Source: Aeromicrobium marinum DSM 15272 (GTDB taxonomy: Bacteria > Actinomycetota > Actinomycetes > Propionibacteriales > Nocardioidaceae). From it: DNA of 64,000 bases. Below, piece after piece: positions 1 through 64,000 of this stretch. The stretch's first letter is position 1, and every line of letters begins with the position of its first letter. The notes below the pieces were generated by a model. The model saw nothing but the letters and a program-made list of their open reading frames with translations, had not been told where the DNA came from and made no database searches. The translations under genes were made by a program, and so were the position numbers. The DNA is taken from contig NZ_CM001024.1 of assembly GCF_000160775.2 (NCBI RefSeq), forward strand, positions 1,613,712 to 1,677,711, written 5' to 3'.

Positions 1-57
1 GCACAACGCTGAGGGCGCGGAGTGGACGTACAGCACGCCGCGGGTGGGAACGCTCAT
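1..57 (-). CDS. DUF3145 family protein, 5' end only
   Basis: Only the first 19 codons are in the window; the gene runs off the left edge. Read on the minus strand they give MSVPTRGVLYVHSAPSALC, which resembles the conserved amino terminus of the actinobacterial DUF3145 family (roughly M-PTRGV-YVHSAP-ALC). The ATG at 57-55 is preceded by an AGGAGG ribosome-binding site at good distance, which supports the start. The function of the family is unknown to me. The call rests on memory of the family's opening residues, so it is moderately sure. Confidence 0.7.
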   Translation of the reverse strand, partial: MSVPTRGVLYVHSAPSALC

Positions 58-207
58 CAGGCCTCCTGGATCTCGATGGTGCGCCTTCCCCAGCGTCATC
101 GGTCCCTCGGCCCGCACGAGCGGGTGTGAAGTTGCGTCCATTGTGCACCAGAACACCCGTCGTTCCAAGAGCAGGCCCACGGTGGGCCGCCGTGGCACAG
201 TGGGAGC

Positions 208-513
208 ATGGCCGAGATCGTGACCGACCGACCCGCCGACCGACGGTTCGAGCTCCACGTCGACGGCGTGCTCGCCGGGTACGTCGACTACCGCGTGTCC
301 GGCAGCGAGTACGCACTGCCGCACACCCGCGTGCTCGACCAGTTCGGCGGCCGGGGCCTCGGGACGGTGCTGGTGGTGGGTGCTCTGGAGCAGATCGCCG
401 AGCAGGGCGGACAGGTGCTGCCGTACTGCTCGTTCGTGCCGTGGGTCATGCGGGACCGACCCGACCTGGCCGCACTGGTGCCGGAGGCGCGGCGCGCCGA
501 GTTCGGCCTCTGA
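208..513 (+). CDS. small GNAT-type N-acetyltransferase (YjdJ-like)
   Basis: A 101-residue protein, the size of the compact single-domain acetyltransferases of the YjdJ/GtnA kind. The acetyl-CoA pyrophosphate loop is visible as GGRGLG at residues 47-52, inside the segment TRVLDQFGGRGLGTVLV, and the family's PYCSFVPW segment follows at 72-80. The substrate is unknown. The ATG at 208 follows a weak Shine-Dalgarno region. It stands alone between a divergent DUF3145 gene and a convergent HAD gene whose stop lies 7 bases away. Confidence 0.82.
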   Translation: MAEIVTDRPADRRFELHVDGVLAGYVDYRVSGSEYALPHTRVLDQFGGRGLGTVLVVGALEQIAEQGGQVLPYCSFVPWVMRDRPDLAALVPEARRAEFGL

Positions 514-520
514 CGCCCGG

Positions 521-949
521 TCAGCACCCGACCGGATGGACCTCGATGCCGTGCTCACGCCAGAGGTCGAGCACGGCGGGCTTGTCGTCCCACGCCGCCA
601 CCACCCGGTACCCGTCCGAGACGAGCCCGGTCAGCATGTCGGCCTTCACGGCGACGTCCTTGCGGTAGTCGCCCACGATCCGCATGCGGACGTTCTCGTG
701 CGGGATCTCGTGCTCGACCAGCCAGTCCAGGGTGACGTCGTGCCACACGAACTCACGCGAGGTGACGACCAGCACGGCCAGACCGTCCGCGGCCGCCTGT
801 CGCGCAGCCCGCACCACGTCGGGGTTCGGCGGACAGCCCACCGCCGCGGCCTGGAACGCGGCGAACCCACCCTCGGTCTCCAGCAGGTGGACGACGCCCG
901 ACGTGTCGCAGAGCGTGCCGTCGAGGTCGAAGATCGCCGCGTCGCGCAT
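521..949 (-). CDS. HAD-superfamily phosphatase
   Basis: A 142-residue protein with the HAD nucleophile motif DLDGT at residues 8-12 (Asp8 nucleophile, Asp10 acid/base), a Ser/Thr motif in LVVTSRE, a Lys in the DYRKD segment and a late acidic AAWDDKP segment. It is therefore probably a Mg-dependent phosphohydrolase of small cytosolic substrates. The length suits polynucleotide-kinase-phosphatase-like or generic HAD proteins of phage and actinobacteria. The reading frame stays open much further upstream, but the motif-bearing amino terminus begins at the ATG at 949. Substrate not predictable. Confidence 0.82.
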   Translation of the reverse strand: MRDAAIFDLDGTLCDTSGVVHLLETEGGFAAFQAAAVGCPPNPDVVRAARQAAADGLAVLVVTSREFVWHDVTLDWLVEHEIPHENVRMRIVGDYRKDVAVKADMLTGLVSDGYRVVAAWDDKPAVLDLWREHGIEVHPVGC

Positions 950-1069
950 GGCACCAGTGTGCCCGTCAGGACCGGTCGTCCGGCGGACGCTGCCGCCGCG
1001 CCGCGGTGGCTCTGGTACAAACGTAGCCCGGCGCGCGGCGTCGGACAGCGACGAGACCGAGGAGCCACG

Positions 1070-1447
1070 GTGGCGCACATGCAGATCGGCGAGGTCGCCG
1101 AGCGCACCGGGCTCAGCCTCCGCACCATCCGGTTCTACGAGGAGGCCGGCCTGGTGCTGCCGGTGGCACGGACCGACGGCGGGTTCCGCCTGTACACCGA
1201 CGTCTCGGTCGAGCGGCTCGAGCTGATCAAGCGGGTCAAGCCCCTCGGCTACTCCGTCGAGGAGATCGCCGAGTTCCTGGACCTCCTCGACGCCGCGGCC
1301 GTCGGCGCGGGCCGCGAGGAGCTGGACCGTCTGGCGACGATCCACGACGACCTGAAGGACCGGATCTCCGCCCTGCTCGCCAAGGTCGAGCGGGCCAAGG
1401 TCCTGGCCGACGAGGTCGGGGAGGTCCTGCGCTCCGCCGGTCAGTGA
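1070..1447 (+). CDS. MerR family transcriptional regulator
   Basis: A 125-residue regulator. The winged helix-turn-helix occupies roughly residues 4-70, with the signature QIGEVAERTGLSLRTIRFYE, followed by the GGFRLYTD wing and a predicted dimerisation coiled coil (EELDRLATIHDDLKDRISALLAKVERA). I chose the GTG at 1070 because a GAGGAG site lies 6 bases upstream; an ATG three codons later is the alternative. No Cys pair for metal binding is present, so a metal sensor is unlikely. It ends 7 bases inside the convergent SulP gene. Confidence 0.88.
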   Translation: MAHMQIGEVAERTGLSLRTIRFYEEAGLVLPVARTDGGFRLYTDVSVERLELIKRVKPLGYSVEEIAEFLDLLDAAAVGAGREELDRLATIHDDLKDRISALLAKVERAKVLADEVGEVLRSAGQ

Positions 1448-2949
1448 CCGGTGCCGAGGTTACCCGCGAGCCGCGTGTGACGGTGCAGACTCGACTCGTT
1501 GAGACCCTGGATGTCGACGTTCTTGCCCTTGGCGCGGTACTTGGTCTCGACGGCGTCGAGCGCCGCCACCGTGGAGGCGTCCCAGATGTGTGACTCGGAC
1601 ATGTCGATGATGACGTTCTGCGGGTCCCCGGCGTAGTCGAACTGGTACACCAGGTCGTTGCTGGAGGCGAAGAACAGCTCACCGACGACCTTGTAGACGC
1701 AGGTGTCCTCGTCGGGGTGGTCCACGACGACGACCTGCGTGAAGTGGGCGACCCGCCGGGCGAACATGACCATCGCGGTCACGACACCGGCGCCCACGCC
1801 GATCGCGAGGTTGTGGGTCAGGACGGTCGCCGCCACCGTGATCGCCATGACGGCGGTCTCGCTCTTGGGCATGCGGCGCAGGGTGGCCGGACGGACGCTG
1901 TGCCAGTCGAACGTCGAGACGGCGACGACGATCATGACCGCGACCAGGGCAGCCATCGGGATCATCGCCACGACGTCACCGAACCCGACGACGAGGACGA
2001 GGAGGAAGACGCCGGCCAGGAAGGTGGAGATCCGGGTGCGGGCTCCCGACGCCTTCACGTTGATCATCGTCTGGCCGATCATGGCGCAACCGCCCATGCC
2101 GCCGAAGAGTCCCGTGACGATGTTCGCGACGCCCTGGCCCCACCCCTCACGGGTCTTGTCGGACCGGGTGTCGGTGATGTCGTCGACGAGCTTCGCGGTC
2201 ATCAACGACTCCAGCAGGCCCACCAGGGCCATCGCGACGGCGTACGGCGCGATGATCTGCAGGGTCTCCAGGGTGAAGGGCACGTCGGGGATCAACCACT
2301 GCGGAAGGCTGCTGGGCAGCTCGCCCTCGTCGCCGACGTCCGGCACCGCGATGCCGGCGGCGACGGTGAGGAAGGTCAGCGCCACGATCGCGACCAGCGG
2401 GGCGGGGACCACCGTGGTGAGTCGGGGCAGGCCGAACATGACCAGCAGGCCCGCGCCGATCATGGGGTACACCACCCACGGCACGTCGACCATGTAGGGC
2501 ACCTGGGCGAGGAAGATCAGGATGGCGAGCGCGTTGACGAAGCCCACCATCACCGATCGCGGGATGAAGCGCATGAGCCGCGCGACGCCGATGAGGGACA
2601 GCACGATCTGCAGGACACCCGCCAGCAGCACGGTCGCGATCAGGTAGTCGAGCCCGTGCTGCATCACCAACGGGGCGATCACGAGCGCGATGGCGCCGGT
2701 GGCCGCCGAGATCATGGCCGGACGCCCGCCCACGAAGGCGATGGTCACGGCCATCGTGAAGGACGCGAACAGGCCCACGCGCGGATCCACCCCGGCGATG
2801 ATCGAGAAGGAGATGGCCTCGGGGATGAGGGCCAGTGCGACGACCAGGCCGGCCAGCACCTCCGTCCGCAGGGCTCGTGGCGAGGCCAGCGCTGCTCGCA
2901 CGGTCGCGGGACGACCGGTGTCCGGCTCGGGCGCGGGGATGAACGACAT
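1441..2949 (-). CDS. SulP/SLC26 family anion transporter with STAS domain
   Basis: About 502 residues. The amino-terminal two thirds is a run of hydrophobic helices with the SulP hallmark ALALIPEAISFSIIAGVDP near residue 28 and VGLLESLMTAK in the middle; the last 100 residues form a STAS domain (VIIDMSESHIWDASTVAALD). Members carry sulfate, bicarbonate or dicarboxylate, and the substrate cannot be read from sequence. No carbonic anhydrase lies next to it, which weakens the bicarbonate guess. The start is not certain: ATG at 2949 or 2964. The 3' end overlaps the convergent MerR gene by 7 bases. Confidence 0.88.
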   Translation of the reverse strand: MSFIPAPEPDTGRPATVRAALASPRALRTEVLAGLVVALALIPEAISFSIIAGVDPRVGLFASFTMAVTIAFVGGRPAMISAATGAIALVIAPLVMQHGLDYLIATVLLAGVLQIVLSLIGVARLMRFIPRSVMVGFVNALAILIFLAQVPYMVDVPWVVYPMIGAGLLVMFGLPRLTTVVPAPLVAIVALTFLTVAAGIAVPDVGDEGELPSSLPQWLIPDVPFTLETLQIIAPYAVAMALVGLLESLMTAKLVDDITDTRSDKTREGWGQGVANIVTGLFGGMGGCAMIGQTMINVKASGARTRISTFLAGVFLLVLVVGFGDVVAMIPMAALVAVMIVVAVSTFDWHSVRPATLRRMPKSETAVMAITVAATVLTHNLAIGVGAGVVTAMVMFARRVAHFTQVVVVDHPDEDTCVYKVVGELFFASSNDLVYQFDYAGDPQNVIIDMSESHIWDASTVAALDAVETKYRAKGKNVDIQGLNESSLHRHTRLAGNLGTGH

Positions 2950-2973
2950 GCGGCTCCAGACCATGGCGGGGCG

Positions 2974-2989
2974 GGGCTCCGCGGAGCCC
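2974..2989. repeat. perfect 16-bp palindrome upstream of the SulP gene
   Basis: GGGCTCCGCGGAGCCC reads identically on both strands and lies 25 bases before the SulP start at 2949 (10 bases before the alternative start at 2964). The position suits a repressor operator or an mRNA hairpin over the ribosome-binding region. The regulator is unknown. In DNA this GC-rich, a 16-bp perfect palindrome is suggestive but not decisive. Confidence 0.4.
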
Positions 2990-3239
2990 GAAGAACAGGG
3001 AGGGAGGGACGGCCCCGCGGGAGCGGCCATGAGGCCACCGCGCGAGGAGCCCGCCGGGCGCGAAGGATGCCGCGACGACCTCGGGGGCAACTCTATCCTC
3101 ACGGAAGGGTTGGTTCGATCCGATGTGGCCGTGGACGGCCCCGAAGTGGGCAGACTCACACCGGCGGTCGGAGGTGGGAGGCGCGGACCGCCCTGCCGTA
3201 GGGTGAGGTTCGCCCTTTCCCCGATCCGCGGAGTCCCTC

Positions 3240-4838
3240 ATCAGCACTGCACCCACGACCCGCTCGGTCGGCGACGAAGCGGCTCGCAGACGGACCTTCG
3301 CGATCATCTCGCACCCCGACGCGGGCAAGTCGACCATGACCGAGGCCCTGGCCCTGCACGCCCGGGCCATCGGCGAGGCCGGGGTCACCCACGGCAAGGC
3401 CGGTCGGCGCGCGACGGTGTCGGACTGGATGGACATGGAGCAGGAGCGCGGCATCTCGATCGCGTCCACGGCGCTGCAGTTCGAGTACCGCGACCACATC
3501 GTGAACCTGGTCGACACCCCCGGTCACGCCGACTTCAGCGAGGACACGTACCGGGTGCTGTCGGCGGTCGACTTCGCGGTGATGATCCTGGACGCGGCGA
3601 AAGGGCTGGAGCCGCAGACCCTGAAGCTGTTCAACGTGTGCCACCGCAGTGGCATCCCGGTGATCACGGTCGTCAACAAGTGGGACCGGCCCGGCATGGA
3701 CCCGTTGGAGCTGCTCGACGAGATCGAGCAACGCATCAAGATCGTCCCCACCCCCGTCACGTGGCCGATCGGGATCGCCGGGGAGTTCCACGGCGTCATC
3801 GACCGGCGCCGCGACACCGCCGTGGCGTACACCCGGACCGCGGGCGGGGCCACGCGGGCGGGCGAGGACGACCTCACCGCCGACGAGGCCGCGCAGCGCT
3901 TCGGCGTCGACCACGCCGACGCGCTCGAGGGGGTCGAGCTGCTGGAGAGCGGCGGCCACACCCACGACCACGACCGGTTCCTCGCCGGCGAGACCACTCC
4001 CGTGCTCTTCACCTCCGGAGCCCTCAACCTCGGTGTCCATCCGCTCCTCGACTGCATCGTCGAGCTCGGACCGGCGCCCCGACCCCGGCCCGCCGTCGGC
4101 GGTGGACGCCGTGAGGTCGACGACGACTTCAGTGCCGTCGTGTTCAAGGTCCAGGCGGGCATGGACAGCAACCACCGCGACCACGTCGCCTTCGCCCGGG
4201 TCTGCTCCGGGGTGTTCGAGCGCGGCGTGGTCGTCACCCACGCGCAGTCAGGGCGACCGTTCGCCACCAAGTACGCCCTCAGCATGTTCGGACGCGACCG
4301 CGAGACGGCCGACCAGGCCTACCCCGGCGACGTCATCGGCCTGGTCAACGCCTCCCACCTGGCCATCGGCGACACCCTGCACGCGGGCGACCCGGTCACC
4401 TTCCCGCCGATCCCGAAGTTCGCGCCGGAGCACTTCGCCGTCATCAGCGCCCGCGACCCCTCCCGCTACAAGCAGTTCCGGCGCGGCATCGAGCACCTCG
4501 ACCGCGAGGGGGTCGTGCAGGTGCTGCGCTCCCCCGCCCGTGGCGACCAGGCGCCGGTGCTGGCGGCGGTCGGCCCGATGCAGTTCGAGGTGGTCACCCA
4601 CCGGCTGTTGCGGGAGTTCTCCACCGAGACGCGACTGGACCACCTGCCCTACACGATGGCGCGCAGCTTCGACCCGACGTTCCGGGAGGACCTCGCCGGC
4701 CATCGCGGCGCCGAGACGTTCACCCGCAGCGACGGCACCGACCTGATCCTGTTCACGGACCGGTGGAGGATGCAGTCGATCGCCCGCGAGGTGCCCCACG
4801 CGACGTTGGAGACGCTGGCCGCGGACGCGGACGCCTGA
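3240..4838 (+). CDS. prfC: peptide chain release factor 3, apparently ATC start
   Basis: RF3 is the GTPase that removes RF1/RF2 from the ribosome after termination. Starting at 3240 the protein is 532 residues, the normal RF3 length. The P-loop HPDAGKST is at 25-32, then RGISIAST (switch I), DTPGHADF (switch II) and NKWD (guanine specificity), then the RF3 carboxyl domains. The first ATG in frame (3336) lies after the P-loop and cannot be the start. Between the in-frame stop at 3204 and 3336 there is no ATG, GTG or TTG. The codon at the expected initiator position is ATC, with GGAG 6 bases upstream (3230-3233). The alternative is a base error at 3242. Confidence 0.93.
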   Translation: MSTAPTTRSVGDEAARRRTFAIISHPDAGKSTMTEALALHARAIGEAGVTHGKAGRRATVSDWMDMEQERGISIASTALQFEYRDHIVNLVDTPGHADFSEDTYRVLSAVDFAVMILDAAKGLEPQTLKLFNVCHRSGIPVITVVNKWDRPGMDPLELLDEIEQRIKIVPTPVTWPIGIAGEFHGVIDRRRDTAVAYTRTAGGATRAGEDDLTADEAAQRFGVDHADALEGVELLESGGHTHDHDRFLAGETTPVLFTSGALNLGVHPLLDCIVELGPAPRPRPAVGGGRREVDDDFSAVVFKVQAGMDSNHRDHVAFARVCSGVFERGVVVTHAQSGRPFATKYALSMFGRDRETADQAYPGDVIGLVNASHLAIGDTLHAGDPVTFPPIPKFAPEHFAVISARDPSRYKQFRRGIEHLDREGVVQVLRSPARGDQAPVLAAVGPMQFEVVTHRLLREFSTETRLDHLPYTMARSFDPTFREDLAGHRGAETFTRSDGTDLILFTDRWRMQSIAREVPHATLETLAADADA

Positions 4839-4849
4839 CCGACGCGCGA

Positions 4850-5656
4850 TCAGGCCGTGCGGTCGAGCGGATCGCGCGAGAACCACGCGAGGCCCAGGTC
4901 CGGACCGAGGCTGGTCTCCCTCACCAGTTCCAGGCCGGCCGACTCCAGGTGGGTCCGCAGCTCGCCGAAGTGGTGGTCCGGCGACGGGTGGAACTCCAGG
5001 ACGAAGCGGCGGACCGGCGCCAGCAGGCCCGGGTCGGTGCCGAGCAGGATGTCGTACTCGGCCCCTTCGGCGTCGAGCTTGACCAGGTCGACCGTGTCGC
5101 CGGCGTCGGCCATGACCTCGACGAAGCTGCGCGCCGCGACCTCGATGGTCGTGCTGCCGGCCTGTCCCAGGTAGAGGACGCCGTTGTGCGCCCGCCCGGG
5201 CCCGTTGTCGGCCATGCGGAACGACCCGGTGCGAGCCGCGACCGCCATCCGGTGCACGGTGACGCGCTCGGCGAGCCCGTTGGTCTCGACGTTGCCGACG
5301 GTGTACTCCCCCGTCGACGGCGTGGGCTCGTACGACGCCACCGAGCCACCGGGGAACCGACGGGCGAAGGCCATCGCGAAGCACCCGACGTGGGCACCGA
5401 TGTCGACCGCGACGGCATCGGACCGCAGGTCGCCGGTGAACCACTCGAACGCGTACTCGTCCTCGACGAACACCTCGAGCACGGGGCCCCAGGCGGCCGG
5501 TGAGTTCAGGGTGCGGACGCGCAGACCGTCGACCTCGAACACCACGTCCTGCCGCCGGGTCGCGATGGACCACAGGATGGCCCACGGGTTGTCGAAGTGC
5601 GTGAACACCTGACGGACCCGCAGCACGAGCTGACGGACGACGAACGTGACGGACAT
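4850..5656 (-). CDS. FkbM family methyltransferase
   Basis: A 268-residue SAM-dependent O-methyltransferase of the FkbM type. Motif I VDIGAHVG is at residues 84-91, followed by the acidic post-I loop (SYEPTPS) and the FkbM segment VKLDAEGAEYDILLG. The family methylates sugars, lipids or polyketide-like acceptors; nothing nearby reveals the acceptor. The ATG at 5656 has a strong AAGGGGGT site upstream. It follows a tRNA gene on the same strand and converges with prfC, with 11 bases between stop codons. Confidence 0.87.
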   Translation of the reverse strand: MSVTFVVRQLVLRVRQVFTHFDNPWAILWSIATRRQDVVFEVDGLRVRTLNSPAAWGPVLEVFVEDEYAFEWFTGDLRSDAVAVDIGAHVGCFAMAFARRFPGGSVASYEPTPSTGEYTVGNVETNGLAERVTVHRMAVAARTGSFRMADNGPGRAHNGVLYLGQAGSTTIEVAARSFVEVMADAGDTVDLVKLDAEGAEYDILLGTDPGLLAPVRRFVLEFHPSPDHHFGELRTHLESAGLELVRETSLGPDLGLAWFSRDPLDRTA

Positions 5657-5679
5657 ACCAACCCCCTTGGCACCGGTGG

Positions 5680-5703
5680 TCCCGCCGGATGCTCGAGGCG
5701 GGA
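5680..5703 (-). terminator. stem-loop downstream of the CAU tRNA
   Basis: TCCCGCC (5680-5686) pairs with GGCGGGA (5697-5703) around a 10-base loop. On the minus strand it lies about 50 bases after the tRNA 3' end and before the FkbM start, so it could end the tRNA transcript. There is no clear T-run, hence modest confidence. Confidence 0.4.
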
Positions 5704-5750
5704 TCCGGCCACTGTACGGGAGGGCTGGTGCGCGACGGGGGAACCACCAC

Positions 5751-5827
5751 TGGTGGGGAGGGTGGGGCTCGAACCCACGACCCAGGGATTATGAGTCCCC
5801 TGCTCTGACCGGCTGAGCTACCTCCCC
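5751..5827 (-). tRNA. tRNA with CAU anticodon (elongator Met or Ile2)
   Basis: A full cloverleaf: acceptor GGGGAGG pairs with CCTCCCC, D-arm GCTCAGCCGGTCAGAGC, anticodon arm with loop CTCATAA (anticodon CAT), T-arm GTGGGTTCGAGCCCCAC, and an encoded CCA at 5751-5753. CAU can be elongator Met or, after lysidine modification of C34, the minor Ile tRNA. I cannot separate these with certainty. It is not an initiator: the first acceptor pair is a normal G-C. Confidence 0.93.
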
Positions 5828-5847
5828 GGAGCCGCTAGCGTAGCGAC

Positions 5848-6588
5848 ATGGAACCCTCTCCCCTGGAGCACGTCGACGAGAACTGGCAGCGCGCCCTCGT
5901 GGTGGTCGCGCACCCCGACGACGTCGAGTTCGGTGCTGCCGCCGCCGTCGCCCGCTGGACCGGGCAGGGCAAGGAGGTCGTGTACTGCATGGTCACCAGC
6001 GGGGAAGCAGGGATCGACGCGATGCACCCCGACGAGGCCCGTCGGGTCCGCGAGGCCGAGGAGATCGAGTCGGCCCGCATCGTGGGGGTCGACGTGGTGG
6101 AGTTCCTCGGCCTGCCCGACGGCATCGTGGAGTACGGGGTGCCGCTGAGGCGGGAGATCTGTGCCGTCATCCGGCGGCACCGTCCCGAGATCCTGGTGAC
6201 CGGCAACTTCCACGACACGTGGGGCGGCTCCACACCGAACCAGCCCGACCACATCGCCGTGGGTCGGGCGACCCTGGACGCGGCCGGCGACGCGGGCAAC
6301 CGGTGGATCTTCACCGAACAGCTCACCGACGGACTGCAGCCCTGGGGCGACGTCCGGCAGGTCTGGGCGGCCGGCTCACCGCAGGCCGGACACGCGGCCG
6401 ACATCACGGACACCTTCGACCGGGGGGTCGCGTCGCTCGAGGCGCACCGCGCCTACATCGACGGACTGGGGTGGGAGAACTTCGATCCCGCCGAGATGCT
6501 GGAGGGTCAGTCGCGGCCGGCCGGGTCCCGGCTCGGGGTCACCCATGCCACCACCTTCGAGGTCCACAGCCGCACGTGGGGCGATTGA
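5848..6588 (+). CDS. PIG-L family deacetylase
   Basis: A 246-residue zinc hydrolase of the LmbE/MshB/PIG-L family, which removes acetyl groups from N-acetylglucosamine conjugates. The metal and catalytic motif AHPDDVEFG is at residues 21-29 (His22, Asp24, Asp25), and the third metal ligand is probably His in NQPDHIAVGR. Actinobacteria use relatives in mycothiol synthesis (MshB) and recycling (Mca), but the sequence here looks like a general family member. The start 21 bases after the divergent tRNA leaves little leader, so translation may be leaderless. Confidence 0.87.
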   Translation: MEPSPLEHVDENWQRALVVVAHPDDVEFGAAAAVARWTGQGKEVVYCMVTSGEAGIDAMHPDEARRVREAEEIESARIVGVDVVEFLGLPDGIVEYGVPLRREICAVIRRHRPEILVTGNFHDTWGGSTPNQPDHIAVGRATLDAAGDAGNRWIFTEQLTDGLQPWGDVRQVWAAGSPQAGHAADITDTFDRGVASLEAHRAYIDGLGWENFDPAEMLEGQSRPAGSRLGVTHATTFEVHSRTWGD

Positions 6589-6607
6589 GGCTGCGCCCGC
6601 CGCCGGT

Positions 6608-7396
6608 TCAGCGCCGCGCGACCAGCAGGGGTTGAGCGGCCAGGCCGACGAGCCCGTGGTCGTCGCTGATGCGACCCTCGGCCAGACCGAGGCCATCGGG
6701 ACCGAAGGTCGTGCGGGCGTCCAGCAGCATCCACTCGCCCGCCAGTTCACCCTGCAGCGTCACCGTCAGGGTCGGCGGGATGAACCACCACTCGTCGATG
6801 GGCAGGCCGCCGGACAGCCCGTTGGTGGAGTCGGCCACCACCACCAGCAGCCGCTGCAGCGGCGAGATCGTCTCCCCGGCCACCAGGGGCACCCGCACGC
6901 GGGTCCACACCACCGCAGGCCCGGGGGCGTCCGGACCGCCGCTCACGTACCGCCACTCGACGGCGTGCCCGTACCCCCAGTCGTCGGGGAAGCCGGGTGC
7001 GAAGCTCGTCGAGGCGACCTCCGGCCGCGCCGGGACCGGCTCCGCCCGGGCCAGGGGTGCGGTGGACCCGGACGTCCGGCGGATCCGCCAGGCCGTGGCC
7101 GACGCCGCCACCCGGTCGCCGGCCCACAGCTCGGCCCGCAGCATCTCGACCCGACGACCCGGACGCACCACCTCGACCGTGGTGCGGACCGGTCCCCGCG
7201 GGACCGGTCCGAGCAGGTCGACGGTGATGCGGCTGATCGCCATCGCGTCGTCGTCGCCGGTCCGCTCCATGGCACGCGCCAGCAGGGCGGACGGCGGGCC
7301 ACCGTGCTGCTGGCTGCGGTCCCACGGACTCTCGGTGGCCCGGGTCGCCTCGAACTCGTCGTCGCCCACCGGCACGTAGAACGCTTCGTCGGTCAC
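6608..7396 (-). CDS. acyl-CoA thioesterase family protein (4HBT_3 type)
   Basis: About 262 residues forming a double hot-dog protein. The family hallmark QQHGGPPSALLARAME is near residue 27, where HGGPP marks the TesB-like/4HBT_3 group, and the second half carries the typical D-A-R and SDDHGLV segments of such thioesterases. The likely reaction is hydrolysis of an acyl-CoA in the cytosol. The only usable start between the preceding tRNA-Asn terminator and the HGG motif is the GTG at 7396, whose GGAG is only one base away; a leaderless start is possible. Confidence 0.78.
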   Translation of the reverse strand: MTDEAFYVPVGDDEFEATRATESPWDRSQQHGGPPSALLARAMERTGDDDAMAISRITVDLLGPVPRGPVRTTVEVVRPGRRVEMLRAELWAGDRVAASATAWRIRRTSGSTAPLARAEPVPARPEVASTSFAPGFPDDWGYGHAVEWRYVSGGPDAPGPAVVWTRVRVPLVAGETISPLQRLLVVVADSTNGLSGGLPIDEWWFIPPTLTVTLQGELAGEWMLLDARTTFGPDGLGLAEGRISDDHGLVGLAAQPLLVARR

Positions 7397-7427
7397 GCTC
7401 CGGACTGTAGCCCGAGCCGTGACGACG

Positions 7428-7458
7428 ACGGGCCGGGAACATGACGTTCCCGGCCCGT
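7428..7458 (-). terminator. strong hairpin terminator after tRNA-Asn
   Basis: ACGGGCCGGGAAC (7428-7440) pairs perfectly with GTTCCCGGCCCGT (7446-7458), a 13-bp stem with a 5-base loop. It lies 13 bases beyond the tRNA-Asn 3' end on the minus strand and before the thioesterase start. It probably ends the tRNA transcript. Confidence 0.75.
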
Positions 7459-7470
7459 GGTCGTTCGGTG

Positions 7471-7543
7471 CTCCCCCGGCTGGACTCGAACCAGCAACCC
7501 TTCGATTAACAGTCGAATGCTCTGCCAATTGAGCTACAGGGGA
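7471..7543 (-). tRNA. tRNA-Asn (GTT)
   Basis: Acceptor TCCCCTG pairs with CGGGGGA (one G-T pair), D-arm GCTCAATTGGCAGAGC, anticodon loop CTGTTAA with anticodon GTT, T-arm TGCTGGTTCGAGTCCAGC, discriminator G. CCA is not encoded. The 5' ten bases overlap the end of the upstream sigma-factor gene, whose TAG stop is formed by the tRNA bases at 7536-7534. Confidence 0.96.
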
Positions 7544-8118
7544 TCGGCTCCTGAACCAGGAGCACGGTGCACCACCCTAGCAAGTCCTCGACGGAGGCGG
7601 TGCATGGCCCGGGTCTCCAGGACGCGTACCTGGTGGACGCTGATCCCGAGCAGCTGCGACACCTCGTGCCGGGCGCGCGGCGGACCCGGCAGCTCGCCGA
7701 TCCGGTACCGCAGGCGGAGCACCTCGGGCACATCGATCCCGTCCAGGGCCGAGGCCGGTGTGGTGGTCCCGGCGAGGTCTCGCGGCAGCTCGGGCTCGAC
7801 GACGGGGACGGCGGCTCGCATGGCGTCGCCGATCCACCACCAGGCGTAGGTGCCGAGCCGCACCCCACGGTCGGGGTCGAACCGGTCGACCGCCGCGATC
7901 AGTCCCACGGTGCCGCACTGGATCGCGTCGCCCAGCGCATCACCGGTGAAGCCGAGCAGACGGGCCCGCATCGCCACCAGTCGCAGCCCCGAGACGATCA
8001 GCTGCTCCCGCGCCGCCGCGTCGCCGGCTCGGGCAGCCCGGGAGAGCTCGACCTCCCGCTCGCGATCCAGCACCGGCAGCTCCAGGATCCGGTGGACGTA
8101 GTGCGTGGTGGACGACAT
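7534..8118 (-). CDS. sigma-70 family RNA polymerase sigma factor
   Basis: A 194-residue protein. A region 1.2/2 block is clear (ELSRAARAGDAAAREQLIVSGLRLV, then GDAIQCGTVGLIAAVDRFDPDRG and TYAWWWIGDAMRAAV), then a linker and region 4 with a helix-turn-helix (EVSQLLGISVHQVRVLETRAMHRLR). It resembles primary-type or SigF-like sigma factors trimmed of region 3 more than ECF factors. No anti-sigma gene is adjacent. ATG at 8118 preferred; a GTG at 8142 is the alternative. The stop codon lies inside tRNA-Asn, a 10-base overlap. Confidence 0.82.
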   Translation of the reverse strand: MSSTTHYVHRILELPVLDREREVELSRAARAGDAAAREQLIVSGLRLVAMRARLLGFTGDALGDAIQCGTVGLIAAVDRFDPDRGVRLGTYAWWWIGDAMRAAVPVVEPELPRDLAGTTTPASALDGIDVPEVLRLRYRIGELPGPPRARHEVSQLLGISVHQVRVLETRAMHRLRRGLARVVHRAPGSGADPL

Positions 8119-8211
8119 GGGTCCACCGTGCCGACGCTCCACCCTCAGGGTCGACCGTCCGCCGGGGCCTGTGGACGGCGTGCCCGCGGCCCGGCCCTGG
8201 GGACGAGGAGG

Positions 8212-10116
8212 TCAGTCCGCGACGGTGCCGTCGACGGCCCTGTCCCGCAGGACCCGGTGCTGCTGCTCCAGCGCGATCAGCTCGCCGAACATCCGGTTGT
8301 AGGACTCCGCCTCGTCGACGGGGTTGGTCCGTTGCAGCTTGCTCTTGAGGTCGGCGACCTGACGTCCGAGCGTCAGCGCCTGCAGTCGGAACACCGAGAC
8401 CGCGACCATCGCCGCCGTGGAGGTCTCGCGGGCGCGCAGCGGTTCGACGGCGGCGACCGCCAGGATCGGTCGGAGGTCCTCGTCGAGGGACTCCGCCACC
8501 TTCGGGATCCACGAGGCGTCCTCGGCCGTCGGCCAGGGCTCGGCCGCGAGCGCCGCCCACAGGCGCCGGGCCACCGGATGGGTGAAGTCGTTCTCGCCGA
8601 GGTCGTCGGCGACCGAGCCGACGAGGTGCGGGTACTGGGCGATGGCCTTCAGCGCCTCACGCTCGTCGGTGAACTCCGGGGCTCCGAAGGGTGGACCTGC
8701 CGGGACCGCGGGGACGGGGGTGTCGTCGGGTGCGTCGACGGACGAGCGACGTGGCGCCGGGCGGGCCGCCGGCCTGGCTCCCGATGCCGCCGAACGGCGG
8801 TGCTCGGTCCGTACCTGGTCGACCTCGACCCCGACCCGACCGGCGATCTCGCGCAGGAAGGCCTCGACCTTCGCGTGGTCGCGGATGGCCACCACCAGAC
8901 CGACCGCCTCACGGACGGCGTCGACCCGCTGGTCTCCACGGTCGAGGTCGTAGCGCTCCAGGATGCTGTCGAGCACGAACCGGTACAGCGGGACCCGCGA
9001 GGCGATCAGCTCGCGCACCGCGGGATCGCCGTCGGCCATCCGCAGGTCGCACGGGTCCATGCCCCGCGGTTCGATCGCCACGTACGTCTGACCGGCGAAC
9101 TCCTGGTCTCCCTCGAAGGCCTTGACCGCCGCCCGCTGGCCGGCCTCGTCGCCGTCGAAGGTGAAGATGACCTCCCCCCGGAACGCGTCGTGGTCGAGCA
9201 TGATGCGGCGCAGGATGCGGGTGTGGCCCTCGCCGAACGCGGTGCCGCAGGTCGCGATCGCCGTGGTGACACCGGCGACGTGGCACGCCATCACGTCGGT
9301 GTAGCCCTCGACGACGACGGCCTGGCTCGACCCGGAGATCTGCCGACGCGCCAGGTCGATGCCGTAGAGCACCTGGCTCTTCTTGTAGATCGGCGTCTCC
9401 GAGGTGTTGACGTACTTGCCGCTCATGAAGTCGTCCTCGAACATGCGACGAGCGCCGAACCCGATGATCTCGCCGGTCATCTCGCGGATCGGCCACAGCA
9501 GGCGGCCCTGGAAGACGTCGAACATCCCGCGGGAGGAGCGCCGGGCCAGTCCGCCGACGAGCAGCTCCTCCTCGGTGAACCCGCGACCGGTGAGGTGCGC
9601 CGTCAGGGCGGTTCCGCTGCGCGGCGCCCACCCCATGCCGAAGGTCTCGGCGTGGGCGGAGGTGAACCCCCGGTCGGTGACCAGCTGGCGACCGGGCTGC
9701 GCCTCCGCGCTCGTGGTGAGGGCGGCGGCGTAGAACTCGCCGGCCATCCGGTGTGCCTCCAGCAGCCGCTGGCGCTGGCGAGGGTCGCGGCGCGGGCCGG
9801 ACCGCTGCCCGTCCTCCTCGTAGCGCACCTGGATGCCGTACCGGCCGGCCAGCCGCTCGACCGCCTCGGCGAAGGGCAGGCCCTCGATCTCCATGAGGAA
9901 CTTGATCGAGTCGCCGCCGGCACCGCAGCCGAAGCAGTGGTAGAAGCCCTGGGCCGGGCGCACGTTGAACGACGGGGTCTTCTCGTCGTGGAACGGGCAC
10001 AGCCCCTTGCGGGCGCCGCCGCCGGCGTTGCGCAGCGTGACGTACTGCTCGACGACCTCGTCGATGCGCGCGCGTTCGCGGACGAGCTGGATGTCCTCGT
10101 CCTTGATCAGCGCCAT
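8212..10116 (-). CDS. dnaG: DNA primase
   Basis: A 634-residue primase that lays RNA primers for replication. The CHC2 zinc ribbon is intact (Cys40, His43, Cys61, Cys64 within CPFHDEKTPSF and HCFGCGAGG). The TOPRIM core follows, with VVVEGYTDVMACH (catalytic Glu) and FTFDGDEAGQRAAVKAF (the DxD metal site). The last 200 residues form the helicase-binding domain. Length and order of domains match actinobacterial DnaG. It lies downstream of dgt on the same strand with a 22-base gap, an arrangement typical of actinobacteria. Confidence 0.98.
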   Translation of the reverse strand: MALIKDEDIQLVRERARIDEVVEQYVTLRNAGGGARKGLCPFHDEKTPSFNVRPAQGFYHCFGCGAGGDSIKFLMEIEGLPFAEAVERLAGRYGIQVRYEEDGQRSGPRRDPRQRQRLLEAHRMAGEFYAAALTTSAEAQPGRQLVTDRGFTSAHAETFGMGWAPRSGTALTAHLTGRGFTEEELLVGGLARRSSRGMFDVFQGRLLWPIREMTGEIIGFGARRMFEDDFMSGKYVNTSETPIYKKSQVLYGIDLARRQISGSSQAVVVEGYTDVMACHVAGVTTAIATCGTAFGEGHTRILRRIMLDHDAFRGEVIFTFDGDEAGQRAAVKAFEGDQEFAGQTYVAIEPRGMDPCDLRMADGDPAVRELIASRVPLYRFVLDSILERYDLDRGDQRVDAVREAVGLVVAIRDHAKVEAFLREIAGRVGVEVDQVRTEHRRSAASGARPAARPAPRRSSVDAPDDTPVPAVPAGPPFGAPEFTDEREALKAIAQYPHLVGSVADDLGENDFTHPVARRLWAALAAEPWPTAEDASWIPKVAESLDEDLRPILAVAAVEPLRARETSTAAMVAVSVFRLQALTLGRQVADLKSKLQRTNPVDEAESYNRMFGELIALEQQHRVLRDRAVDGTVAD

Positions 10117-10138
10117 GCGCGCATCCTAGGCCGACCGG

Positions 10139-11371
10139 TCACAGCCGCAGGCGCTCCGCCCACACGGGTGCGGAGAGGTCGGTGAGGCTCGCGACCTGGT
10201 CGATGACGACCCGCAGTCGGGCTGCGTCGTCCGTGGCCCGGGCGAAGTCCTGCGCCAGGTCCGGTTCGAGGTCGCGTCCCTCGCGCGCGGCGAGTGCGGC
10301 GACCAGACCCGCGAGCAGGTCCCGCTGGGCGCGCAGGTCCTCGGCCCGGTCGGTCGCCCGCATGACGTAGTGGGCCGCCACCGACTTCAGGACGGTGATC
10401 TCGTCCCGCGTGGCGTCCGGGACCTCCAGGTCGGCCTCGTACCGCACCAGCGGACCTCGTCCCCACCGCTCGACGGTCGCCGCGTGGGCAGCGGTGGCGA
10501 ACCGCCCGATGAGGGCACTGGTGAGACCCTTCAGCGCCGCCATCGACTCCCGTCCGGCACCGAGCGGCCGGGTCGGCCACTCCGGGAGACGTTGCAGCCG
10601 ATCCCAGGCCGCCGAGAACCGGTCGTCGGGCAGGCTCGGGTCGTACCAGTCCCGGGCGACGCCGAGCACGGCCGGTCCGTCGACGTCGAGCAGGTCGAAC
10701 CAGCCCCCCACGACGCCGTCCTCGACGTCGTGCACGGAGTAGGCTATGTCGTCGGCGAGGTCCATCACCTGCGCCTCGACCGGTCGCCGGGGCGCCGGCG
10801 CTCCGGCCACCACCCAGTCGAAGATCGGGCGGTCGTCGGCGTACACCCCGAACTTGCCGCTCCCGTCGGGAGCGGCGCCCCGCTCCCACGGGTACTTGAC
10901 GCACGCGGCCAGGGTGGCGCGGGTCAGGTTGAGGCCGACGCCGACCCCGCCGGCCGTGATGGTCTTGGCCTCCAGCCGGGTGAGCAGTCGCAGGGTCTGG
11001 GCATTCCCCTCGAACCCGCCGCACGCCGCGGCCACAGCGTCGAGCGCCACCTCACCGTTGTGTCCGAACGGCGGGTGCCCGAGGTCGTGGGCCAGGGCCG
11101 CGGAGTCGACCACGTCGGGGTCGCACCCGAGCGACGCACCGAGCTCGCGGGCGACCTGCGCGACCTCGAGGGAGTGCGTGAGCCGGTTGCGCACGAAGTC
11201 GTCGAAGCCGGCCCCCATGACCTGCGTCTTGGCCGACAGCCGTCGCAGCGCCGAGGAGTGCACGATCCTGCCGCGGTCGCGCTCGAACGCGGTCCGTCCC
11301 GCGCGCTTGGGCGGCTCGGCGACGTAGCGGGCGCGCGCCTCGGCGCCGTAGCTCGTCGTCACCTGCAGCAC
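10139..11371 (-). CDS. dgt: deoxyguanosinetriphosphate triphosphohydrolase-like protein
   Basis: A 410-residue HD-domain dNTPase that splits dGTP (or other dNTPs) into deoxynucleoside and tripolyphosphate. Metal ligands are visible: His66 in RNRLTHSLEV, His95-Asp96 in AHDLGHPPFGHNGE, and a later Asp in MDLADDIAYSVHDVEDG. The pairing dgt-dnaG is conserved in actinobacteria. Two GTG starts are possible, 11371 and 11362; the second gives VTTSYGAEARARY, which better matches my memory of relatives. Upstream lies the nested inverted repeat 11401-11510. Confidence 0.95.
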   Translation of the reverse strand: MLQVTTSYGAEARARYVAEPPKRAGRTAFERDRGRIVHSSALRRLSAKTQVMGAGFDDFVRNRLTHSLEVAQVARELGASLGCDPDVVDSAALAHDLGHPPFGHNGEVALDAVAAACGGFEGNAQTLRLLTRLEAKTITAGGVGVGLNLTRATLAACVKYPWERGAAPDGSGKFGVYADDRPIFDWVVAGAPAPRRPVEAQVMDLADDIAYSVHDVEDGVVGGWFDLLDVDGPAVLGVARDWYDPSLPDDRFSAAWDRLQRLPEWPTRPLGAGRESMAALKGLTSALIGRFATAAHAATVERWGRGPLVRYEADLEVPDATRDEITVLKSVAAHYVMRATDRAEDLRAQRDLLAGLVAALAAREGRDLEPDLAQDFARATDDAARLRVVIDQVASLTDLSAPVWAERLRL

Positions 11372-11400
11372 CGTAGTCGCCGGGGCGCCCCGCGGCGACT

Positions 11401-11510
11401 CCCCCGTCGGGCGGTGGATGTGCGACCGTCTGGGCGCTCATTCGGTCGCAGGCACACCTCCCACCGATGGTCACCACCATTCGGTCGCGGATCCACCGCC
11501 CGGACGGGGG
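11401..11510. repeat. nested inverted repeat between mutM and dgt
   Basis: Left arm 11401-11419 pairs with right arm 11491-11510: CCCCCGTC with GACGGGGG (8 bp), a one-base bulge at 11502, then GGGCGGTGGAT with ATCCACCGCCC (11 bp). The stem continues inward after a small internal loop as GCGACCG (11422-11428) with CGGTCGC (11482-11488). A second copy of CATTCGGTCGC lies at 11439-11449 (copies 39 bases apart), so the left arm has two possible partners. At the centre ATGGT/ACCAT (11467-11480) forms a small hairpin. The right end touches the mutM stop codon at 11511. Confidence 0.75.
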
Positions 11511-12365
11511 TCACCAGCGGCCCTGGCGGGGGCGTGGCTGGCAGGCGGGGCACCAGAAGGACGAGCGGTTCATGAAGGGGCTGCGGCGCATCGGCGTGGT
11601 GCACCGGTCGCACGGCTCACCCTCGCGGCCGTAGGCGTGCAGCGACCGGTCGAAGTAGCCGCTCTGCCCGTTGACGTTGACGTAGAGGGCGTCGAAGGAG
11701 GTGCCGCCCTGCTCCAGGGCCGCCCGCATGACGTCGGTGACGTGCTCGACGAGTGCGTCGATCTCGGCCCTTCGCAGGTGCCGGGTGTTGCGCGCGTAGT
11801 GCAGCGGCACGCGCCACAGCGCCTCGTCGGCATAGATGTTGCCGATGCCCGACACGAGGGTCTGGTCCAGCAGGGCGCGCTTGACCCCGGTCTGCCGGCG
11901 TCGCAGCCTCGCCGAGAACTCCTCGGCATCGAACGCCGGGTCGAGCGGGTCACGGGCGATGTGCGCCATCGCCGCCGGCACCCCGTCGGACACCTGATCG
12001 CTGACGGCCAGCCCGCCGAAGATCCGCTGGTCGACGAAGTGCAGCCGGGTGCCGTCGTCCAGGTCCAGACCGACGCGCAGGTGCCGCGGGTCCGGGGTCT
12101 GCTCGGTGCCGATCAGCATCTGACCACTCATGCCGAGGTGCGCGGTGAGCGCCGAGCCGTCGTCCAGCGGCAGCCACAGGTACTTGCCCCGGCGGCAGGC
12201 GTCGACGACGGTGCGACCGCGCAGCCGATCGGCGAAGTCGACGGGCCCCGGCAGGTGCCGGCGCAGGGACCGCGCGTCGAGCACCCGGACGTCCGACACC
12301 GTGCGCCCCACGACGTGGTCCACCAGGCCGAGGCGGACCACCTCGACCTCGGGCAGCTCAGGCAC
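11511..12365 (-). CDS. mutM: formamidopyrimidine-DNA glycosylase (Fpg)
   Basis: A 284-residue base-excision repair glycosylase/AP lyase that removes 8-oxoguanine and related lesions. The protein opens with (V/M)PELPEVE, giving Pro2, the catalytic nucleophile, and Glu3, so the GTG at 12365 is the only sensible start. The H2TH domain contains [17 protein letters not shown], and the carboxyl zinc finger shows CDRC and CPAC. The start overlaps the rnc stop by 8 bases, so the two are translationally coupled. Confidence 0.97.
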
Positions 12366-13056
12366 GGGCGGAGGCGTCCTCGAGCTCGTCGGCGAGGGTG
12401 CGCCAGGCGATCTCGGCGACCTCCTGCTCGGCCTCCTTCTTGGACCGGCCCGCGCCTCCGGCGAACACCCGCTCCCCCAGGTGGACCTCGGCGGTGAAGG
12501 AACGGGCGTGGTCGGGCCCGGTGCCCTCGAGGTGGTAGCGCGGCACCCCGAGCCCGTGGTGGGCCGCCATCTCCTGCAGGGAGGTCTTCCAGTCAAGGGC
12601 CGCGCCGAGCGAGGCCGCGTCGGCCATCACGGGGTCGAACACCCGGTGCACCACCTCGGCGGCCCGCTCGATGCCGAACTGCAGGAACACCGCCCCGATG
12701 ACGGCCTCGACCGTGTCGGACAGGATCGACGCCTTGTCGCGACCGCCGGTGGTCTCCTCACCGCGACCGAGACGCACGACGTCGCCGATCCCCAGCGTCC
12801 GCGCCACGACGGCGAGCGCCTTGGCACTGACGACCGCCGCGCGCAGCTTCGCCAGCTGGCCCTCGGGCAGGTCCGGGTGGGCGCGGAACAGCGAGTCGGT
12901 CACGACGAGGCCCAAGACGGAGTCGCCGAGGAACTCCAGCCGTTCGTTGTTCGGGATCTGACCGTTCTCGTAGGCGTACGAGCGGTGGGTCAGGGCATGA
13001 CGAAGGAGTTCCGGATCAAGATCCGGAACTCCCAGCACGTCCCGCAGGGCATCCAC
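12358..13056 (-). CDS. rnc: ribonuclease III
   Basis: About 232 residues. The RNase III signature [12 protein letters not shown] is at 37-48, with catalytic Glu41 and Asp45, and a second acidic site in [15 protein letters not shown] (Asp, Glu). A double-stranded-RNA-binding domain spans about 160-228 ([14 protein letters not shown] to [13 protein letters not shown]). It matures rRNA and cleaves structured mRNA. The start is ambiguous: GTG at 13056 is chosen, and a CTG at 13074 overlapping the rpmF stop (CTGA) is the alternative. Residues 9-17 are written with A/T-ending codons that form a perfect palindrome. Confidence 0.94.
13005..13032 (-). promoter_or_regulatory. perfect hairpin inside the rnc coding start
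   Basis: GGAGTTCCGGATC (13005-13017) and GATCCGGAACTCC (13020-13032) are exact inverted copies with 2 bases between. In the rnc mRNA this folds as a 12-bp stem with a CUUG tetraloop over codons 9-17. Six of these nine codons end in A or T, against the strong G/C-ending use all around, which points to selection on the nucleotide sequence. It could be an RNase III target for autoregulation. Confidence 0.6.
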
Positions 13057-13070
13057 GGGAGCGAGGTCCG

Positions 13071-13256
13071 TCAGAGGACCTGACGACGCTCGCCACGGGC
13101 CCCGTACTGGCCGCACTCGGTGCAGGCGCGGTGCGGGACGACCTTGCTGTCGCACGTGGGGCTGGCGCAGTCGACCAAGGGGGTCTTGGTCGTCTTCCAC
13201 GCCGAACGACGGTGGCGCGTGTTGCTGCGCGACATCTTCCGCTTCGGGACTGCCAC
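13071..13256 (-). CDS. rpmF: 50S ribosomal protein L32
   Basis: A 61-residue ribosomal protein starting [20 protein letters not shown], the textbook L32 amino terminus. Two zinc-binding Cys pairs (CASPTC and CTEC) mark the zinc-containing form. The GTG start at 13256 has GAGGAG 8 bases upstream, formed by the last codons of yceD. Gene order yceD-rpmF-rnc-mutM is conserved in bacteria. Confidence 0.98.
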
Positions 13257-13258
13257 GG

Positions 13259-13792
13259 TTACTCCTCGGGTTGCTCGGTCAATCGGGTCAGGGCCGTCCA
13301 CCGGGGGTCGATCGGCTCGCCGTGCGTGTGATCGGGATCATCCGCGAGCCGTGCACCGCAATCGGGGCACAGTCCCGGACACTCCGGACCACACAACGGG
13401 TGAAGCGGCAGGGCGAACACCACCGCGTCGGTCAGTACGGGTTCGAGGTCGAGCAGGTCGCCCTCGAGGGCCACCACGTCGTCGGCTTCCTCCTGGCTGG
13501 AGGGCCGGTCGTAGAGGTACAGCTCCTGGAAGTCGACGTCGAGATCCTCCTCCACGTCGTCCAGGCACCGCACACACTCGCCGGTGGCACGGGCCGAGGC
13601 CGTTCCTGTCGCCAGGACACCGTCCATCACTGCCTCGAGCCGCAGCTCGATGTCCAGCTCAGAACCCTCGGCCACGCCGTAGACGTCGTAGCCCAGACGC
13701 ACCGGCGCCTCGACCGACAGGTGGTACGTGCGCTCGTTGCCCGGTCGCCGACCCAGTTCGTAGGTGTCAACCACCAGCGGTCCCGACTGCAC
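13259..13792 (-). CDS. YceD/DUF177 family protein
   Basis: About 177 residues, directly ahead of rpmF, as in most bacteria; the family is linked to 23S rRNA accumulation and L32 expression. The core pattern is present: [13 protein letters not shown] near the start, [22 protein letters not shown] in the middle and [14 protein letters not shown] near the end, with Cys pairs likely binding zinc. The GTG at 13792 is preferred because the protein then begins as relatives do; other GTG codons lie 9 and 10 codons upstream. Stop and next start are separated by only 2 bases. Confidence 0.88.
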
Positions 13793-13952
13793 GCCTGTCC
13801 ATCCGTCGAAGTGCACAACACATCTCGGCCCGCAAGCAGGCCGACGATCATGGTAACCCGTGCGGGAGCGCCGGAGCCAATCGGCCGGACGGGGCGAGCC
13901 CGCTCCCCCGTCCGCCACCGGAAACGTCGGCGGACGGTGGCAGGCTGCCGTC

Positions 13953-15137
13953 GTGACCGAGGGTACCGTCCTGCACGCCGACCTCGACGCGTTCTTCGCG
14001 TCGGTCGAGCAGCGCGACGACCCCCGTCTGCGGGGTCGGCCGATCATCGTCGGCGGCGGGGTCGTGCTCGCGGCGTCCTACGAGGCCAAGGCCTTCGGCG
14101 TCCGCACCGCCTCGAGCCTGCGGGAGGCACGGCGAGCCTGCCCGGCCGCGATCGTGGTGCCGCCGCGGTTCGAGGCGTACACCCGGGCCAGCCGCGACGT
14201 GTTCGCCGTGTTCGCCGACACCAGTCCGCTCGTCGAGGCCGTCTCGATCGACGAGGCGTTCCTCGAGGTCGGGGGGCTGCGCCGCATCCGCGGCGAGCCG
14301 TCGCGCATCGCGGCCGACCTGCGTGCCGCCGTGGCCGCCCGGGTCGGCCTGCCGATCTCGGTGGGCGTCGCCCGCACCAAGTACCTGGCCAAGGTCGCCA
14401 GCGGGTCGGCCAAGCCCGACGGCCTGCTGGTCGTGCCGGTCGAGACCGAGCGGGAGTTCCTGCACGCGCTGCCGGTCGAGCGGCTGTGGGGGGTCGGAGC
14501 CGTCACGGCCGGACGGCTGCACGCGGCACACCTGCGCACCGTCGGCCAGGTCGCCGCTCTCGACGAGCGCGAGCTGGTCGCCCTGCTCGGGTCCGGGGGC
14601 GGCCGACACCTGCACGCCCTGGCCCGCGGGGAGGACCCACGGCGGGTCGACACCGGTCGCCGACGACGATCCATGGGCGCGCAGCACGCCCTCGGGTCCC
14701 GTCCGCGTCCGCGCGCCGAGGTCGAGACGATCCTGCTGGGCCTCGTCGACCGGGTCACCCGCCGGCTCCGTGCGGCCGACCGGGTCGGCGACGTCGTCAC
14801 CGTCAGGCTCCGGTTCGGCGACTTCGGTGCCTCCACCACGGCACACACGCTGGCGCGACCCACCGCGCAGACGGCCGTGGTGCTCGACGTCGCCCGACGC
14901 CTCCTGGCCTCACGGTGGCCCGAGGTCGAGACCCGCGGGCTGACGCTGGTCGGGGTGTCCGTGGGAGGCCTCGACGACCATGCCGCGCAGCTGAGCCTGC
15001 CCCTCGACGACGCCCCCGATCCCGAGCTCGACCGCACGATCGACGCGGTCCGCGAGCGCTTCGGAGCGGCGTCGGTGCGCCGCGCCGGACAGCTCGACCG
15101 ACCCGAGCGCGCTCCCCAGCCGATCCTGCCCGACTGA
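13953..15137 (+). CDS. dinB: DNA polymerase IV (Y family)
   Basis: A 394-residue translesion polymerase. The palm begins VLHADLDAFFASVEQRDDP (metal Asp and the steric-gate region), and the second acidic pair is in EAVSIDEAFLEV. The fingers (VVLAASYEAKAFGVRT), helix-hairpin-helix thumb and little finger follow. The carboxyl end QLSLPLDD looks like a beta-clamp-binding motif. The GTG at 13953 with a weak CAGG site is the likely start. It sits on the opposite strand between yceD and coaD, genes that run the other way. No SOS box is evident. Confidence 0.95.
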   Translation: MTEGTVLHADLDAFFASVEQRDDPRLRGRPIIVGGGVVLAASYEAKAFGVRTASSLREARRACPAAIVVPPRFEAYTRASRDVFAVFADTSPLVEAVSIDEAFLEVGGLRRIRGEPSRIAADLRAAVAARVGLPISVGVARTKYLAKVASGSAKPDGLLVVPVETEREFLHALPVERLWGVGAVTAGRLHAAHLRTVGQVAALDERELVALLGSGGGRHLHALARGEDPRRVDTGRRRRSMGAQHALGSRPRPRAEVETILLGLVDRVTRRLRAADRVGDVVTVRLRFGDFGASTTAHTLARPTAQTAVVLDVARRLLASRWPEVETRGLTLVGVSVGGLDDHAAQLSLPLDDAPDPELDRTIDAVRERFGAASVRRAGQLDRPERAPQPILPD

Positions 15138-15154
15138 CCCGGGGAGGGCGGGGG

Positions 15155-15634
15155 TCAGGCGGTGCCGTAGGCCTCGTGCAGGCGGGCGAGGACATGCGCC
15201 GGCACCAGGCTGGAGACGTCGCCCCCGTGGCGGGCGACCTCCTTGACCAGGCTCGACGCCAGGAAGGACCACTCCGGACTGGTGGGCACGAAGACGGTGT
15301 CGACGTCGGTGAGGCTGCCGTTCATCTGGGCCATCTGCAGCTCGTAGTCGAAGTCGCTGACCGCGCGCAGGCCCTTGACGATGGCGGCGATGCCGCGCTG
15401 CGTGCAGAAGTCCACCAGCAGACCCGAGAAGGTGTCGACCGAGACGTTGGGCAGGTGCGCGGTGGCCTCACGCAGCAGATCGAGCCGCTCGGGGATGTCG
15501 AACAGGCCGCGCTTGTTCTCGTTCACCAGCACCGCCACGACGACCTCGTCGAAGAGTCGGGCCGAGCGCTCGATGATGTCGAGGTGACCATTGGTCACAG
15601 GGTCGAAGGACCCGGGGCACACCACGGACGGCAT
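15155..15634 (-). CDS. coaD: phosphopantetheine adenylyltransferase
   Basis: A 159-residue enzyme that transfers AMP to 4'-phosphopantetheine to give dephospho-CoA, the penultimate step in CoA synthesis. The nucleotidyltransferase motif is SFDPVTNGHLDII at residues 9-21 (TxGH-type), and EWSFLASSLVKEVA near 128 is the second ATP-binding segment. Length matches the hexameric bacterial enzyme. One base separates its ATG from the rsmD stop, so it is the last gene of recG-rsmD-coaD. Confidence 0.98.
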   Translation of the reverse strand: MPSVVCPGSFDPVTNGHLDIIERSARLFDEVVVAVLVNENKRGLFDIPERLDLLREATAHLPNVSVDTFSGLLVDFCTQRGIAAIVKGLRAVSDFDYELQMAQMNGSLTDVDTVFVPTSPEWSFLASSLVKEVARHGGDVSSLVPAHVLARLHEAYGTA

Positions 15635-15635
15635 G

Positions 15636-16187
15636 TCAGCGACCGTACCAAAGCGTCGTCTCGCCGTACGCCCGGTCGCGCAGCGGGGTGACAGAGGCCG
15701 GCCACACGAACGGGTCGCGGGTGGACCGCTCCACCACGAGGAGTCCGTCGGGGACGCACCACGACGGGTCGGCCAGCACCTCGACCAGCCCCGTGACGTC
15801 CTGCGTCGCCATGCCGTACGGCGGGTCGAGGACCACCAGGTGGTACGGCTCCGCGGGCGCGGTGCGGAGGAACCTCTGCGCCGTCGAGAGGTGCACCCGG
15901 GCCACGCCGGCACCGAGGTCCGTGGCGTTGCGGCGGACGACCTGGACGGCCCTGCGGTCGTGCTCCACCAGGTCCACGAGGGTCGCGCCACGGGACACCG
16001 CCTCCAGCCCGATGGCGCCGGACCCGGCGAAGAGGTCGAGCACCCGCAGACCCTCCAACCCTCCGAACTCCGACACCAGCGAGGCGAACAGGGACTCCCG
16101 CACCCGGTCGCTCGTGGGGCGGGTCACGTCACCGGCCGGGGTGTGCAGACGGCGACCCTTGAACCGGCCGGCCACGATCCGCGTCAT
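15636..16187 (-). CDS. rsmD: 16S rRNA (guanine966-N2)-methyltransferase
   Basis: A 183-residue SAM-dependent methyltransferase. It opens MTRIVAGRFKGRRL, typical of RsmD; the SAM loop is LDLFAGSGAIGLEA and the catalytic N6/N2-type motif is LDPPYG. It methylates G966 of 16S rRNA during 30S assembly. The ATG overlaps the recG stop by 4 bases (ATGA), and recG-rsmD-coaD is a conserved actinobacterial order. Confidence 0.97.
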   Translation of the reverse strand: MTRIVAGRFKGRRLHTPAGDVTRPTSDRVRESLFASLVSEFGGLEGLRVLDLFAGSGAIGLEAVSRGATLVDLVEHDRRAVQVVRRNATDLGAGVARVHLSTAQRFLRTAPAEPYHLVVLDPPYGMATQDVTGLVEVLADPSWCVPDGLLVVERSTRDPFVWPASVTPLRDRAYGETTLWYGR

Positions 16188-18301
16188 GTGCGCTCCAGGT
16201 ACTCGGCGCGCTCGCTGGCCTCGAGCGCCTCCACCGCCGCGGCGAGCGCCGGGCTGCTCGCGAGCGAGGGATCGGCTGCGACGACGGCCTCGGCCGCGGT
16301 CCGCGCCTCGGTGATCACTGACTCGTGCCTGACGACGGACAACAGACGCAGGCTCGACCGGAAGCCGGACTGCCGGGTCCCGAGCACGTCGCCCTCGCTG
16401 CGGAGCTCGACGTCGAGCCGGGACAGCTCGAACCCGTCGGTCGTCGAGGCGACCGCGACGAGTCGTTCGGCGGCGGACGAAGCGGCGTCGGTCGTCGTCA
16501 CCAGCAGGCACAGACCCGGCTCCTGGCCGCGCCCGACCCGTCCTCGCAGCTGGTGCAGCTGCGACATGCCGAACCGGTCGGCGTCCATCACGACCATGAC
16601 GGTCGCGTTCGGGACGTCGACCCCGACCTCGATGACGGTGGTGGCCACGAGCACGTCGACGTCGCCGGCGGCGAAGGCTCGCATCACGGCGTCCTTCTCG
16701 TCCGCCGGCAACCGGCCGTGCAGGAAACCGAGGCGCAGTCCGAGCAGCGGACCGACCTCGAGCTCGGCGAACAGGTCCGTCAGCGAACGAGTGGTGGTGG
16801 TGGCCTCGGACTCCCCGATCCTCGAGACCACGACGTACCCCTGGCGGCCCCGACCGACCTCCTCGCGGACCCGCTGCCACACCCGGTCGAGCCAGGCTGG
16901 CCGGTCGGCGACCGGGACGACCGTGGTCTGGATCGGCTGCCGGCCCGCGGGCAGCTCGCGCAGCACCGACGTCTCGAGATCGCCGAACACCGTCATGGCG
17001 ACCGTGCGGGGGATGGGGGTCGCCGTCATGACCAGCACATGGGGGCGCGTCGCGGCACGGTCGACCAGCGCTGCCCGCTGCTCGACGCCGAACCGGTGCT
17101 GCTCGTCGACCACGACCAGGCCCAGGTCGGCGAAGTCGACGCCGTCGGAGAGCAGGGCGTGGGTGCCGACGACGATCCCCGCCTCGCCCGAGACGGCGTC
17201 GAGCAGGGAGGCCTGGCGGGCCTTCGCGCCCATCGACCCGGTCAGCAGACGGACCCGCGTCGCCCCCTCCGCGCCACCCAGCAGGCCCGAGGCCGCCAGG
17301 TCGCCGAGCATCGACGAGATGCTGCGGTGGTGCTGGGCGGCCAGCACCTCGGTGGGGGCGAGCAGCACCGCCTGCCCTCCGGCGTCCACCACCTGGAGCA
17401 TGGCCCTCAGGGCGACGACCGTCTTGCCCGACCCGACCTCGCCCTGCAGCAGGCGGTGCATCGGATGGGGGGCCGCGAGGTCCGCCTCGATCTGTGCCGC
17501 CACCTCCAGCTGCCCGGCCGTGAGGGCGAAGGGCAGCCGGGCGTCGAACCGGTCGAGCAGTCCCCCGGTCCGCGGCGGACGCGCGGTCGCCGACGCCTCG
17601 GCCGCGGCGCGGCGCCGCTGGGCCAGCACGGTCTGGATCACGAACGCCTCCTCGAACCGGAACCGGGCCTGTGCCCGGTAGGCGGCAGCGACGTCGTGCG
17701 GCCGGTGCACGGCCTCGAACGCCTCGGCCACCGGCACGAAGCCGTGCTCGGTCCGGACCGACTCGGGCAGGGTCTCGGGCAGGTCGACCACGACGTCCAG
17801 GCACGTGCCCACCGCGCGCTCGATCGCCCACGACGACACCTTCGCCGTGGCCGGGTAGATGGGCACCACGCCTCGCGCGAGACGGTCACCGACGGCGTCG
17901 TAGTCGGGCTGGGTCAGCTGAAGACGGTTGCGGAACGATCCGACGACCCCCGCGAACAGCCCCACCTGGCCCGGCTGCATCGTGCCGCGCCACGCCTGGT
18001 TGAAGAACGTCAGGGACAGCTCGCCGGTGTCGTCGGTGACGACGACCTCGCTGCGCGTGCGCCGCCCACCGGGACCGAACCGGAAGTTCTGGGCCGACTT
18101 CACCCGGGCCATGACGGTCACGTGCATGCCTTCGACGAGGTCGCCCAGGGGCGTCAGCGCCCCCACCTCCAGGTAGCGGCGTGGGTAGTGCCGCAGCAGG
18201 TCGTCGACCGTCCGCATGCCGAAGGCCCGTTCGAGGGCCCGGGCCGACGTGTCGCCGATCGCCGCGCTCAGGCGGGCCGACGGTGTCAGGCCGGACGTCA
18301 C
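16184..18301 (-). CDS. recG: ATP-dependent DNA helicase RecG
   Basis: A 705-residue branch-migration helicase acting on stalled forks and Holliday junctions. An OB-fold wedge domain covers the first third (VTVMARVKSAQNFRFGPGG). Helicase motif I is LLQGEVGSGKTVVALRA, motif II is VVDEQHRFGVEQR, motif III is VMTATPIPRT, and motif VI is QLRGRVGRGQEPG. The GTG at 18301 gives a normal RecG amino terminus. It lies 64 bases after the DAK2-domain gene, a pairing seen in many Gram-positives. Confidence 0.97.
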   Translation of the reverse strand: MTSGLTPSARLSAAIGDTSARALERAFGMRTVDDLLRHYPRRYLEVGALTPLGDLVEGMHVTVMARVKSAQNFRFGPGGRRTRSEVVVTDDTGELSLTFFNQAWRGTMQPGQVGLFAGVVGSFRNRLQLTQPDYDAVGDRLARGVVPIYPATAKVSSWAIERAVGTCLDVVVDLPETLPESVRTEHGFVPVAEAFEAVHRPHDVAAAYRAQARFRFEEAFVIQTVLAQRRRAAAEASATARPPRTGGLLDRFDARLPFALTAGQLEVAAQIEADLAAPHPMHRLLQGEVGSGKTVVALRAMLQVVDAGGQAVLLAPTEVLAAQHHRSISSMLGDLAASGLLGGAEGATRVRLLTGSMGAKARQASLLDAVSGEAGIVVGTHALLSDGVDFADLGLVVVDEQHRFGVEQRAALVDRAATRPHVLVMTATPIPRTVAMTVFGDLETSVLRELPAGRQPIQTTVVPVADRPAWLDRVWQRVREEVGRGRQGYVVVSRIGESEATTTTRSLTDLFAELEVGPLLGLRLGFLHGRLPADEKDAVMRAFAAGDVDVLVATTVIEVGVDVPNATVMVVMDADRFGMSQLHQLRGRVGRGQEPGLCLLVTTTDAASSAAERLVAVASTTDGFELSRLDVELRSEGDVLGTRQSGFRSSLRLLSVVRHESVITEARTAAEAVVAADPSLASSPALAAAVEALEASERAEYLERT

Positions 18302-18365
18302 GGTGCACCCGCCGCGGCACGGCTCGCGTCGACCGCCCGCCCCGACCCCGCCGGGCGCGTCCTCC

Positions 18366-19955
18366 TCATTCGACCGCGAGGAACAGCGGGTAGTTCTCCT
18401 GGCCACCCTCGTGCACCTCGGCGTCGACGTCGGGCCGGGACCGCGCGAGGTGACGGACCAGCGCCGGACCGAGGTCCTCCTCCGCCCCGTGCCCGGTGAC
18501 GACGGTGACGAGCTCGGAGGCCGGCGAGAGCAGCCGCTCGAGGACCGCGGCGGCCACCTCGAGCTGGCCACCTCCCACGACGGCGAAGTCGCCGCTGACG
18601 ACGCCGAGCACGTCACCGGCCACGCACGGACCCACCATCGTCATGCCCGGCTCGGTGGCCACCGTCACGGCGCCGTGCGCCGTGTGCCCGGCCGCGCTCG
18701 ACATCGCGACCACGTCGTCGTCGAAGTCGATGCCCGCGTCGTGGACGGCCAGCGCCGCAAGACCCTGCACCTGCGCCGCGGTGGGGATGACCGCGACCCG
18801 CACCCCCGACTGCCGGGCCTCCTTGGCCGCCGCCTCGAACAGACCCACGTACCGCTGGTTGTTCGGCAGCACGATGACCTCGTCGGCGTCGGTGCCGAGG
18901 ATCGTCCGCCGCACGAGGTCGCCGCCCAGGGGCTCGTCGCGGGTGAACGGCACCGCGACCGCCCCGGCCTGCTCGCACAGGGCGGTGATGCCCGGCCCCG
19001 TGGTGGCGACCACGACGACGCGTCGGCCGGCGGAGCGGCGCTGGCGGGCGACCTGGTCGGCGAAGTGGGTCACGGTGATGCGGCGCGGGTGCCCCGCGGC
19101 GATCCCGGCCTCGATGGCGGCTCCGACGTCGTCGACGTGCACGTGCACGTTCCACAACCCGTCGCCGCCCACCACGACGAGAGAGTCGCCCAGCGGAGCG
19201 AGGGCCCGGCGCAGCTCGGCGATGCGGTCGTCGTCGGCGTCGAGCAGGTACATGACCTCGTAGCCGGGTCCTCCCTCGACCAGGTCGTCACCCGCGGCCA
19301 CCGGCACGGGCACCGTCGCGCTCACCGGGTCCGGCATGCGGCCGGTGAGCGCCTGCTCGGTCGCGTCCAGCACCACGACGAGCGCTCGGCCGCCGGCGTC
19401 GACCACCCCGGCCCGCGCCAGGACCTCCATCTGTTCGGGGGTGCGCCGCAGACCCTTGCGGGCGGCGGCGGCGGCGATCGTGAACGCGTCACGGGCGTCG
19501 CGCCCCTCCTCGGCCGCGCGGCGCGCACCCTCGCTGGCGGCGCGCGCCACCGACAGGATCGTGCCCTCCTTCGGGTCGCCGACCGCCACGTACGAGGCGT
19601 CGGTGGCCCGTTCAAAGGCCTCGGCCACGTGCGCCGCGTCGACCTCGCCGTCCAGCGGCAGGCCAGCGAAGCACCCCCGCACCAGCTGGGACAGGATGAC
19701 GCCGGAGTTGCCCCGCGCGCCGGTCAGGAGGCCGTCGAGATAGTGCCGGACCAGGGCCGGCAGCTCGAGATCCGCCGGAGCGTCGGCGACCGCCTCCGCA
19801 CCGGACACGAAGGTCAGGTAGGCGTTGGTGCCGGTGTCGCTGTCCGGCACCGGGAACACGTTCATCGCGTCGATCTCGGCCCGGGTCGACGACAGCGACG
19901 CGACGCACAGCTCGGTCCACGCGGTGAATGCCGCGGCATCGATACGCAGGACCAT
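18366..19955 (-). CDS. DAK2/DegV-domain protein (FakA/YloV-like)
   Basis: A 529-residue protein. The amino half is a DAK2 kinase domain: MNVFPVPDSDTGTNAY at residues 31-46 (ATP/Mg-binding Asp) and GARGNSGVILSQL near 75. The middle and carboxyl parts match the FakA central and EDD-fold regions (VVVVATTGPGI, IVLPNNQRYVG). FakA phosphorylates fatty acids bound to FakB in Firmicutes; the actinobacterial homologues next to recG are usually annotated only by domain. No fakB gene is in the window. Confidence 0.88.
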   Translation of the reverse strand: MVLRIDAAAFTAWTELCVASLSSTRAEIDAMNVFPVPDSDTGTNAYLTFVSGAEAVADAPADLELPALVRHYLDGLLTGARGNSGVILSQLVRGCFAGLPLDGEVDAAHVAEAFERATDASYVAVGDPKEGTILSVARAASEGARRAAEEGRDARDAFTIAAAAARKGLRRTPEQMEVLARAGVVDAGGRALVVVLDATEQALTGRMPDPVSATVPVPVAAGDDLVEGGPGYEVMYLLDADDDRIAELRRALAPLGDSLVVVGGDGLWNVHVHVDDVGAAIEAGIAAGHPRRITVTHFADQVARQRRSAGRRVVVVATTGPGITALCEQAGAVAVPFTRDEPLGGDLVRRTILGTDADEVIVLPNNQRYVGLFEAAAKEARQSGVRVAVIPTAAQVQGLAALAVHDAGIDFDDDVVAMSSAAGHTAHGAVTVATEPGMTMVGPCVAGDVLGVVSGDFAVVGGGQLEVAAAVLERLLSPASELVTVVTGHGAEEDLGPALVRHLARSRPDVDAEVHEGGQENYPLFLAVE

Positions 19956-20144
19956 GCGCTAGAGGTTATCGCCCGACCAGGGCTGCGGGTGGGAGGCGTC
20001 GAACCAGGCCCGTCCGGGCGTGCGCCGAGCCGATTCGCCTCACGGCGGGGAGGTCGGCTATTCTTGAGCGGTTGCTCTCCGGCGTCCTCGCCGGCGGGCC
20101 CATCGTCCCCGTACTTTCGAGAATGAACTTCAGGAGTGGTCACC

Positions 20145-20330
20145 GTGGCAGCCGTCTGTGATGTGTGCAGCAAGGGACCCGGCTTCGGTCACAACGTCTC
20201 CCACTCGCACCGGCGCACCAAGCGCCGCTTCGACCCGAACATCCAGCGGGTGCGCGCGGTCGTCAACGGCACGCCGCAGCGGGTCAACGTGTGCACGTCC
20301 TGCCTGAAGGCCGGCAAGGTCTCGCGCTAG
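20145..20330 (+). CDS. rpmB: 50S ribosomal protein L28
   Basis: A 61-residue L28. It carries two CxxC pairs (CDVC and CTSC), so it is the zinc-binding form. [19 protein letters not shown] and PNIQRVRAV are canonical. GTG at 20145 is preceded by CAGGAG at 8 bases. A possible -10 TATTCT lies at 20059-20064, and a short hairpin CCGGCG-TCCT-CGCCGG (20079-20094) sits in the leader. It is divergent from the DAK2-domain gene. Confidence 0.97.
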
Positions 20331-20347
20331 TCACTACAGTCCGGGGT

Positions 20348-21766
20348 GTGAAGAACACCTCCGACACCCGCGTCCACGCCTTCGGTGACGACGCGATCGG
20401 CGATCTCGACGCTGTCGGGGTCGCCGATGCCATTGCCAGCGGCACCATCACGGCCGTCGAGGCCACCGAGGCGGCGATCGCCCGGGCCGAGTCCGTCGAG
20501 CCGCACCTCTCCGGCATCGTGCACCGCGCGTTCGACGCGGCCCTGGCCGAAGCGGCAGCCCCCGCTCCCGGGGTCTTCTCCGGCGTGCCCACCTTCATCA
20601 AGGACAACACCGCCGTGGCCGGGATGCCGACCAACCACGGCACCCGCGCCTTCGTGGCCCGCCCGGCCCCCGCCGACGAACCGTTCACGCGTCAGTACCG
20701 CTCGACCGGTGCCGTGGTGCTGGGCAAGACGACCCTGCCGGAGTTCGGCTTCAACGCCTCGACGGAGTTCGAGGACGGCCGACCGACCCGCAATCCCTGG
20801 CACACCGACTACTCGTGCGGGGCGTCGTCCGGTGGATCAGCGGCGATGGTCGCGTCCGGGGTGGTGCCCTTCGCCCACGCCAACGACGGTGGCGGCTCGA
20901 TCCGGATCCCGGCCGCCGCCTGCGGTCTGGTGGGGCTCAAGATGACCCGCGGCCGCGAGGAGATCGGCGCGGACGCCAAGGGCATGCCGGTCAACATCGT
21001 GTCCAACGGCATCGTGAGCCGCTCCGTCCGGGACAGTGCCGCCTTCGCTGCGGCGATCGAGCAGTACCGCCCGGTCGCCCGCCTGCCGCGCATCGGTCAC
21101 GTGACGGGTCCGTCGACCCGCCGCCTGCGGATCGGGCTCATCCTCGACTCGCTGACCCCCGAGCCCACCGACGACGAGACCCGCGCCGCGGTGCTGGACG
21201 TGGCCGAACTGGCTCGTGGCCTGGGCCACCGGGTCGTCGAACGGCCGCTCCCGGTCGGTCCGGAGTTCGTCAAGCACTTCTCGAACTACTGGGCCCTGCT
21301 GGGCTTCTCGCTGCACCGGTTCGGTCCCCGGCTGATGGACCCGAGCTACGACCGCAGCCGCAACGACGCGTTGACCAAAGGGCTGGCGCGCGAGTTCTCA
21401 CGGCGTCCCTGGACCCTGCCGGGCACGATCGCGGGTCTGCGGCGCTCGACGCAGATCTACCGCGAGGCCTTCCGGGACGTCGACGTGATCATGTCCCCGG
21501 TGCTGGCGCACACCACGCCGCTGCTCGGGCACCTGTCACCGGCGAACGGTTTCGACGTGCTGTTCCCCCGCCTGCTGCAGTACGTGGGCTTCACGCCCGC
21601 CAACAACGCCAGCGGCGGGCCGGCCATCTCGCTGCCGCTCGCGCAGACCTCGACCGGGCTGCCGCTGGGCATCCACGTGTCGGCCGACCTCGGGGACGAG
21701 CGCACCCTGCTGGAGCTGGCCTTCGAGCTCGAGGAAGCCCGACCCTTCGCCCGCATCCACCCCTGA
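20348..21766 (+). CDS. amidase signature family protein
   Basis: A 472-residue amidase. The Ser-cisSer-Lys triad is readable: Lys in TFIKDNTAVAG, the cis-Ser in CGASSGGSAAMVASG, and the nucleophile Ser in NDGGGSIRIPAAACGLVGLK. Such enzymes hydrolyse aliphatic or aromatic amides; gatA function is unlikely because the gatCB partners are absent. The GTG at 20348 follows rpmB by 17 bases with no Shine-Dalgarno site, so it may be leaderless or read through from rpmB. The stop abuts the hairpin 21769-21843. Confidence 0.88.
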   Translation: MKNTSDTRVHAFGDDAIGDLDAVGVADAIASGTITAVEATEAAIARAESVEPHLSGIVHRAFDAALAEAAAPAPGVFSGVPTFIKDNTAVAGMPTNHGTRAFVARPAPADEPFTRQYRSTGAVVLGKTTLPEFGFNASTEFEDGRPTRNPWHTDYSCGASSGGSAAMVASGVVPFAHANDGGGSIRIPAAACGLVGLKMTRGREEIGADAKGMPVNIVSNGIVSRSVRDSAAFAAAIEQYRPVARLPRIGHVTGPSTRRLRIGLILDSLTPEPTDDETRAAVLDVAELARGLGHRVVERPLPVGPEFVKHFSNYWALLGFSLHRFGPRLMDPSYDRSRNDALTKGLAREFSRRPWTLPGTIAGLRRSTQIYREAFRDVDVIMSPVLAHTTPLLGHLSPANGFDVLFPRLLQYVGFTPANNASGGPAISLPLAQTSTGLPLGIHVSADLGDERTLLELAFELEEARPFARIHP

Positions 21767-21768
21767 AA

Positions 21769-21843
21769 CCCGACCCAGAAGTGCTCCCGAACGCACCCTT
21801 TTCGTCCTCGAAACGGTTGATCCGGGAGCACTTCTGGGTTGGG
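21769..21843. repeat. 21-bp hairpin filling the amidase/thiL convergent gap
   Basis: Left arm 21769-21789 pairs with right arm 21823-21843 over 21 bp with a single G-U wobble; the conserved core is CCCAGAAGTGCTCCCG. The 33-base loop holds a second small hairpin (TTTCG-TCCT-CGAAA). The structure begins 2 bases after the amidase stop and ends 1 base before the thiL stop, so it fills the gap and could end transcription from both sides. There is no T-run. Confidence 0.75.
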
Positions 21844-21844
21844 A

Positions 21845-22819
21845 TCAGCGGAAGTGCTGGTGGCCCGGGTCGCCGTCGTACGGTGATCCGTCGACGAGCA
21901 CGGCGGCCTCGCCGTCGGACACCCGGCCGATCTGCGTCCACCCGTCGGGCAGCGGGGTCTCGGCGCTGAAGGTCGCCGCCAACGCGTAGTCGTCGCCCCC
22001 GGTCAGCACGAACGACACCGGGTCGCGGCCGAGGGCCTCCCCCACCGTGACGACGGCCTCCGGGACGGTCAGTCGTGAGGACTCCAGCTCGATCCGCACC
22101 CCGCTGGCCCGCGCCACGTGGCCGAGGTCGGCGAGCAGCCCGTCACTGACGTCCACCAGCGAGGTCGCGCCGGCAGCAGCCGCCTGCGGGCCCGCCGCGT
22201 ACGGCGGATGAGGCACCCGGTGGGCGTCGACGGCTGCCCGGGGCGAGCGGAACCCACGGCTCAGCGCCGCGAAGCCGGCGCCGGCCAGCCCCAGCGTGCC
22301 GGCGACCGCGACGACGTCACCGGGAAGTGCACCCGCCCGGCGCACGGGCCGCGGAGCGTCGCCGATCGCCGTCACCGCCACCACGACGACCTCGGCCGCG
22401 GTCACGTCGCCGCCGACGACCTGGGCGCCGACGAGGTCGCACTCGCTGACGAAGCCGCGGGTGAACTCCTCGGCCCACGCGACGGGCAGGCTCGCCGGCG
22501 CCCCGAGACCGATCGTGAGGGCCGTGGCGATGCCACCCATCGCGTTGATGTCCGACAGGTTGCACGCCGCGGCCTTGCGACCGACCTCCGCGGCCGTGGA
22601 CCAGTCGCGCCTGAAGTGGCGGTTCTCGATCAGCAGGTCGGTCGTGACCAGCACGTGCCCGTCACGGGTGGCCACCTGGGCGGCATCGTCACCCGGTCCG
22701 ATCAGGACCCGGGGATCGGACCCGATGATCCGGCGCACCCGGTCGATCAGCCCGAACTCCCCCAGCTCGCCCACGGTCAGGACGGACACGTCGTCAGGTC
22801 GACCCGCAGATGGCTCCAT
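21845..22819 (-). CDS. thiL: thiamine-monophosphate kinase
   Basis: A 324-residue enzyme phosphorylating thiamine monophosphate to the active cofactor thiamine diphosphate. The family's GPGDDAAQV motif is near residue 42, followed by TTDLLIENRHFRRDW, CNLSDINAMGG, a glycine-rich GDVVAVAGTLGLAGAG, and DVSDGLLADLGH. ATG at 22819 is chosen; a GTG immediately ahead and one 11 codons later are alternatives. The neighbouring ddl and RAM-domain genes are frequent companions in actinobacteria. No TPP riboswitch was seen upstream. Confidence 0.95.
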   Translation of the reverse strand: MEPSAGRPDDVSVLTVGELGEFGLIDRVRRIIGSDPRVLIGPGDDAAQVATRDGHVLVTTDLLIENRHFRRDWSTAAEVGRKAAACNLSDINAMGGIATALTIGLGAPASLPVAWAEEFTRGFVSECDLVGAQVVGGDVTAAEVVVVAVTAIGDAPRPVRRAGALPGDVVAVAGTLGLAGAGFAALSRGFRSPRAAVDAHRVPHPPYAAGPQAAAAGATSLVDVSDGLLADLGHVARASGVRIELESSRLTVPEAVVTVGEALGRDPVSFVLTGGDDYALAATFSAETPLPDGWTQIGRVSDGEAAVLVDGSPYDGDPGHQHFR

Positions 22820-22906
22820 CACCCCATTCTGACGCACGCGGCCCTCGGGCCCGCGCGCCCGTCCGGTAGCGTGGGCAGGTCCCCGTACCGCCCCGAAGGA
22901 GCCCCG

Positions 22907-23143
22907 ATGACCGTGCAGGCCTACGTCCTGGTCCAGACCGAGGTCGGCAAGGCGGCCGAGGTCGCCGAGGCGATCGCCGGGATCGACGGGGTGACGACGT
23001 CCGAGGACGTCACCGGTCCCTACGACGTGATCGTGCGGGCCCAGGGCACGTCGATGGACCAGCTCGGGACCCTCGTCGTCGGCACCATCCAGAAGGTCCC
23101 CGGGATCACCCGGACGTTGACCTGCCCCGTCGTCCGGATCTGA
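22907..23143 (+). CDS. stand-alone Lrp/AsnC ligand-binding (RAM) domain protein
   Basis: A 78-residue protein that is just the alpha-beta RAM domain of Lrp-type regulators (VQAYVLVQTEVGKAAEVAEA to TLVVGTIQKVPGITRTLTC) with no DNA-binding domain. Such free-standing domains bind amino acids and can join full-length Lrp proteins. GAAGGAG lies 6 bases before the ATG. It sits alone on the plus strand between thiL and ddl and converges with ddl. Confidence 0.88.
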   Translation: MTVQAYVLVQTEVGKAAEVAEAIAGIDGVTTSEDVTGPYDVIVRAQGTSMDQLGTLVVGTIQKVPGITRTLTCPVVRI

Positions 23144-23157
23144 GCCGCCCGGCCACG

Positions 23158-24228
23158 TCAGCGCAGACCCGTGTCGCGGTCGAGCGCCAGGCGCACGAGC
23201 CGGTCGACGAGGTCCTCGTACCGCACGCCTGACGCCTCCCACAGCAGCGGGAACATCGAGAACGGGGTGAAGCCCGGCATCGTGTTGATCTCGTTGACGA
23301 CCAGACCGTCGTCGGTGAGGAAGAAGTCGACGCGCGCCAGGCCCTCGCAGCCGACGGCCTCGAAGGCCTGCACGGCGTAGGTCCGGATCCGCTCGCTGAG
23401 CGTGACCGGGATGTCGGCCGGGACCAGGTTGACGCTGGTCCCGTCGAGGTACTTGGCCTCGAAGTCGTAGAAGTCGTGGTCGGACTCCGCGGCGACGGTG
23501 ATCTCGCCGACGACGCTGGCCACCGGCCGGCCGTCCGGGCCCTGCAGGACGCCGCACTCCAGCTCACGCTTGCCCCGGGCGAACGCCTCGACGATGACCT
23601 TGGGGTCGAAGGCCCGAGCGGCCACGACGGCAGCGTCCAGGTCGTCCCACGACTCGACCATCGCGACCCCCGAGCTGGACCCCGCTCTCGCCGGCTTCAC
23701 GAACACGGGCAGCCCGAGCGCGCGGATGCGGGCCTCGACCCGGGACCGCTCGCGGTTCCACTCCCACGGCCGGATGGTGACGTACGGGATCTGCGGGAGA
23801 CCGGCCGCAGAGAAGACGGTCTTGGTGAACGGCTTGTCCATGCTGACCGCGCTCGCCAGCACGCCGGCGCCGACGTACCGGATGTCGGCCATCTCCAGCA
23901 GCCCCTGGACCGTTCCGTCCTCGCCCCACGGACCGTGCAGCAGCGGGAACACGGCATCGAACTCCGCCAACCGCTCCCACGCGAAGACCGGACCGTCGGC
24001 ACGGACCGCCGGCAGGGTGCCGGGGGCCAGGTCGTCCCACCGAGCGGTCTCCTCGACCCAGGCACCGTCGGTCGTGATGCCGATCGGTCGGACGTCGTAG
24101 CGATCGGGGTCGAGGGCCGCGAGCACCTCACGAGCGGTCAGGCACGACACGCCGTGCTCGCTGGACCTGCCGCCGAACACGACGGCGAGCCGGGGGCGGC
24201 GGACGCTGGTACCGGGGTTCGGGGACAT
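23158..24228 (-). CDS. ddl: D-alanine--D-alanine ligase
   Basis: A 356-residue ATP-grasp ligase that joins two D-Ala for peptidoglycan. Visible are VVFGGRSSEHGVS near the start, PLLHGPWGEDGTVQG, the ATP-grasp segment FVKPARAGSSSGV, the metal-binding LARVDFFLTDDG and VNEINTMPGFT. It has the length of the larger (A-type) Ddl. No vancomycin-resistance partners are nearby, so it is the housekeeping enzyme. Confidence 0.97.
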   Translation of the reverse strand: MSPNPGTSVRRPRLAVVFGGRSSEHGVSCLTAREVLAALDPDRYDVRPIGITTDGAWVEETARWDDLAPGTLPAVRADGPVFAWERLAEFDAVFPLLHGPWGEDGTVQGLLEMADIRYVGAGVLASAVSMDKPFTKTVFSAAGLPQIPYVTIRPWEWNRERSRVEARIRALGLPVFVKPARAGSSSGVAMVESWDDLDAAVVAARAFDPKVIVEAFARGKRELECGVLQGPDGRPVASVVGEITVAAESDHDFYDFEAKYLDGTSVNLVPADIPVTLSERIRTYAVQAFEAVGCEGLARVDFFLTDDGLVVNEINTMPGFTPFSMFPLLWEASGVRYEDLVDRLVRLALDRDTGLR

Positions 24229-24277
24229 CACACCGGAGCCTATAGCCCGCACCGGGGTCGACCTGCACAATGGACGC

Positions 24278-25345
24278 ATGCGATCTCGACCACGTGCGCC
24301 CGAGACCGTCGCCGTCGCCGCGGGTCGCCCCGCCGCGACCCCCGGGGGTCCGCTCAACTCACCGATCACGCTGGCCAGCGCGCTGGTCCCGGGAGGCGAC
24401 TCGGAGTACGCGCGCCACGGCAACCCGACCTGGACCGACTTCGAGGCGGCGCTGGGGGCGCTCGAGGGCGGTCGCGCGCTGGCGTTCGCCTCCGGCATGG
24501 CCGCCACCACCGCGCTGCTCGAGCTGGTGCCACCCGGGGGGACCGTCGTGGCGGCTGCCGGCTCGTACTACGGCACCACCAGCCAGCTGTCCGAACGCGT
24601 CCGTCGCGGCCAGGTGGACCTGCGTCTGGTCGACGTGACCGACACCGAGGCGGTCGTGCGAGCCTCGGAGGATGCGGCGCTGCTGTGGCTGGAGTCCCCG
24701 ACCAATCCCGGTCTCGACGTCGCCGACATCCGCACGATCGCCTCCACCGTCTCGGCCGCGGGGACCGCCGTCGCCGTCGACAACACCTTCGCCACCCCCC
24801 TGCGCCAGAAGCCGCTCGAGCTCGGAGCGGACTTCGTGGTGCACTCCGCGTCCAAGCTGATCGCCGGACACAGCGACGTGGTCCTGGGCGCGGTCGTCAC
24901 CAACGACGACCGTGCGTACCGGGCCCTCGCGTCACGACGCAGCAGCCACGGGGCGATCCCGGGGGCCCTGGAGACCTACCTGGCCCTGCGCGGCCTGCGC
25001 ACCCTGCACGTGAGGCTCGACCGCGCCGAGCAGAACGCCCGGGAGCTCAGCTCACGACTGGCCCTCGCGCCGCAGGTCACGGGCCTGCGCTACCCGGGGT
25101 TCGGCACCATCATCGCGTTCGAGGTGGCCGCGGGACCGGTGGCGGCCCAGAAGATGACCGAGGTCAGCCGGCTGATCACCTACGCGACGAGCCTCGGCGG
25201 CGTGGAGTCCACCTGGGAGCGGCGACGCCGCCACACCAACGAGCCGGTCGACGTGCCGGAGTCGCTCGTGCGGCTCTCGGTGGGCATCGAGCACGTCGAC
25301 GACCTGTGGGACGACCTGGCGGCCGCGCTCGACGTGGTGGGCTGA
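24278..25345 (+). CDS. Cys/Met-metabolism PLP-dependent enzyme (cystathionine gamma-synthase/lyase family)
   Basis: A 355-residue fold-type I PLP enzyme. The PLP lysine lies in VHSASKLIAGHSDVVLGA, the aspartate that holds the pyridine nitrogen in AVAVDNTFATPL, and SGMAATTALLEL and GSYYGTTSQL form the phosphate cup. The family includes cystathionine gamma-synthase, gamma-lyase and methionine gamma-lyase; the sequence does not tell which. The protein is slightly shorter than typical (about 380-400). It is divergent from ddl and converges with gpsA. Confidence 0.85.
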   Translation: MRSRPRAPETVAVAAGRPAATPGGPLNSPITLASALVPGGDSEYARHGNPTWTDFEAALGALEGGRALAFASGMAATTALLELVPPGGTVVAAAGSYYGTTSQLSERVRRGQVDLRLVDVTDTEAVVRASEDAALLWLESPTNPGLDVADIRTIASTVSAAGTAVAVDNTFATPLRQKPLELGADFVVHSASKLIAGHSDVVLGAVVTNDDRAYRALASRRSSHGAIPGALETYLALRGLRTLHVRLDRAEQNARELSSRLALAPQVTGLRYPGFGTIIAFEVAAGPVAAQKMTEVSRLITYATSLGGVESTWERRRRHTNEPVDVPESLVRLSVGIEHVDDLWDDLAAALDVVG

Positions 25346-25355
25346 CCGGCCCGGC

Positions 25356-26357
25356 TCAGCGCACCTCCGGCTGGGTGGCCCGCGAGATCATCGCGGCGAC
25401 CAGCTCCCGCGGGCCGACCTCGCCCTTCACGAGCGCGTTGACCCCCTGGACGATCGGCATGTCGACACCGTGCAGCTCGGCCAGCTCCTTGACCGAGGTG
25501 CAGGACTTGACCCCCTCGGCCACCTGCCGGGTCTGGGCGACGACCTCGTCGACCGTCAACCCCTGGCCGAGCTTCTCGCCGAAGCTGCGGTTGCGCGACA
25601 ACGGCGAGGAGCACGTGGCCACCAGGTCGCCCATGCCGGCCAGCCCCGAGAACGTCAGCGGGTCCGCGCCCAGCGCGGCACCCAGCCGGGCGGTCTCGGC
25701 GAGGCCACGGGTGATGATCGACGCCTTGGCGTTGTCGCCGAAGCCGAGGCCGACCGCCACGCCGACGGCCAGCCCGATGACGTTCTTGGTGGTGCCGCCG
25801 AGCTCGCACCCCACGACGTCGTCGTTGGTGTACGGCCGGAAGGTCGGCGAGTGGCAGATCCGCTGCAGGGACTCGGCCACCTGCCGGTCGGCGCAGGCGA
25901 CGACACTCGCGGCCGGTTCCCGCTCGGCGATCTCGCGGGCGAGGTTCGGTCCGCTCACGACCGCGATCCGTTCGGGCCCGGCACCGGTGAGCTCGGCGAT
26001 GACCTCGCTCATGCGCAGGTGGGTGCCCAGCTCGACGCCCTTCATGAGGCTCACCAGCACGGCGTCGGGTCCGATGTGCCGCCCCCAGTCGGTGAGGTTG
26101 GCCCGCAGCTGCTGGGACGGGACGGCGAGCACCACGACCTCGGCACCGGCCAGCGCCTCGGCGGGGTCCGACGTCGCACGGACGGCGTCCGGCAGCTCGA
26201 TCCCGGGCAGGTAGTCAGGGTTCTCGTGGGTCGTCGAGATCGCCTCGCACAGCTCGGCGCGACGCCCCCACATCGTCACGTCGTTGCCGGCATCGGCGAG
26301 CACCAGCGCGAACGCGGTGCCCCATGATCCGGCACCCATCACGGCGATCGTGGCCAT
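25356..26357 (-). CDS. gpsA: NAD(P)H-dependent glycerol-3-phosphate dehydrogenase
   Basis: A 333-residue dehydrogenase making sn-glycerol 3-phosphate from dihydroxyacetone phosphate for phospholipid synthesis. The Rossmann motif [17 protein letters not shown] is at residues 7-23; [10 protein letters not shown] and [11 protein letters not shown] are family segments, and the catalytic Lys is in [13 protein letters not shown]. It follows plsC with no spacer, so the pair supplies and acylates glycerol phosphate. Confidence 0.97.
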
Positions 26358-27098
26358 CTAGGGCTCCAGTCTCTTGTAGGTGGTCCGGGGTGGCTCGAGG
26401 GTGCGGACGTCCAGTCGCGGCCGGGTCGGCAGCTCGCCGCGCACCTCGGCCAGCATGGTGGTGAGGGTGTCCATCAACCGGTCGGTCGCCTCGTGCAGGA
26501 GGTCCTCGGTGAGCGGGCGCCCCTCGAGGTCGCTGAGGTCGACGGGATCTCCGATGCGGATCCGCACCGTCTTGCGCGGCAGGAGCCGGAGGCGGCGCGA
26601 GTAGGGCCACAGGATCTCCTGTGCTCCCCACTGCGCCATCGGGACCAGAGGGCGCCCGGTGGCCAGCGCGACCCGCACCGCCCCGGTCCTCCCGGACATG
26701 GGCCAGGCGTCGGGATCACGGGTGAGGGTGCCCTCGGGGTAGATGGTCACGACCTGGCCTGCCTCGACGGCGCGCACGGCTGCCTGCAGCGACTCCGCCG
26801 CGCCCTCGGTGTTGCGGTAGACGGGGATCTGCTCGGTGCCCCGCAGCAGCCGGCCGCCGACCGGCAGCGTCATCAGCGTGTCCTTGGCCAGGAATCTCGG
26901 CGCGATGCCGTGGTCGACCATGAAGTGGGAGATCAGGAACGGATCGAGGTGCGAGAGGTGGTTGGGCGCGAGCACGTACCCACCGGTCGGCAGCCGGTCG
27001 GCGCCGGACCAGTCCCGACGGGTGAAGACCTGCAGGAAGGGCCGGATCACCCGCACGACCCACCGCGTCGTCCGCGGCATGCCCGACCACCTGCTCAT
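26358..27098 (-). CDS. plsC: 1-acyl-sn-glycerol-3-phosphate acyltransferase family protein
   Basis: A 246-residue acyltransferase with the PlsC block I NHLSHLDPF (the His-Asp dyad), block II FLAKDTLMTLP, block III YPEGTLTRD and block IV LVPMAQWGAQ. It likely places the second acyl chain of phosphatidic acid at the membrane. The gene stops exactly where gpsA begins, which suggests one transcript. Actinobacteria have several PlsC paralogues, so exact substrate is open. Confidence 0.9.
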   Translation of the reverse strand: MSRWSGMPRTTRWVVRVIRPFLQVFTRRDWSGADRLPTGGYVLAPNHLSHLDPFLISHFMVDHGIAPRFLAKDTLMTLPVGGRLLRGTEQIPVYRNTEGAAESLQAAVRAVEAGQVVTIYPEGTLTRDPDAWPMSGRTGAVRVALATGRPLVPMAQWGAQEILWPYSRRLRLLPRKTVRIRIGDPVDLSDLEGRPLTEDLLHEATDRLMDTLTTMLAEVRGELPTRPRLDVRTLEPPRTTYKRLEP

Positions 27099-27196
27099 GC
27101 CCCGACCCTAGTCCCTGCCCGGACCCACCGTGACGAGCATCACCGGGAGCGACTACGGTCGCTTCTGACACGACATCTTTTCGCTCAGGAGGACCC

Positions 27197-27475
27197 ATGG
27201 CCCTGCTCCCCGGCAACCCCGCTGCGCTGATCAGCCGCGCCGACAAGACCATCAACAACGTCGACGTGGTGCTGGGACGTGTCGACGGCACGCTCAGCTC
27301 GGTCGACAGCACCCTGACCACGGTCAGCGGGACCCTCACCGAGACCCACGAGGTGCTGACCCAGGTCAAGGACCTGCTGACCGAGCTGGCCGGTGAGCTG
27401 GAGCTGATCAAGCAGGTCCCGCAGATCGCCGAGCAGGTCGCCGCCATCCACGCGGCGGTGACGTCGAAGGGCTAG
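27197..27475 (+). CDS. conserved small coiled-coil protein, function unknown
   Basis: A 92-residue protein with no recognised domain. Residues 20-70 show seven-residue periodicity and repeats of V-D-x-T-L/V-S (VDGTLSSVDSTLTTVSGTLTE), giving a likely helical rod, then a hydrophobic QIAEQVAAIHAAV tail. A strong AGGAGG site before the ATG shows it is expressed. It stands alone between plsC (divergent) and the TetR gene (convergent). It could be a small phasin-like or membrane-associated organiser, but that is a guess. Confidence 0.65.
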   Translation: MALLPGNPAALISRADKTINNVDVVLGRVDGTLSSVDSTLTTVSGTLTETHEVLTQVKDLLTELAGELELIKQVPQIAEQVAAIHAAVTSKG

Positions 27476-27563
27476 CCCCCACCGGATGCGCGGGATTCTG
27501 GTCGGATTCCGCCGAGAGAACGCCCACCAAACTCCACGAATCGCCGGCGTGGGCCGGGGGCGG
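27476..27563. other. convergent gap with a decayed inverted repeat
   Basis: The arms are imperfect: GCCCCC (27475-27480) matches GGGGGC (27556-27561) at the outer edge and GATTC (27494-27498) matches GAATC (27538-27542) at the inner edge, with a poorly paired middle. It resembles the long hairpins at 21769 and 35542 in position, directly after a stop codon in a convergent gap, but is much weaker. Confidence 0.3.
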
Positions 27564-28136
27564 TCAGCTGCCGGGAAGGAGTCCGGCGACCAGTCGCTCG
27601 ACGATGTCCTCGCTCGAGGTACCGGGGTCGATCGGCGTGGTGAGCCGGTCGAGCATCAGGCCGTCGATCGCGTAGTGGAACAAGGCGATCTCCTCACGGC
27701 CGCCGGGAAGCCCCGCACCGAGGTTGAACTCGACGTCGGCGTCGAATCCGGCCCGTAGCCACTCGCCGAGACGATCCGCGACCTCGGGGCGCCTCGCAGC
27801 CTCGAGACGAAGTTCGAACAGCGCCAGCGTCACGTCCCGCTCAGCCGTCAGGCGGGCGACGATGTCCCGCAGGTAGTCCGCGAACGTCTCGCGGTCACGC
27901 GGCCGGACCGCGAGACGCGCATGGATCTCGGGGTCCGGAGCGATCCGCTCGCCGATCCGGTCCACGAGCGCCGCCACCAACGAGTCCCGGGTCCGGAAGT
28001 AGTTGGACGTCGTGCCCACCGGGACGCCGGCCTCGGCATCGACCGCTCGGTGGGTCAGGCCTCGAGCACCCTCGCCGGCCATGACCCGCAGACCGGCATC
28101 GGCGAGGTCACGTCGGCGTTCGGCATTGGGGGCCAT
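27564..28136 (-). CDS. TetR family transcriptional repressor
   Basis: A 190-residue regulator. Helix-turn-helix residues 10-55 (ADAGLRVMAGEGARGLTHRAVDAEAGVPVGTTSNYFRTRDSL) are typical TetR; the rest is the variable ligand-binding domain. ATG at 28136 with AGGG upstream is preferred over GTG at 28145. The divergent neighbour is a DHFR-like protein, and a perfect 15-bp inverted repeat lies between them. It therefore very probably represses itself and the reductase gene. Confidence 0.88.
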   Translation of the reverse strand: MAPNAERRRDLADAGLRVMAGEGARGLTHRAVDAEAGVPVGTTSNYFRTRDSLVAALVDRIGERIAPDPEIHARLAVRPRDRETFADYLRDIVARLTAERDVTLALFELRLEAARRPEVADRLGEWLRAGFDADVEFNLGAGLPGGREEIALFHYAIDGLMLDRLTTPIDPGTSSEDIVERLVAGLLPGS

Positions 28137-28156
28137 GACCGACACCCTAGTTCATG

Positions 28157-28198
28157 CACAACATCTGTAGTAGTCTCGAACTCACTACAGATGTTGTG
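28157..28198. promoter_or_regulatory. TetR-type operator between divergent genes
   Basis: CACAACATCTGTAGT (28157-28171) and ACTACAGATGTTGTG (28184-28198) are perfect inverted copies with a 12-base spacer. The element is AT-rich compared with its surroundings and fills the gap between the TetR gene and the reductase gene, so it should overlap both promoters. Confidence 0.8.
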
Positions 28199-28210
28199 AT
28201 GGGAGATCGC

Positions 28211-28783
28211 ATGCGTGAACTGACCTACCTCGTCGCCGTCAGTCTCGACGGCCTGATCGCCGCGCCCGACGGGAGCTACGACGCCTTCTCGACCGAGGGC
28301 GACCACATGGACGTGCTGTTCGACGAGTACGCCGACACCATCCCGACTCACGTGCAGGACGCTGTCGGCATCACCTCAGACCAGTCACGCTTCGACACCG
28401 TCGTGATGGGGTGGGACACCTACCTGCCCGCGCTCTCGGTCGGGATCGACAATCCGTACAGACACCTGCGCCAGGTCGTGGCGTCCCGCCGGTCTCGCAC
28501 GGTGCCGGCTGGGATCACGGTGACCGCGGACCCACTCGAGACGGTCCGGGCACTCAAGGCGGACACCCACGGCACCGGCGTCTACCTGGCGGGCGGTGGT
28601 CAGCTGGCCGCCACCGTCATCGACGAGATCGACCACCTGGTCCTGAAGATCAATCCGCTGCTGCTCGGCGACGGCATCCGCCTCTTCGGCAAGACGACCC
28701 ACATGCCCCGTGGCTTTGCCCTCACCTCGACCCGAGCCTGCGATTCAGGCGTCGTGATCGCCGAGTACAGCCGGTGCCGTTGA
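28211..28783 (+). CDS. dihydrofolate reductase family protein (RibD C-terminal-like)
   Basis: A 190-residue protein with the fold of the RibD reductase domain: LTYLVAVSLDGLIAAPDG at the start, FDTVVMGWDTYLPAL, and the nucleotide loop GVYLAGGGQLAATVIDE. Family members reduce diverse substrates with NADPH, and many are regulated by adjacent TetR or SRPBCC-linked genes. ATG at 28211 has GGGAG 5 bases upstream; an in-frame ATG at 28199 is less likely. The gene faces the TetR gene across the perfect operator. Confidence 0.86.
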   Translation: MRELTYLVAVSLDGLIAAPDGSYDAFSTEGDHMDVLFDEYADTIPTHVQDAVGITSDQSRFDTVVMGWDTYLPALSVGIDNPYRHLRQVVASRRSRTVPAGITVTADPLETVRALKADTHGTGVYLAGGGQLAATVIDEIDHLVLKINPLLLGDGIRLFGKTTHMPRGFALTSTRACDSGVVIAEYSRCR

Positions 28784-28789
28784 CTCCGT

Positions 28790-29266
28790 TCAGCCGGAAG
28801 GTCGGACCGACCAGTGCGCGACGAGCCGTCGGTGCCGGTGGGTGAACAGGGCCCCGACCACGCGCGGGGCCACCCACCCGGCACCGCGCCGTGGCTCGAA
28901 GGTGAGTTCGTCCCGCACCCGGCAGGAGTGGTCGTCGACCGGCTCCACGGTCCGTTCGTGCTGCCACACCGGGGCACTGAACATGCGTGAGCGCTCCAGG
29001 AATCGTCGCCCGGGACCGACCTCGGCGATCGTGATGTCGTCGAAGTCGACCGGCACGACACCGAACATCCGTACCCAGGAGCGCCCGACCCGGTGCGGTG
29101 GCACGACGGAGTCGAGGCTGAGCCCGTCGGCCCCGGCCGGGACCGTCATCGACAGCCAGGGCCGCAGCTCGTGGTCGATCCCGTCGAAGGTCACGGCGCG
29201 CGACCACACGTCGTCGGCAGCTGCCGGCACCACGGACTCCCGCGTGACGACGTGCTGCCGGCCCAT
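28790..29266 (-). CDS. SRPBCC family protein
   Basis: About 158 residues with the START/Bet v 1-type pattern (VVPAAADDVWSRAVTFDGIDHELRPWLSM to RVRDELTFEPRRG). Such proteins form a hydrophobic pocket for lipids, cyclic ketides or signals. Its ATG at 29266 shares one base with the leuD stop (TGATG), so it is coupled to leuD. This linkage may be incidental, since no link to leucine synthesis is known. Confidence 0.75.
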   Translation of the reverse strand: MGRQHVVTRESVVPAAADDVWSRAVTFDGIDHELRPWLSMTVPAGADGLSLDSVVPPHRVGRSWVRMFGVVPVDFDDITIAEVGPGRRFLERSRMFSAPVWQHERTVEPVDDHSCRVRDELTFEPRRGAGWVAPRVVGALFTHRHRRLVAHWSVRPSG

Positions 29267-29865
29267 CAGAGGGTGGCGGGCTTGAAGGCGGGGCGAGCCG
29301 CCTCGTGCGCCGCGATGTCGGCCTCGTGGCTCAACGTGATGCCCACGTCGTCGAGACCCTCCAGCAGCCGCCACCGCGTGTAGTCGTCGATCGTGAAGGA
29401 GTCCTCGATCGCGTCCGGGCCCTCGCCGGCTCGGACGGTCCGCTCCTCGAGGTCGACCGAGATCGTCGCGCCCGGGTGCTCGTCGAGGTGGTCCCAGAGC
29501 CGCTGGACGACCTTGTCGTCGACCTGGGCCGCCAGCAGCCCGGCCTTCCCGGAGTTGCCGCGGAAGATGTCACCGAAGCGCGGCGAGATGACGACCTTGA
29601 AGCCGTAGTTCTGCAGGGCCCAGACCGCGTGCTCGCGCGAGGACCCGGTGCCGAAGTCGGGTCCGGCGACGAGCACGGTTGCTTCGCGGTAGGCGTCCTG
29701 GTTGAGGACGAACTCGGGGTCGTTGCGCCACGCGGAGAACAGACCCTCCTCGAACCCGTCGCGGGTGACCTTCTTGAGCCAGACCGCCGGGATGATCTGG
29801 TCGGTGTCGACGTTGCTGCGGCGCAGCGGGGCGCCGACGCCGGTGTGGCGGGTGAACTTCTCCAT
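29266..29865 (-). CDS. leuD: 3-isopropylmalate dehydratase small subunit
   Basis: A 199-residue swivelling domain that partners LeuC to isomerise 2- to 3-isopropylmalate. [10 protein letters not shown] near residue 18 and [17 protein letters not shown] near 68 are diagnostic of LeuD. It begins one base after the leuC stop. Together with leuC it supplies the second step of leucine synthesis. Confidence 0.98.
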
Positions 29866-29866
29866 G

Positions 29867-31288
29867 TCAGGCTCCTGCCGTCGAGAGCTGGGCGAGGTCG
29901 GCGGGGCCGGCCAGGTGACCGAGCACGCCGGTGGCGACCGCCACGTCGGGCGACACGAGGTGGGTGCGTCCGCCCTTGCCCTGACGTCCCTCGAAGTTGC
30001 GGTTGGAGGTCGACGCGCTGCGCTCCCCCGGTGCGAGCTGGTCGGGGTTCATGCCCAGGCACATCGAGCATCCCGCGCCGCGCCACTCGGCGCCCGCCTT
30101 GAGGAAGATCTGGTCGAGCCCCTCGGCCTCGGCCTGCAGCCGCACCCGCACCGAGCCCGGCACCACGAGGATGCGGGTGTCGTCGGCCACGTGGTGACCG
30201 TCGATCAGGGACGCGGCCACCCTGAGGTCCTCGATCCGGCCGTTGGTGCACGACCCGATGAACACCGTGTCGACCTTGATGTCCTTCATCGGGGTGCCGG
30301 CCTCGAGGCCCATGTAGCGCAGGGCGTTCTCGGCGGCGATGCGCTCGTTGTCGTCCTCGAAGGAGGCCGGGTCGGGCACGCTGCCCGACAGCGGCACGCC
30401 CTGACCGGGGTTGGTGCCCCAGGTGACGAAGGGCGTGATCGTGGCGGCGTCGATGGTGACGACCTTGTCGAACACGGCGTCGTCGTCGGTGACCAGGCTG
30501 TCCCAGTGCGCCACGGCAGCGTCCCAGTCGGCGCCGGTCGGCGCGTGCGGACGGCCCTGCAGGTAGTCGTAGGTGACCTGGTCGGGCGCGATGAGACCGG
30601 CCTTGGCGCCCCACTCGATCGACATGTTGCAGATCGTCATGCGGGCCTCCATCGACAGCGCCCGGATGGCCTCGCCCCGGTACTCCACGATGTAGCCCTG
30701 CCCACCGCCGGTGGTCTCCTGCGTGATCAGCGAGAGGATCAGGTCCTTGGCCGTGGAGCCGACCGGCAGCTCACCCACGACCTCGACGGCCATCATCTTC
30801 GGACGGGCCTGGGACAGCGACTGGGTCGCCAGGACGTGCTCGACCTCGGACGTGCCGATACCGAAGGCGATGGACCCGAACGCGCCGTGGGTCGAGGTGT
30901 GGGAGTCGCCGCACACGACGGTCATGCCGGGCTGCGTCAGACCCAGCTGCGGGCCGACGACGTGCACGATGCCCTGGTCGATGTCGCCCATCGGGTGGAG
31001 TCGGACGCCGAACTCCTCGCAGTTGCGACGCAGCGTCTCGACCTGCGTGCGCGACACCAGGTCGGCGATCGGCTGGTCGAGATCGGTGGTCGGGATGTTG
31101 TGGTCCTCGGTGGCCAGGGTCAGGTCGGGACGCCGCACGGTACGCCCGGCGAGACGGAGTCCGTCGAAGGCCTGCGGGCTGGTGACCTCGTGGATGAGGT
31201 GCAGATCGATGTAGAGCAGGTCGGGCTCGCCCGCGGCGCTGCGCACCACGTGCTCGTCCCAGATCTTCTCGGCCAGCGTCTTGCCCAT
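29867..31288 (-). CDS. leuC: 3-isopropylmalate dehydratase large subunit
   Basis: A 473-residue aconitase-family subunit. The three iron-sulfur Cys are in [11 protein letters not shown] and [30 protein letters not shown] is the family signature. With LeuD it forms the heterodimeric dehydratase. Promoter control is probably by the divergent IclR regulator through the site near 31358. leuA is 18 kb away under a different, leader-peptide control. Confidence 0.98.
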
Positions 31289-31357
31289 GTGTCGTCCCTA
31301 CTGTGCGGTGCCCGGGGTGTGTCGCCTGCGGTTCCGGTCGCTTGCGTCTCACCATGC

Positions 31358-31371
31358 GATACGGCAGTATC
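31358..31371. promoter_or_regulatory. candidate IclR (LtbR/NdgR-type) operator
   Basis: GATAC-GGCA-GTATC is a 5-bp inverted repeat with a 4-base spacer, 6 bases upstream of the IclR start and 70 bases upstream of leuC. An outer pair CCATG/CATGG (31352-31356 and 31376-31380) encloses it. The position in the divergent gap fits an operator, but the match is short. Confidence 0.45.
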
Positions 31372-31376
31372 AACTC

Positions 31377-32093
31377 ATGGACAACTCTAGCGGAGTCGGG
31401 GTCCTCGACAAAGCGGCTCTCGTGCTGGCCGCGCTCGAGCCGGGTCCGGCCACCCTCGCCGGCCTGGTCGCGAGCACGGGACTCGCCCGCCCCACCGCTC
31501 ATCGCCTCGCCGTCGCGCTGGAGCACCACCGCCTGGTCGCGCGCGACCTGCAGGGGCGCTTCATCCTCGGGCCGCGGCTCGGCGAGCTGGCCTCCGCCGC
31601 CGGCGAGGACCGCCTGCTCGCCGCCGCCGGACCGGTCCTGGCCCGCCTGCGCGACATCACCGGCGAGTCGGCGCAGCTGTTCCGCCGGCAGGGTGAGCAC
31701 CGGGTCTGCGTCGCCGCCGCCGACCGCCCCACCGGCCTGCGCGACTCGATCCCGGTCGGCAGCCAGCTCACGATGACGGGGGGCTCCGCCGCGCAGATCC
31801 TGCTGTCGTGGGAGGACCCCGAGCGGATGAACAAGGGGCTGCTGAAGGCGACCTTCTCCGCCGCCGAGCTCTCGGCGGTCCGGCGGCGCGGGTGGGCGCA
31901 GAGCATCGGCGAGCGGGAGACCGGTGTCGGGTCGGTGTCGGCGCCCGTGCGCTCACCCTCGGGCAAGGTCGTGGCCGCCGTCTCGGTCTCCGGACCGCTG
32001 GAGCGCCTCACCCGCCAGCCCGGCCGCATGCACGCACCGGCGGTCGTCGCCGCCGGCGAACGCCTCTCGCAGAGCCTGCGGCGCCACGCCTGA
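31377..32093 (+). CDS. IclR family regulator, divergent from leuCD
   Basis: A 238-residue regulator: winged helix-turn-helix at residues 6-66 (KAALVLAALEPGPATLAGLVASTGLARPTAHRLAVALE) and an IclR effector domain after residue 80 (DRLLAAAGPVLARLRDITGE to ERETGVGSVSAPVRSPSG). In Corynebacterium and Streptomyces the homologues LtbR and NdgR lie in the same position and control leuCD and other amino-acid genes. By analogy this one regulates leuCD in response to leucine supply. Confidence 0.9.
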   Translation: MDNSSGVGVLDKAALVLAALEPGPATLAGLVASTGLARPTAHRLAVALEHHRLVARDLQGRFILGPRLGELASAAGEDRLLAAAGPVLARLRDITGESAQLFRRQGEHRVCVAAADRPTGLRDSIPVGSQLTMTGGSAAQILLSWEDPERMNKGLLKATFSAAELSAVRRRGWAQSIGERETGVGSVSAPVRSPSGKVVAAVSVSGPLERLTRQPGRMHAPAVVAAGERLSQSLRRHA

Positions 32094-32121
32094 CGTCCCC
32101 GCCTGACGCAGAGCCGCCGAC

Positions 32122-32643
32122 TCAGGAGGCGGCGAGCGCCTCGAGGAGCTGGGCCTTGGACTTGCGCGAGTAGCCCGGCACCGCCCGCGACCTGGCCTCG
32201 GCGCGCAGGCGGGTGACCGTCCACGTCTCGTCCGGGACCGACGACCCGGCCACCGCCGGTGCGAGGACCGGCTTCTGCGGCACCTTCTCGGAGTCGACCG
32301 ACGCGACCCGGACCGGACCGCCGCCAAGGCGCACCGGCAGGTCGCCGAAGGCGGTGTCGGGATCGACCGCATCGACCGCGGCGGGCTGCTCGGACGCGGC
32401 ACGGGCCCGGCGCCGGGCCTTCGCCGCCTTGGCGCGGTACTTCTCGATCTCGGCGGCAGCCTCCCGGGCCGACCTGGCGGCCTTCTTCTCCGCGGCGACG
32501 ACCTTGTCACGCTGCTTCTGGAGCTTGGACTCCAGCTTGGCCACGGTCTTCTCGAGGGCAGCCACCCTGGCCTTCAGTTCCTTCTTGCCCGCGCCGCTGT
32601 CGGGCTCGACCCCGGTGCCGCTGGACGCCTTCGACCTGGCCAT
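32122..32643 (-). CDS. coiled-coil protein with C-terminal Rho_N/SAP-like motif
   Basis: A 173-residue, highly charged protein. Residues 20-85 are a Lys/Glu/Ala-rich coiled coil (KKELKARVAALEKTVAKLES, then KKAARSAREAAAEIEKYRAK). A Pro/Val-rich linker follows. The last 30 residues (VTRLRAEARSRAVPGYSRKS, then KAQLLEAL) match the small nucleic-acid-binding helix-extended-loop-helix seen in Rho N-terminal and SAP-like domains. A DNA- or RNA-associated structural role is plausible but unproven. It has no operon partner. Confidence 0.7.
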   Translation of the reverse strand: MARSKASSGTGVEPDSGAGKKELKARVAALEKTVAKLESKLQKQRDKVVAAEKKAARSAREAAAEIEKYRAKAAKARRRARAASEQPAAVDAVDPDTAFGDLPVRLGGGPVRVASVDSEKVPQKPVLAPAVAGSSVPDETWTVTRLRAEARSRAVPGYSRKSKAQLLEALAAS

Positions 32644-32720
32644 CAGTGCTCCTCCGTGTGACTCACGGGCACATCATGCACGATCCGGGTGAACAGCCGG
32701 TGGTCCCAGACGGGCTCGGG

Positions 32721-33410
32721 TCAGCCCGCCACCTCGGGGAGCCGGGCGGCCCCCACGACGGTGCCGTCGTCCAGCTCGATCCGCAGGGCGATCACGTCGT
32801 CCCGCAGCACGGCGGCGTTCATCCGGCAGTGGATGACGACGTCGGACCCCAGGAAGGCGCCGGCGGACACGTCGGCACCGGTCTCGTCGACGAAGACGAT
32901 CTCGTAGGTCTCCCCCGGCGCCAGCCCGCTCACGTCGATGATGGCCTCGGTGCCCCAGGTGTGGGCCACCACGGACGCCGTCAGGTCGACCCCCGCCGGA
33001 GCCCGGTCGAAGTCGACCACCTCGACGGCGCCCAGGGTCCCCGGCGGTCCGATCGGCGGCGCCTCACGGATGTCCTGGACGGCGAGCCCGCCGGCGGCAC
33101 CGGCCAGCAGGAGCACGGCAGCCGCGGTCGCGAGGAGGGCCGAGCGACGCCACCGGCCGGGTGCGGCGGCCTCGTCGCCCGACCGAACCCGTTCGGCGAT
33201 GCGGTCGGCAAGGTCGGGCCGGGGCAGCGACGGGTCCCAGTGGTCGAGCCCCCTCAGCTGCTCGACGACGCCTCGCAGCTCGTCCACCTCCTGCCACACG
33301 GTCGGGTCGGCGGCGGCCAGCAGCGCGAGCTCCTGCCGCTCGGACTCGGTCAGGTCGCCCGATGCCGCAGCGGCGATCAGGTCGTGGCGTCGGTCGCGGT
33401 CATCGGTCAT
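32721..33410 (-). CDS. anti-sigma factor, single-pass membrane protein
   Basis: A 229-residue protein. The first 80 residues form the cytoplasmic sigma-binding part, one transmembrane helix is at about 90-110 (SALLATAAAVLLLAGAAGGL), and the carboxyl domain outside the membrane resembles the RskA-type anti-sigma-K domain (GTEAIIDVSGLAPGETYEIVFVD, then VIHCRMNAAVL). The HxxxCxxC zinc motif of many anti-sigma factors is absent. Its start overlaps the sigma gene by 11 bases, so the two are translated together. Confidence 0.82.
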   Translation of the reverse strand: MTDDRDRRHDLIAAAASGDLTESERQELALLAAADPTVWQEVDELRGVVEQLRGLDHWDPSLPRPDLADRIAERVRSGDEAAAPGRWRRSALLATAAAVLLLAGAAGGLAVQDIREAPPIGPPGTLGAVEVVDFDRAPAGVDLTASVVAHTWGTEAIIDVSGLAPGETYEIVFVDETGADVSAGAFLGSDVVIHCRMNAAVLRDDVIALRIELDDGTVVGAARLPEVAG

Positions 33411-33924
33411 CGTCGTCCTCCTCCTGAAGGTGGGTGCGCAGGGCGCGCAGTGCGTGGAACATGCGGGTCCGCAGGGTGGCGACCGGGACCCCGGTGCGGT
33501 CGCTGACGTCCTGGTAGGACGCGCCGCCGATCGTGACGGCCACGACGACCTCGCGGTGGGCGTCGGTCAGCCGGGCCAGGGCCTCGACGAGCGCCAACCG
33601 GTCGACCGCCTGCTCCATCGGCCGGCCATCGTGCTCCACCGGGTCCCCCGCCCGCACGACCAAGGCGGTCCGGCGGTCACGGGACCGGATCAGGTCGACC
33701 AGGACCCGACGGGCGATGGTGAACAACCAGGTGCGCTCGCTGCCGCGTCGTTCGTCGAAGCGCTCGCGGTGACGCCAGGCGCGCACGAACGTCTCCTGCA
33801 GGCACTCCTCGGCCAAGGACCGGTCACGCACCGCATTGACGGCGAAACCGAAGATGGCCGGGCCGTGGTCGCGGTAGGCGCGCGCGACGTCGAAGGTCCG
33901 CGGGTCACGCGCCATCGTCGACAT
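33400..33924 (-). CDS. ECF sigma factor
   Basis: A 174-residue sigma factor from the ATG at 33924. Region 2 is RDHGPAIFGFAVNAVRDRSLAEECLQETFVRAWRHRERF and region 4 contains REVVVAVTIGGASYQDVSDRTGVPVATLRTRMFHALRAL. A longer form from ATG 34020 would add 32 Arg-rich residues; a predicted promoter (34027-34054) would put the transcript start at about that ATG, making a leaderless longer product possible. It pairs with the anti-sigma gene and faces the CHRD-sortase operon. Confidence 0.88.
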   Translation of the reverse strand: MSTMARDPRTFDVARAYRDHGPAIFGFAVNAVRDRSLAEECLQETFVRAWRHRERFDERRGSERTWLFTIARRVLVDLIRSRDRRTALVVRAGDPVEHDGRPMEQAVDRLALVEALARLTDAHREVVVAVTIGGASYQDVSDRTGVPVATLRTRMFHALRALRTHLQEEDDDDR

Positions 33925-34026
33925 CGCCTCCCGCGATCGGCCGGACCGCCGTCCGCGGTCGCGCTCCAGTGTCGCCCCGACGCGGCCGGGCGACAAGGCG
34001 AACGCCACGGTCGAGGTCATGCAAGG

Positions 34027-34054
34027 GGTACGCCGGACCGGCCGTGTGCGTTCA
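34027..34054 (-). promoter_or_regulatory. predicted ECF promoter of the sigma/anti-sigma operon
   Basis: Read on the minus strand: TGAAC (34054-34050), exactly 17 bases, CGTACC (34032-34027). The same pattern with the same spacing occurs on the plus strand at 34112-34139. The predicted start is near 34020. Confidence 0.6.
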
Positions 34055-34110
34055 TCACGACCGTCGACGGGCGGCCACCGAGCGGACCCGCGAAAGAAGT
34101 GTGACGATCG

Positions 34111-34139
34111 GTGAACGAGTGCGCGCCGTGAGGCGTATC
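34111..34139 (+). promoter_or_regulatory. predicted ECF promoter of the CHRD-sortase operon
   Basis: GTGAAC (34111-34116), 17 bases, CGTATC (34134-34139). The start would be near 34146, giving a 40-base leader before the CHRD gene with its GAAGGGAA site. It matches the promoter of the neighbouring sigma gene in both elements and spacing. Confidence 0.62.
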
Positions 34140-34185
34140 ACTCTCGGAAAGACGCCCTCAGGCGCCATCTCTCGAAGGGAATCTC

Positions 34186-34947
34186 ATGACCAGCAAGCGA
34201 TCGACCCGACTGGCCGGCGCGGCTTCACTCGCCGCCGTCAGCCCCCTGATCCTGACCGCCCTGGCCGCCCCGGCCAACGCCGACACCCCGGACCAGGTCG
34301 AGCGTCCGGCCACCTTCACGAGTGCGTTCATCGCCAACGGAACCCCCGACCAGGTCTTCATGGGCTCGGAGCCGGCGCCCGGCCAGCCCGGTGCGACCGG
34401 CACGTTCAAGTTCCTGATCAACACGGACCTGGACGTCATCTGCTGGGACATGACGACCAACGGCGTCGACAACGACTTCGTCGGCGCGAGCCCGGCCAAG
34501 ACCGCCAACCACCTGCACGATGCCCCTGCCGGAATGCAGGGCCCGCCGCGTATTGCCTTCCCCGACCTCACGGGTGACGGCGACACCTTGACCTCCAGCG
34601 GCTGCTCTGCCGGACCGTTCACCACCCACGCGCCCGGGAACCCCAACGAAGCCGGCAGTTCGACCGGCTTCGAACTCTCGGACATCGAAGAGGATCCGAG
34701 CGGCTACTACGCCAACATCCACACCAACGACTTCCGCCCCGGAGCCGTCCGCGGCCAGTTGGTGGCCGACCCGGCCGGACTGGCCGCCGCCAACGCGCAG
34801 CCCGCCACCCCGGCCCCGTCCGGTGGCGTCCGAACGGGTGAGGGCGGAGCTGCCTCCACCCTGCCCATGGGTCTGCTCGCTGCTGCCGCCGTCGCCGGTC
34901 TCGGCGTCACCGGCGCCGTCGCCCTGCGTCGTCGTCAGGGTGCCTGA
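34186..34947 (+). CDS. CHRD-domain surface protein with C-terminal sorting signal
   Basis: A 253-residue secreted protein. The signal peptide is residues 1-32 (cleavage after ANA). A CHRD-type domain covers about 40-190 (FLINTDLDVICWDMTT, NHLHDAPAGMQGPP, YYANIHTNDFRPGAVRGQL), with the HLH-A and GxxRGQ patterns of the family and two Cys probably disulfide-linked. The tail is a sorting signal: VRTGEGG at 215-221, a hydrophobic helix at 226-247 and RRR at 248-250. The next gene is a sortase, overlapping by 8 bases. The role of bacterial CHRD proteins is not established. Confidence 0.85.
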   Translation: MTSKRSTRLAGAASLAAVSPLILTALAAPANADTPDQVERPATFTSAFIANGTPDQVFMGSEPAPGQPGATGTFKFLINTDLDVICWDMTTNGVDNDFVGASPAKTANHLHDAPAGMQGPPRIAFPDLTGDGDTLTSSGCSAGPFTTHAPGNPNEAGSSTGFELSDIEEDPSGYYANIHTNDFRPGAVRGQLVADPAGLAAANAQPATPAPSGGVRTGEGGAASTLPMGLLAAAAVAGLGVTGAVALRRRQGA

Positions 34948-35533
34948 GCTCCCACGGCTCGCTGGACTCGTCCTGCTCGCCGCACTCCTCACGGGGTGCG
35001 GCGGGCAGGACGTCGTCGTGTCGCCGTCACCTCCTGCAGCCCCCTCGGCAGAACCGTCCCCGGCCGCTGCCGAGCCGCCGGCCGCCCCCGCCGACCCCGC
35101 ACGGGTCGTCGTGCCGTCGATCGGCATCGACGAGGAGCTGATCGACCTCGGGATCGATGCCAGCAACGGCGAGCTGGAGGTGCCTCAGGACTACGACCGG
35201 GTCGGCTGGTTCACCGGAGGCGGACGCCCCGGCGACTTCCTGCCTACCGTGATGGCCGGACACGTGGACTCCCGCACCGGACCGGCCGTCTTCGCGCGAC
35301 TGGCCGAGGTGCAGGTCGGTGAACAGGTCACGGTGTTCGACGAGCGCGGCACCGAGTTCACCTACGTGGTCTACGAGGTGAAGGACGTGCCGCAGGACGC
35401 CAACTTCCCGACCGACGAGGTCTACGGCGCGGCCCTGGCCGACGAGATCCGCCTCATCACCTGCATCGGGGACTACGACCGGTCGATCGGTCGCTACACC
35501 GAGAACCGCGTCGTCTTCGCCAAGGCCGTCTGA
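34940..35533 (+). CDS. class F-type sortase
   Basis: A 197-residue sortase. The amino end has a hydrophobic helix ending LLTGC (residues 16-20), which is a lipobox, so it may be a lipoprotein. A Pro/Ala linker follows, then the catalytic domain from about residue 55. His108 (AGHVD), Cys175 (RLITC) and Arg190 (ENR) form the sortase triad. It very likely anchors the preceding CHRD protein. GTG at 34940 overlaps the CHRD stop. Confidence 0.88.
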   Translation: MPELPRLAGLVLLAALLTGCGGQDVVVSPSPPAAPSAEPSPAAAEPPAAPADPARVVVPSIGIDEELIDLGIDASNGELEVPQDYDRVGWFTGGGRPGDFLPTVMAGHVDSRTGPAVFARLAEVQVGEQVTVFDERGTEFTYVVYEVKDVPQDANFPTDEVYGAALADEIRLITCIGDYDRSIGRYTENRVVFAKAV

Positions 35534-35541
35534 CCCGCTGA

Positions 35542-35623
35542 TTCCCAGGAAATCCCAGAAAACTGGCACTTCACCCCGGTTGCAACCTGTGCCCGGTGTC
35601 AGTTTTCTGGGATTTCCTGGGAA
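35542..35623. repeat. 28-bp hairpin in the sortase/ogt convergent gap
   Basis: Left arm 35542-35569 pairs with right arm 35596-35623 over 28 bp with one G-U wobble. Both arms are AT-rich for this genome and contain CCCAGGAAATCCCAGAAAAC or its complement. The 26-base loop contains the perfect palindrome GGTTGCAACC. It begins 8 bases after the sortase stop and ends 10 bases before the ogt stop, so it could terminate both transcripts. Confidence 0.8.
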
Positions 35624-35633
35624 ACCTTCCGGG

Positions 35634-36095
35634 TCAGAAGAGACCGGGTTGTTCGAGGGAGAGCAGGATCCGCTTGCGCTCGACACCGCCGGCGTAGCCC
35701 GTGAGCGTGCCGTCCGCCCCGATGACGCGGTGACACGGCACCACGACCGGCAGCGGATTGGCTCCGTTGGCGGCGCCGACGGCCCGCGAGATGCCCGCCG
35801 TGTAGCCGAGTCTCCGGGCGATCTCGCCGTAGGTGGCGGTCTGCCCGTACCCGATGGTCTGCAGCTCGCTCCAGACCTTGCGCTGGAACTCCGTGCCGTC
35901 CTGCGCCAGCGGCAGGTCGAACCCCGTCCGCTCCCCCGCGAAGTACTCCGTGAGCTGGCGCTCCGCGTCGTCCAGGACCGGGTCGGCCACCGGGACCCCT
36001 CGCGGCGTGGCGTCGAAGTCGATCGCGGTCAGCAGGCCGGCCGAGACGTGCAGGCGCAGCCCGCCGATCGGGGTGTCGATGAACCGGGTCCTCAT
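35634..36095 (-). CDS. ogt: methylated-DNA--protein-cysteine methyltransferase
   Basis: A 153-residue suicide repair protein that takes methyl groups from O6-methylguanine. The acceptor Cys is in the canonical [14 protein letters not shown], preceded by the helix-turn-helix [14 protein letters not shown]. The start ATG overlaps the stop of the Ada-AlkA gene by 4 bases (ATGA), so alkylation sensing, base excision and direct reversal are one operon. Confidence 0.97.
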
Positions 36096-37534
36096 GTCGT
36101 GGGCCTTTCGTCGGTGGCGCTCGCGCGCCACAGGTGCATGCCGGCGTACGCCCGCCAGGGTCGCCACTGGTCGGTGTGGTCGAGGTCGAGCCCCCGGCGG
36201 GCGAGGGCGCGCTGCAGGACCAGGTCGGTCGAGAGCAGCACGTCGGGGTCGCCGAGCGCCCGCATGACGACGTAGTCGGCGGTCCAGGGTCCGACGCCGC
36301 GCAGTCCGAGCAGCTGGCGACGGGTGTGGGTGCGGTCCGCCCCCGGCTCCAGGTCGACGTCGCCGCGCAGGACCGCCTCGGCGAGCCCGACCACGGCTGA
36401 TGCGCGCGACCGCGGCATGCCGAAGGTCGTGGGATCGGCGGCGAGGATGCTCTCCGGCGTGGGGAACGCATGGGTCAGTTCCGCGTGACCGGCCACCGCG
36501 TGACCGAGGCGTCGCACGAGCCGTCCGGTGACCGTGCACGCGCCCGCCACCGACACCTGCTGGCCGACGATCGTGCGCACCGCGTTCTCGAAGCCGCCGA
36601 AGGCCCCTGGCACCCGGAGCCCCGGCTCGGCGGCCACGAGGGGCGCCAGCACCGCGTCGGCCCCGAGCGCCGCGTCCACCGCGACGGGGTCGGCGTCGAG
36701 GTCCAACAGCTGACGACTCCGGTGCACGGCGGTGGCGGTGTCACGCAGGTCGTCCAGCTCGAGCCGGCAGTCGACCCGGTCGGGGTGCACGGTGAGGGCC
36801 ACGACCCCGCGCCCGTGCGGCAGGTCGACGACGCGCGCATAGGTGCGCCCGTCGACGGACTCCAGGCCCGGAGCCACGTGGGCGGCAAGGTAGTCGAGCA
36901 ACGCGTCCGCGCAGAACGGTTGCCGCACGGCGAGGCGGAGCTCCAACCGGCCGGGGGTCGCCACCCTCGTCGGGGTGGCCGCTCGGCGCAGCTCGCTCGG
37001 GGTGCGGTCGTACACGATGCGAACGGCGTCGTTGAACTGGCGGATCGAGGCGAAGCCTGCCGCGAACGCCACCTCGGACATCGGCATGACCGTCGTCTCG
37101 ATCAGCAGCCGCGCCGTCTGCGCGCGGGCGCTGCGGGCCAGGGCCGACGGACCCGCACCGAGCTCCTCGACGAGGACGCGGTGCACGTGCCGGGTGCTGT
37201 AGCCCAGGCGACGCGCGAGCCCCTCGACACCGTCGCGGTCCACGACGCCGTCGCCGATCAGTCGCATCGCGCGGGCCACCGTGTCGCCGCGGACGTCCCA
37301 CTCCGGCGAGCCCGGCGTGGTGTCCGGACGGCACCGGCGGCAGGCGCGGAATCCTGCCTCGTGGGCCGCCGCAGCCGATGCGTGGAAGGCGACGTTGCCG
37401 GACCTCGGCGTCACCGCAGGGCACGACGGGCGGCAGTAGATCCCGGTGGTCAGGACCCCGGTGTAGAAGACCCCGTCGAACCGGGCGTCGCGCGCCAGCA
37501 CCGCGCGGTAGCGGGCGTCGTGGAGTGAGGTCAC
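36092..37534 (-). CDS. Ada-type sensor/AraC regulator fused to AlkA DNA-3-methyladenine glycosylase
   Basis: A 480-residue fusion. Residues 1-80 form the Ada zinc/methyl-acceptor domain: IYCRPSCPA gives two Cys and FRACRRCRP the other two. Residues 85-185 are an AraC helix-turn-helix ([19 protein letters not shown]). The rest is AlkA: an N-terminal domain, then the HhH-GPD glycosylase ([32 protein letters not shown] with the catalytic Asp). Mycobacterial AlkA has the same build. It senses methyl phosphotriesters and probably controls its own operon. GTG at 37534 lies within an inverted repeat. Confidence 0.93.
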
Positions 37535-37538
37535 TCCC
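37523..37538. promoter_or_regulatory. inverted repeat over the Ada-AlkA start codon
   Basis: GGAGTGA-GG-TCACTCC is a 7-bp inverted repeat with a 2-base centre that contains the GTG start codon. It might be an autoregulatory site for this AraC-type protein. It is short, so the call is weak. Confidence 0.4.
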
Positions 37539-37634
37539 TCATCCTGAGGGCCCGGAGCGGCGCTGGCTAGCGGTGATCGGACGTGGCCGTCAGGACCGCC
37601 GTGCTCACCGGAGGTCGCGCGGTGGCGCGGCCGG

Positions 37635-37805
37635 TCAGTCCGACTCCTCCTCCAGGCGGTCCCCTCCCGGCTGGGGCCCGAGCCGGCCCTCGCCGGCGTC
37701 CGGGACGTCCTCGGGCTCGGCCGGGACCGGCCCCTGTCCGGCCGTCTGTCCACCGGTGGACGGGTCGTCCTGATGCTCCGGATCGCGCTCGGCGGGTGAT
37801 GTCAT
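37635..37805 (-). CDS. small acidic disordered protein
   Basis: A 56-residue, Pro/Gly/Glu-rich protein (EPEDVPDAGEGRLGPQPGGD near the end) without predicted secondary structure. Similar short proteins with a GRLGPQPGGD-like tail seem to occur in Nocardioidaceae, but I cannot confirm it. The Shine-Dalgarno region before the ATG at 37805 is poor. No function can be given. Confidence 0.5.
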   Translation of the reverse strand: MTSPAERDPEHQDDPSTGGQTAGQGPVPAEPEDVPDAGEGRLGPQPGGDRLEEESD

Positions 37806-37852
37806 GGCGGCGCGGTACCCGACTCGGCAGCGTCCATGCAGACCGGATGCGA

Positions 37853-37892
37853 AAGACCCCCTGACCGGCATCGCTGCTGATCAGGGGGTCTT
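37853..37892 (-). terminator. rho-independent terminator of the tRNA-Gln/Glu transcript
   Basis: AAGACCCCCTGA (37853-37864) pairs with TCAGGGGGTCTT (37881-37892), a 12-bp stem with a 16-base loop. On the minus strand it lies 9 bases after tRNA-Glu and ends in GTCTTTCG. Confidence 0.8.
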
Positions 37893-37900
37893 CTCACGGG

Positions 37901-37973
37901 TAGCCCCGACGGGATTCGAACCCGCGCTACCGCCTTGAGAGGGCGACGTGCTAGGCCGCTACACAACGGGGCC
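37901..37973 (-). tRNA. tRNA-Glu (CTC)
   Basis: Acceptor GGCCCCG pairs with CGGGGCT (G-T first pair), anticodon arm GCCCTCTCAAGGC with anticodon CTC, T-arm GCGGGTTCGAATCCCGT, discriminator A. CCA is not encoded. It lies 51 bases after tRNA-Gln on the same strand and shares its terminator. Confidence 0.95.
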
Positions 37974-38024
37974 ACGGCCCGAAGGCCGGTGAAACCGTAT
38001 CAGGAAAGACCTGCCACGGTGTCG

Positions 38025-38096
38025 CTGGGGTACTAGGACTCGAACCTAGAACAACTGAACCAGAATCAGCCGTGTTGCCAATTACACCATACCCCA
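38025..38096 (-). tRNA. tRNA-Gln (CTG)
   Basis: Acceptor TGGGGTA pairs with TACCCCA, anticodon arm CTGATTCTGGTTCAG with anticodon CTG, T-arm CTAGGTTCGAGTCCTAG, discriminator G. The unpaired-type U1-A72 end is typical of tRNA-Gln. It lies 101 bases downstream of gltX. Confidence 0.96.
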
Positions 38097-38197
38097 AGGG
38101 GTATCGGATCCAGATCTTGCGAACCGGTTCCGAACCGAGGACCGACTCTACCGGATGCCGTCGGCCGGTCCCAAACCGGGCGGAGCGGCACGGACGA

Positions 38198-39679
38198 TCA
38201 GAGCACGGCCGCCAGCCGGGCCAGCGAGCGCTCGCGCCCCAGCAGCTCGAGCGACTCGAACAACGGGGGCGAGACGCGGCTGCCGGTGATCGCGACGCGC
38301 ACCGGGCCGAACGCCACCCGCGGCTTGAGCCCGAGTCCGTCGATCAGTGCGGCACGCAGGGCCGCCTCGATCCCCTCGGTGGTCCACTCCCCCACGCCGG
38401 ACAGCGCCGCATGGGCCGCCGCAGCGGTGACCAGACCCGACTCGTCGAGATTCTTCGCCCGATCGGCCTCGTCGATCGTGAAGGCGCCGTCGTCGACGAA
38501 CAGGAAGCGCAGCATGTCGACCGCCTCGGTCAGGACGGCGATGCGCTCCTGCACGAGCGGCGTGGCCGCGGCCAGCAGGTCGGACTGCTGGGGGGTCGGC
38601 GGCTCGGCCACCAGGCCCTCCGCCCGGAAGTACGGCACCAACCGTGCGGCGAGGTCCTCGGGGGCGAGGAGGCGGACCTGGTCCCCGTTGATCGCGCGTG
38701 CCTTGTCCAGGTCGAAGCGTGCGGGGTTCGGGTTGACCCGACCGATCTCGAAGGCCTCGACCATCTCGGCGAGGCTGAACACGTCGCGCTCGGCGTCGAG
38801 CGACCAGCCCAGGAGCGCCAGGTAGTTCAACAGGCCCTCCGGCAGGAAGCCGGAGTCGCGGTACCCCAGCAGGTTCGACTCCGGATCGCGCTTCGACAGC
38901 TTGCGGTTGCCTGTGCCGGTGACGTACGGCAGGTGTCCGAACCGGGGCACCGAGCCGTCGCCGACCCCGATCTGGGCGAACGCCTCGTACAGCGCGATCT
39001 GTCGCGGGGTGGAGCTCAGCAGGTCCTCGCCGCGCAGCACGTGGGTGATGCCCATGAGGGCGTCGTCGGTCGGGTTGGTCAGGGTGTACAGCGGCTGTCC
39101 GTTGGCCCGGACGATCACGAAGTCCTGCACGTTGTCGGAGCCGAACGTGATCGGACCGCGGACGAGGTCGTCGAAGGTGTAGTCGCGGTCGGACATCCGG
39201 AACCGGATCACGGGCTGCCGCCCCTCGGCCTCGAAGGCCCGGCACTGCTCCGGCGTCAGGTCGCGGTGCAGGCCGTCGTAGCCGCTCGGGCGGCCCTCGG
39301 CCCTGGCCTTCTCGCGTCGCTCCTCCAGCTCCTCGGCGGTGTCGTAGGCCGGGTAGGCCAGACCCGCCTCGACGAGGCGGGCCGCCACGTCGGCGTAGAC
39401 GTCCATCCGCTCGCTCTGCCGGTAGGGGCCGTGCGGGCCCCCCACCTCCACGCCCTCGTCCCAGTCCAGGCCGAGCCACCGCATGACGTCGACCAGGAGA
39501 CGGTAGGACTCCTCGTTGTCGCGCGACGTGTCGGTGTCCTCGATCCGGAACACGAACCGGCCCCCGTGGTGGCGGGCGAAGGCCCAGCTGAAGAGCGCCG
39601 TGCGGGCCATGCCGACGTGCGGGTTGCCGGTCGGCGACGGGCAGAACCTCGCGACGACGGGCTTGGACGTCTCAGTCAT
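38198..39679 (-). CDS. gltX: glutamate--tRNA ligase
   Basis: A 493-residue class I synthetase. The HIGH motif appears as PTGNPHVGM (residues 16-24) and KMSKS as [18 protein letters not shown] and GDVLLS-type segments ([16 protein letters not shown]) fit GluRS. In many actinobacteria the enzyme is nondiscriminating and charges tRNA-Gln for the amidotransferase; this is suggested here by the adjacent tRNA-Gln and tRNA-Glu genes but not shown. The start overlaps the upstream gene by 8 bases. Confidence 0.97.
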
Positions 39680-40451
39680 GGGAGACCACCTGGTTGACGA
39701 GGGTGCCGATGCCACTGATCGTCACGCTGACGGTGTCACCGACCTGCATCGGGCCGATGCCGTCGGGAGTGCCGGTGAGGACGACGTCGCCCGGCAGCAG
39801 GGTCATGAAGCTCGACACGTACGCGATGATCTCGGCGACGCTGAACACCATGTCGGAGGTGCGTCCGTCCTGCTTCGTCTCCGCGTTGAGGGCGGTGCGC
39901 ACCCGCAGGTCGGAAGGATCGAGGTTGGTCTCGATCCACGGCCCGAGCGGGCAGAACGAGTCGAACCCCTTGGCGCGGGCCCACTGTCCGTCGCGCGCCT
40001 GCAGGTCGCGCGCCGTGACGTCGTTGGCGACGGTGTACCCGAAGACCACCTTGTCGACGTCATCCACGGGGACGTCCTTGCAGATGCGGCCGATCACCAC
40101 GGCGAGCTCGCCCTCGAAGTGCAGCTCCGAGGTCTGCGGCGGGTACACGATGGGTTCGCCCGGCCCGACCACGCTGGTGTTGGGCTTGAGGAACACCAGC
40201 GGCTCCGCCGGCACCTCGCCGCCCATCTCGGCGGCGTGCTTGGCGTAGTTCTTGCCGATCCCCACGACCTTGCTGCGCGGGATGACCGGCGCGAGCAGGC
40301 GCACGTCCTCGACGGCGACCTTCTGGCCGGTGAGCTCGAACCCTGCGTACAGGGGATCGCCCTTCAGCACCGCGATGGTGGGCACTCCGTCGTCGTCCCC
40401 GACGACGCCGAACTGGGGGTCGTCCTCTCCCGCAAACCTGGCTACACGCAT
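39672..40451 (-). CDS. fumarylacetoacetate hydrolase family protein
   Basis: A 259-residue FAH-family enzyme. Metal ligands are in the [14 protein letters not shown] segment (Glu-x-Glu) and [10 protein letters not shown] (Asp); GTPDGIGPM is the conserved tail. Relatives include 2-hydroxyhepta-2,4-diene-1,7-dioate isomerase and acylpyruvases; the substrate is not clear. Pairing with gltX is conserved in actinobacteria, including mycobacteria. ATG at 40451 gives the typical MRVARF start. Confidence 0.88.
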
Positions 40452-40514
40452 GGACCCGACCCTAGCGGTGCGGCGCATCCCGATCCTCGGCGCCGCTGGC
40501 GCCCGACCGGCCGG

Positions 40515-41282
40515 TCAGGCGCTGCCGTAGCGACGGTGGCGCGCCGCGTACTCCTCGATCGCGGCCCAGAGGGCCAGCCGGTCGACGTCCGGCCAGGCGA
40601 TGTCGCTGAACACCATCTCGGCATAGGCGGACTGCCACAGCAGGAAGTTGCTGGTGCGCTGCTCGCCGGACGTGCGCCAGAACAGGTCCACGTCGGCCAT
40701 GTCGGGTTCGTCGAGGTAGCGCGCGAAGACCCGTTCGTCGACCCGGTTCGGGTTGACCCGGCCGGCCGCGACATCGCGCGCGAGGGCGGCGGCAGCGTCG
40801 GCGACCTCGGCCCGCCCGCCGTAGTTGACGCACATCGTGAGGGTGAGCACCCGGTTGTCGCGGGTGAGCTCCTCGGCGGCCTCCAGCTCCTTGATGACGC
40901 TGCGCCACAGGCGAGGACGACGACCGGCCCACCGGACCCGGACCCCCAGCTCGTGCATCTGGTCGCGGCGTCGACGGATCACGTCGCGGTTGAACCCCAT
41001 GAGGAAGCGGACCTCCTCGGGCGACCGCTTCCAGTTCTCGGTCGAGAACGCGTAGGCCGAGACGGCCGTGACCCCGACCTCGATGGCGCCCTCGACCACG
41101 TCGAACAGGGCCGCCTCTCCCATCTCGTGGCCGGCGGTGCGGGGCAGACCGCGAGCCTTGGCCCAGCGGCCGTTGCCGTCCATGACGATGGCGACGTGTC
41201 CCGGCACCTGGTCGGCGGGGAGGTCGGGGGGCGTGGCCCCGGACGGGTGCGGGGTCGGACGGCGCGGGGTCGGGGCGGCCAT
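40515..41282 (-). CDS. uppS: isoprenyl transferase (polyprenyl diphosphate synthase, UppS family)
   Basis: A 255-residue cis-prenyltransferase making the lipid carrier for cell-wall precursors. [19 protein letters not shown] carries the catalytic Asp; [15 protein letters not shown] and [23 protein letters not shown] are family blocks. The start shares one base with the recO stop (TGATG). In actinobacteria there are often two cis-prenyltransferases, so chain length is not certain. Confidence 0.95.
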
Positions 41283-42010
41283 CAGCGGTCCACGTGGACC
41301 AACGAGCGCAACGACCGCTCGAGATGCCACATCAGGTAGGCATTGACGATGCCGGTCGACTCCCGCCGTGCCCGGTCGTCGGAGACGTCGACGGTCTCCC
41401 AGTCGCCGCTCAGCAGCGCCGCCAGCAGGGTGACGGCGGACGGTGACGGCGCGGCCGACCCCGGCATGCGGCACGTGTCGCACAGGATGCCGCCCGACGG
41501 CGCGTGGAAGTTGCGATGTGGACCCGGGGCACCGCACCGGGCGCAGAGGCCGAAGCTGGGCGCGTAGCCGGCGATGGCCAGGGCCCGCAGCTGGTAGGAG
41601 TCCAGGATCATCCCCGGGTTGTGGCGACCCTCGGTGAGGGCCCGCAGCGCCCCGACGAGCAGCTGGTACTGCTGCACGGCCGGCTCGCCCCCGTCGTCGA
41701 CGAGCCGTTCAGCGGTCTCCAGCATGGCGGTCCCGGCGGTGTAGGCGCCGTAGTCGGCGCCGAGGTGCTGCGCGAACGGCGTGATCGTCTCGACCTGGGT
41801 CACGATGTCGAGGGTGCGACCCACGGCGAACTGCACGTCGACGTGCATGAACGGCTCGACCCGCCCGCCGAGCCGCGAGGTCGTCTTGCGGACCCCCTTG
41901 GCGACCGCACGGACCTGGCCGTGCTCGCGGGTGAGCAGCGTGATGATGCGGTCGGCCTCGCCCAGCTTGTGGGTACGCAGGACGACGCCCACGTCGCGGT
42001 AGAGGCTCAC
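41282..42010 (-). CDS. recO: DNA repair protein RecO
   Basis: A 242-residue recombination mediator. The amino OB fold starts [31 protein letters not shown], the standard RecO opening, and a four-Cys zinc finger is present (CARC and CDTC). It helps load RecA on gaps. GTG at 42010 has GGGTGG upstream. recO-uppS is a conserved actinobacterial pair. Confidence 0.95.
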
Positions 42011-42038
42011 CCACCCATTGTGCCGCGTCCCCGGCGGG

Positions 42039-42689
42039 TCAGCGGCCCGCCTCGCCGCCGATCCCGGCATCGCGTGCCCGCGCCACCGCCTCGGCGCGTG
42101 TCCGCGCCTGCAGCTTCGCCAACACGTCACTGACACGGTTCCGGACGGTCTTCTCCGACACGAACAGGCGTCGAGCGATGCTGGCGTTGTCCAGTCCGCG
42201 CGCCATCAGGTCCAGCACCTCACCCTCCCGGACGGTGAGGTGAGGGAAGGCCTGCGGTGACGAACGACCGATTCCCGAGAAGAATCCGACGACCTGCTCC
42301 GCGACCCGGGGACCGAACACCGCTTCACCCCGCATGACGGCCGCGAGGGTCCGCTCGACGTCGTCCGCCCCGGCCTCCTTCAGCAGGTACCCCCGGGCGC
42401 CCGCGCGCAGTGCGGCGAAGACCGAGTCGCCGTCGTCATTCATCGTCAGCACCACCACGGCGACCCCCGGGTGCTGCTCGGTGATGCGCGCGGTCGCGGT
42501 GAGCCCGTCGAGGCCCGGCATCCGCAGATCCATCAGCACCACGTCCGGTCGCACCTCACCGACGAGACGGATCGCGGTCGCACCGTCCGGCGCCTCCCCC
42601 ACCACCGTGATCCCGTCCATCGCGGACAGGACCGCGATCATCCCCGCCCGGAACATCGCATGGTCGTCGACCACCAGGACGGTCGTCAC
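42039..42689 (-). CDS. NarL/LuxR-type response regulator
   Basis: A 216-residue response regulator. The receiver domain has VLVVDDHAMFRAG (acidic pocket), phospho-acceptor Asp in DVVLMDLRMPGLDG and the Lys in GARGYLLKEA. The LuxR helix-turn-helix at 150-205 is LTVREGEVLDLMARGLDNASIARRLFVSEKTVRNRV. The GTG start overlaps the kinase stop by 4 bases. The probable target is the membrane-protein gene at 44898. Confidence 0.92.
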   Translation of the reverse strand: MTTVLVVDDHAMFRAGMIAVLSAMDGITVVGEAPDGATAIRLVGEVRPDVVLMDLRMPGLDGLTATARITEQHPGVAVVVLTMNDDGDSVFAALRAGARGYLLKEAGADDVERTLAAVMRGEAVFGPRVAEQVVGFFSGIGRSSPQAFPHLTVREGEVLDLMARGLDNASIARRLFVSEKTVRNRVSDVLAKLQARTRAEAVARARDAGIGGEAGR

Positions 42690-44743
42690 GGCCGGACCTG
42701 CTCGGTCGACCGGAACGGGCCGTCCCACGGGAGGACCACACGGACCGTGGTGCCACCACCGTCGGTGTCGACGTGGTCGACCCGTCCCCCGACCTCGGCG
42801 GCGCGGGCCTGCATGCTCGCCAACCCGACGCCCGCCGGGGGGCGCCCCGGCATGCCGCGGCCGTTGTCGACGATGCCCACGACGATCGCCTCGCCCGTCC
42901 GATGCAGTTCGACCCGTACGCGGCTGGCCGCACTGTGTCGCACGACGTTCGCCACCGCCTCCGCTGCGATCGCGTACGCAGCGACTTCGACACCTGCCGG
43001 CAACGGCCCGATGTCGACGACATCGGCGCTCCCCTCGATCGTGCCCAGGGATCCGACGAGCTGCTCGAGCGCACCGGCCAACCCGACCTGGTCCAGGATC
43101 GGCGGACGCAGCCCGTGTGCCACCGCCCTCACCTCACCCACGGCCGCCCGTGCTCGGTCACGCACGCGTCGTGTCACGGTCACCAGGTCGTGTTCCTCTC
43201 GTTGCTCCAGCCGGCCGGCCAGAGCATCCAGCTCGAGGGCGATACCGGCCAGGCTCGGCCCGACGCCGTCATGCAGGTCGTTGCGGAGCCGGCGGCGCTC
43301 CTCCTCCCGGGCGATCACGATCCGGGACCGACTCTCCGCAACGTCAGCGATCAGCGACGAGGTGTGGGCCAGGACACCGAGGTGGGCCGCGAGCTGTTCG
43401 AGCACATCCCGTTCCTGCGCACTGAATCCGGACGTCCCGCGGCGGTGTCCCACTTCCAGCACTCCGATGGCACGGCCCAGAGCCGACACGTCCAGCATCT
43501 CCACCTGTTCGGATCGATGTCCGACCTGCGCACCCACCGGTCCGACGAAGGCGACGTAGGGCAGCTTCAGCTCGTGGCGCAAGGACTCGAGCAGGAGCCG
43601 CATCGCCGCATGCGGCTCCGCCGCCGTGCGGGCCGCGGTCATGATCCTGCGCGTCAGCGCTGCAGAAGCCCGCCGGTGAGGGAACCACCACCGGTCGACA
43701 TGACGCAGCAGGATGTCCCACGACACCACGGCAGCCACCCCCGACGCGGCGACGAGCAGGATCCCGGGGCGAGTTCCCGTCAGATCCGGACCCGCTGGCA
43801 GAACCGCCGCGGCCCACACGGTCCCGACCACGCCCAGCACCACCACGAGGACGAGGGTGCGGCTGAGCGCGAACTCGACGTCGAACAACCGGTGCCGAAT
43901 CATCGCGACCACGACGCCGAGCGGCGGACCGACGAGCCCGAGCGCGAAGATGAGGTCGGCCGACGGAAGGCCTCGGGCCAGCTGAGAGACGATGATTCCC
44001 ACGACGAGCCAGATGCCACCGAGCATCAGCCACTGCAGCTGTGCACGTTCGACACCCACCGACCGTCGGGTCCGAGCCACCAGGTGGACGACCGCAGCCG
44101 GCGTGGCGACCACGATGCAGAAGTACGAACCCGCCAGCACCACCCAGTTCAAGAACTCCAGGCCCGGCACACCGATGGGGTTCACGATGCCCGCGTCGGT
44201 GTCGGACCGTTCCGGTACCACCATCCGCGCCATGACCGCACAGGTGGCGACGACCACGACCGTCCGGGCCAGCCATCGCCACCACCCTGTCGCGCGGCCG
44301 TCGGGAAACAACAGCGGCAGCAGCGGCAGCACGTAGAAGTAGGCACCGAAGCCGAACATCGACACCCAGTCGGTGGCGGCCGCACCGGGCAGCGGGCGGT
44401 CCGCGACCCGCTCGCTCCACAGGCTGTACTGGCTCATCAACTCGTACAGCGCCAAGGAGCCGGTCGACACCAGCAACCAGCCGCAGGGGTTCCGCGGCTG
44501 GGCCCACACGACCGCGGCCCCCGCCAGCGGCCATCCAGCGCCGACCACGATGTTGGCCAGGTAGAGCGGCTCGACATCGACGCGCGACTCGATCATGGCG
44601 TGCGCGACGACCGCGGCGAGAGCGGCCAGGACTGCCACGACGGCGGTCACCAGACCGAGCAATCGCAACGGGGAGTCACCGAGGCGAGTCGCCGGAGGCG
44701 GCGTGGCCTCAACCGGCGCGGCTGCGGGAAGCTCGGTCGTCAC
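42686..44743 (-). CDS. membrane sensor histidine kinase, HisKA_3 type
   Basis: A 685-residue kinase. The first 380 residues hold about 8-9 hydrophobic helices, too many for a simple sensor and suggestive of an in-membrane signal. A GAF-like domain follows (MRLLLESLRHELKLPYVAFVG). The phospho-His is in EEERRRLRNDLHDGVGPSLAG, and the ATPase domain ends with IVDNGRGMPG and TDGGGTTVRVVLPW. GTG at 44743 has GAGGAT 7 bases upstream. The signal is unknown. Confidence 0.9.
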   Translation of the reverse strand: MTTELPAAAPVEATPPPATRLGDSPLRLLGLVTAVVAVLAALAAVVAHAMIESRVDVEPLYLANIVVGAGWPLAGAAVVWAQPRNPCGWLLVSTGSLALYELMSQYSLWSERVADRPLPGAAATDWVSMFGFGAYFYVLPLLPLLFPDGRATGWWRWLARTVVVVATCAVMARMVVPERSDTDAGIVNPIGVPGLEFLNWVVLAGSYFCIVVATPAAVVHLVARTRRSVGVERAQLQWLMLGGIWLVVGIIVSQLARGLPSADLIFALGLVGPPLGVVVAMIRHRLFDVEFALSRTLVLVVVLGVVGTVWAAAVLPAGPDLTGTRPGILLVAASGVAAVVSWDILLRHVDRWWFPHRRASAALTRRIMTAARTAAEPHAAMRLLLESLRHELKLPYVAFVGPVGAQVGHRSEQVEMLDVSALGRAIGVLEVGHRRGTSGFSAQERDVLEQLAAHLGVLAHTSSLIADVAESRSRIVIAREEERRRLRNDLHDGVGPSLAGIALELDALAGRLEQREEHDLVTVTRRVRDRARAAVGEVRAVAHGLRPPILDQVGLAGALEQLVGSLGTIEGSADVVDIGPLPAGVEVAAYAIAAEAVANVVRHSAASRVRVELHRTGEAIVVGIVDNGRGMPGRPPAGVGLASMQARAAEVGGRVDHVDTDGGGTTVRVVLPWDGPFRSTEQVRP

Positions 44744-44897
44744 GCAGACATCCTCACACCGGCCGGGCCGTGTCGTCAGCAATTCCGGGGGCCTTCGAGG
44801 TCCCGAAGAACCGGGGCACTCGTCCCTACCGACCGGGACAGGTCCCCTCCTACGGTCTGGTCATCATCTCCACCCACGACAACGAAGGAACCCCCCG

Positions 44898-45578
44898 ATG
44901 ACCGACATCAATGCCCTCCGAACCGAACCCTCTGCGGCCCACGCGGGACGGCCCCGATGGCCCGTGCTGGGCATCGTCGCCGGCATCGGTGCGGTCGTCG
45001 CGACGATCGTCACCGACCTCCACCCGGTCGACGGACCCGACACCTACACCGCTGCCGTCGTTGACGACGTCAGCTCCGTCACGGCCCAGGTGAGCATCAT
45101 CGCCGGATACGTGACGGTGGCGTTGCTCCTCGTCCTGGCGGCGGCCTGGCGCCGCCACGTCGAACCGCGCGCGTTGACCAGCACGGCGGCGCGGGTCGTA
45201 CCGCTCGGGCTCACGGCCGCGGCCGGTGCCCTGTCGCTCGGGTACGGATGGAAGGGCGCACTCGGTCTGTACAACGGCGGCAGCGAGGACGGCTCCTTCG
45301 ACCGCGACGGCTTGTACGTCCTGTTCGTGCTGAACGACTTCGGCTCGTTCATCGGGTACCTCGGCGTCAGCGTCGCGGCCGGCGCCGTGGCGTGGATGGC
45401 CCTGCGTGAACGGCTGATCTCACGGTGGATCGGCGTGGTGAGCATCATCGTGCTGCTCCCCGTCGTCGTCACCGTCGTGGCGTTCGGCCTGCCGGGCTTC
45501 CCCGGAGTCGTGAGCGGCCTGTGGCTCCTCATCACCTTCACGGGGCTCACGTTCGGTCGCAGCACCATCGTGCGTTGA
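44898..45578 (+). CDS. polytopic membrane protein (DUF998-like), probable two-component target
   Basis: A 226-residue protein with about 6 hydrophobic helices and no catalytic motif; the overall plan (TM, VDDVSSVTAQVSIIAGYV, repeated small-residue helices) resembles DUF998-type proteins but I do not firmly recognise it. It is divergent from the histidine kinase, and the 154-base gap contains GGGAC-AG-GTCCC (44835-44846) as a possible response-regulator site. GAAGGA precedes the ATG. Confidence 0.65.
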   Translation: MTDINALRTEPSAAHAGRPRWPVLGIVAGIGAVVATIVTDLHPVDGPDTYTAAVVDDVSSVTAQVSIIAGYVTVALLLVLAAAWRRHVEPRALTSTAARVVPLGLTAAAGALSLGYGWKGALGLYNGGSEDGSFDRDGLYVLFVLNDFGSFIGYLGVSVAAGAVAWMALRERLISRWIGVVSIIVLLPVVVTVVAFGLPGFPGVVSGLWLLITFTGLTFGRSTIVR

Positions 45579-45585
45579 CCGAGGG

Positions 45586-45629
45586 GTCGTGCCCGTGGGA
45601 CCGCCGGCCGGTGGCCCCACGGGCACGAC
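45586..45629. terminator. 14-bp hairpin terminator in a convergent gap
   Basis: GTCGTGCCCGTGGG (45586-45599) pairs with CCCACGGGCACGAC (45616-45629), loop 16 bases. It starts 7 bases after the membrane-protein stop. It probably ends that transcript and possibly the lysine operon coming from the other side. Confidence 0.65.
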
Positions 45630-45645
45630 TACGTCGAACGACGTA
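45630..45645. repeat. 16-bp palindrome TACGTCG-AA-CGACGTA
   Basis: TACGTCG and CGACGTA are exact inverted copies around AA. It follows the terminator hairpin directly, in a convergent gap without a promoter. It may be a second small hairpin or a protein site of unknown meaning. Confidence 0.35.
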
Positions 45646-45721
45646 TGTCCGACTCCCGCGCCGGCCGCCAGACTGAAGCGGCCCGGCCCGGGCAGCACCT
45701 CGAGAGGAGTGCGGCTGTCGC

Positions 45722-46942
45722 TCAGCCGCGCTCCGCCTCGTAGAGCGCGTAGGGGTCGTGGAGGGTGCGACCGATCACGGACCGGAGCCAGGTGACATCT
45801 CGGGTGGTTCCGGCACGTGTCCGGTCGACGGTCCCGTCGCCGGTCAGGTTGGACGCGAAGATGCCGGCGGCCGACCGTGGCAGGAAGTCCTCGTAGACGA
45901 CCGGCGACAGCGCACCGACGTCGTCGCGCCGGTAGTAGGCCAGGTCAGCTGCATCGAGCTCACTCTCGGTCCGCGGGAACGCCCCGATGCCCTCGGCGTC
46001 GTACAGCTCGCGGCCCTTCGGGGTCAGGGCGACCCCGCGAGCCTCGACCTCCCCGAATCGGACCCGCAGGTCACCGGACGTCAGGGAGCCGTCGGCCTCC
46101 CGGAAGGTGCGGCGCTCGGCCAGGGCTCGGAACGAGGTCTGGCGCAGCAGCACGTCCGGCCCGTCGGTGCGGGGCGGGCCCTGGATGCGGTCGATCATCT
46201 CGATCCCGTGGTCGGCCATCCGCTCGTACAGCAGGTCGATGTCGAGCACCCGCGGCGTGAGGTGGTTGATGTGCGTCGAGGCGACACCCCCGATGTCGGC
46301 CGCGACACCCGAGACCGCCTCGAGCCGGGTGTACCAGGCCCGGTCCACCGGCTCCGGCGACAGGGCGAAGGCGGCGGTCGCCAGCTCGATGAACCGGTCG
46401 GCGTCGGTCGACGGCAGCCCGCCCCCACGCTCGGCACGGTCGGCCAGCACCAGCAGCTCGTCGGGGAAGAGCGTGCGCGCCTCCAGGAAGCTCCTCAGGT
46501 CGGCCTCCAGCCGCTCGTCGAAGAACCGGCGGTCGTCGACCACCAGCAGCGACGTGAACACGCGGAACGGGTTGGCGGCCAGCTCCTCGCGACCGGTGGG
46601 CCGGAAGGCCGTCGAGACGACCGGGATGGCCGGGGTGGCGTCCCTCAGGTCGTAGAACCCGACCGGCTTCATGCCGCAGGCGGCGAAGATGCAGGCGACC
46701 TGGCCGAGCTCGTCGGGCGTGCCCAGCCGGATCGCCCCGTGCCGCTCCGCCGTGACGCGATCGATGCTGCCGAGACGTTGAGCGTCCGTCCGGTCCTCCA
46801 GCACCTCGGCATTCACCTGCTGCGACACCTCGACGAGCGTGCGGTAGGCCGGCACCTCGCTGCCGTAGAGCGCCGACAGGCCCGCCGCCAGGCGCGAGCG
46901 CAGGTCGGTGGGTCCGACCAGCGCCTCGCCCGGACGGTTCAC
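45722..46942 (-). CDS. 2-oxoadipate dioxygenase/decarboxylase (HglS, DUF1338 family)
   Basis: A 406-residue protein of the DUF1338/YdcJ family. RHGAIRLGTPDEL, CGMKPVGFYDLRD, ASTHINHLTPRVLD and ARGVALTPKGRELYD match the family, including His residues that bind Fe(II) in Pseudomonas HglS. HglS turns 2-oxoadipate into D-2-hydroxyglutarate and CO2 in lysine breakdown. The GTG at 46942 overlaps the ALDH stop by 4 bases. The two preceding genes carry the earlier steps, which supports the call. Confidence 0.87.
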   Translation of the reverse strand: MNRPGEALVGPTDLRSRLAAGLSALYGSEVPAYRTLVEVSQQVNAEVLEDRTDAQRLGSIDRVTAERHGAIRLGTPDELGQVACIFAACGMKPVGFYDLRDATPAIPVVSTAFRPTGREELAANPFRVFTSLLVVDDRRFFDERLEADLRSFLEARTLFPDELLVLADRAERGGGLPSTDADRFIELATAAFALSPEPVDRAWYTRLEAVSGVAADIGGVASTHINHLTPRVLDIDLLYERMADHGIEMIDRIQGPPRTDGPDVLLRQTSFRALAERRTFREADGSLTSGDLRVRFGEVEARGVALTPKGRELYDAEGIGAFPRTESELDAADLAYYRRDDVGALSPVVYEDFLPRSAAGIFASNLTGDGTVDRTRAGTTRDVTWLRSVIGRTLHDPYALYEAERG

Positions 46943-48444
46943 GCGAATTCCACGCCCTGCGCCAACGGCAGGTCGGTGGAGTAGTTGACCGTGTTCGTGA
47001 CGCGACGCATGTAGTTCCGCCATGCGTCCGATCCGGACTCCCGACCACCGCCGGTGTCCTTCTCGCCGCCGAAGGCACCACCGATCTCGGCGCCGGACGG
47101 ACCGATGTTGACGTTCGCGATGCCGCAGTCCGACCCCACCGCCGACAGGAACGTCTCCGCCTCCCGCACGTCGAGAGTGAAGATCGACGAAGACAGACCC
47201 TGCGCCACGCCGTTGTGCAGGGCGATCGCCTCCTCCAACGTGTCGTAGGTGAGCACGTACACCAGGGGGGCGAAGGTCTCGGTGCGCACGATCTCGGTCT
47301 GGTCCGGCATGTCGACGATCGCCGGCTCCACGTAGGACCCGCCGCCGTCGACCGCTGCCTGTCGACCACCGGTGACCAGGACGCCACCATCGGCCGTCGC
47401 CTGCGTGATGGCGGCGTCGAACGCCGCCCACGCCTGCTCGTCGACGAGTGGCCCCACCAGCGTGGCCGGGTCCAGCGGCGACCCGATCGGCAGCGACTCG
47501 TAGGCCGCCGCGAGCCGCGTCAGCAGGTCGTCCTTGACCGACTCGTGGACGATCACGCGCCGCAGCGACGTGCACCGCTGACCGGCCGTGCCGACCGCCG
47601 AGAACACGATGCCGCGCACCGCCAGGTCGAGGTCGGCCGACGGTGCCACGATGGCGGCGTTGTTCCCGCCGAGCTCGAGCAGGGTGCGCCCGAGACGCGC
47701 TGCCACCCGTGGCGCGACCTGCCGGCCCATCCGGGTCGACCCGGTCGCCGACACCAGCGGGACCCGGGGATCGTCCACCAGCGCCTCGCCGACCTCGCGC
47801 GCACCCAGCACCACGGCGCTCAGTCCCTCGGGGGCGCCGGCTCGACGGCCTGCCTCCTCCGCGAGTGCCTGACACGCCAGTGCGGTCAGCAGGGTCTTCT
47901 CCGACGGCTTCCAGACGACGGCGTCACCGCACACGAACGCCAGGGCCGCATTCCACGACCACACCGCGACGGGGAAGTTGAAGGCCGAGATCACCCCGAC
48001 GACACCCAACGGGTGCCACTGCTCCATCATCCGGTGCCCGGGCCGCTCGGTGGCGATCGTCAGTCCGTGCAGCTGGCGCGACAGACCGACCGCGAGGTCG
48101 CAGATGTCGATCATCTCCTGGACCTCGCCGCGGCCTTCCGAGACGATCTTGCCGGCCTCGATCGTCACGAGCGTGCCGAGGTCGTCCCGGTGCTCGCGCA
48201 GGAGCTCGCCGAGCTCGCGCACGAACCGTCCTCGGACGGGCGCGGGGACCTGGCGCCACTGCTCGAAGGCCACGACGGCCCGGTCGACCGCGGCGGACAC
48301 CTCGGTGGGCCGGTGGGACACGAGCCGGCCGATCTCGTGCCCGTCGATCGGTGACCGGCAGACGAGGTCCCCGTCCGGGTCGAACGGGTCGGCGACTCCC
48401 AGCCGCCCGAGGACGGCCCGTGCCTGCTCGGCGATGTCGGTCAT
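46939..48444 (-). CDS. aldehyde dehydrogenase, ALDH7/antiquitin type (2-aminoadipate 6-semialdehyde dehydrogenase)
   Basis: A 501-residue NAD-dependent ALDH. The catalytic Cys is in GTAGQRCTSLRRV and the general-base Glu in LLELGGNNAAI. The antiquitin-like features NFPVAVWSWNAALAFVCGD and FGGEKDTGGGRESGSDAWRNYMRR place it in the ALDH7 group, which oxidises aminoadipate semialdehyde/piperideine-6-carboxylate. It lies between lysine dehydrogenase (2 bases upstream) and HglS (4-base overlap). Confidence 0.9.
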   Translation of the reverse strand: MTDIAEQARAVLGRLGVADPFDPDGDLVCRSPIDGHEIGRLVSHRPTEVSAAVDRAVVAFEQWRQVPAPVRGRFVRELGELLREHRDDLGTLVTIEAGKIVSEGRGEVQEMIDICDLAVGLSRQLHGLTIATERPGHRMMEQWHPLGVVGVISAFNFPVAVWSWNAALAFVCGDAVVWKPSEKTLLTALACQALAEEAGRRAGAPEGLSAVVLGAREVGEALVDDPRVPLVSATGSTRMGRQVAPRVAARLGRTLLELGGNNAAIVAPSADLDLAVRGIVFSAVGTAGQRCTSLRRVIVHESVKDDLLTRLAAAYESLPIGSPLDPATLVGPLVDEQAWAAFDAAITQATADGGVLVTGGRQAAVDGGGSYVEPAIVDMPDQTEIVRTETFAPLVYVLTYDTLEEAIALHNGVAQGLSSSIFTLDVREAETFLSAVGSDCGIANVNIGPSGAEIGGAFGGEKDTGGGRESGSDAWRNYMRRVTNTVNYSTDLPLAQGVEFA

Positions 48445-48446
48445 GG

Positions 48447-49529
48447 TCACACCTTTCCCTGTTCGACGAAGTGCCGACCCGAGCGGGTCGAGAACAACGC
48501 CTCCAACCTGATGTCCTCGGCGCGGATGAAGCCGGCATCCGGCAGCACCCCGTCGGCGACGAGCTCGACGACGCTGACGGCCGAGGCGGCCGTGGTCCAC
48601 GAGATCGCCCGCCAGGTACGGCCCGAGATGTCGATCGGCTTGTAGGCGCGGACGTGGTTCTCGCGGAACGGCTGACCGTTCTTCAGCCCCTCCACCGCAG
48701 CGTGGACATAGACGACGTCGTCGTTGACCGGCGGCTTGGCGTCGACCAACATCTGTCCGACCAGCTCACGACGGTCCCGCAGGTTCAGCTCGTCGAACAG
48801 GAAGTGCATCTGCTCGAAGTGCCCCGGGTACCGCAACGTCTTGTAGTCGAGCCGGTGCACGCGTCCCTCGTAGGTCGAGCACATCGTGCCGAGCCCGCCG
48901 GAGGTCAGGGCCGCCTCGAGCTCGACACCACCGATGACGACGCGCTCCTTCTCGGTCATCGCCGGCACCATCTGGCGGTGTCCCTGACGCAGCACCTCGC
49001 AGTCGTTGAGGTACTCGTTGACCACACCCTCGGGCGACCAGTTGACCGCGTAGCCGAGCAGGCCGGTGGGGTGCTGGGGCAGAGCGCCGACCTTGAGCTC
49101 GATCGACCGGATCTCCTCGAACGTCTCGGCGATGGACGTGCCGATGATGCCGATCAGTCCGGGCGCCAGACCGCACTGCGGGGCGAACACCGAGGTGGGC
49201 TTCTGCGCGGAGAGCTCGATGACCCGGTTGGTCGTCGGCACGTCCTCGGTGAGGTCGAAGTAGTGGACCCCCGTGTCGTAGGCGGCCTCGGCGACGGCGA
49301 TGTTGAGGTGGAAGGGCAGGCACGAGACCACGGCGTCGACGTGCGCGAGGGCGGCTCGCACCGCGGCCTCGTCGGCCACGTCGAGCACCGTCGTGGGCAC
49401 CTCGAGCCCGGCCCGGGCGACCTGGTCGTGGCCGACGACCTCGAAGCCGGACTCCCGCAGGAGGCCGGCGACCAGCTCCCCCACCTTGCCGAGCCCGAAG
49501 ACGGCGACCGTCCGGATGCTGCGCGCCAT
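48447..49529 (-). CDS. saccharopine dehydrogenase family protein, probable L-lysine 6-dehydrogenase
   Basis: A 360-residue Rossmann protein (TVAVFGLGKVGELVAGLL at the start) with the saccharopine-reductase C-terminal domain (APQCGLAPGLIGIIG, TSGGLGTMCSTYEGRV). The length fits single-enzyme lysine 6-dehydrogenases rather than the bifunctional LKR/SDH. It would convert lysine to 2-aminoadipate 6-semialdehyde and ammonia. AGGAGG precedes the ATG. First gene of the operon; carboxynorspermidine dehydrogenase is the alternative, less fitting its partners. Confidence 0.82.
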   Translation of the reverse strand: MARSIRTVAVFGLGKVGELVAGLLRESGFEVVGHDQVARAGLEVPTTVLDVADEAAVRAALAHVDAVVSCLPFHLNIAVAEAAYDTGVHYFDLTEDVPTTNRVIELSAQKPTSVFAPQCGLAPGLIGIIGTSIAETFEEIRSIELKVGALPQHPTGLLGYAVNWSPEGVVNEYLNDCEVLRQGHRQMVPAMTEKERVVIGGVELEAALTSGGLGTMCSTYEGRVHRLDYKTLRYPGHFEQMHFLFDELNLRDRRELVGQMLVDAKPPVNDDVVYVHAAVEGLKNGQPFRENHVRAYKPIDISGRTWRAISWTTAASAVSVVELVADGVLPDAGFIRAEDIRLEALFSTRSGRHFVEQGKV

Positions 49530-49685
49530 GACACCTCCTGGGCCGCGGCGGATCACGCCGCGGACATCGATCGGCCACCGGGTGTGGTGGTGGTCACGAT
49601 CGTAGGAGTCGGCCCGGTCAGGTGGCTATACCGTCCAGCCGGTACACAGGTGTCGATTCGGTGACGAGCCCCTCCCTCCCGTCCG

Positions 49686-49748
49686 CGCTGGGAGTGACGA
49701 TTCGGCCCTGAGATCGTCGATTCGAGGGCAGAAACGTCACTCCCAGCG
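49686..49748. repeat. long hairpin downstream of leuA
   Basis: CGCTGGGAGTGACG (49686-49699) pairs with CGTCACTCCCAGCG (49735-49748), 14 bp without mismatch. The pairing continues inward as TTC/GAA and GCCCT/AGGGC with two mismatches, so about 22 of 24 positions pair around a 15-base loop. It lies 44 bases past the leuA stop codon on the minus strand. It is a probable leuA terminator, although the gap also holds the lysine-operon promoter. Confidence 0.7.
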
Positions 49749-49792
49749 GGAAGGTGAGGTCCTCGCGGGGTGGGATCAGCGCGACGGTGAGG

Positions 49793-51604
<1,812 letters not shown>

Positions 51605-51652
51605 CTAGAGGACCTCGACGCGGCAGCGAAGGAGAAGATTCGCGATCCGCAT
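51605..51652 (-). CDS. leuA leader peptide (leucine-rich)
   Basis: A 15-residue open frame MRIANLLLRCRVEVL followed by TAG, ending 72 bases before leuA. Four of fifteen residues are Leu, three in a row (CTT CTC CTT). The CTT codons are rare in this GC-rich genome, so the ribosome would pause when charged tRNA-Leu is low. An AGGCG lies 4 bases before the ATG. Leucine leader peptides before leuA are known in actinobacteria; this one is inferred from sequence only. Confidence 0.68.
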   Translation of the reverse strand: MRIANLLLRCRVEVL

Positions 51653-51672
51653 GATGCGCCTAGGCTAGCAGC

Positions 51673-52614
51673 ATGAGCGACGAATCGACCACGGGTGCCT
51701 ACGTCACGACCGGCCAGGAGTTCGACCGCGACATGAACTACATCCCCGACCGGATCACCCGCGACTCCTCGCAGTGGCCGGTCGAACCGGGTCGGTACCG
51801 GCTCGTGGCCGCGAAGGCCTGCCCGTGGGCCAACCGGGCCATCATCGTCCGCGGCATCCTCGGCCTCGAGGACGTCATCAGCCTGGGCCTGTGCGGGCCC
51901 GTGCACGACCGGCGCAGCTGGACCTTCGACCTCGACCCCGGCGGCGTCGACCCGGTGCTGGGGTACGAGCGCCTGCAGGAGGCGTACTTCGCCCGCTACC
52001 CGGACTACCCGCGCGGCATCACCGTCCCGGCGATGGTCGACGTACCGACCCGCGCCGTGGTCACCAACGACTTCCCGTGGATCACCCACGACCTGTTCCA
52101 CGAGTGGCGCGACCACCACCGTCCGGACGCTCCGGACCTCTGGCCCGACGACGTCCGTGACGAGATGGAGGACGTCATGAAGCGGGTGTTCACCGAGGTC
52201 AACAACGGGGTCTACCGCTGCGGGTTCGCCGGGTCGCAGGAGACCTACGAGGCTGCCTACGAACGGCTCTGGACGGCCATGGACTGGTTGGAGGACCGTC
52301 TGACCGACCGGCGCTACCTGATGGGCGACCACATCACCGAGGCCGACGTGCGTCTCTTCACGACCCTCGCCCGCTTCGACGCCGTCTACCACGGCCACTT
52401 CAAGTGCAACCGCAACAAGCTGACCGAGATGCCGAACCTGTGGGGGTACGCACGCGACGTGTTCCAGACCCCGGGGTTCGGCGAGACGATCGACTTCGAC
52501 CAGATCAAGGCGCACTACTACGTGGTGCACACCGACATCAACCCGACGCAGATCGTGCCGGCCGGACCGGACCCCCGGGTGTGGACGACCCCGCACGGAC
52601 GCGAGCGGGTCTGA
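51673..52614 (+). CDS. glutathionyl-hydroquinone reductase-like GST family protein
   Basis: A 313-residue Xi-class GST homologue. The catalytic Cys is in KACPWANRAIIVRGILGLED; TNDFPWITHDLFHEW and GDHITEADVRLFTTLARFDAVYHGHFKCN are typical of the YqjG/ECM4 family, which reduces S-conjugated hydroquinones. Actinobacteria use mycothiol rather than glutathione, so the physiological thiol is probably mycothiol. The ATG follows TAGGCT by 6 bases without Shine-Dalgarno, which fits a leaderless mRNA. The last 77 bases overlap the convergent transglutaminase gene. Confidence 0.88.
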   Translation: MSDESTTGAYVTTGQEFDRDMNYIPDRITRDSSQWPVEPGRYRLVAAKACPWANRAIIVRGILGLEDVISLGLCGPVHDRRSWTFDLDPGGVDPVLGYERLQEAYFARYPDYPRGITVPAMVDVPTRAVVTNDFPWITHDLFHEWRDHHRPDAPDLWPDDVRDEMEDVMKRVFTEVNNGVYRCGFAGSQETYEAAYERLWTAMDWLEDRLTDRRYLMGDHITEADVRLFTTLARFDAVYHGHFKCNRNKLTEMPNLWGYARDVFQTPGFGETIDFDQIKAHYYVVHTDINPTQIVPAGPDPRVWTTPHGRERV

Positions 52615-54772
52615 GCGAGACCGGCAGCACCAGCGCCCGGATCCGCGCCACCGTCGGCGACGCGTGGGCGAGCTCGCCCACCAGTCGCCGCGCATCCGCG
52701 CGCGCGGCCGGGTCGTCGGTCCCGGCGCCCCCGGCCGGCCCGAACCACGCGGACTCGACCCGCAGCAGCACCCGGTCGACGAGCACGGGGTCCCCCCGGG
52801 CGGCGAGCTCGTCGGCGACCTGCCGCGGGGTACCGGCCGCCGGCAGGGCGACGGACAGGTCGGCCGCGGTGTCGACGATCTCGGCCCAGTGATCCACGGG
52901 CGAGGACCCGGCGCCCAGACGTCGTCGCCGTCGGACCGCACGGACCGCTGCGGGAGCCCCCAGGAGCAGCATCAACACCGCAGCTCCCGCGGCGGCCGAC
53001 CGGCCCGCGGGCGAGCCTCGATCGCGTGCCGCTGCCTCGGCCTCGGCCTCGCGCGCGTCGAGGACCTCCGGCGGGATCACGTCCGGCACCACCTGACCGG
53101 CCGCTCCCCCGTCCTGCACCGGCGCGGCCGGCTCCTGGAAGCGAGTGGCACGGCCGATGCCCGGCGTCGGCTCGAAACCGATCCAGCCGACGCCCTCGAA
53201 GTAGATCTCGGTCCACGCGTGCAGGTCGGCGGAGGTCACCACGTAGCGGGTCTCGTCGCCCGTCGTGCCCGAGCCCGTGCCCGGCGCGTAGCCGACGGCG
53301 ACCCGCGACGGGATCCCGAGCTCACGAGCCATGACGGCCATCACCGACGCGAAGTGCACGCAGTAGCCGGCGCGACGCTCCAGGAACACCTCGAGCACGT
53401 CGAGACCGGTGCCGTCGTAGTCCTCCTGCACCGGGGCTTCCTCGGAGTACTCGAAGTCGCCGGCGCGCAGGAACGCCTGCAGCGCCATGGCCCGGTCGTA
53501 GTCGTTGGTCGCACCGGCCGCGACCTGTCGGGCCGTCCGACCGATCACGGCCGGACGGTCAGGGGGCAGGGCGACGTTGGCGGCCATCTCGGTGCCCTCG
53601 ATCGGATCGGCCGCACGCAGCTGGGTGGCCGTCGGGGCGATGTCCAGGCTGCGTGCCACGTAGGCCAGCCCCCGGGTGTCGTCCTCCGACGACCGCACGG
53701 TCAGACCCGCGGCCTCGACCCGCCACGAGCTGTCCAGGCCGTCGAGCGTGACGACCGGGTACGGCACGGGCAGCATCGAGGACCGCAGCGACACGATGCT
53801 CACCGTCGTGGTCTCGGTGGTGCGACGGACGTCGTCACGCAGCCCCGCCTGCCCCTCGAGCGGGTCGATCGGCTGGGTCACCGTCGGGGTCCACGTACGG
53901 CCGTTGAAGTCCCGCAGGGTCGCGACCTTGAGGTAGGGCGGTGCATCGAGGGTCGTCGTGTAGGACAACGCGGTCACCGGGGTGGAGCGGCGCAGGTTCG
54001 AACCCAGCTCCACCAGCGGATTGATGCCCGTGCCGAAGACCGGCCCGACCGGCCGGCCCCACGTGGTGGCGACGGCAGAGATGTCGGGCAGCACGGCCGG
54101 TCCGACGGCCGCGCTGACCACCGCCAGTCCGGCGATCGCAGCAGCCGTCGGACGCCGCCACCACGACGCGTCGCGCGCCCGGGCGGCCCCGAGCAGCACC
54201 AGCCACGGGACAGCGGTCGCGACGAACCACCAGGCCGACGGCACGCGTCCGACGACCACCGAGGGGATGACGAGCAGCACCAGCCAGCCCAGACCGACGA
54301 GCAGCACCCCGTGGCGTCGGCCGACCACGGCTTCACCGAGCACGGCGAGCACGGCCACGCCGGCCGTCAGCACGAGCACGACGGCGGGCACGTCGACGAC
54401 AGGAGGAGGTTCCTCCGCGATCAGGAGGAAGGCGCGATCGGCGAGGTCGCCCAGCGCTCGGACCGAGTCGGGCGTCGGGAGGACCACCCAGAGGGTCGAC
54501 GGCACGAAGATCCATCCCACGGCCAGCACCGCCAGAACCGTGGTGAACACCGGCACGAACCGGCCGCCGAAGGTCCGCAGGACGGCTCCGGCCAGGCACA
54601 CCGCGGCGGCGACGACCATCGAGGTCGTCCACCAGGAGCGTCCGGAGATCACGGTGGAGAACCCGGCGAGGGCGACACCCGTGCCGATCAGCAGCACCGC
54701 CCGGCGCAACCAGAGCTCGGCAGGCCGCCCGCTGGACCGCCCCGTGGACCACGCCGTCGACGTGGGCGTCAC
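52538..54772 (-). CDS. TgpA-like membrane transglutaminase-domain protein
   Basis: A 744-residue protein: about 6 transmembrane helices in residues 1-220, a TgpA-type extracellular domain, and the transglutaminase core with catalytic Cys in RRAGYCVHFASVMAVMARELGIPSRVAVGY, His in SADLHAWTEIYFEGVGWIGFEPTPG and a downstream acid. A last helix at about 600 and a cytoplasmic DUF4129-like tail follow. It works with MoxR and DUF58 proteins at the membrane. The GTG start overlaps the DUF58 stop by 4 bases. Confidence 0.9.
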   Translation of the reverse strand: MTPTSTAWSTGRSSGRPAELWLRRAVLLIGTGVALAGFSTVISGRSWWTTSMVVAAAVCLAGAVLRTFGGRFVPVFTTVLAVLAVGWIFVPSTLWVVLPTPDSVRALGDLADRAFLLIAEEPPPVVDVPAVVLVLTAGVAVLAVLGEAVVGRRHGVLLVGLGWLVLLVIPSVVVGRVPSAWWFVATAVPWLVLLGAARARDASWWRRPTAAAIAGLAVVSAAVGPAVLPDISAVATTWGRPVGPVFGTGINPLVELGSNLRRSTPVTALSYTTTLDAPPYLKVATLRDFNGRTWTPTVTQPIDPLEGQAGLRDDVRRTTETTTVSIVSLRSSMLPVPYPVVTLDGLDSSWRVEAAGLTVRSSEDDTRGLAYVARSLDIAPTATQLRAADPIEGTEMAANVALPPDRPAVIGRTARQVAAGATNDYDRAMALQAFLRAGDFEYSEEAPVQEDYDGTGLDVLEVFLERRAGYCVHFASVMAVMARELGIPSRVAVGYAPGTGSGTTGDETRYVVTSADLHAWTEIYFEGVGWIGFEPTPGIGRATRFQEPAAPVQDGGAAGQVVPDVIPPEVLDAREAEAEAAARDRGSPAGRSAAAGAAVLMLLLGAPAAVRAVRRRRRLGAGSSPVDHWAEIVDTAADLSVALPAAGTPRQVADELAARGDPVLVDRVLLRVESAWFGPAGGAGTDDPAARADARRLVGELAHASPTVARIRALVLPVSLRPARVRAGSSTPGGPVRPARSASG

Positions 54773-55977
54773 GGTGCACCGCTCCCGACCAGTCGCGTCC
54801 AGGCCTCGAGGAGGTCGTCGCCCGGGCGGTAGGTCACCGTGTGCCACCCTGCGTCCCGCAGGAGCCGCCGGGCGTCGCGCTCGCTCGCCGCACCCACCAG
54901 CGCCCGGGCCGGGCCGGGCACGAGCGTCAGCCAGTCGGCGGCGGACCGGGCGTCGAGGTCGCCGAGGACCAGCACGGGGCCGCCGCCCGGGAGCTGGTCG
55001 AGCCGCACCGACAGCCCCCGTCCGCGGTCGGGTTCGACGAGCGCGAGGTCGACGAGCGCGTCGGACACGTCGTCGTGCCCGTCCCCGATCGTCCGGCGCA
55101 CCCGACCGTCACTCGTCAGCAGCTCGGCCCCGTGGCCCGTCCGGAGCAGCTCGGTCAGGATCGACGCCGCGGCGACCACGGCCCACTCCAGGCTGTCCGA
55201 GAGTTCGTCCACGCCGTCCGCGTCTCGCTGGACGGCATGGGCGCCGGCTCCCACGTCGAGCACGACCACCGAGCGGACGTCCGACGGTTCCTCCTCCTGC
55301 CGCACCATCAACGAGCCCCGACGCGCGGTGGCCTTCCAGTGGGTGCGGGCCAGGGAGTCCCCCGGCCGGTGCGGTCTGGCGACGACGTCGTCCTCGCCAC
55401 GACCGGGCCGTACCGACACCCACCGCGAGTCCTCCTCGCGGCGGTGCGGTCCCGCCGACGTCTGCTGCAGGTCGACACGCGCCGGGACGACGAGCATCTC
55501 GTCGGTCCCGCCGACCTGCACCCGGCGGCGGACGAGGTCGAAGGGGTCGGTGACCTCCAGGACGACCGGTCCGACCTCCGGTCGCCCCCTGCGGGTCGGC
55601 CGGACGGTGTACGCGGCCGTGGCCACGGGGTTCGCACGGCTGAGCGGGGGCAGGTCTCCTCGGGCGACGCCTCGCACCCCGCGAGGGAGGATCTCGGACC
55701 ACGTGCCGGACGTCGGCACCAGCCGGGACGACCGCGTGAACGTGAGCCGGACCGTCGCCTCGTCGCCGACGGCGACCTCCTCGGGCGAGAACTCCCGCGC
55801 CACGGCGAGTCGGACGGGAGCCAGCACCACCAGCACCAGAGCGGCGCCGACCAGCCCGAGCAGCAGGCCGGTCACGTAGAGCAGCGTCGGCACCGAGGCC
55901 ACCGCGGCGGCCGCGAGACAGACCACGGCCGCGACCACGAAGCCCGCTCCGAGCGGTGAGGTGCGGATCCGTCCCAT
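54769..55977 (-). CDS. DUF58 domain-containing protein
   Basis: A 402-residue protein. Two hydrophobic helices at 10-55, a beta-rich region (PLSRANPVATAAYTVRPTRRGRPEVGPV), then the DUF58 core around RPHRPGDSLARTHWKATARRGSLMVRQEEEP and a von Willebrand-like DVGAGAHA segment. It is the middle gene of MoxR-DUF58-TgpA, a widespread arrangement thought to involve MoxR-assisted protein maturation. Ten bases separate it from moxR. Confidence 0.92.
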   Translation of the reverse strand: MGRIRTSPLGAGFVVAAVVCLAAAAVASVPTLLYVTGLLLGLVGAALVLVVLAPVRLAVAREFSPEEVAVGDEATVRLTFTRSSRLVPTSGTWSEILPRGVRGVARGDLPPLSRANPVATAAYTVRPTRRGRPEVGPVVLEVTDPFDLVRRRVQVGGTDEMLVVPARVDLQQTSAGPHRREEDSRWVSVRPGRGEDDVVARPHRPGDSLARTHWKATARRGSLMVRQEEEPSDVRSVVVLDVGAGAHAVQRDADGVDELSDSLEWAVVAAASILTELLRTGHGAELLTSDGRVRRTIGDGHDDVSDALVDLALVEPDRGRGLSVRLDQLPGGGPVLVLGDLDARSAADWLTLVPGPARALVGAASERDARRLLRDAGWHTVTYRPGDDLLEAWTRLVGSGAP

Positions 55978-55987
55978 CAGACGACGA

Positions 55988-56926
55988 TCAGGTGGGCCGG
56001 AGGTCGCCGGCGGGGACCGCGACCGACGCCACGACCTCCCGGACCAGGTCGTCGGCCGACGGTGCCCCTCGGACCGCCAGCAGACGGTGGGCCAGCACCG
56101 GGACCGCCAGGGTGTCGACGTCGTCGGGCAGCACGAAGGACCGTCCGGCCACCGCGGCGCGCACCTTCGCGGCCCGCACGAGCTGCAGGCTCGCGCGAGG
56201 GCTGGCCCCGAGCCGGATCCGGTGGTCGCGCCGGGTCGACTGCACGAGGTCGACCACGTAGCGCTGCACCGCGCCCGACACGTGCACTCCCCGGGCCTGG
56301 GCGATCATCCGTTGCACGTCCTCGACCGACACGACCGGACGCAGCCGGTCGAACGGGTTCTCCTCGTCCCGGTCGGCGAGCATGTCCACCTCGGCCGCCG
56401 CGTCGGGGTAGCCGATCTCGATGCGGGCCATGAACCGGTCGCGCTGCGCCTCGGGCAGGGCGTAGGTGCCCTCCATCTCGTGCGGGTTCTGGGTCGCGAC
56501 CACGGTGAACGGGCTGGCGAGGCGGTAGGTCGTGCCGTCGACGGTGACCTGACGTTCCTCCATGGCCTCCAGCAGCGCGGACTGGGTCTTGGGTGACGCG
56601 CGGTTGATCTCGTCACCGACGACGATGTTGGCGAACACCGGTCCCGGCTTGAACTCGAACTCCGTCGTGGCCGGGTTGAAGGCCGACACCCCGGTGACGT
56701 CCGACGGCATGAGGTCGGAGGTGAACTGGATCCGTCGCACCGAGCAGCTGACCGATCGCGCCAGCGCCTTGGCCAGCACGGTCTTGCCGACCCCGGGCAC
56801 GTCCTCGATCAGCAGGTGCCCCTCGGCGAGGAGCACGACCACGGCGGTCTCCGCGGCCTGGGGCTTGCCGCCCAGGACCGTCTCGATGTTGGCGCAGACG
56901 GCGCGGGCCGCGTCGCGGAACTCCAT
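55988..56926 (-). CDS. MoxR family AAA+ ATPase
   Basis: A 312-residue ATPase. Walker A is EDVPGVGKTVLAKAL, Walker B is VVGDEINRASPKTQSALLEAMEE, sensor 1 is TVVATQNPHEMEGTYALPEAQRDRF and sensor 2 falls in LGASPRASLQLVRAAK. MoxR proteins act as chaperone-like partners for von Willebrand/DUF58 proteins. ATG at 56926 is chosen; ATG 56944 is a 6-residue longer option. Confidence 0.94.
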   Translation of the reverse strand: MEFRDAARAVCANIETVLGGKPQAAETAVVVLLAEGHLLIEDVPGVGKTVLAKALARSVSCSVRRIQFTSDLMPSDVTGVSAFNPATTEFEFKPGPVFANIVVGDEINRASPKTQSALLEAMEERQVTVDGTTYRLASPFTVVATQNPHEMEGTYALPEAQRDRFMARIEIGYPDAAAEVDMLADRDEENPFDRLRPVVSVEDVQRMIAQARGVHVSGAVQRYVVDLVQSTRRDHRIRLGASPRASLQLVRAAKVRAAVAGRSFVLPDDVDTLAVPVLAHRLLAVRGAPSADDLVREVVASVAVPAGDLRPT

Positions 56927-57000
56927 GCCTGATGGTAGGCACATCCGGCCAACCGCGCCGGGGACTCGGCACGGTCGCGCCGGCTGGCTAGGCTCGTGGC

Positions 57001-57453
57001 ATGCCCCGGTTGCTCGTGGTGCACCACACCCCCACCCCGACCCTGCGACGCCTCGGCGACGCCGTGCTGGCAGGAGCACGGGACCCGCTGATCGCGGACG
57101 TCGAGGTCGTCGAGCTCGCCGCGCTCGACGCCGGCGTGGAGGACGTGCTCGGCGCCGACGGGTTCGTCCTGGGGACCCCCGCGAACTTCGGGTACATCAG
57201 CGGAGCGTTGAAGCACTTCTTCGACACCGTCTACGACCACGTGCGCGACGAGACGGCGCGTCGTCCCTTCTCGTACTGGATCCACGGCGGCTACGACACG
57301 ACGGGCGCCGAGCGGGCGATGGAGTCGATCACGACCGGGCTGGGCTGGCGGCTGGCGGCCGACCCGCTGGTCATGACCGGCGAGGTCGGCGACACCCACA
57401 CCGAGGCCGCCACCGAGCTCGGTGGCACGGTGGCGGCCGTGGTCGAGGCCTGA
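57001..57453 (+). CDS. flavodoxin-like NAD(P)H-dependent reductase
   Basis: A 150-residue flavodoxin-fold protein. The FMN phosphate loop is near VVHHTPTPTLRRLGDAV, and the second flavin loop GTPANFGYISGALKHFFDTVYD is typical of the WrbA/NADPH-FMN reductase group. It probably transfers electrons to quinones or similar small molecules. It is divergent from moxR and converges with the FAD oxidoreductase gene. Confidence 0.85.
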   Translation: MPRLLVVHHTPTPTLRRLGDAVLAGARDPLIADVEVVELAALDAGVEDVLGADGFVLGTPANFGYISGALKHFFDTVYDHVRDETARRPFSYWIHGGYDTTGAERAMESITTGLGWRLAADPLVMTGEVGDTHTEAATELGGTVAAVVEA

Positions 57454-57457
57454 GGCG

Positions 57458-58384
57458 TCAGGCAGCGCTCGGCACGGGGTCCCGCTGCATCACCAGGTCA
57501 CCCACGCTGGCGGCGCCGGCCACCATGCCCGACCCGATCGCCCCTGCCACCGACGCCATCGGCATCGGGAGCTCCCGGTGGTGGGCGGAGTCGCCGGCCG
57601 CGTAGACCCCGGCGACGCTGGTCCGGCCCGTCGCGTCGATCGCGACCCCGCCCGACGGATTCAGCTCGACGCCGAGCTGCTCGGCGAACGGAGCCGACTG
57701 CACCACGGCCGGAGCGACGAAGAGCCCGTCGAGCTCCAGCGTCTCCCCGTCGACCAGGTGCACGGTCAGGCCGTCGCCGCGGGGGGCGACCCGTTCGACC
57801 AGCCCCCCGCGGACCCTGGCGCCGTCGGCCGACGCCTGGGCCAGCACCTGCTCGTCGAACTCCAGATCGCCGGCCAGCAGCACGCAGTCGGCCGCGATCG
57901 GAGCCAGCAGGGCCGCCACGTGCCCGAGGTGCGGCGCAGAGGCGCCCAGCACCCCGACCCGTCGCCCGCTCAGCTCGTGGCCGTCGCAGAAGGGGCAGTG
58001 CGCCACCTGGCGACCCCACATCTGCGCGAGGCCCGGCACGTCCGGAAGCTCGTCGCGCACACCGGTCGCGAGCACGATCCGCCGGGCCCGGCGGGTCGAT
58101 CCGTCCGCCAGCTCGGCGACGAAGTCGCCCGAGCTGCCCGCGACCGACGTGACCCGTCCCCGCAGGACGGAGACGGTGTCGTACCGCTCGAGGTCGGCGC
58201 GGGCCGCGGCGCGCAGCCGTTCCGGGTCCCACCCGTCGTGGGCGATCAGGTTGTGCAGGTGGGCCGTCGCCGCGTTGCGGTACTCACCGGAGTCGACGAC
58301 CAACGCGGTCCGGTGGACCCGGCCGATCGTGAGTGCGGCCTGCAGGCCGGCGGGGCCGGCGCCGATGACGAGGACGTCGTGCAT
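57458..58384 (-). CDS. thioredoxin-reductase-like FAD/NAD(P) oxidoreductase
   Basis: A 308-residue flavoprotein. FAD-binding GAGPAGLQA is at residues 8-16, the redox-active pair is in AHCPFCDGHE, the NAD(P) site begins GRRVGVLG, and the FAD-ribityl motif GVYAAGDSAHH lies near the end. CPFC differs from the CAxC of true TrxB, so the partner is not necessarily thioredoxin. AGGAG before ATG 58384 sets the start. It is divergent from a MerR gene across a perfect operator. Confidence 0.9.
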   Translation of the reverse strand: MHDVLVIGAGPAGLQAALTIGRVHRTALVVDSGEYRNAATAHLHNLIAHDGWDPERLRAAARADLERYDTVSVLRGRVTSVAGSSGDFVAELADGSTRRARRIVLATGVRDELPDVPGLAQMWGRQVAHCPFCDGHELSGRRVGVLGASAPHLGHVAALLAPIAADCVLLAGDLEFDEQVLAQASADGARVRGGLVERVAPRGDGLTVHLVDGETLELDGLFVAPAVVQSAPFAEQLGVELNPSGGVAIDATGRTSVAGVYAAGDSAHHRELPMPMASVAGAIGSGMVAGAASVGDLVMQRDPVPSAA

Positions 58385-58426
58385 GGTGGTCTCCTGGGTC
58401 CGAGGGTTGCTGTCCACGTCATCGTG

Positions 58427-58450
58427 TGACTTCATGTCAACATGAAGTCA
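58427..58450. promoter_or_regulatory. MerR operator, 24-bp perfect palindrome
   Basis: TGACTTCATGT (58427-58437) and ACATGAAGTCA (58440-58450) are exact inverted copies with CA between. It lies between the divergent reductase and MerR genes and includes the MerR start codon at 58442. It is AT-rich for this genome. Confidence 0.82.
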
Positions 58451-58873
58451 AGCGCCACCTCGTGGTCGATCGGTGACACGGCGACCCGCTTCGGCCTGCC
58501 CGCCCACGTCCTGCGGCACTGGGAGGAGGTCGGACTGCTGCGTCCGGGGCGCGACGGCGGAGGACGGCGGCGCTACGGGGAGAACGACGTCGTGCGGATC
58601 GCGGCCGTCCTGCGCAACAAGGCGGCCGGCATGTCGCTGGAGCAGATCCGGGTCCTGCTCGACCAGGGAGCGCCGGACCGGCACGCGATCCTCACCGAGC
58701 ACGTCGCCGATCTCGACCGCCGCATGGCCGAGATGCAGCGGTCACGGGAGATGACGATGCACGCCTTCGAGTGCGACCAGCACGACATGACCACCTGCCC
58801 GAACTTCGTGCGCAGTGTCGAGGACCTCATCGGTGGCGGACCGTGGAGGTCCCAGCCACCCCCGCCCGCGTGA
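58442..58873 (+). CDS. MerR family regulator with Cys-containing tail
   Basis: A 143-residue regulator with a winged helix-turn-helix (SWSIGDTATRFGLPAHVLRHWEEVGLL) and a dimerisation helix (EHVADLDRRMAEMQRSREM). The tail has FECDQHDMTTCPNF, with two Cys and His residues that could bind metal or sense redox. The ATG is inside its own operator, so the mRNA is probably leaderless and self-repressed. It most likely controls the divergent reductase. It converges with era by 6 bases. Confidence 0.88.
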   Translation: MKSSATSWSIGDTATRFGLPAHVLRHWEEVGLLRPGRDGGGRRRYGENDVVRIAAVLRNKAAGMSLEQIRVLLDQGAPDRHAILTEHVADLDRRMAEMQRSREMTMHAFECDQHDMTTCPNFVRSVEDLIGGGPWRSQPPPPA

Positions 58874-58879
58874 CCGGGG

Positions 58880-59797
58880 TCAGAACCCCAGCTTGCGCAG
58901 CTGCTTGGGATCGCGCTGCCACTCCTTGGCGACCTTGACGTGCAGATCGAGGTAGACCGGCGTGCCGAGGATCTTCTCGATCTGGGCCCGCGAGGTGGTG
59001 CCGATCTCGCGCAACCTCGAGCCCTGCTTGCCGATGATGATGCCCTTCTGGCTGTCGCGCTCCACGTACACGTTGACGCGGACGTCGATCAGCGGGTTGT
59101 CGGCCGACCGGCCCTCCCGCGGCACCATCTCGTCGACCACCACGGCCAACGAGTGCGGCAGCTCGTCGCGCACTCCCTCGAGCGCCGCCTCGCGGATCAC
59201 CTCGGCCACCAGCGTCGCCTCCGGCTCGTCGGTCAGCTGGCCCTCGGGATACAGCGCGGGGCCCTCGGGCAGGGTCGCCACGATGAGGTCCGCGAGCAGG
59301 CCGACCTGGTCGTCGGCCACCGCCGACACCGGCACCATCTCGTGCCACCTCAGCCCCGCCTCCTCCCCCGCGGCCTGGATCGCCATCAGGTGCTCGGCGA
59401 CCCGCTGGGGCGACACCAGATCGGTCTTGGTGGCCACGGCGATGACCGGCTTGCCCCGCAACGCGGCGATCTCGCGGATCAGGAAGCGGTCACCCGGGCC
59501 GATCCGTTCGTCGGCCGGCAGGCACAGGCCGATGGTGTCGACCTCGGCCCACGTCGTGCGGACGAGGTCGTTGAGCCGCTGACCGAGCAGGGTGCGCGGC
59601 CGGTGCAGGCCGGGGGTGTCGACCAGGACGATCTGCGCGTCCGGACGGTGCACGAGCCCCCTGATGGCGTGCCGGGTGGTCTGCGGGCGCGACGAGGTGA
59701 TCGCGACCTTCCCGCCGACGAGGGCGTTCGTGAGCGTCGACTTGCCTACGTTGGGTCGGCCGACGAAGCAGGCGAATCCGGACCGGAAGCCGCTCAC
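58880..59797 (-). CDS. era: GTPase Era
   Basis: A 305-residue GTPase for 30S assembly. P-loop GRPNVGKST at 13-21, switch II DTPGLHRP, guanine motif as TKTDL, and a carboxyl KH domain (GIIIGKQGSRLREIG). GTG start at 59797 overlaps the preceding stop by 4 bases (GTGA). Gene order CNNM - cytidine-deaminase-like - era is an actinobacterial hallmark. Confidence 0.98.
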   Translation of the reverse strand: MSGFRSGFACFVGRPNVGKSTLTNALVGGKVAITSSRPQTTRHAIRGLVHRPDAQIVLVDTPGLHRPRTLLGQRLNDLVRTTWAEVDTIGLCLPADERIGPGDRFLIREIAALRGKPVIAVATKTDLVSPQRVAEHLMAIQAAGEEAGLRWHEMVPVSAVADDQVGLLADLIVATLPEGPALYPEGQLTDEPEATLVAEVIREAALEGVRDELPHSLAVVVDEMVPREGRSADNPLIDVRVNVYVERDSQKGIIIGKQGSRLREIGTTSRAQIEKILGTPVYLDLHVKVAKEWQRDPKQLRKLGF

Positions 59798-60126
59798 GTG
59801 CGCTTGACCCCCACGACCTGTCCGGTCGGGTCGGCCAGGTGGACGACCACGTCGTCACCGGCGAAGTCGCGCAGCACCTCCAGGTGCACCAGACGGTCGG
59901 GGTCGCCCACGACCGCTCCGGCCTCCACGCCGGTCGCACCGGACGAGATCGCCATCGCCACGGCCAGGTCGAGCGCGTCGACCGACCAGGACGGCAGCGA
60001 GACCGTCGACGCCGCGTAGGTCCGGCCGTCACGGTCACGGACCGCCGCGCCCTGGTGGGCCGACGTCCGGGCCCGCGCTGCGCGGGCGAGGGTGACGAGC
60101 TTGGCGTCCTCAGGTGCGGGAGTCAT
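59794..60126 (-). CDS. degenerate cytidine-deaminase-like protein
   Basis: A 110-residue protein in the place where actinobacteria often carry a cytidine-deaminase-like gene (between CNNM and era). The fold is suggested by AARARTSAHQGAAVRDRDGRTYAASTV and a following helix, but the zinc motif (C/H-A-E and PCxxC) is missing altogether: there is no Cys in the protein. It is therefore not an active deaminase. A structural or regulatory role is possible. It overlaps CNNM by 17 bases and era by 4. Confidence 0.75.
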   Translation of the reverse strand: MTPAPEDAKLVTLARAARARTSAHQGAAVRDRDGRTYAASTVSLPSWSVDALDLAVAMAISSGATGVEAGAVVGDPDRLVHLEVLRDFAGDDVVVHLADPTGQVVGVKRT

Positions 60127-61426
60127 GGGCAGAGGCTACCGACTCGGGGTCGTCGTCCTCGGTGAGGCGGGTGACCAGGACGCGACCGATGCGGTTGCGC
60201 CGGCCCGACGGCGCCTCGGCCACCAGCCGCAGACCCTCGATCACGATGGCGCTGCCGGGGATCGGCACCTTGCCGAGGTGCTTGGCGAGCAGGCCGCCGA
60301 CGGAGTCGACGTCCTCGTCCTGCAGGTCGACACCCGTGAGCTCGGCGAGGTCGTCCACGTCGTAGCGCGAGCTGACCCGCCACGAGCCGTCGACCAGCAC
60401 CTCCAGCTCGTCGGGCTCGGTGTCGTACTCGTCGGTGATCTCGCCGACGATCTCCTCCAGGATGTCCTCGATCGTGACCATGCCCGCCGTGCCGCCGAAC
60501 TCGTCGACGACGATCGCGACGTGCGTGCGCTGGGCCTGCATCTCCTTCAGCAGCTCGTCCGCGTGCTTGGTGTCGGGCACGAACAGGCACGGCCGCAGGA
60601 TCGACGAAACCCGCTCGGCGTGCTCGGCGGTGTGGTTGTCGAAGACCCGCTTCGTGACGTCCTTGAGGTACGCCATGCCGACGACGTCGTCGAGGTTGTC
60701 CTCCACGACCGGCAGCCGGGAGTAGCCGCTCCGCAGCGCCAGCGACATCGACTGCCGCAGGGTCTTGTGCTGCTCGATGAACACGATGTCGGTGCGCGGC
60801 ACCATCACCTCGCGCACGATGGTGTCACCCAGCTCGAACACCGACTGGATCATCTTGGACTCGTCGGACTCGATCAGCGAGCTCGCCGCCGCCAGGTCGA
60901 CCAGCTCGCGGACCTCGACCTCGGAGGCGAACGGGCCCTCGCTGAAGCCCCGGCCCGGCGTCACGGCGTTGCCCAGCAGGATCAACAGCTTGGGCACCGG
61001 ACCCAGCAACCACTCCAGGGCGATCACCGGACCCGACGAGCCCAGCGCGATGCGCTCGGCGTGCTGACGGCCGAGGGTGCGCGGACCCACGCCGATCAGG
61101 ACGAAGCTGACCACCATCATCAGCAGCGACGCGACGAGGAACCGGTTCCAGAAGCCCTCGACCTCACCGGCCACCACCAGGGCCACCAGCACGACGCTCG
61201 AGGTCTCGGCCAGGATCCGGACCAGGGTGACGCTGTTGAGGAAGGGCGCCGGGTCGTCGAGCACCCGTACCAGCCGGTTGGCCCCGGCGCGGCCCTCGTC
61301 GTCGAGCTCCTCGGCGCGCGCCTTGGAGAACGACGAGAGCGCCGCCTCGACGCTCGTCAGCACGCCCGCGAACACCGCCAGCACGACCGACGCGATCACG
61401 GGCCACCAGGTGGTGGGGTCGAACAC
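60110..61426 (-). CDS. CNNM/CorC (hemolysin C) family transporter protein
   Basis: A 438-residue membrane protein. A CNNM/DUF21 domain with about 3-4 helices in residues 1-180 ([23 protein letters not shown]), a CBS pair at about 195-325 ([31 protein letters not shown]) and a CorC_HlyC domain at the end ([16 protein letters not shown]). Members are linked to Mg/Co efflux. GTG start directly after the ybeY stop. Confidence 0.94.
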
Positions 61427-61903
61427 TCAGGCTCCTTCGGGGTCGAGACCGAGCGCGGCGCGCTGCCACTCCACGAGCAGGCGCCCTTGCAGGCCGAACA
61501 TCTCGCGGTGCTCGTCAGGCTCGGCATGGTCGTAGCCGAGCAGGTGCAGGATGCCGTGGACGGTCAGCAGATCGACCTCGTCGGCCGTCGTGTGGCCTGC
61601 TGCCGGAGCCTGCTGCTCCGCCACCTGGGGACACAGGGCGATGTCGCCCAGGTACCCCTCGGGGGACTCCTCGTCGTCACGACCCGGCGTCAGCTCGTCC
61701 ATCGGGAACGACAGCACGTCGGTGGGTCCGTCCTTGCCCATCCACTGCCGGTTGAGCACGGCGATCGTGTCGGCGTCGACCAGGCGCAGGGTCAGCTCGG
61801 TGGCCGGGTGCAGGCGCATGCGTCGCATGACGAACCGGCAGAGGCGGGTGAGGTCGAGGACGTCCGCTTCGACCCCTGACTCATTGAGGACGTCGACGTT
61901 CAC
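61427..61903 (-). CDS. ybeY: endoribonuclease YbeY
   Basis: A 158-residue zinc metalloprotein for 16S rRNA 3' maturation and rRNA quality control. The His triad is in LTVHGILHLLGYDHAEPDEH (HxxxHxxxxxH). DVLSFPMDE is the second family motif. The GTG start overlaps phoH by 23 bases, and phoH-ybeY-CNNM is a conserved set. Confidence 0.97.
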   Translation of the reverse strand: MNVDVLNESGVEADVLDLTRLCRFVMRRMRLHPATELTLRLVDADTIAVLNRQWMGKDGPTDVLSFPMDELTPGRDDEESPEGYLGDIALCPQVAEQQAPAAGHTTADEVDLLTVHGILHLLGYDHAEPDEHREMFGLQGRLLVEWQRAALGLDPEGA

Positions 61904-62885
61904 GGGTCCCGCCCACCTGCCCCTCGGCCTCGAAGGTGTCGTAGGCCGCCACGATCCGGCCGACCAGCCGGTGGCGGACGACGTCCTGGGCGGTGAGCCG
62001 GCTGAAGTGCACGTCGTCGACCTCGTCGAGGATGTCCTGCACGACCCGCAGACCGCTCTTCGCGCCGGTGGGCAGGTCGACCTGCGTGACGTCGCCGGTG
62101 ACCACCATCCGGGAACCGAACCCGAGCCGCGTGAGGAACATCTTCATCTGTTCCTGGGTGGTGTTCTGGGCCTCGTCGAGGATGATGAACGCGTCGTTGA
62201 GCGTGCGGCCACGCATGTAGGCCAACGGGGCGACCTCGATCGTGCCGGCCGTCAGCAGCTTGGGGATCGTCTCGGGGTCCAGCATGTCGTGCAGGGCGTC
62301 GTAGAGCGGCCTCAGGTAGGGGTCGATCTTCTCGCTGAGCGTGCCCGGCAGGTAACCGAGGTGCTCCCCGGCCTCGACCGCCGGACGCGTGAGGATGATC
62401 CGCGAGATCTCCTTCGCCTGCAGGGCCTGCACGGCCTTGGCCATCGCCAGGTAGGTCTTGCCCGTGCCGGCCGGCCCGATGCCGAACACGATGGTGTGGC
62501 TGTCGATCGCGTCGACGTAGCGCTTCTGGTTGAGCGTCTTGGGCCGGATGGTCCGCCCACGGTTCGACAGGATGTTGAGGCTCAGCACGTCGGCGGGGCG
62601 CTCCTGCGTCTCGGTGCGCAGCATCCCGATCGTGCGCTCGACGATCTCGCGCGACAGCCCCTGCCCGGTGCGCACGATGGTGGTGAGCTCGTCGAGGGCA
62701 CGCTCGACCAGGGCCACCTCACCGGGCGGGCCGGTGACCGTGAGCCGGTCACCCCGCAGGTGGATGTCGGCCTCGAAGTCGGCCTCGATCAGGCGGAGGA
62801 ACTCGTCCGCGCTCCCGAAGAGCGCGACGGGGGGGATGCTCGACGGCACCGTGAAGACGTGGGTCGAGTGGGGGGCGTCAGTCAT
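61881..62885 (-). CDS. PhoH family ATPase
   Basis: A 334-residue PhoH protein. Walker A GIGPAGTGKTYLAMAKAVQAL near 133, Walker B AFIILDEAQNTTQEQMKMFLTRLG, and VTGDVTQVDLP. The amino third is the KH-like PhoH-N domain. It is an RNA-associated ATPase of unclear exact role, tied to ybeY by position. It is preceded by 55 non-coding bases after the HIT gene. Confidence 0.95.
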   Translation of the reverse strand: MTDAPHSTHVFTVPSSIPPVALFGSADEFLRLIEADFEADIHLRGDRLTVTGPPGEVALVERALDELTTIVRTGQGLSREIVERTIGMLRTETQERPADVLSLNILSNRGRTIRPKTLNQKRYVDAIDSHTIVFGIGPAGTGKTYLAMAKAVQALQAKEISRIILTRPAVEAGEHLGYLPGTLSEKIDPYLRPLYDALHDMLDPETIPKLLTAGTIEVAPLAYMRGRTLNDAFIILDEAQNTTQEQMKMFLTRLGFGSRMVVTGDVTQVDLPTGAKSGLRVVQDILDEVDDVHFSRLTAQDVVRHRLVGRIVAAYDTFEAEGQVGGTRERRRPQ

Positions 62886-62940
62886 ACGGCGACGAGTCTA
62901 CGGTCCGTGGTCACCCGGGCGCGAGTCCTGACCGGACGGC

Positions 62941-63282
62941 TCACCCGGGCGGCCAGCCGAGGGGGCGACCCGACAGGACGTGGCCGTGGCAGTGGAACAC
63001 CGTCTGGTGGGCGTCCGCCCCGGTGTTGAACACCAGCCGGTAGGACCCGCTGCCGTGCTGGTCGGCGACCGTGCGGGTGAGCCCGATCAGGTCGATCGTG
63101 GCCTCCGGGTCGGCGGCCGCGAGGCTGCTCACGTCCGGCTCGTGCCGCCGTGGGATCACCAGCACGTGGGTCGGCGCCTGCGGGTCGATGTCGCGGAAGG
63201 CCACGCTGTGCTCGGTCTCGGCCACGACGTCGGCCGGCACGTCACCGGCGACGATCCGGCAGAACAGGCAGTCACCGCTCAT
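62941..63282 (-). CDS. HIT family nucleotide-binding protein
   Basis: A 113-residue HINT-type protein with CLFCRIVAGDVPADVV (zinc Cys pair), HVLVIPRRHEP and the histidine triad VFHCHGHVLSG. These enzymes cleave adenosine phosphoramidates. It overlaps dnaJ by 11 bases. Confidence 0.96.
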   Translation of the reverse strand: MSGDCLFCRIVAGDVPADVVAETEHSVAFRDIDPQAPTHVLVIPRRHEPDVSSLAAADPEATIDLIGLTRTVADQHGSGSYRLVFNTGADAHQTVFHCHGHVLSGRPLGWPPG

Positions 63283-64000
63283 CGTTGACCCCCGCCCGGA
63301 ACGCGTCCTTCATGCGCCCGAAGACGCTGCGATGGGTGGTGCCCAGCCGCGCCTCGGGGCGCTGCTCACCCCGCAGGGCCGCGAGCTGGTGGATCAGCTC
63401 ACGCTGGTCGCCGTCGAGCTTGGACGGCGTCTCGACCACCACCGTGACCTGCAGGTCGCCCTGGCCGACGCCCCGCAGTCGCGGCACGCCCTCGCCCCTG
63501 ACGGTCACGACCTGTCCCGACTGCACGCCGGGTTCGATGTCGACCGACAACGTGTCGGAGCCCTCGTGGCCGGCCAGGTCGGCGCGCAGGGTCGGCAGGT
63601 CCAGGGTGGTGCCCAGCGCAGCGGCGGTCATCGGGATGGTGACGTGGCACATGAGGTGGTCGCCCTTGCGCGAGTACACCGGGTGGCGCGCCACGTTGAT
63701 CTCGATGTAGAGGTCACCGGGCGGTCCGCCCCCGGGCCCCACCTCGCCCTCCCCCGCCAGCTGGATGCGGGTGCCGTGGTCGACGCCGGCAGGGATGTCC
63801 AGCGTCAGGGACCGGCGCGACCGCACCCGCCCCTCGCCGTCGCACTCCGGGCAGGGCTCGGGGATGACCGATCCGTAGCCGTGACAGGTCGGGCACGGCC
63901 GCGAGGTGCGGATGTCGCCCAGCAGGGAGCGCTGCACGTGCTGCACGGCGCCTTGGCCGCGGCAGGTCGTGCAGGTCACCGGCGCGGAACCCTCCGACGC
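63272..64000 (-). CDS. dnaJ: chaperone DnaJ, 3' part (5' end outside the window)
   Basis: The last 242 residues of DnaJ; the J domain and Gly-rich linker are beyond the right edge. Three of the four zinc-finger CxxCxGxG-type repeats are visible (CTTCRGQG, CPTCHGYG, CPECDGEG). The client-binding domains follow (LTLDIPAGVDHGTRIQLAGEGE, YIEINVARHPVYSRKGDHL). It is the DnaJ2 of the hrcA-type operon, judging from what follows it. Confidence 0.96.
   Translation of the reverse strand, partial: ASEGSAPVTCTTCRGQGAVQHVQRSLLGDIRTSRPCPTCHGYGSVIPEPCPECDGEGRVRSRRSLTLDIPAGVDHGTRIQLAGEGEVGPGGGPPGDLYIEINVARHPVYSRKGDHLMCHVTIPMTAAALGTTLDLPTLRADLAGHEGSDTLSVDIEPGVQSGQVVTVRGEGVPRLRGVGQGDLQVTVVVETPSKLDGDQRELIHQLAALRGEQRPEARLGTTHRSVFGRMKDAFRAGVNDER

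Follow-up and report, generated by a model that had tools for sequence, protein, structure and literature searches.

Paired divergent promoter-like elements point to an autoregulated ECF sigma factor module with a CHRD protein and a class F-like sortase in Aeromicrobium marinum

Introduction

Between a gene for an ECF sigma factor and a divergently oriented operon for a CHRD-domain protein and a sortase, Aeromicrobium marinum DSM 15272 carries two promoter-like elements that face in opposite directions. Does the sigma factor read both of them, and does its reach extend further? An earlier note on this DNA had answered the first part with yes, proposing an ECF sigma factor that drives itself together with a surface protein and its sortase. 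Here we follow up that proposal in the window, by which we mean the whole stretch of DNA analysed (64,000 nucleotides, numbered from its first letter), in the complete genome and in related genomes of the genus, family, order and class. We found no paper that joins an ECF sigma factor, an anti-sigma factor, a CHRD protein and a sortase; the subscription literature lay mostly outside the search, so this absence is weak evidence.

Results

Two divergent elements and the genes around them

The features of the locus are as follows.

32721-33410, minus strand: anti-sigma-like gene, overlapping the end of the sigma gene (RskA_C, PF10099, 22.7 bits, cut-off 29.4; NCBIfam anti-sigma model NF052375, 38.9 bits, cut-off 100; both below cut-off)
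33400-34020, minus strand: ECF sigma factor gene, 206 amino acids from the ATG at 34020 (Sigma70_r2, 2.8e-19; Sigma70_r4_2, 2.7e-9)
34027-34054, minus strand: predicted sigma-side promoter
34112-34139, plus strand: predicted CHRD-side promoter
34146-34169, plus strand: predicted 5' region of the CHRD mRNA, starting at the ninth nucleotide past CGTA and including a small stem-loop (34153-34164; folding against shuffles)
34186-34947, plus strand: secreted CHRD-domain protein, 253 amino acids (PF07452, 1.1e-16)
34940-35533, plus strand: class F-like sortase (PF04203, 2.1e-18; NF033748, 143.7 bits, cut-off 166)

Both elements lie where the earlier note had placed them. On the minus strand, TGAAC (34054-34050) is followed after 17 nt by CGTACC (34032-34027), giving a -35 box TGAACG at 34054-34049 and a -10 box CGTA at 34032-34029, then CCCC. 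On the plus strand, TGAAC (34112-34116) is followed after 17 nt by CGTATC (34134-34139), giving TGAACG at 34112-34117 and CGTA at 34134-34137, then TCAC. The spacers had been described as identical, which holds for their length; their sequences differ.

The exact element TGAAC-N17-CGTA occurs twice in the 64-kb window, compared with a mean of 0.05 in 100 shuffles, none of which held two or more. The genome-wide motif search that had been proposed as a check recovered the same two sites and no third: there are two exact matches in 3,079,740 bases, both at the divergent pair. Each of 20 genomes searched for the exact element holds between two and 14 copies (fourteen in G024), and the other nine module genomes among these 20 hold three to nine each, module sites included. 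The element is thus not rare by itself, and the evidence lies in its position and conservation rather than in general rarity. Scans of 33400-35700 for sigma-70 promoters and terminators found none. Between the two -35 boxes, at 34090-34101, lies an A-rich patch, GAAAGAAG; such a patch is also present in the same region of several family-level modules and is possibly a shared upstream element.

The identities given earlier to the flanking genes as ECF sigma factor, CHRD protein and sortase agree with the Pfam results. The sigma factor has the make-up of an ECF (group IV) protein, the only Pfam models that it matches being those for Sigma70 regions 2 and 4. Among solved sigma factors, M. tuberculosis SigL is the most similar (1.9e-22, residues 47-200) and SigK the second (2.6e-19). 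The best curated model, NF007227/PRK09645, which we take to be the SigL model, gives 136.9 bits and so falls below its cut-off of 202. The genome encodes nine matches to this sigma factor, itself included. A scan of genome contigs with the sigma protein returned only four remote loci, which were left aside.

Distribution of the module

Within the genus, a CHRD domain was found in 5 of 49 genomes, and all five carry the whole module. The family sample gave a CHRD match in 43 of 245 genomes, at 49 listed places: 40 were fetched, five came from the genus and one lay inside a fetched stretch (L118), those left out being G363, G402 and the second G318 place. Sigma factor, anti-sigma factor, CHRD protein and sortase occur together at ten loci of this family-level set, the window included. 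When 393 genomes of the class were searched with a profile of the ten module CHRD proteins, 31 gave a match at 1e-8 or better. These fell into two clear groups, with 13 matches at 2e-64 or below and the rest at 4e-14 or above. Six of the 13 strong matches were already in hand, and the seven new loci, which come from other families, served as a fresh test; G019, G385, G386 and G404 are missing from the profile matches, presumably because they were not drawn into the sample. Altogether, 15 loci have sigma followed by anti-sigma, with CHRD and sortase divergent from them; of these, L034/L084 and L105/L106 are near-duplicates. The CHRD-side element is present at L137, where a sortase match is lacking and the closest sigma-like gene is non-divergent. 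At L139, of the same CHRD type, neither the element (400 bases scanned upstream) nor a sigma match (in 5.5 kb) was found.

Protein features shared by the modules

The anti-sigma-like gene lies adjacent to or overlapping the downstream end of the sigma gene in the modules. Its product in the window consists of a helical N-terminal part, one hydrophobic stretch and a C-terminal domain with HTWGTE...C..N; by alignment, the module proteins have in common a C-terminal domain with HTWG(T)E, a single conserved cysteine and an asparagine that hardly varies, and the HxxxCxxC zinc motif is absent from all ten family-level members. When 11 anti-sigma proteins were scanned, the outgroup L037 among them, zf-HC2 matched one, and RskA_C matched the window member only, below the cut-off, and none of the other ten.

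The CHRD protein of the window ends in a sorting-type signal, GGVRTGEGG, followed by a hydrophobic stretch and RRR. It scores 22.1 bits against the GVDTG_CTERM model (NF058571), under the cut-off of 29; at E of 0.1 or below, the family-level module proteins match this model in ten of ten cases (best 1.1e-9), and P-x-(G/N)-G-(V/I)-(D/R)-T-G, a hydrophobic stretch and arginines close all ten aligned sequences. The sortase gene starts with a GTG at 34940 that overlaps the stop codon of CHRD; for its product the class F model NF033748 is by far the best, although below its cut-off. The catalytic histidine, cysteine and arginine are invariant in the ten aligned module sortases, as is a lipobox cysteine. 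The lipobox reads LTGC in the window and L-x-G-C in all ten (window, L033-L035, L084, L085, L105, L106, L111 and L113), which suggests that this sortase may be anchored as a lipoprotein. Given the conserved sorting-type C-terminus of the CHRD proteins and the conserved histidine, cysteine, arginine and lipobox cysteine of the sortases, each in 10/10, the CHRD protein is likely anchored to the wall by the neighbouring sortase.

Conservation of both elements

On the CHRD side, the exact element is present at 16 of 17 loci of the window's CHRD type, that is, in the window, in 9/9 of the other family-level modules and in six of the seven fresh loci, the exception being L139. A control scan of the 500 bases before the CHRD domain at 44 loci found it in 9/9 modules compared with 1/35 other loci (Fisher p 1.4e-8, only a guide because the loci are related). 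On the sigma side, a site with the same 17-bp spacing faces the sigma gene in 15 of 15 divergent modules, with TGAAC exact in 13, CGTA in 14 and both in 12. AACG-N16-CGTA accounts for 14 of the 15 (12 with TGAAC, one with AGAAC and one with GAAAC); at L135, the remaining module, TGAACG is paired with GGTA at equal spacing. These counts, 16/17 and 15/15 at the module against 1/35 in the controls, support the earlier claim of an ECF sigma factor that drives itself and the CHRD-sortase operon.

The consensus common to both sides is TGAACG-N16-CGTA-NN-CC. AAC and CGT are complete in the alignment table by choice of rows, and the CHRD rows were picked for the whole exact element; the remaining positions were not imposed. 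The G after TGAAC is found in 16/16 CHRD rows and in the only candidate at 14 sigma loci with that base left free, and the two C residues after the -10 box in 13/16 and 15/16 of the CHRD rows and in 12/14 and 14/14 of the sigma rows. Conservation peaks at both boxes and at the CC past the -10, while most of the spacer is variable. Since neither the G nor the CC was imposed, the two promoters share more than the earlier note had seen.

Among the matches listed for this extended pattern, the five genus genomes with the module show eight perfect sites, each of them inside the module; the CHRD site of the window and the sigma site of G018 each miss it by one base. The four genus genomes without the module gave one perfect site among the matches listed, in G006. 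Allowing one mismatch, this genome holds 12 extended-pattern sites, the divergent pair included, compared with two for a reversed-pattern control, which leaves room for a wider, weaker regulon. The exact-site regulon predicted for this genome consists of the module's two promoters only.

Which reading fits best

We consider the locus an ECF sigma/anti-sigma module that regulates itself, with an exact-site regulon made up of its own operon, the CHRD protein and the class F-like sortase, and assign this reading, which we draw from sequence and conservation, a probability of about 0.86. A membrane-spanning anti-sigma factor would hold the sigma factor until an envelope signal frees it; the freed sigma factor would then bind TGAACG-N16-CGTA in both directions in the common intergenic region. 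Transcription of the sigma and anti-sigma operon would bring amplification and, later, damping, and transcription of the divergent operon would yield the secreted CHRD protein and the sortase that likely anchors it to the wall, from an mRNA with a predicted leader of about 40 nt that has a stem-loop at its start and a ribosome-binding site at its end.

Both elements might be real promoters that are read by another ECF sigma factor, the adjacent one having other targets. The nine sigma matches mean that other ECF-type sigma factors are present besides the module's own, and AAC/CGT boxes are generic for ECF promoters according to the available text of PMC8103513. However, the element goes with the module sigma factor (9/9 family-level modules against 1/35 CHRD loci lacking the module), and no other sigma gene of the genome has an exact site upstream, because the genome's only two sites are the module pair; we regard this explanation as unlikely. 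It is more doubtful still that one site only is the promoter of the module sigma factor and the other resembles it by chance or shared ancestry: a -35/-10 pair of nine specified bases does turn up two to 14 times per genome in the 20 genomes, but the same spacing is kept on both sides in 15/15 divergent modules although the spacer sequence drifts. Least credible to us is that the pair represents operator half-sites for a DNA-binding regulator rather than promoters. Their opposite orientation within one intergenic region would suit such an arrangement, but the spacing is fixed at 17 bp, the boxes are of the ECF AAC/CGT type, start codons or leaders follow at a promoter-like distance, and the distance between the two sites varies among loci (offsets of 19 to 63).

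A predicted leaderless sigma transcript

The start of the sigma gene lies close to its predicted promoter: the ATG at 34020 begins 8 nt after CGTA. In 9 of 15 modules the sigma reading frame has an ATG or GTG 8 nt (two loci) or 9 nt (seven loci) past CGTA; on the CHRD side none of 16 sites has a start codon at that distance (Fisher p 2.5e-4). The six modules without this geometry are L111, L113, L133, L134, L135 and L136. At L084 the start codon is GTG where its close relative L034 has ATG. For SigL, the accessible part of PMC6372665 reports that the best scaffolds were those in which 6 nt separate the -10 region from the downstream duplex, and that transcription started 2 nt upstream of that duplex; with the -10 box taken as -12 to -7, this geometry places the start at the ninth nucleotide after CGTA. 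The start so calculated falls on or beside the first base of the sigma start codon, and we predict that the sigma mRNA is leaderless. A scan for the leaderless-start pattern gave matches in 50 of 293 genomes of the order, including the modules of G000, G005, G019 and G060, and also just upstream of other sigma-like genes in G052 (contig 107) and G057.

An alternative internal start lies at codon 36 (33915) in the window, with GGAGG upstream. All nine leaderless modules have an internal start behind a purine-rich stretch, leaving an extension of 8 to 48 residues; purine-rich stretches are common in G+C-rich genomes. The N-terminal extension is poorly conserved among modules. Between L034 and L084, there are no synonymous differences in the 28-codon extension, compared with 31 in 168 core codons, which for this one pair hints at a signal carried at the nucleotide level; the extension of L105/L106, at eight codons, is too short for such a comparison.

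Because of the leaderless geometry, the internal starts and the L034/L084 extension, and by analogy with SigR/SigR', the module may produce two isoforms, an N-extended sigma factor from the leaderless autoregulated transcript and a short form from the internal start with its own ribosome-binding site. We offer this tentatively and think it rather less probable than its absence. A second promoter inside the extension would perhaps also serve the short form. L105 and L106 have TAGGGT within the first sigma codons, 7 nt before the internal ATG, which could act as a housekeeping -10 box and give the short sigma factor a second start, also leaderless. If two isoforms were made, this would be a feedback like that of SigR/SigR' in a different ECF group, controlling a wall-anchored protein.

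The predicted leader of the CHRD transcript

In the ten family-level modules, 47-51 nt separate CGTA from the CHRD start codon. From the expected start, 16/16 CHRD leaders fold into a small stem-loop, with stem sequences that differ among clades. Shuffles of 14 leaders, a set that omits the duplicates L084 and L106, gave a mean z of -1.92 and a Fisher's combined p of 3.4e-8, uncorrected for kinship, with the window's stem-loop scoring weakest (z -0.81, p 0.165). RNAalifold found no consensus pairs on a MAFFT alignment of the ten leaders, so the claim rests on single-sequence shuffles, which are phylogenetically non-independent. As a secondary conclusion, the CHRD transcript probably opens with a stem-loop that is conserved as a shape while its sequence changes. 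A different fold of the leader from CGTA to ATG, which pairs a 5' C-run with the ribosome-binding site, was dropped as a likely artefact since the C-run is common to both promoters and the transcript probably starts downstream of it.

Discussion

The module, as we read it, works like any autoregulated ECF sigma factor with a local target. The kind of switch is ordinary, and the target is unusually narrow and well defined.

SigL-RslA of M. tuberculosis is a close comparison, SigL being the closest solved sigma factor by sequence. RslA is a zinc anti-sigma factor, whereas the module anti-sigma factors lack HxxxCxxC; the targets differ as well. In keeping with autoregulation, the SigL holoenzyme reads P-sigL, the promoter that expresses sigL, and according to the available text of the same report SigL prefers CG just upstream of the T at -12, a feature shared by the module, with G at -11 in its -10 consensus (PMC6372665). 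Unlike the SigL-dependent T-12 G-11 described there, the module -10 box, CGTA, has A at -11 at both window sites. SigL Asp60, which sets the -11 G, faces Glu90 in the window sigma factor by a manual count on the alignment. Below the model cut-off and with a different -10 box, the window sigma factor is, by these comparisons, close to SigL yet distinct from it. The module thereby offers a clean natural promoter pair, TGAACG-N16-CGTA-NN-CC, for an ECF sigma factor near SigL.

SigK-RskA of M. tuberculosis, which controls MPT70/MPT83, likewise combines an ECF sigma factor with an anti-sigma factor lacking the zinc motif and with surface-protein targets. It differs in that RskA_C reaches only a sub-cut-off score in the window anti-sigma factor and in that the module target is a CHRD protein with a sortase. 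For Streptomyces coelicolor SigR/SigR', the available text of PMC4921905 describes an autoregulated upstream promoter that yields an N-terminally extended sigma factor. Similarly, the promoter that we take to be autoregulated in the module adjoins an in-frame start codon, and a further start lies inside the gene, a geometry that fits 9 of 15 modules; in contrast to SigR', the extension of the module sigma factor, at 8 to 48 residues, is predicted from sequence, and the anti-sigma factor is of membrane type rather than a redox RsrA. In systems of the SigR/SigR' type, the longer isoform is unstable.

A neighbouring system was recognised at L036 (G037, about 3955-6230) and L037 (G011, about 4311-6606), which have related sigma genes and zinc-type anti-sigma sequences. 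Their sigma genes face a different secreted protein, which we take to be DUF4394-like, and L037 also carries a divergent pair of TGAAC-N17-CGTA sites. With another secreted protein and zinc-type anti-sigma sequences, neither was counted as a module member.

The physiological roles of class F sortases are stated as still not known in a 2026 paper, and deletion of all four class F sortases of one species caused no phenotypic change, as far as the accessible part of that paper goes (PMC13251363). There, too, two class F genes are each noted beside a gene for a secreted protein whose C-terminus has a hydrophobic stretch and a basic tail, an arrangement like that of the module; unlike those described in the available text, the module has a model-matched sorting signal, a likely dedicated sigma factor and an N-terminal lipobox on the sortase. 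This genome has two further class F-like sortase matches. Five module-free sortase loci, one of them in this genome, gave no CHRD match, no GVDTG-type C-terminus (by simple pattern) and no exact TGAAC-N17-CGTA. In the module, a class F-like sortase is accompanied by a single probable substrate and by one sigma factor that lacks other exact sites in this genome, so the role of the sortase becomes approachable by releasing the sigma factor.

Downstream of the sortase gene, between it and the convergent gene for O6-methylguanine methyltransferase, lies a 78-bp inverted repeat with perfect 22-base arms (window 35544-35621, genome 1649255-1649332). Rfam gave six matches on 33300-35700, all below the gathering threshold, four of them on the inverted repeat and two in the sortase gene. 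Genome-wide, the arm has 19 matches with up to three mismatches, of which 14 are paired with starts 56 bases apart, which marks the repeat as a dispersed palindromic element.
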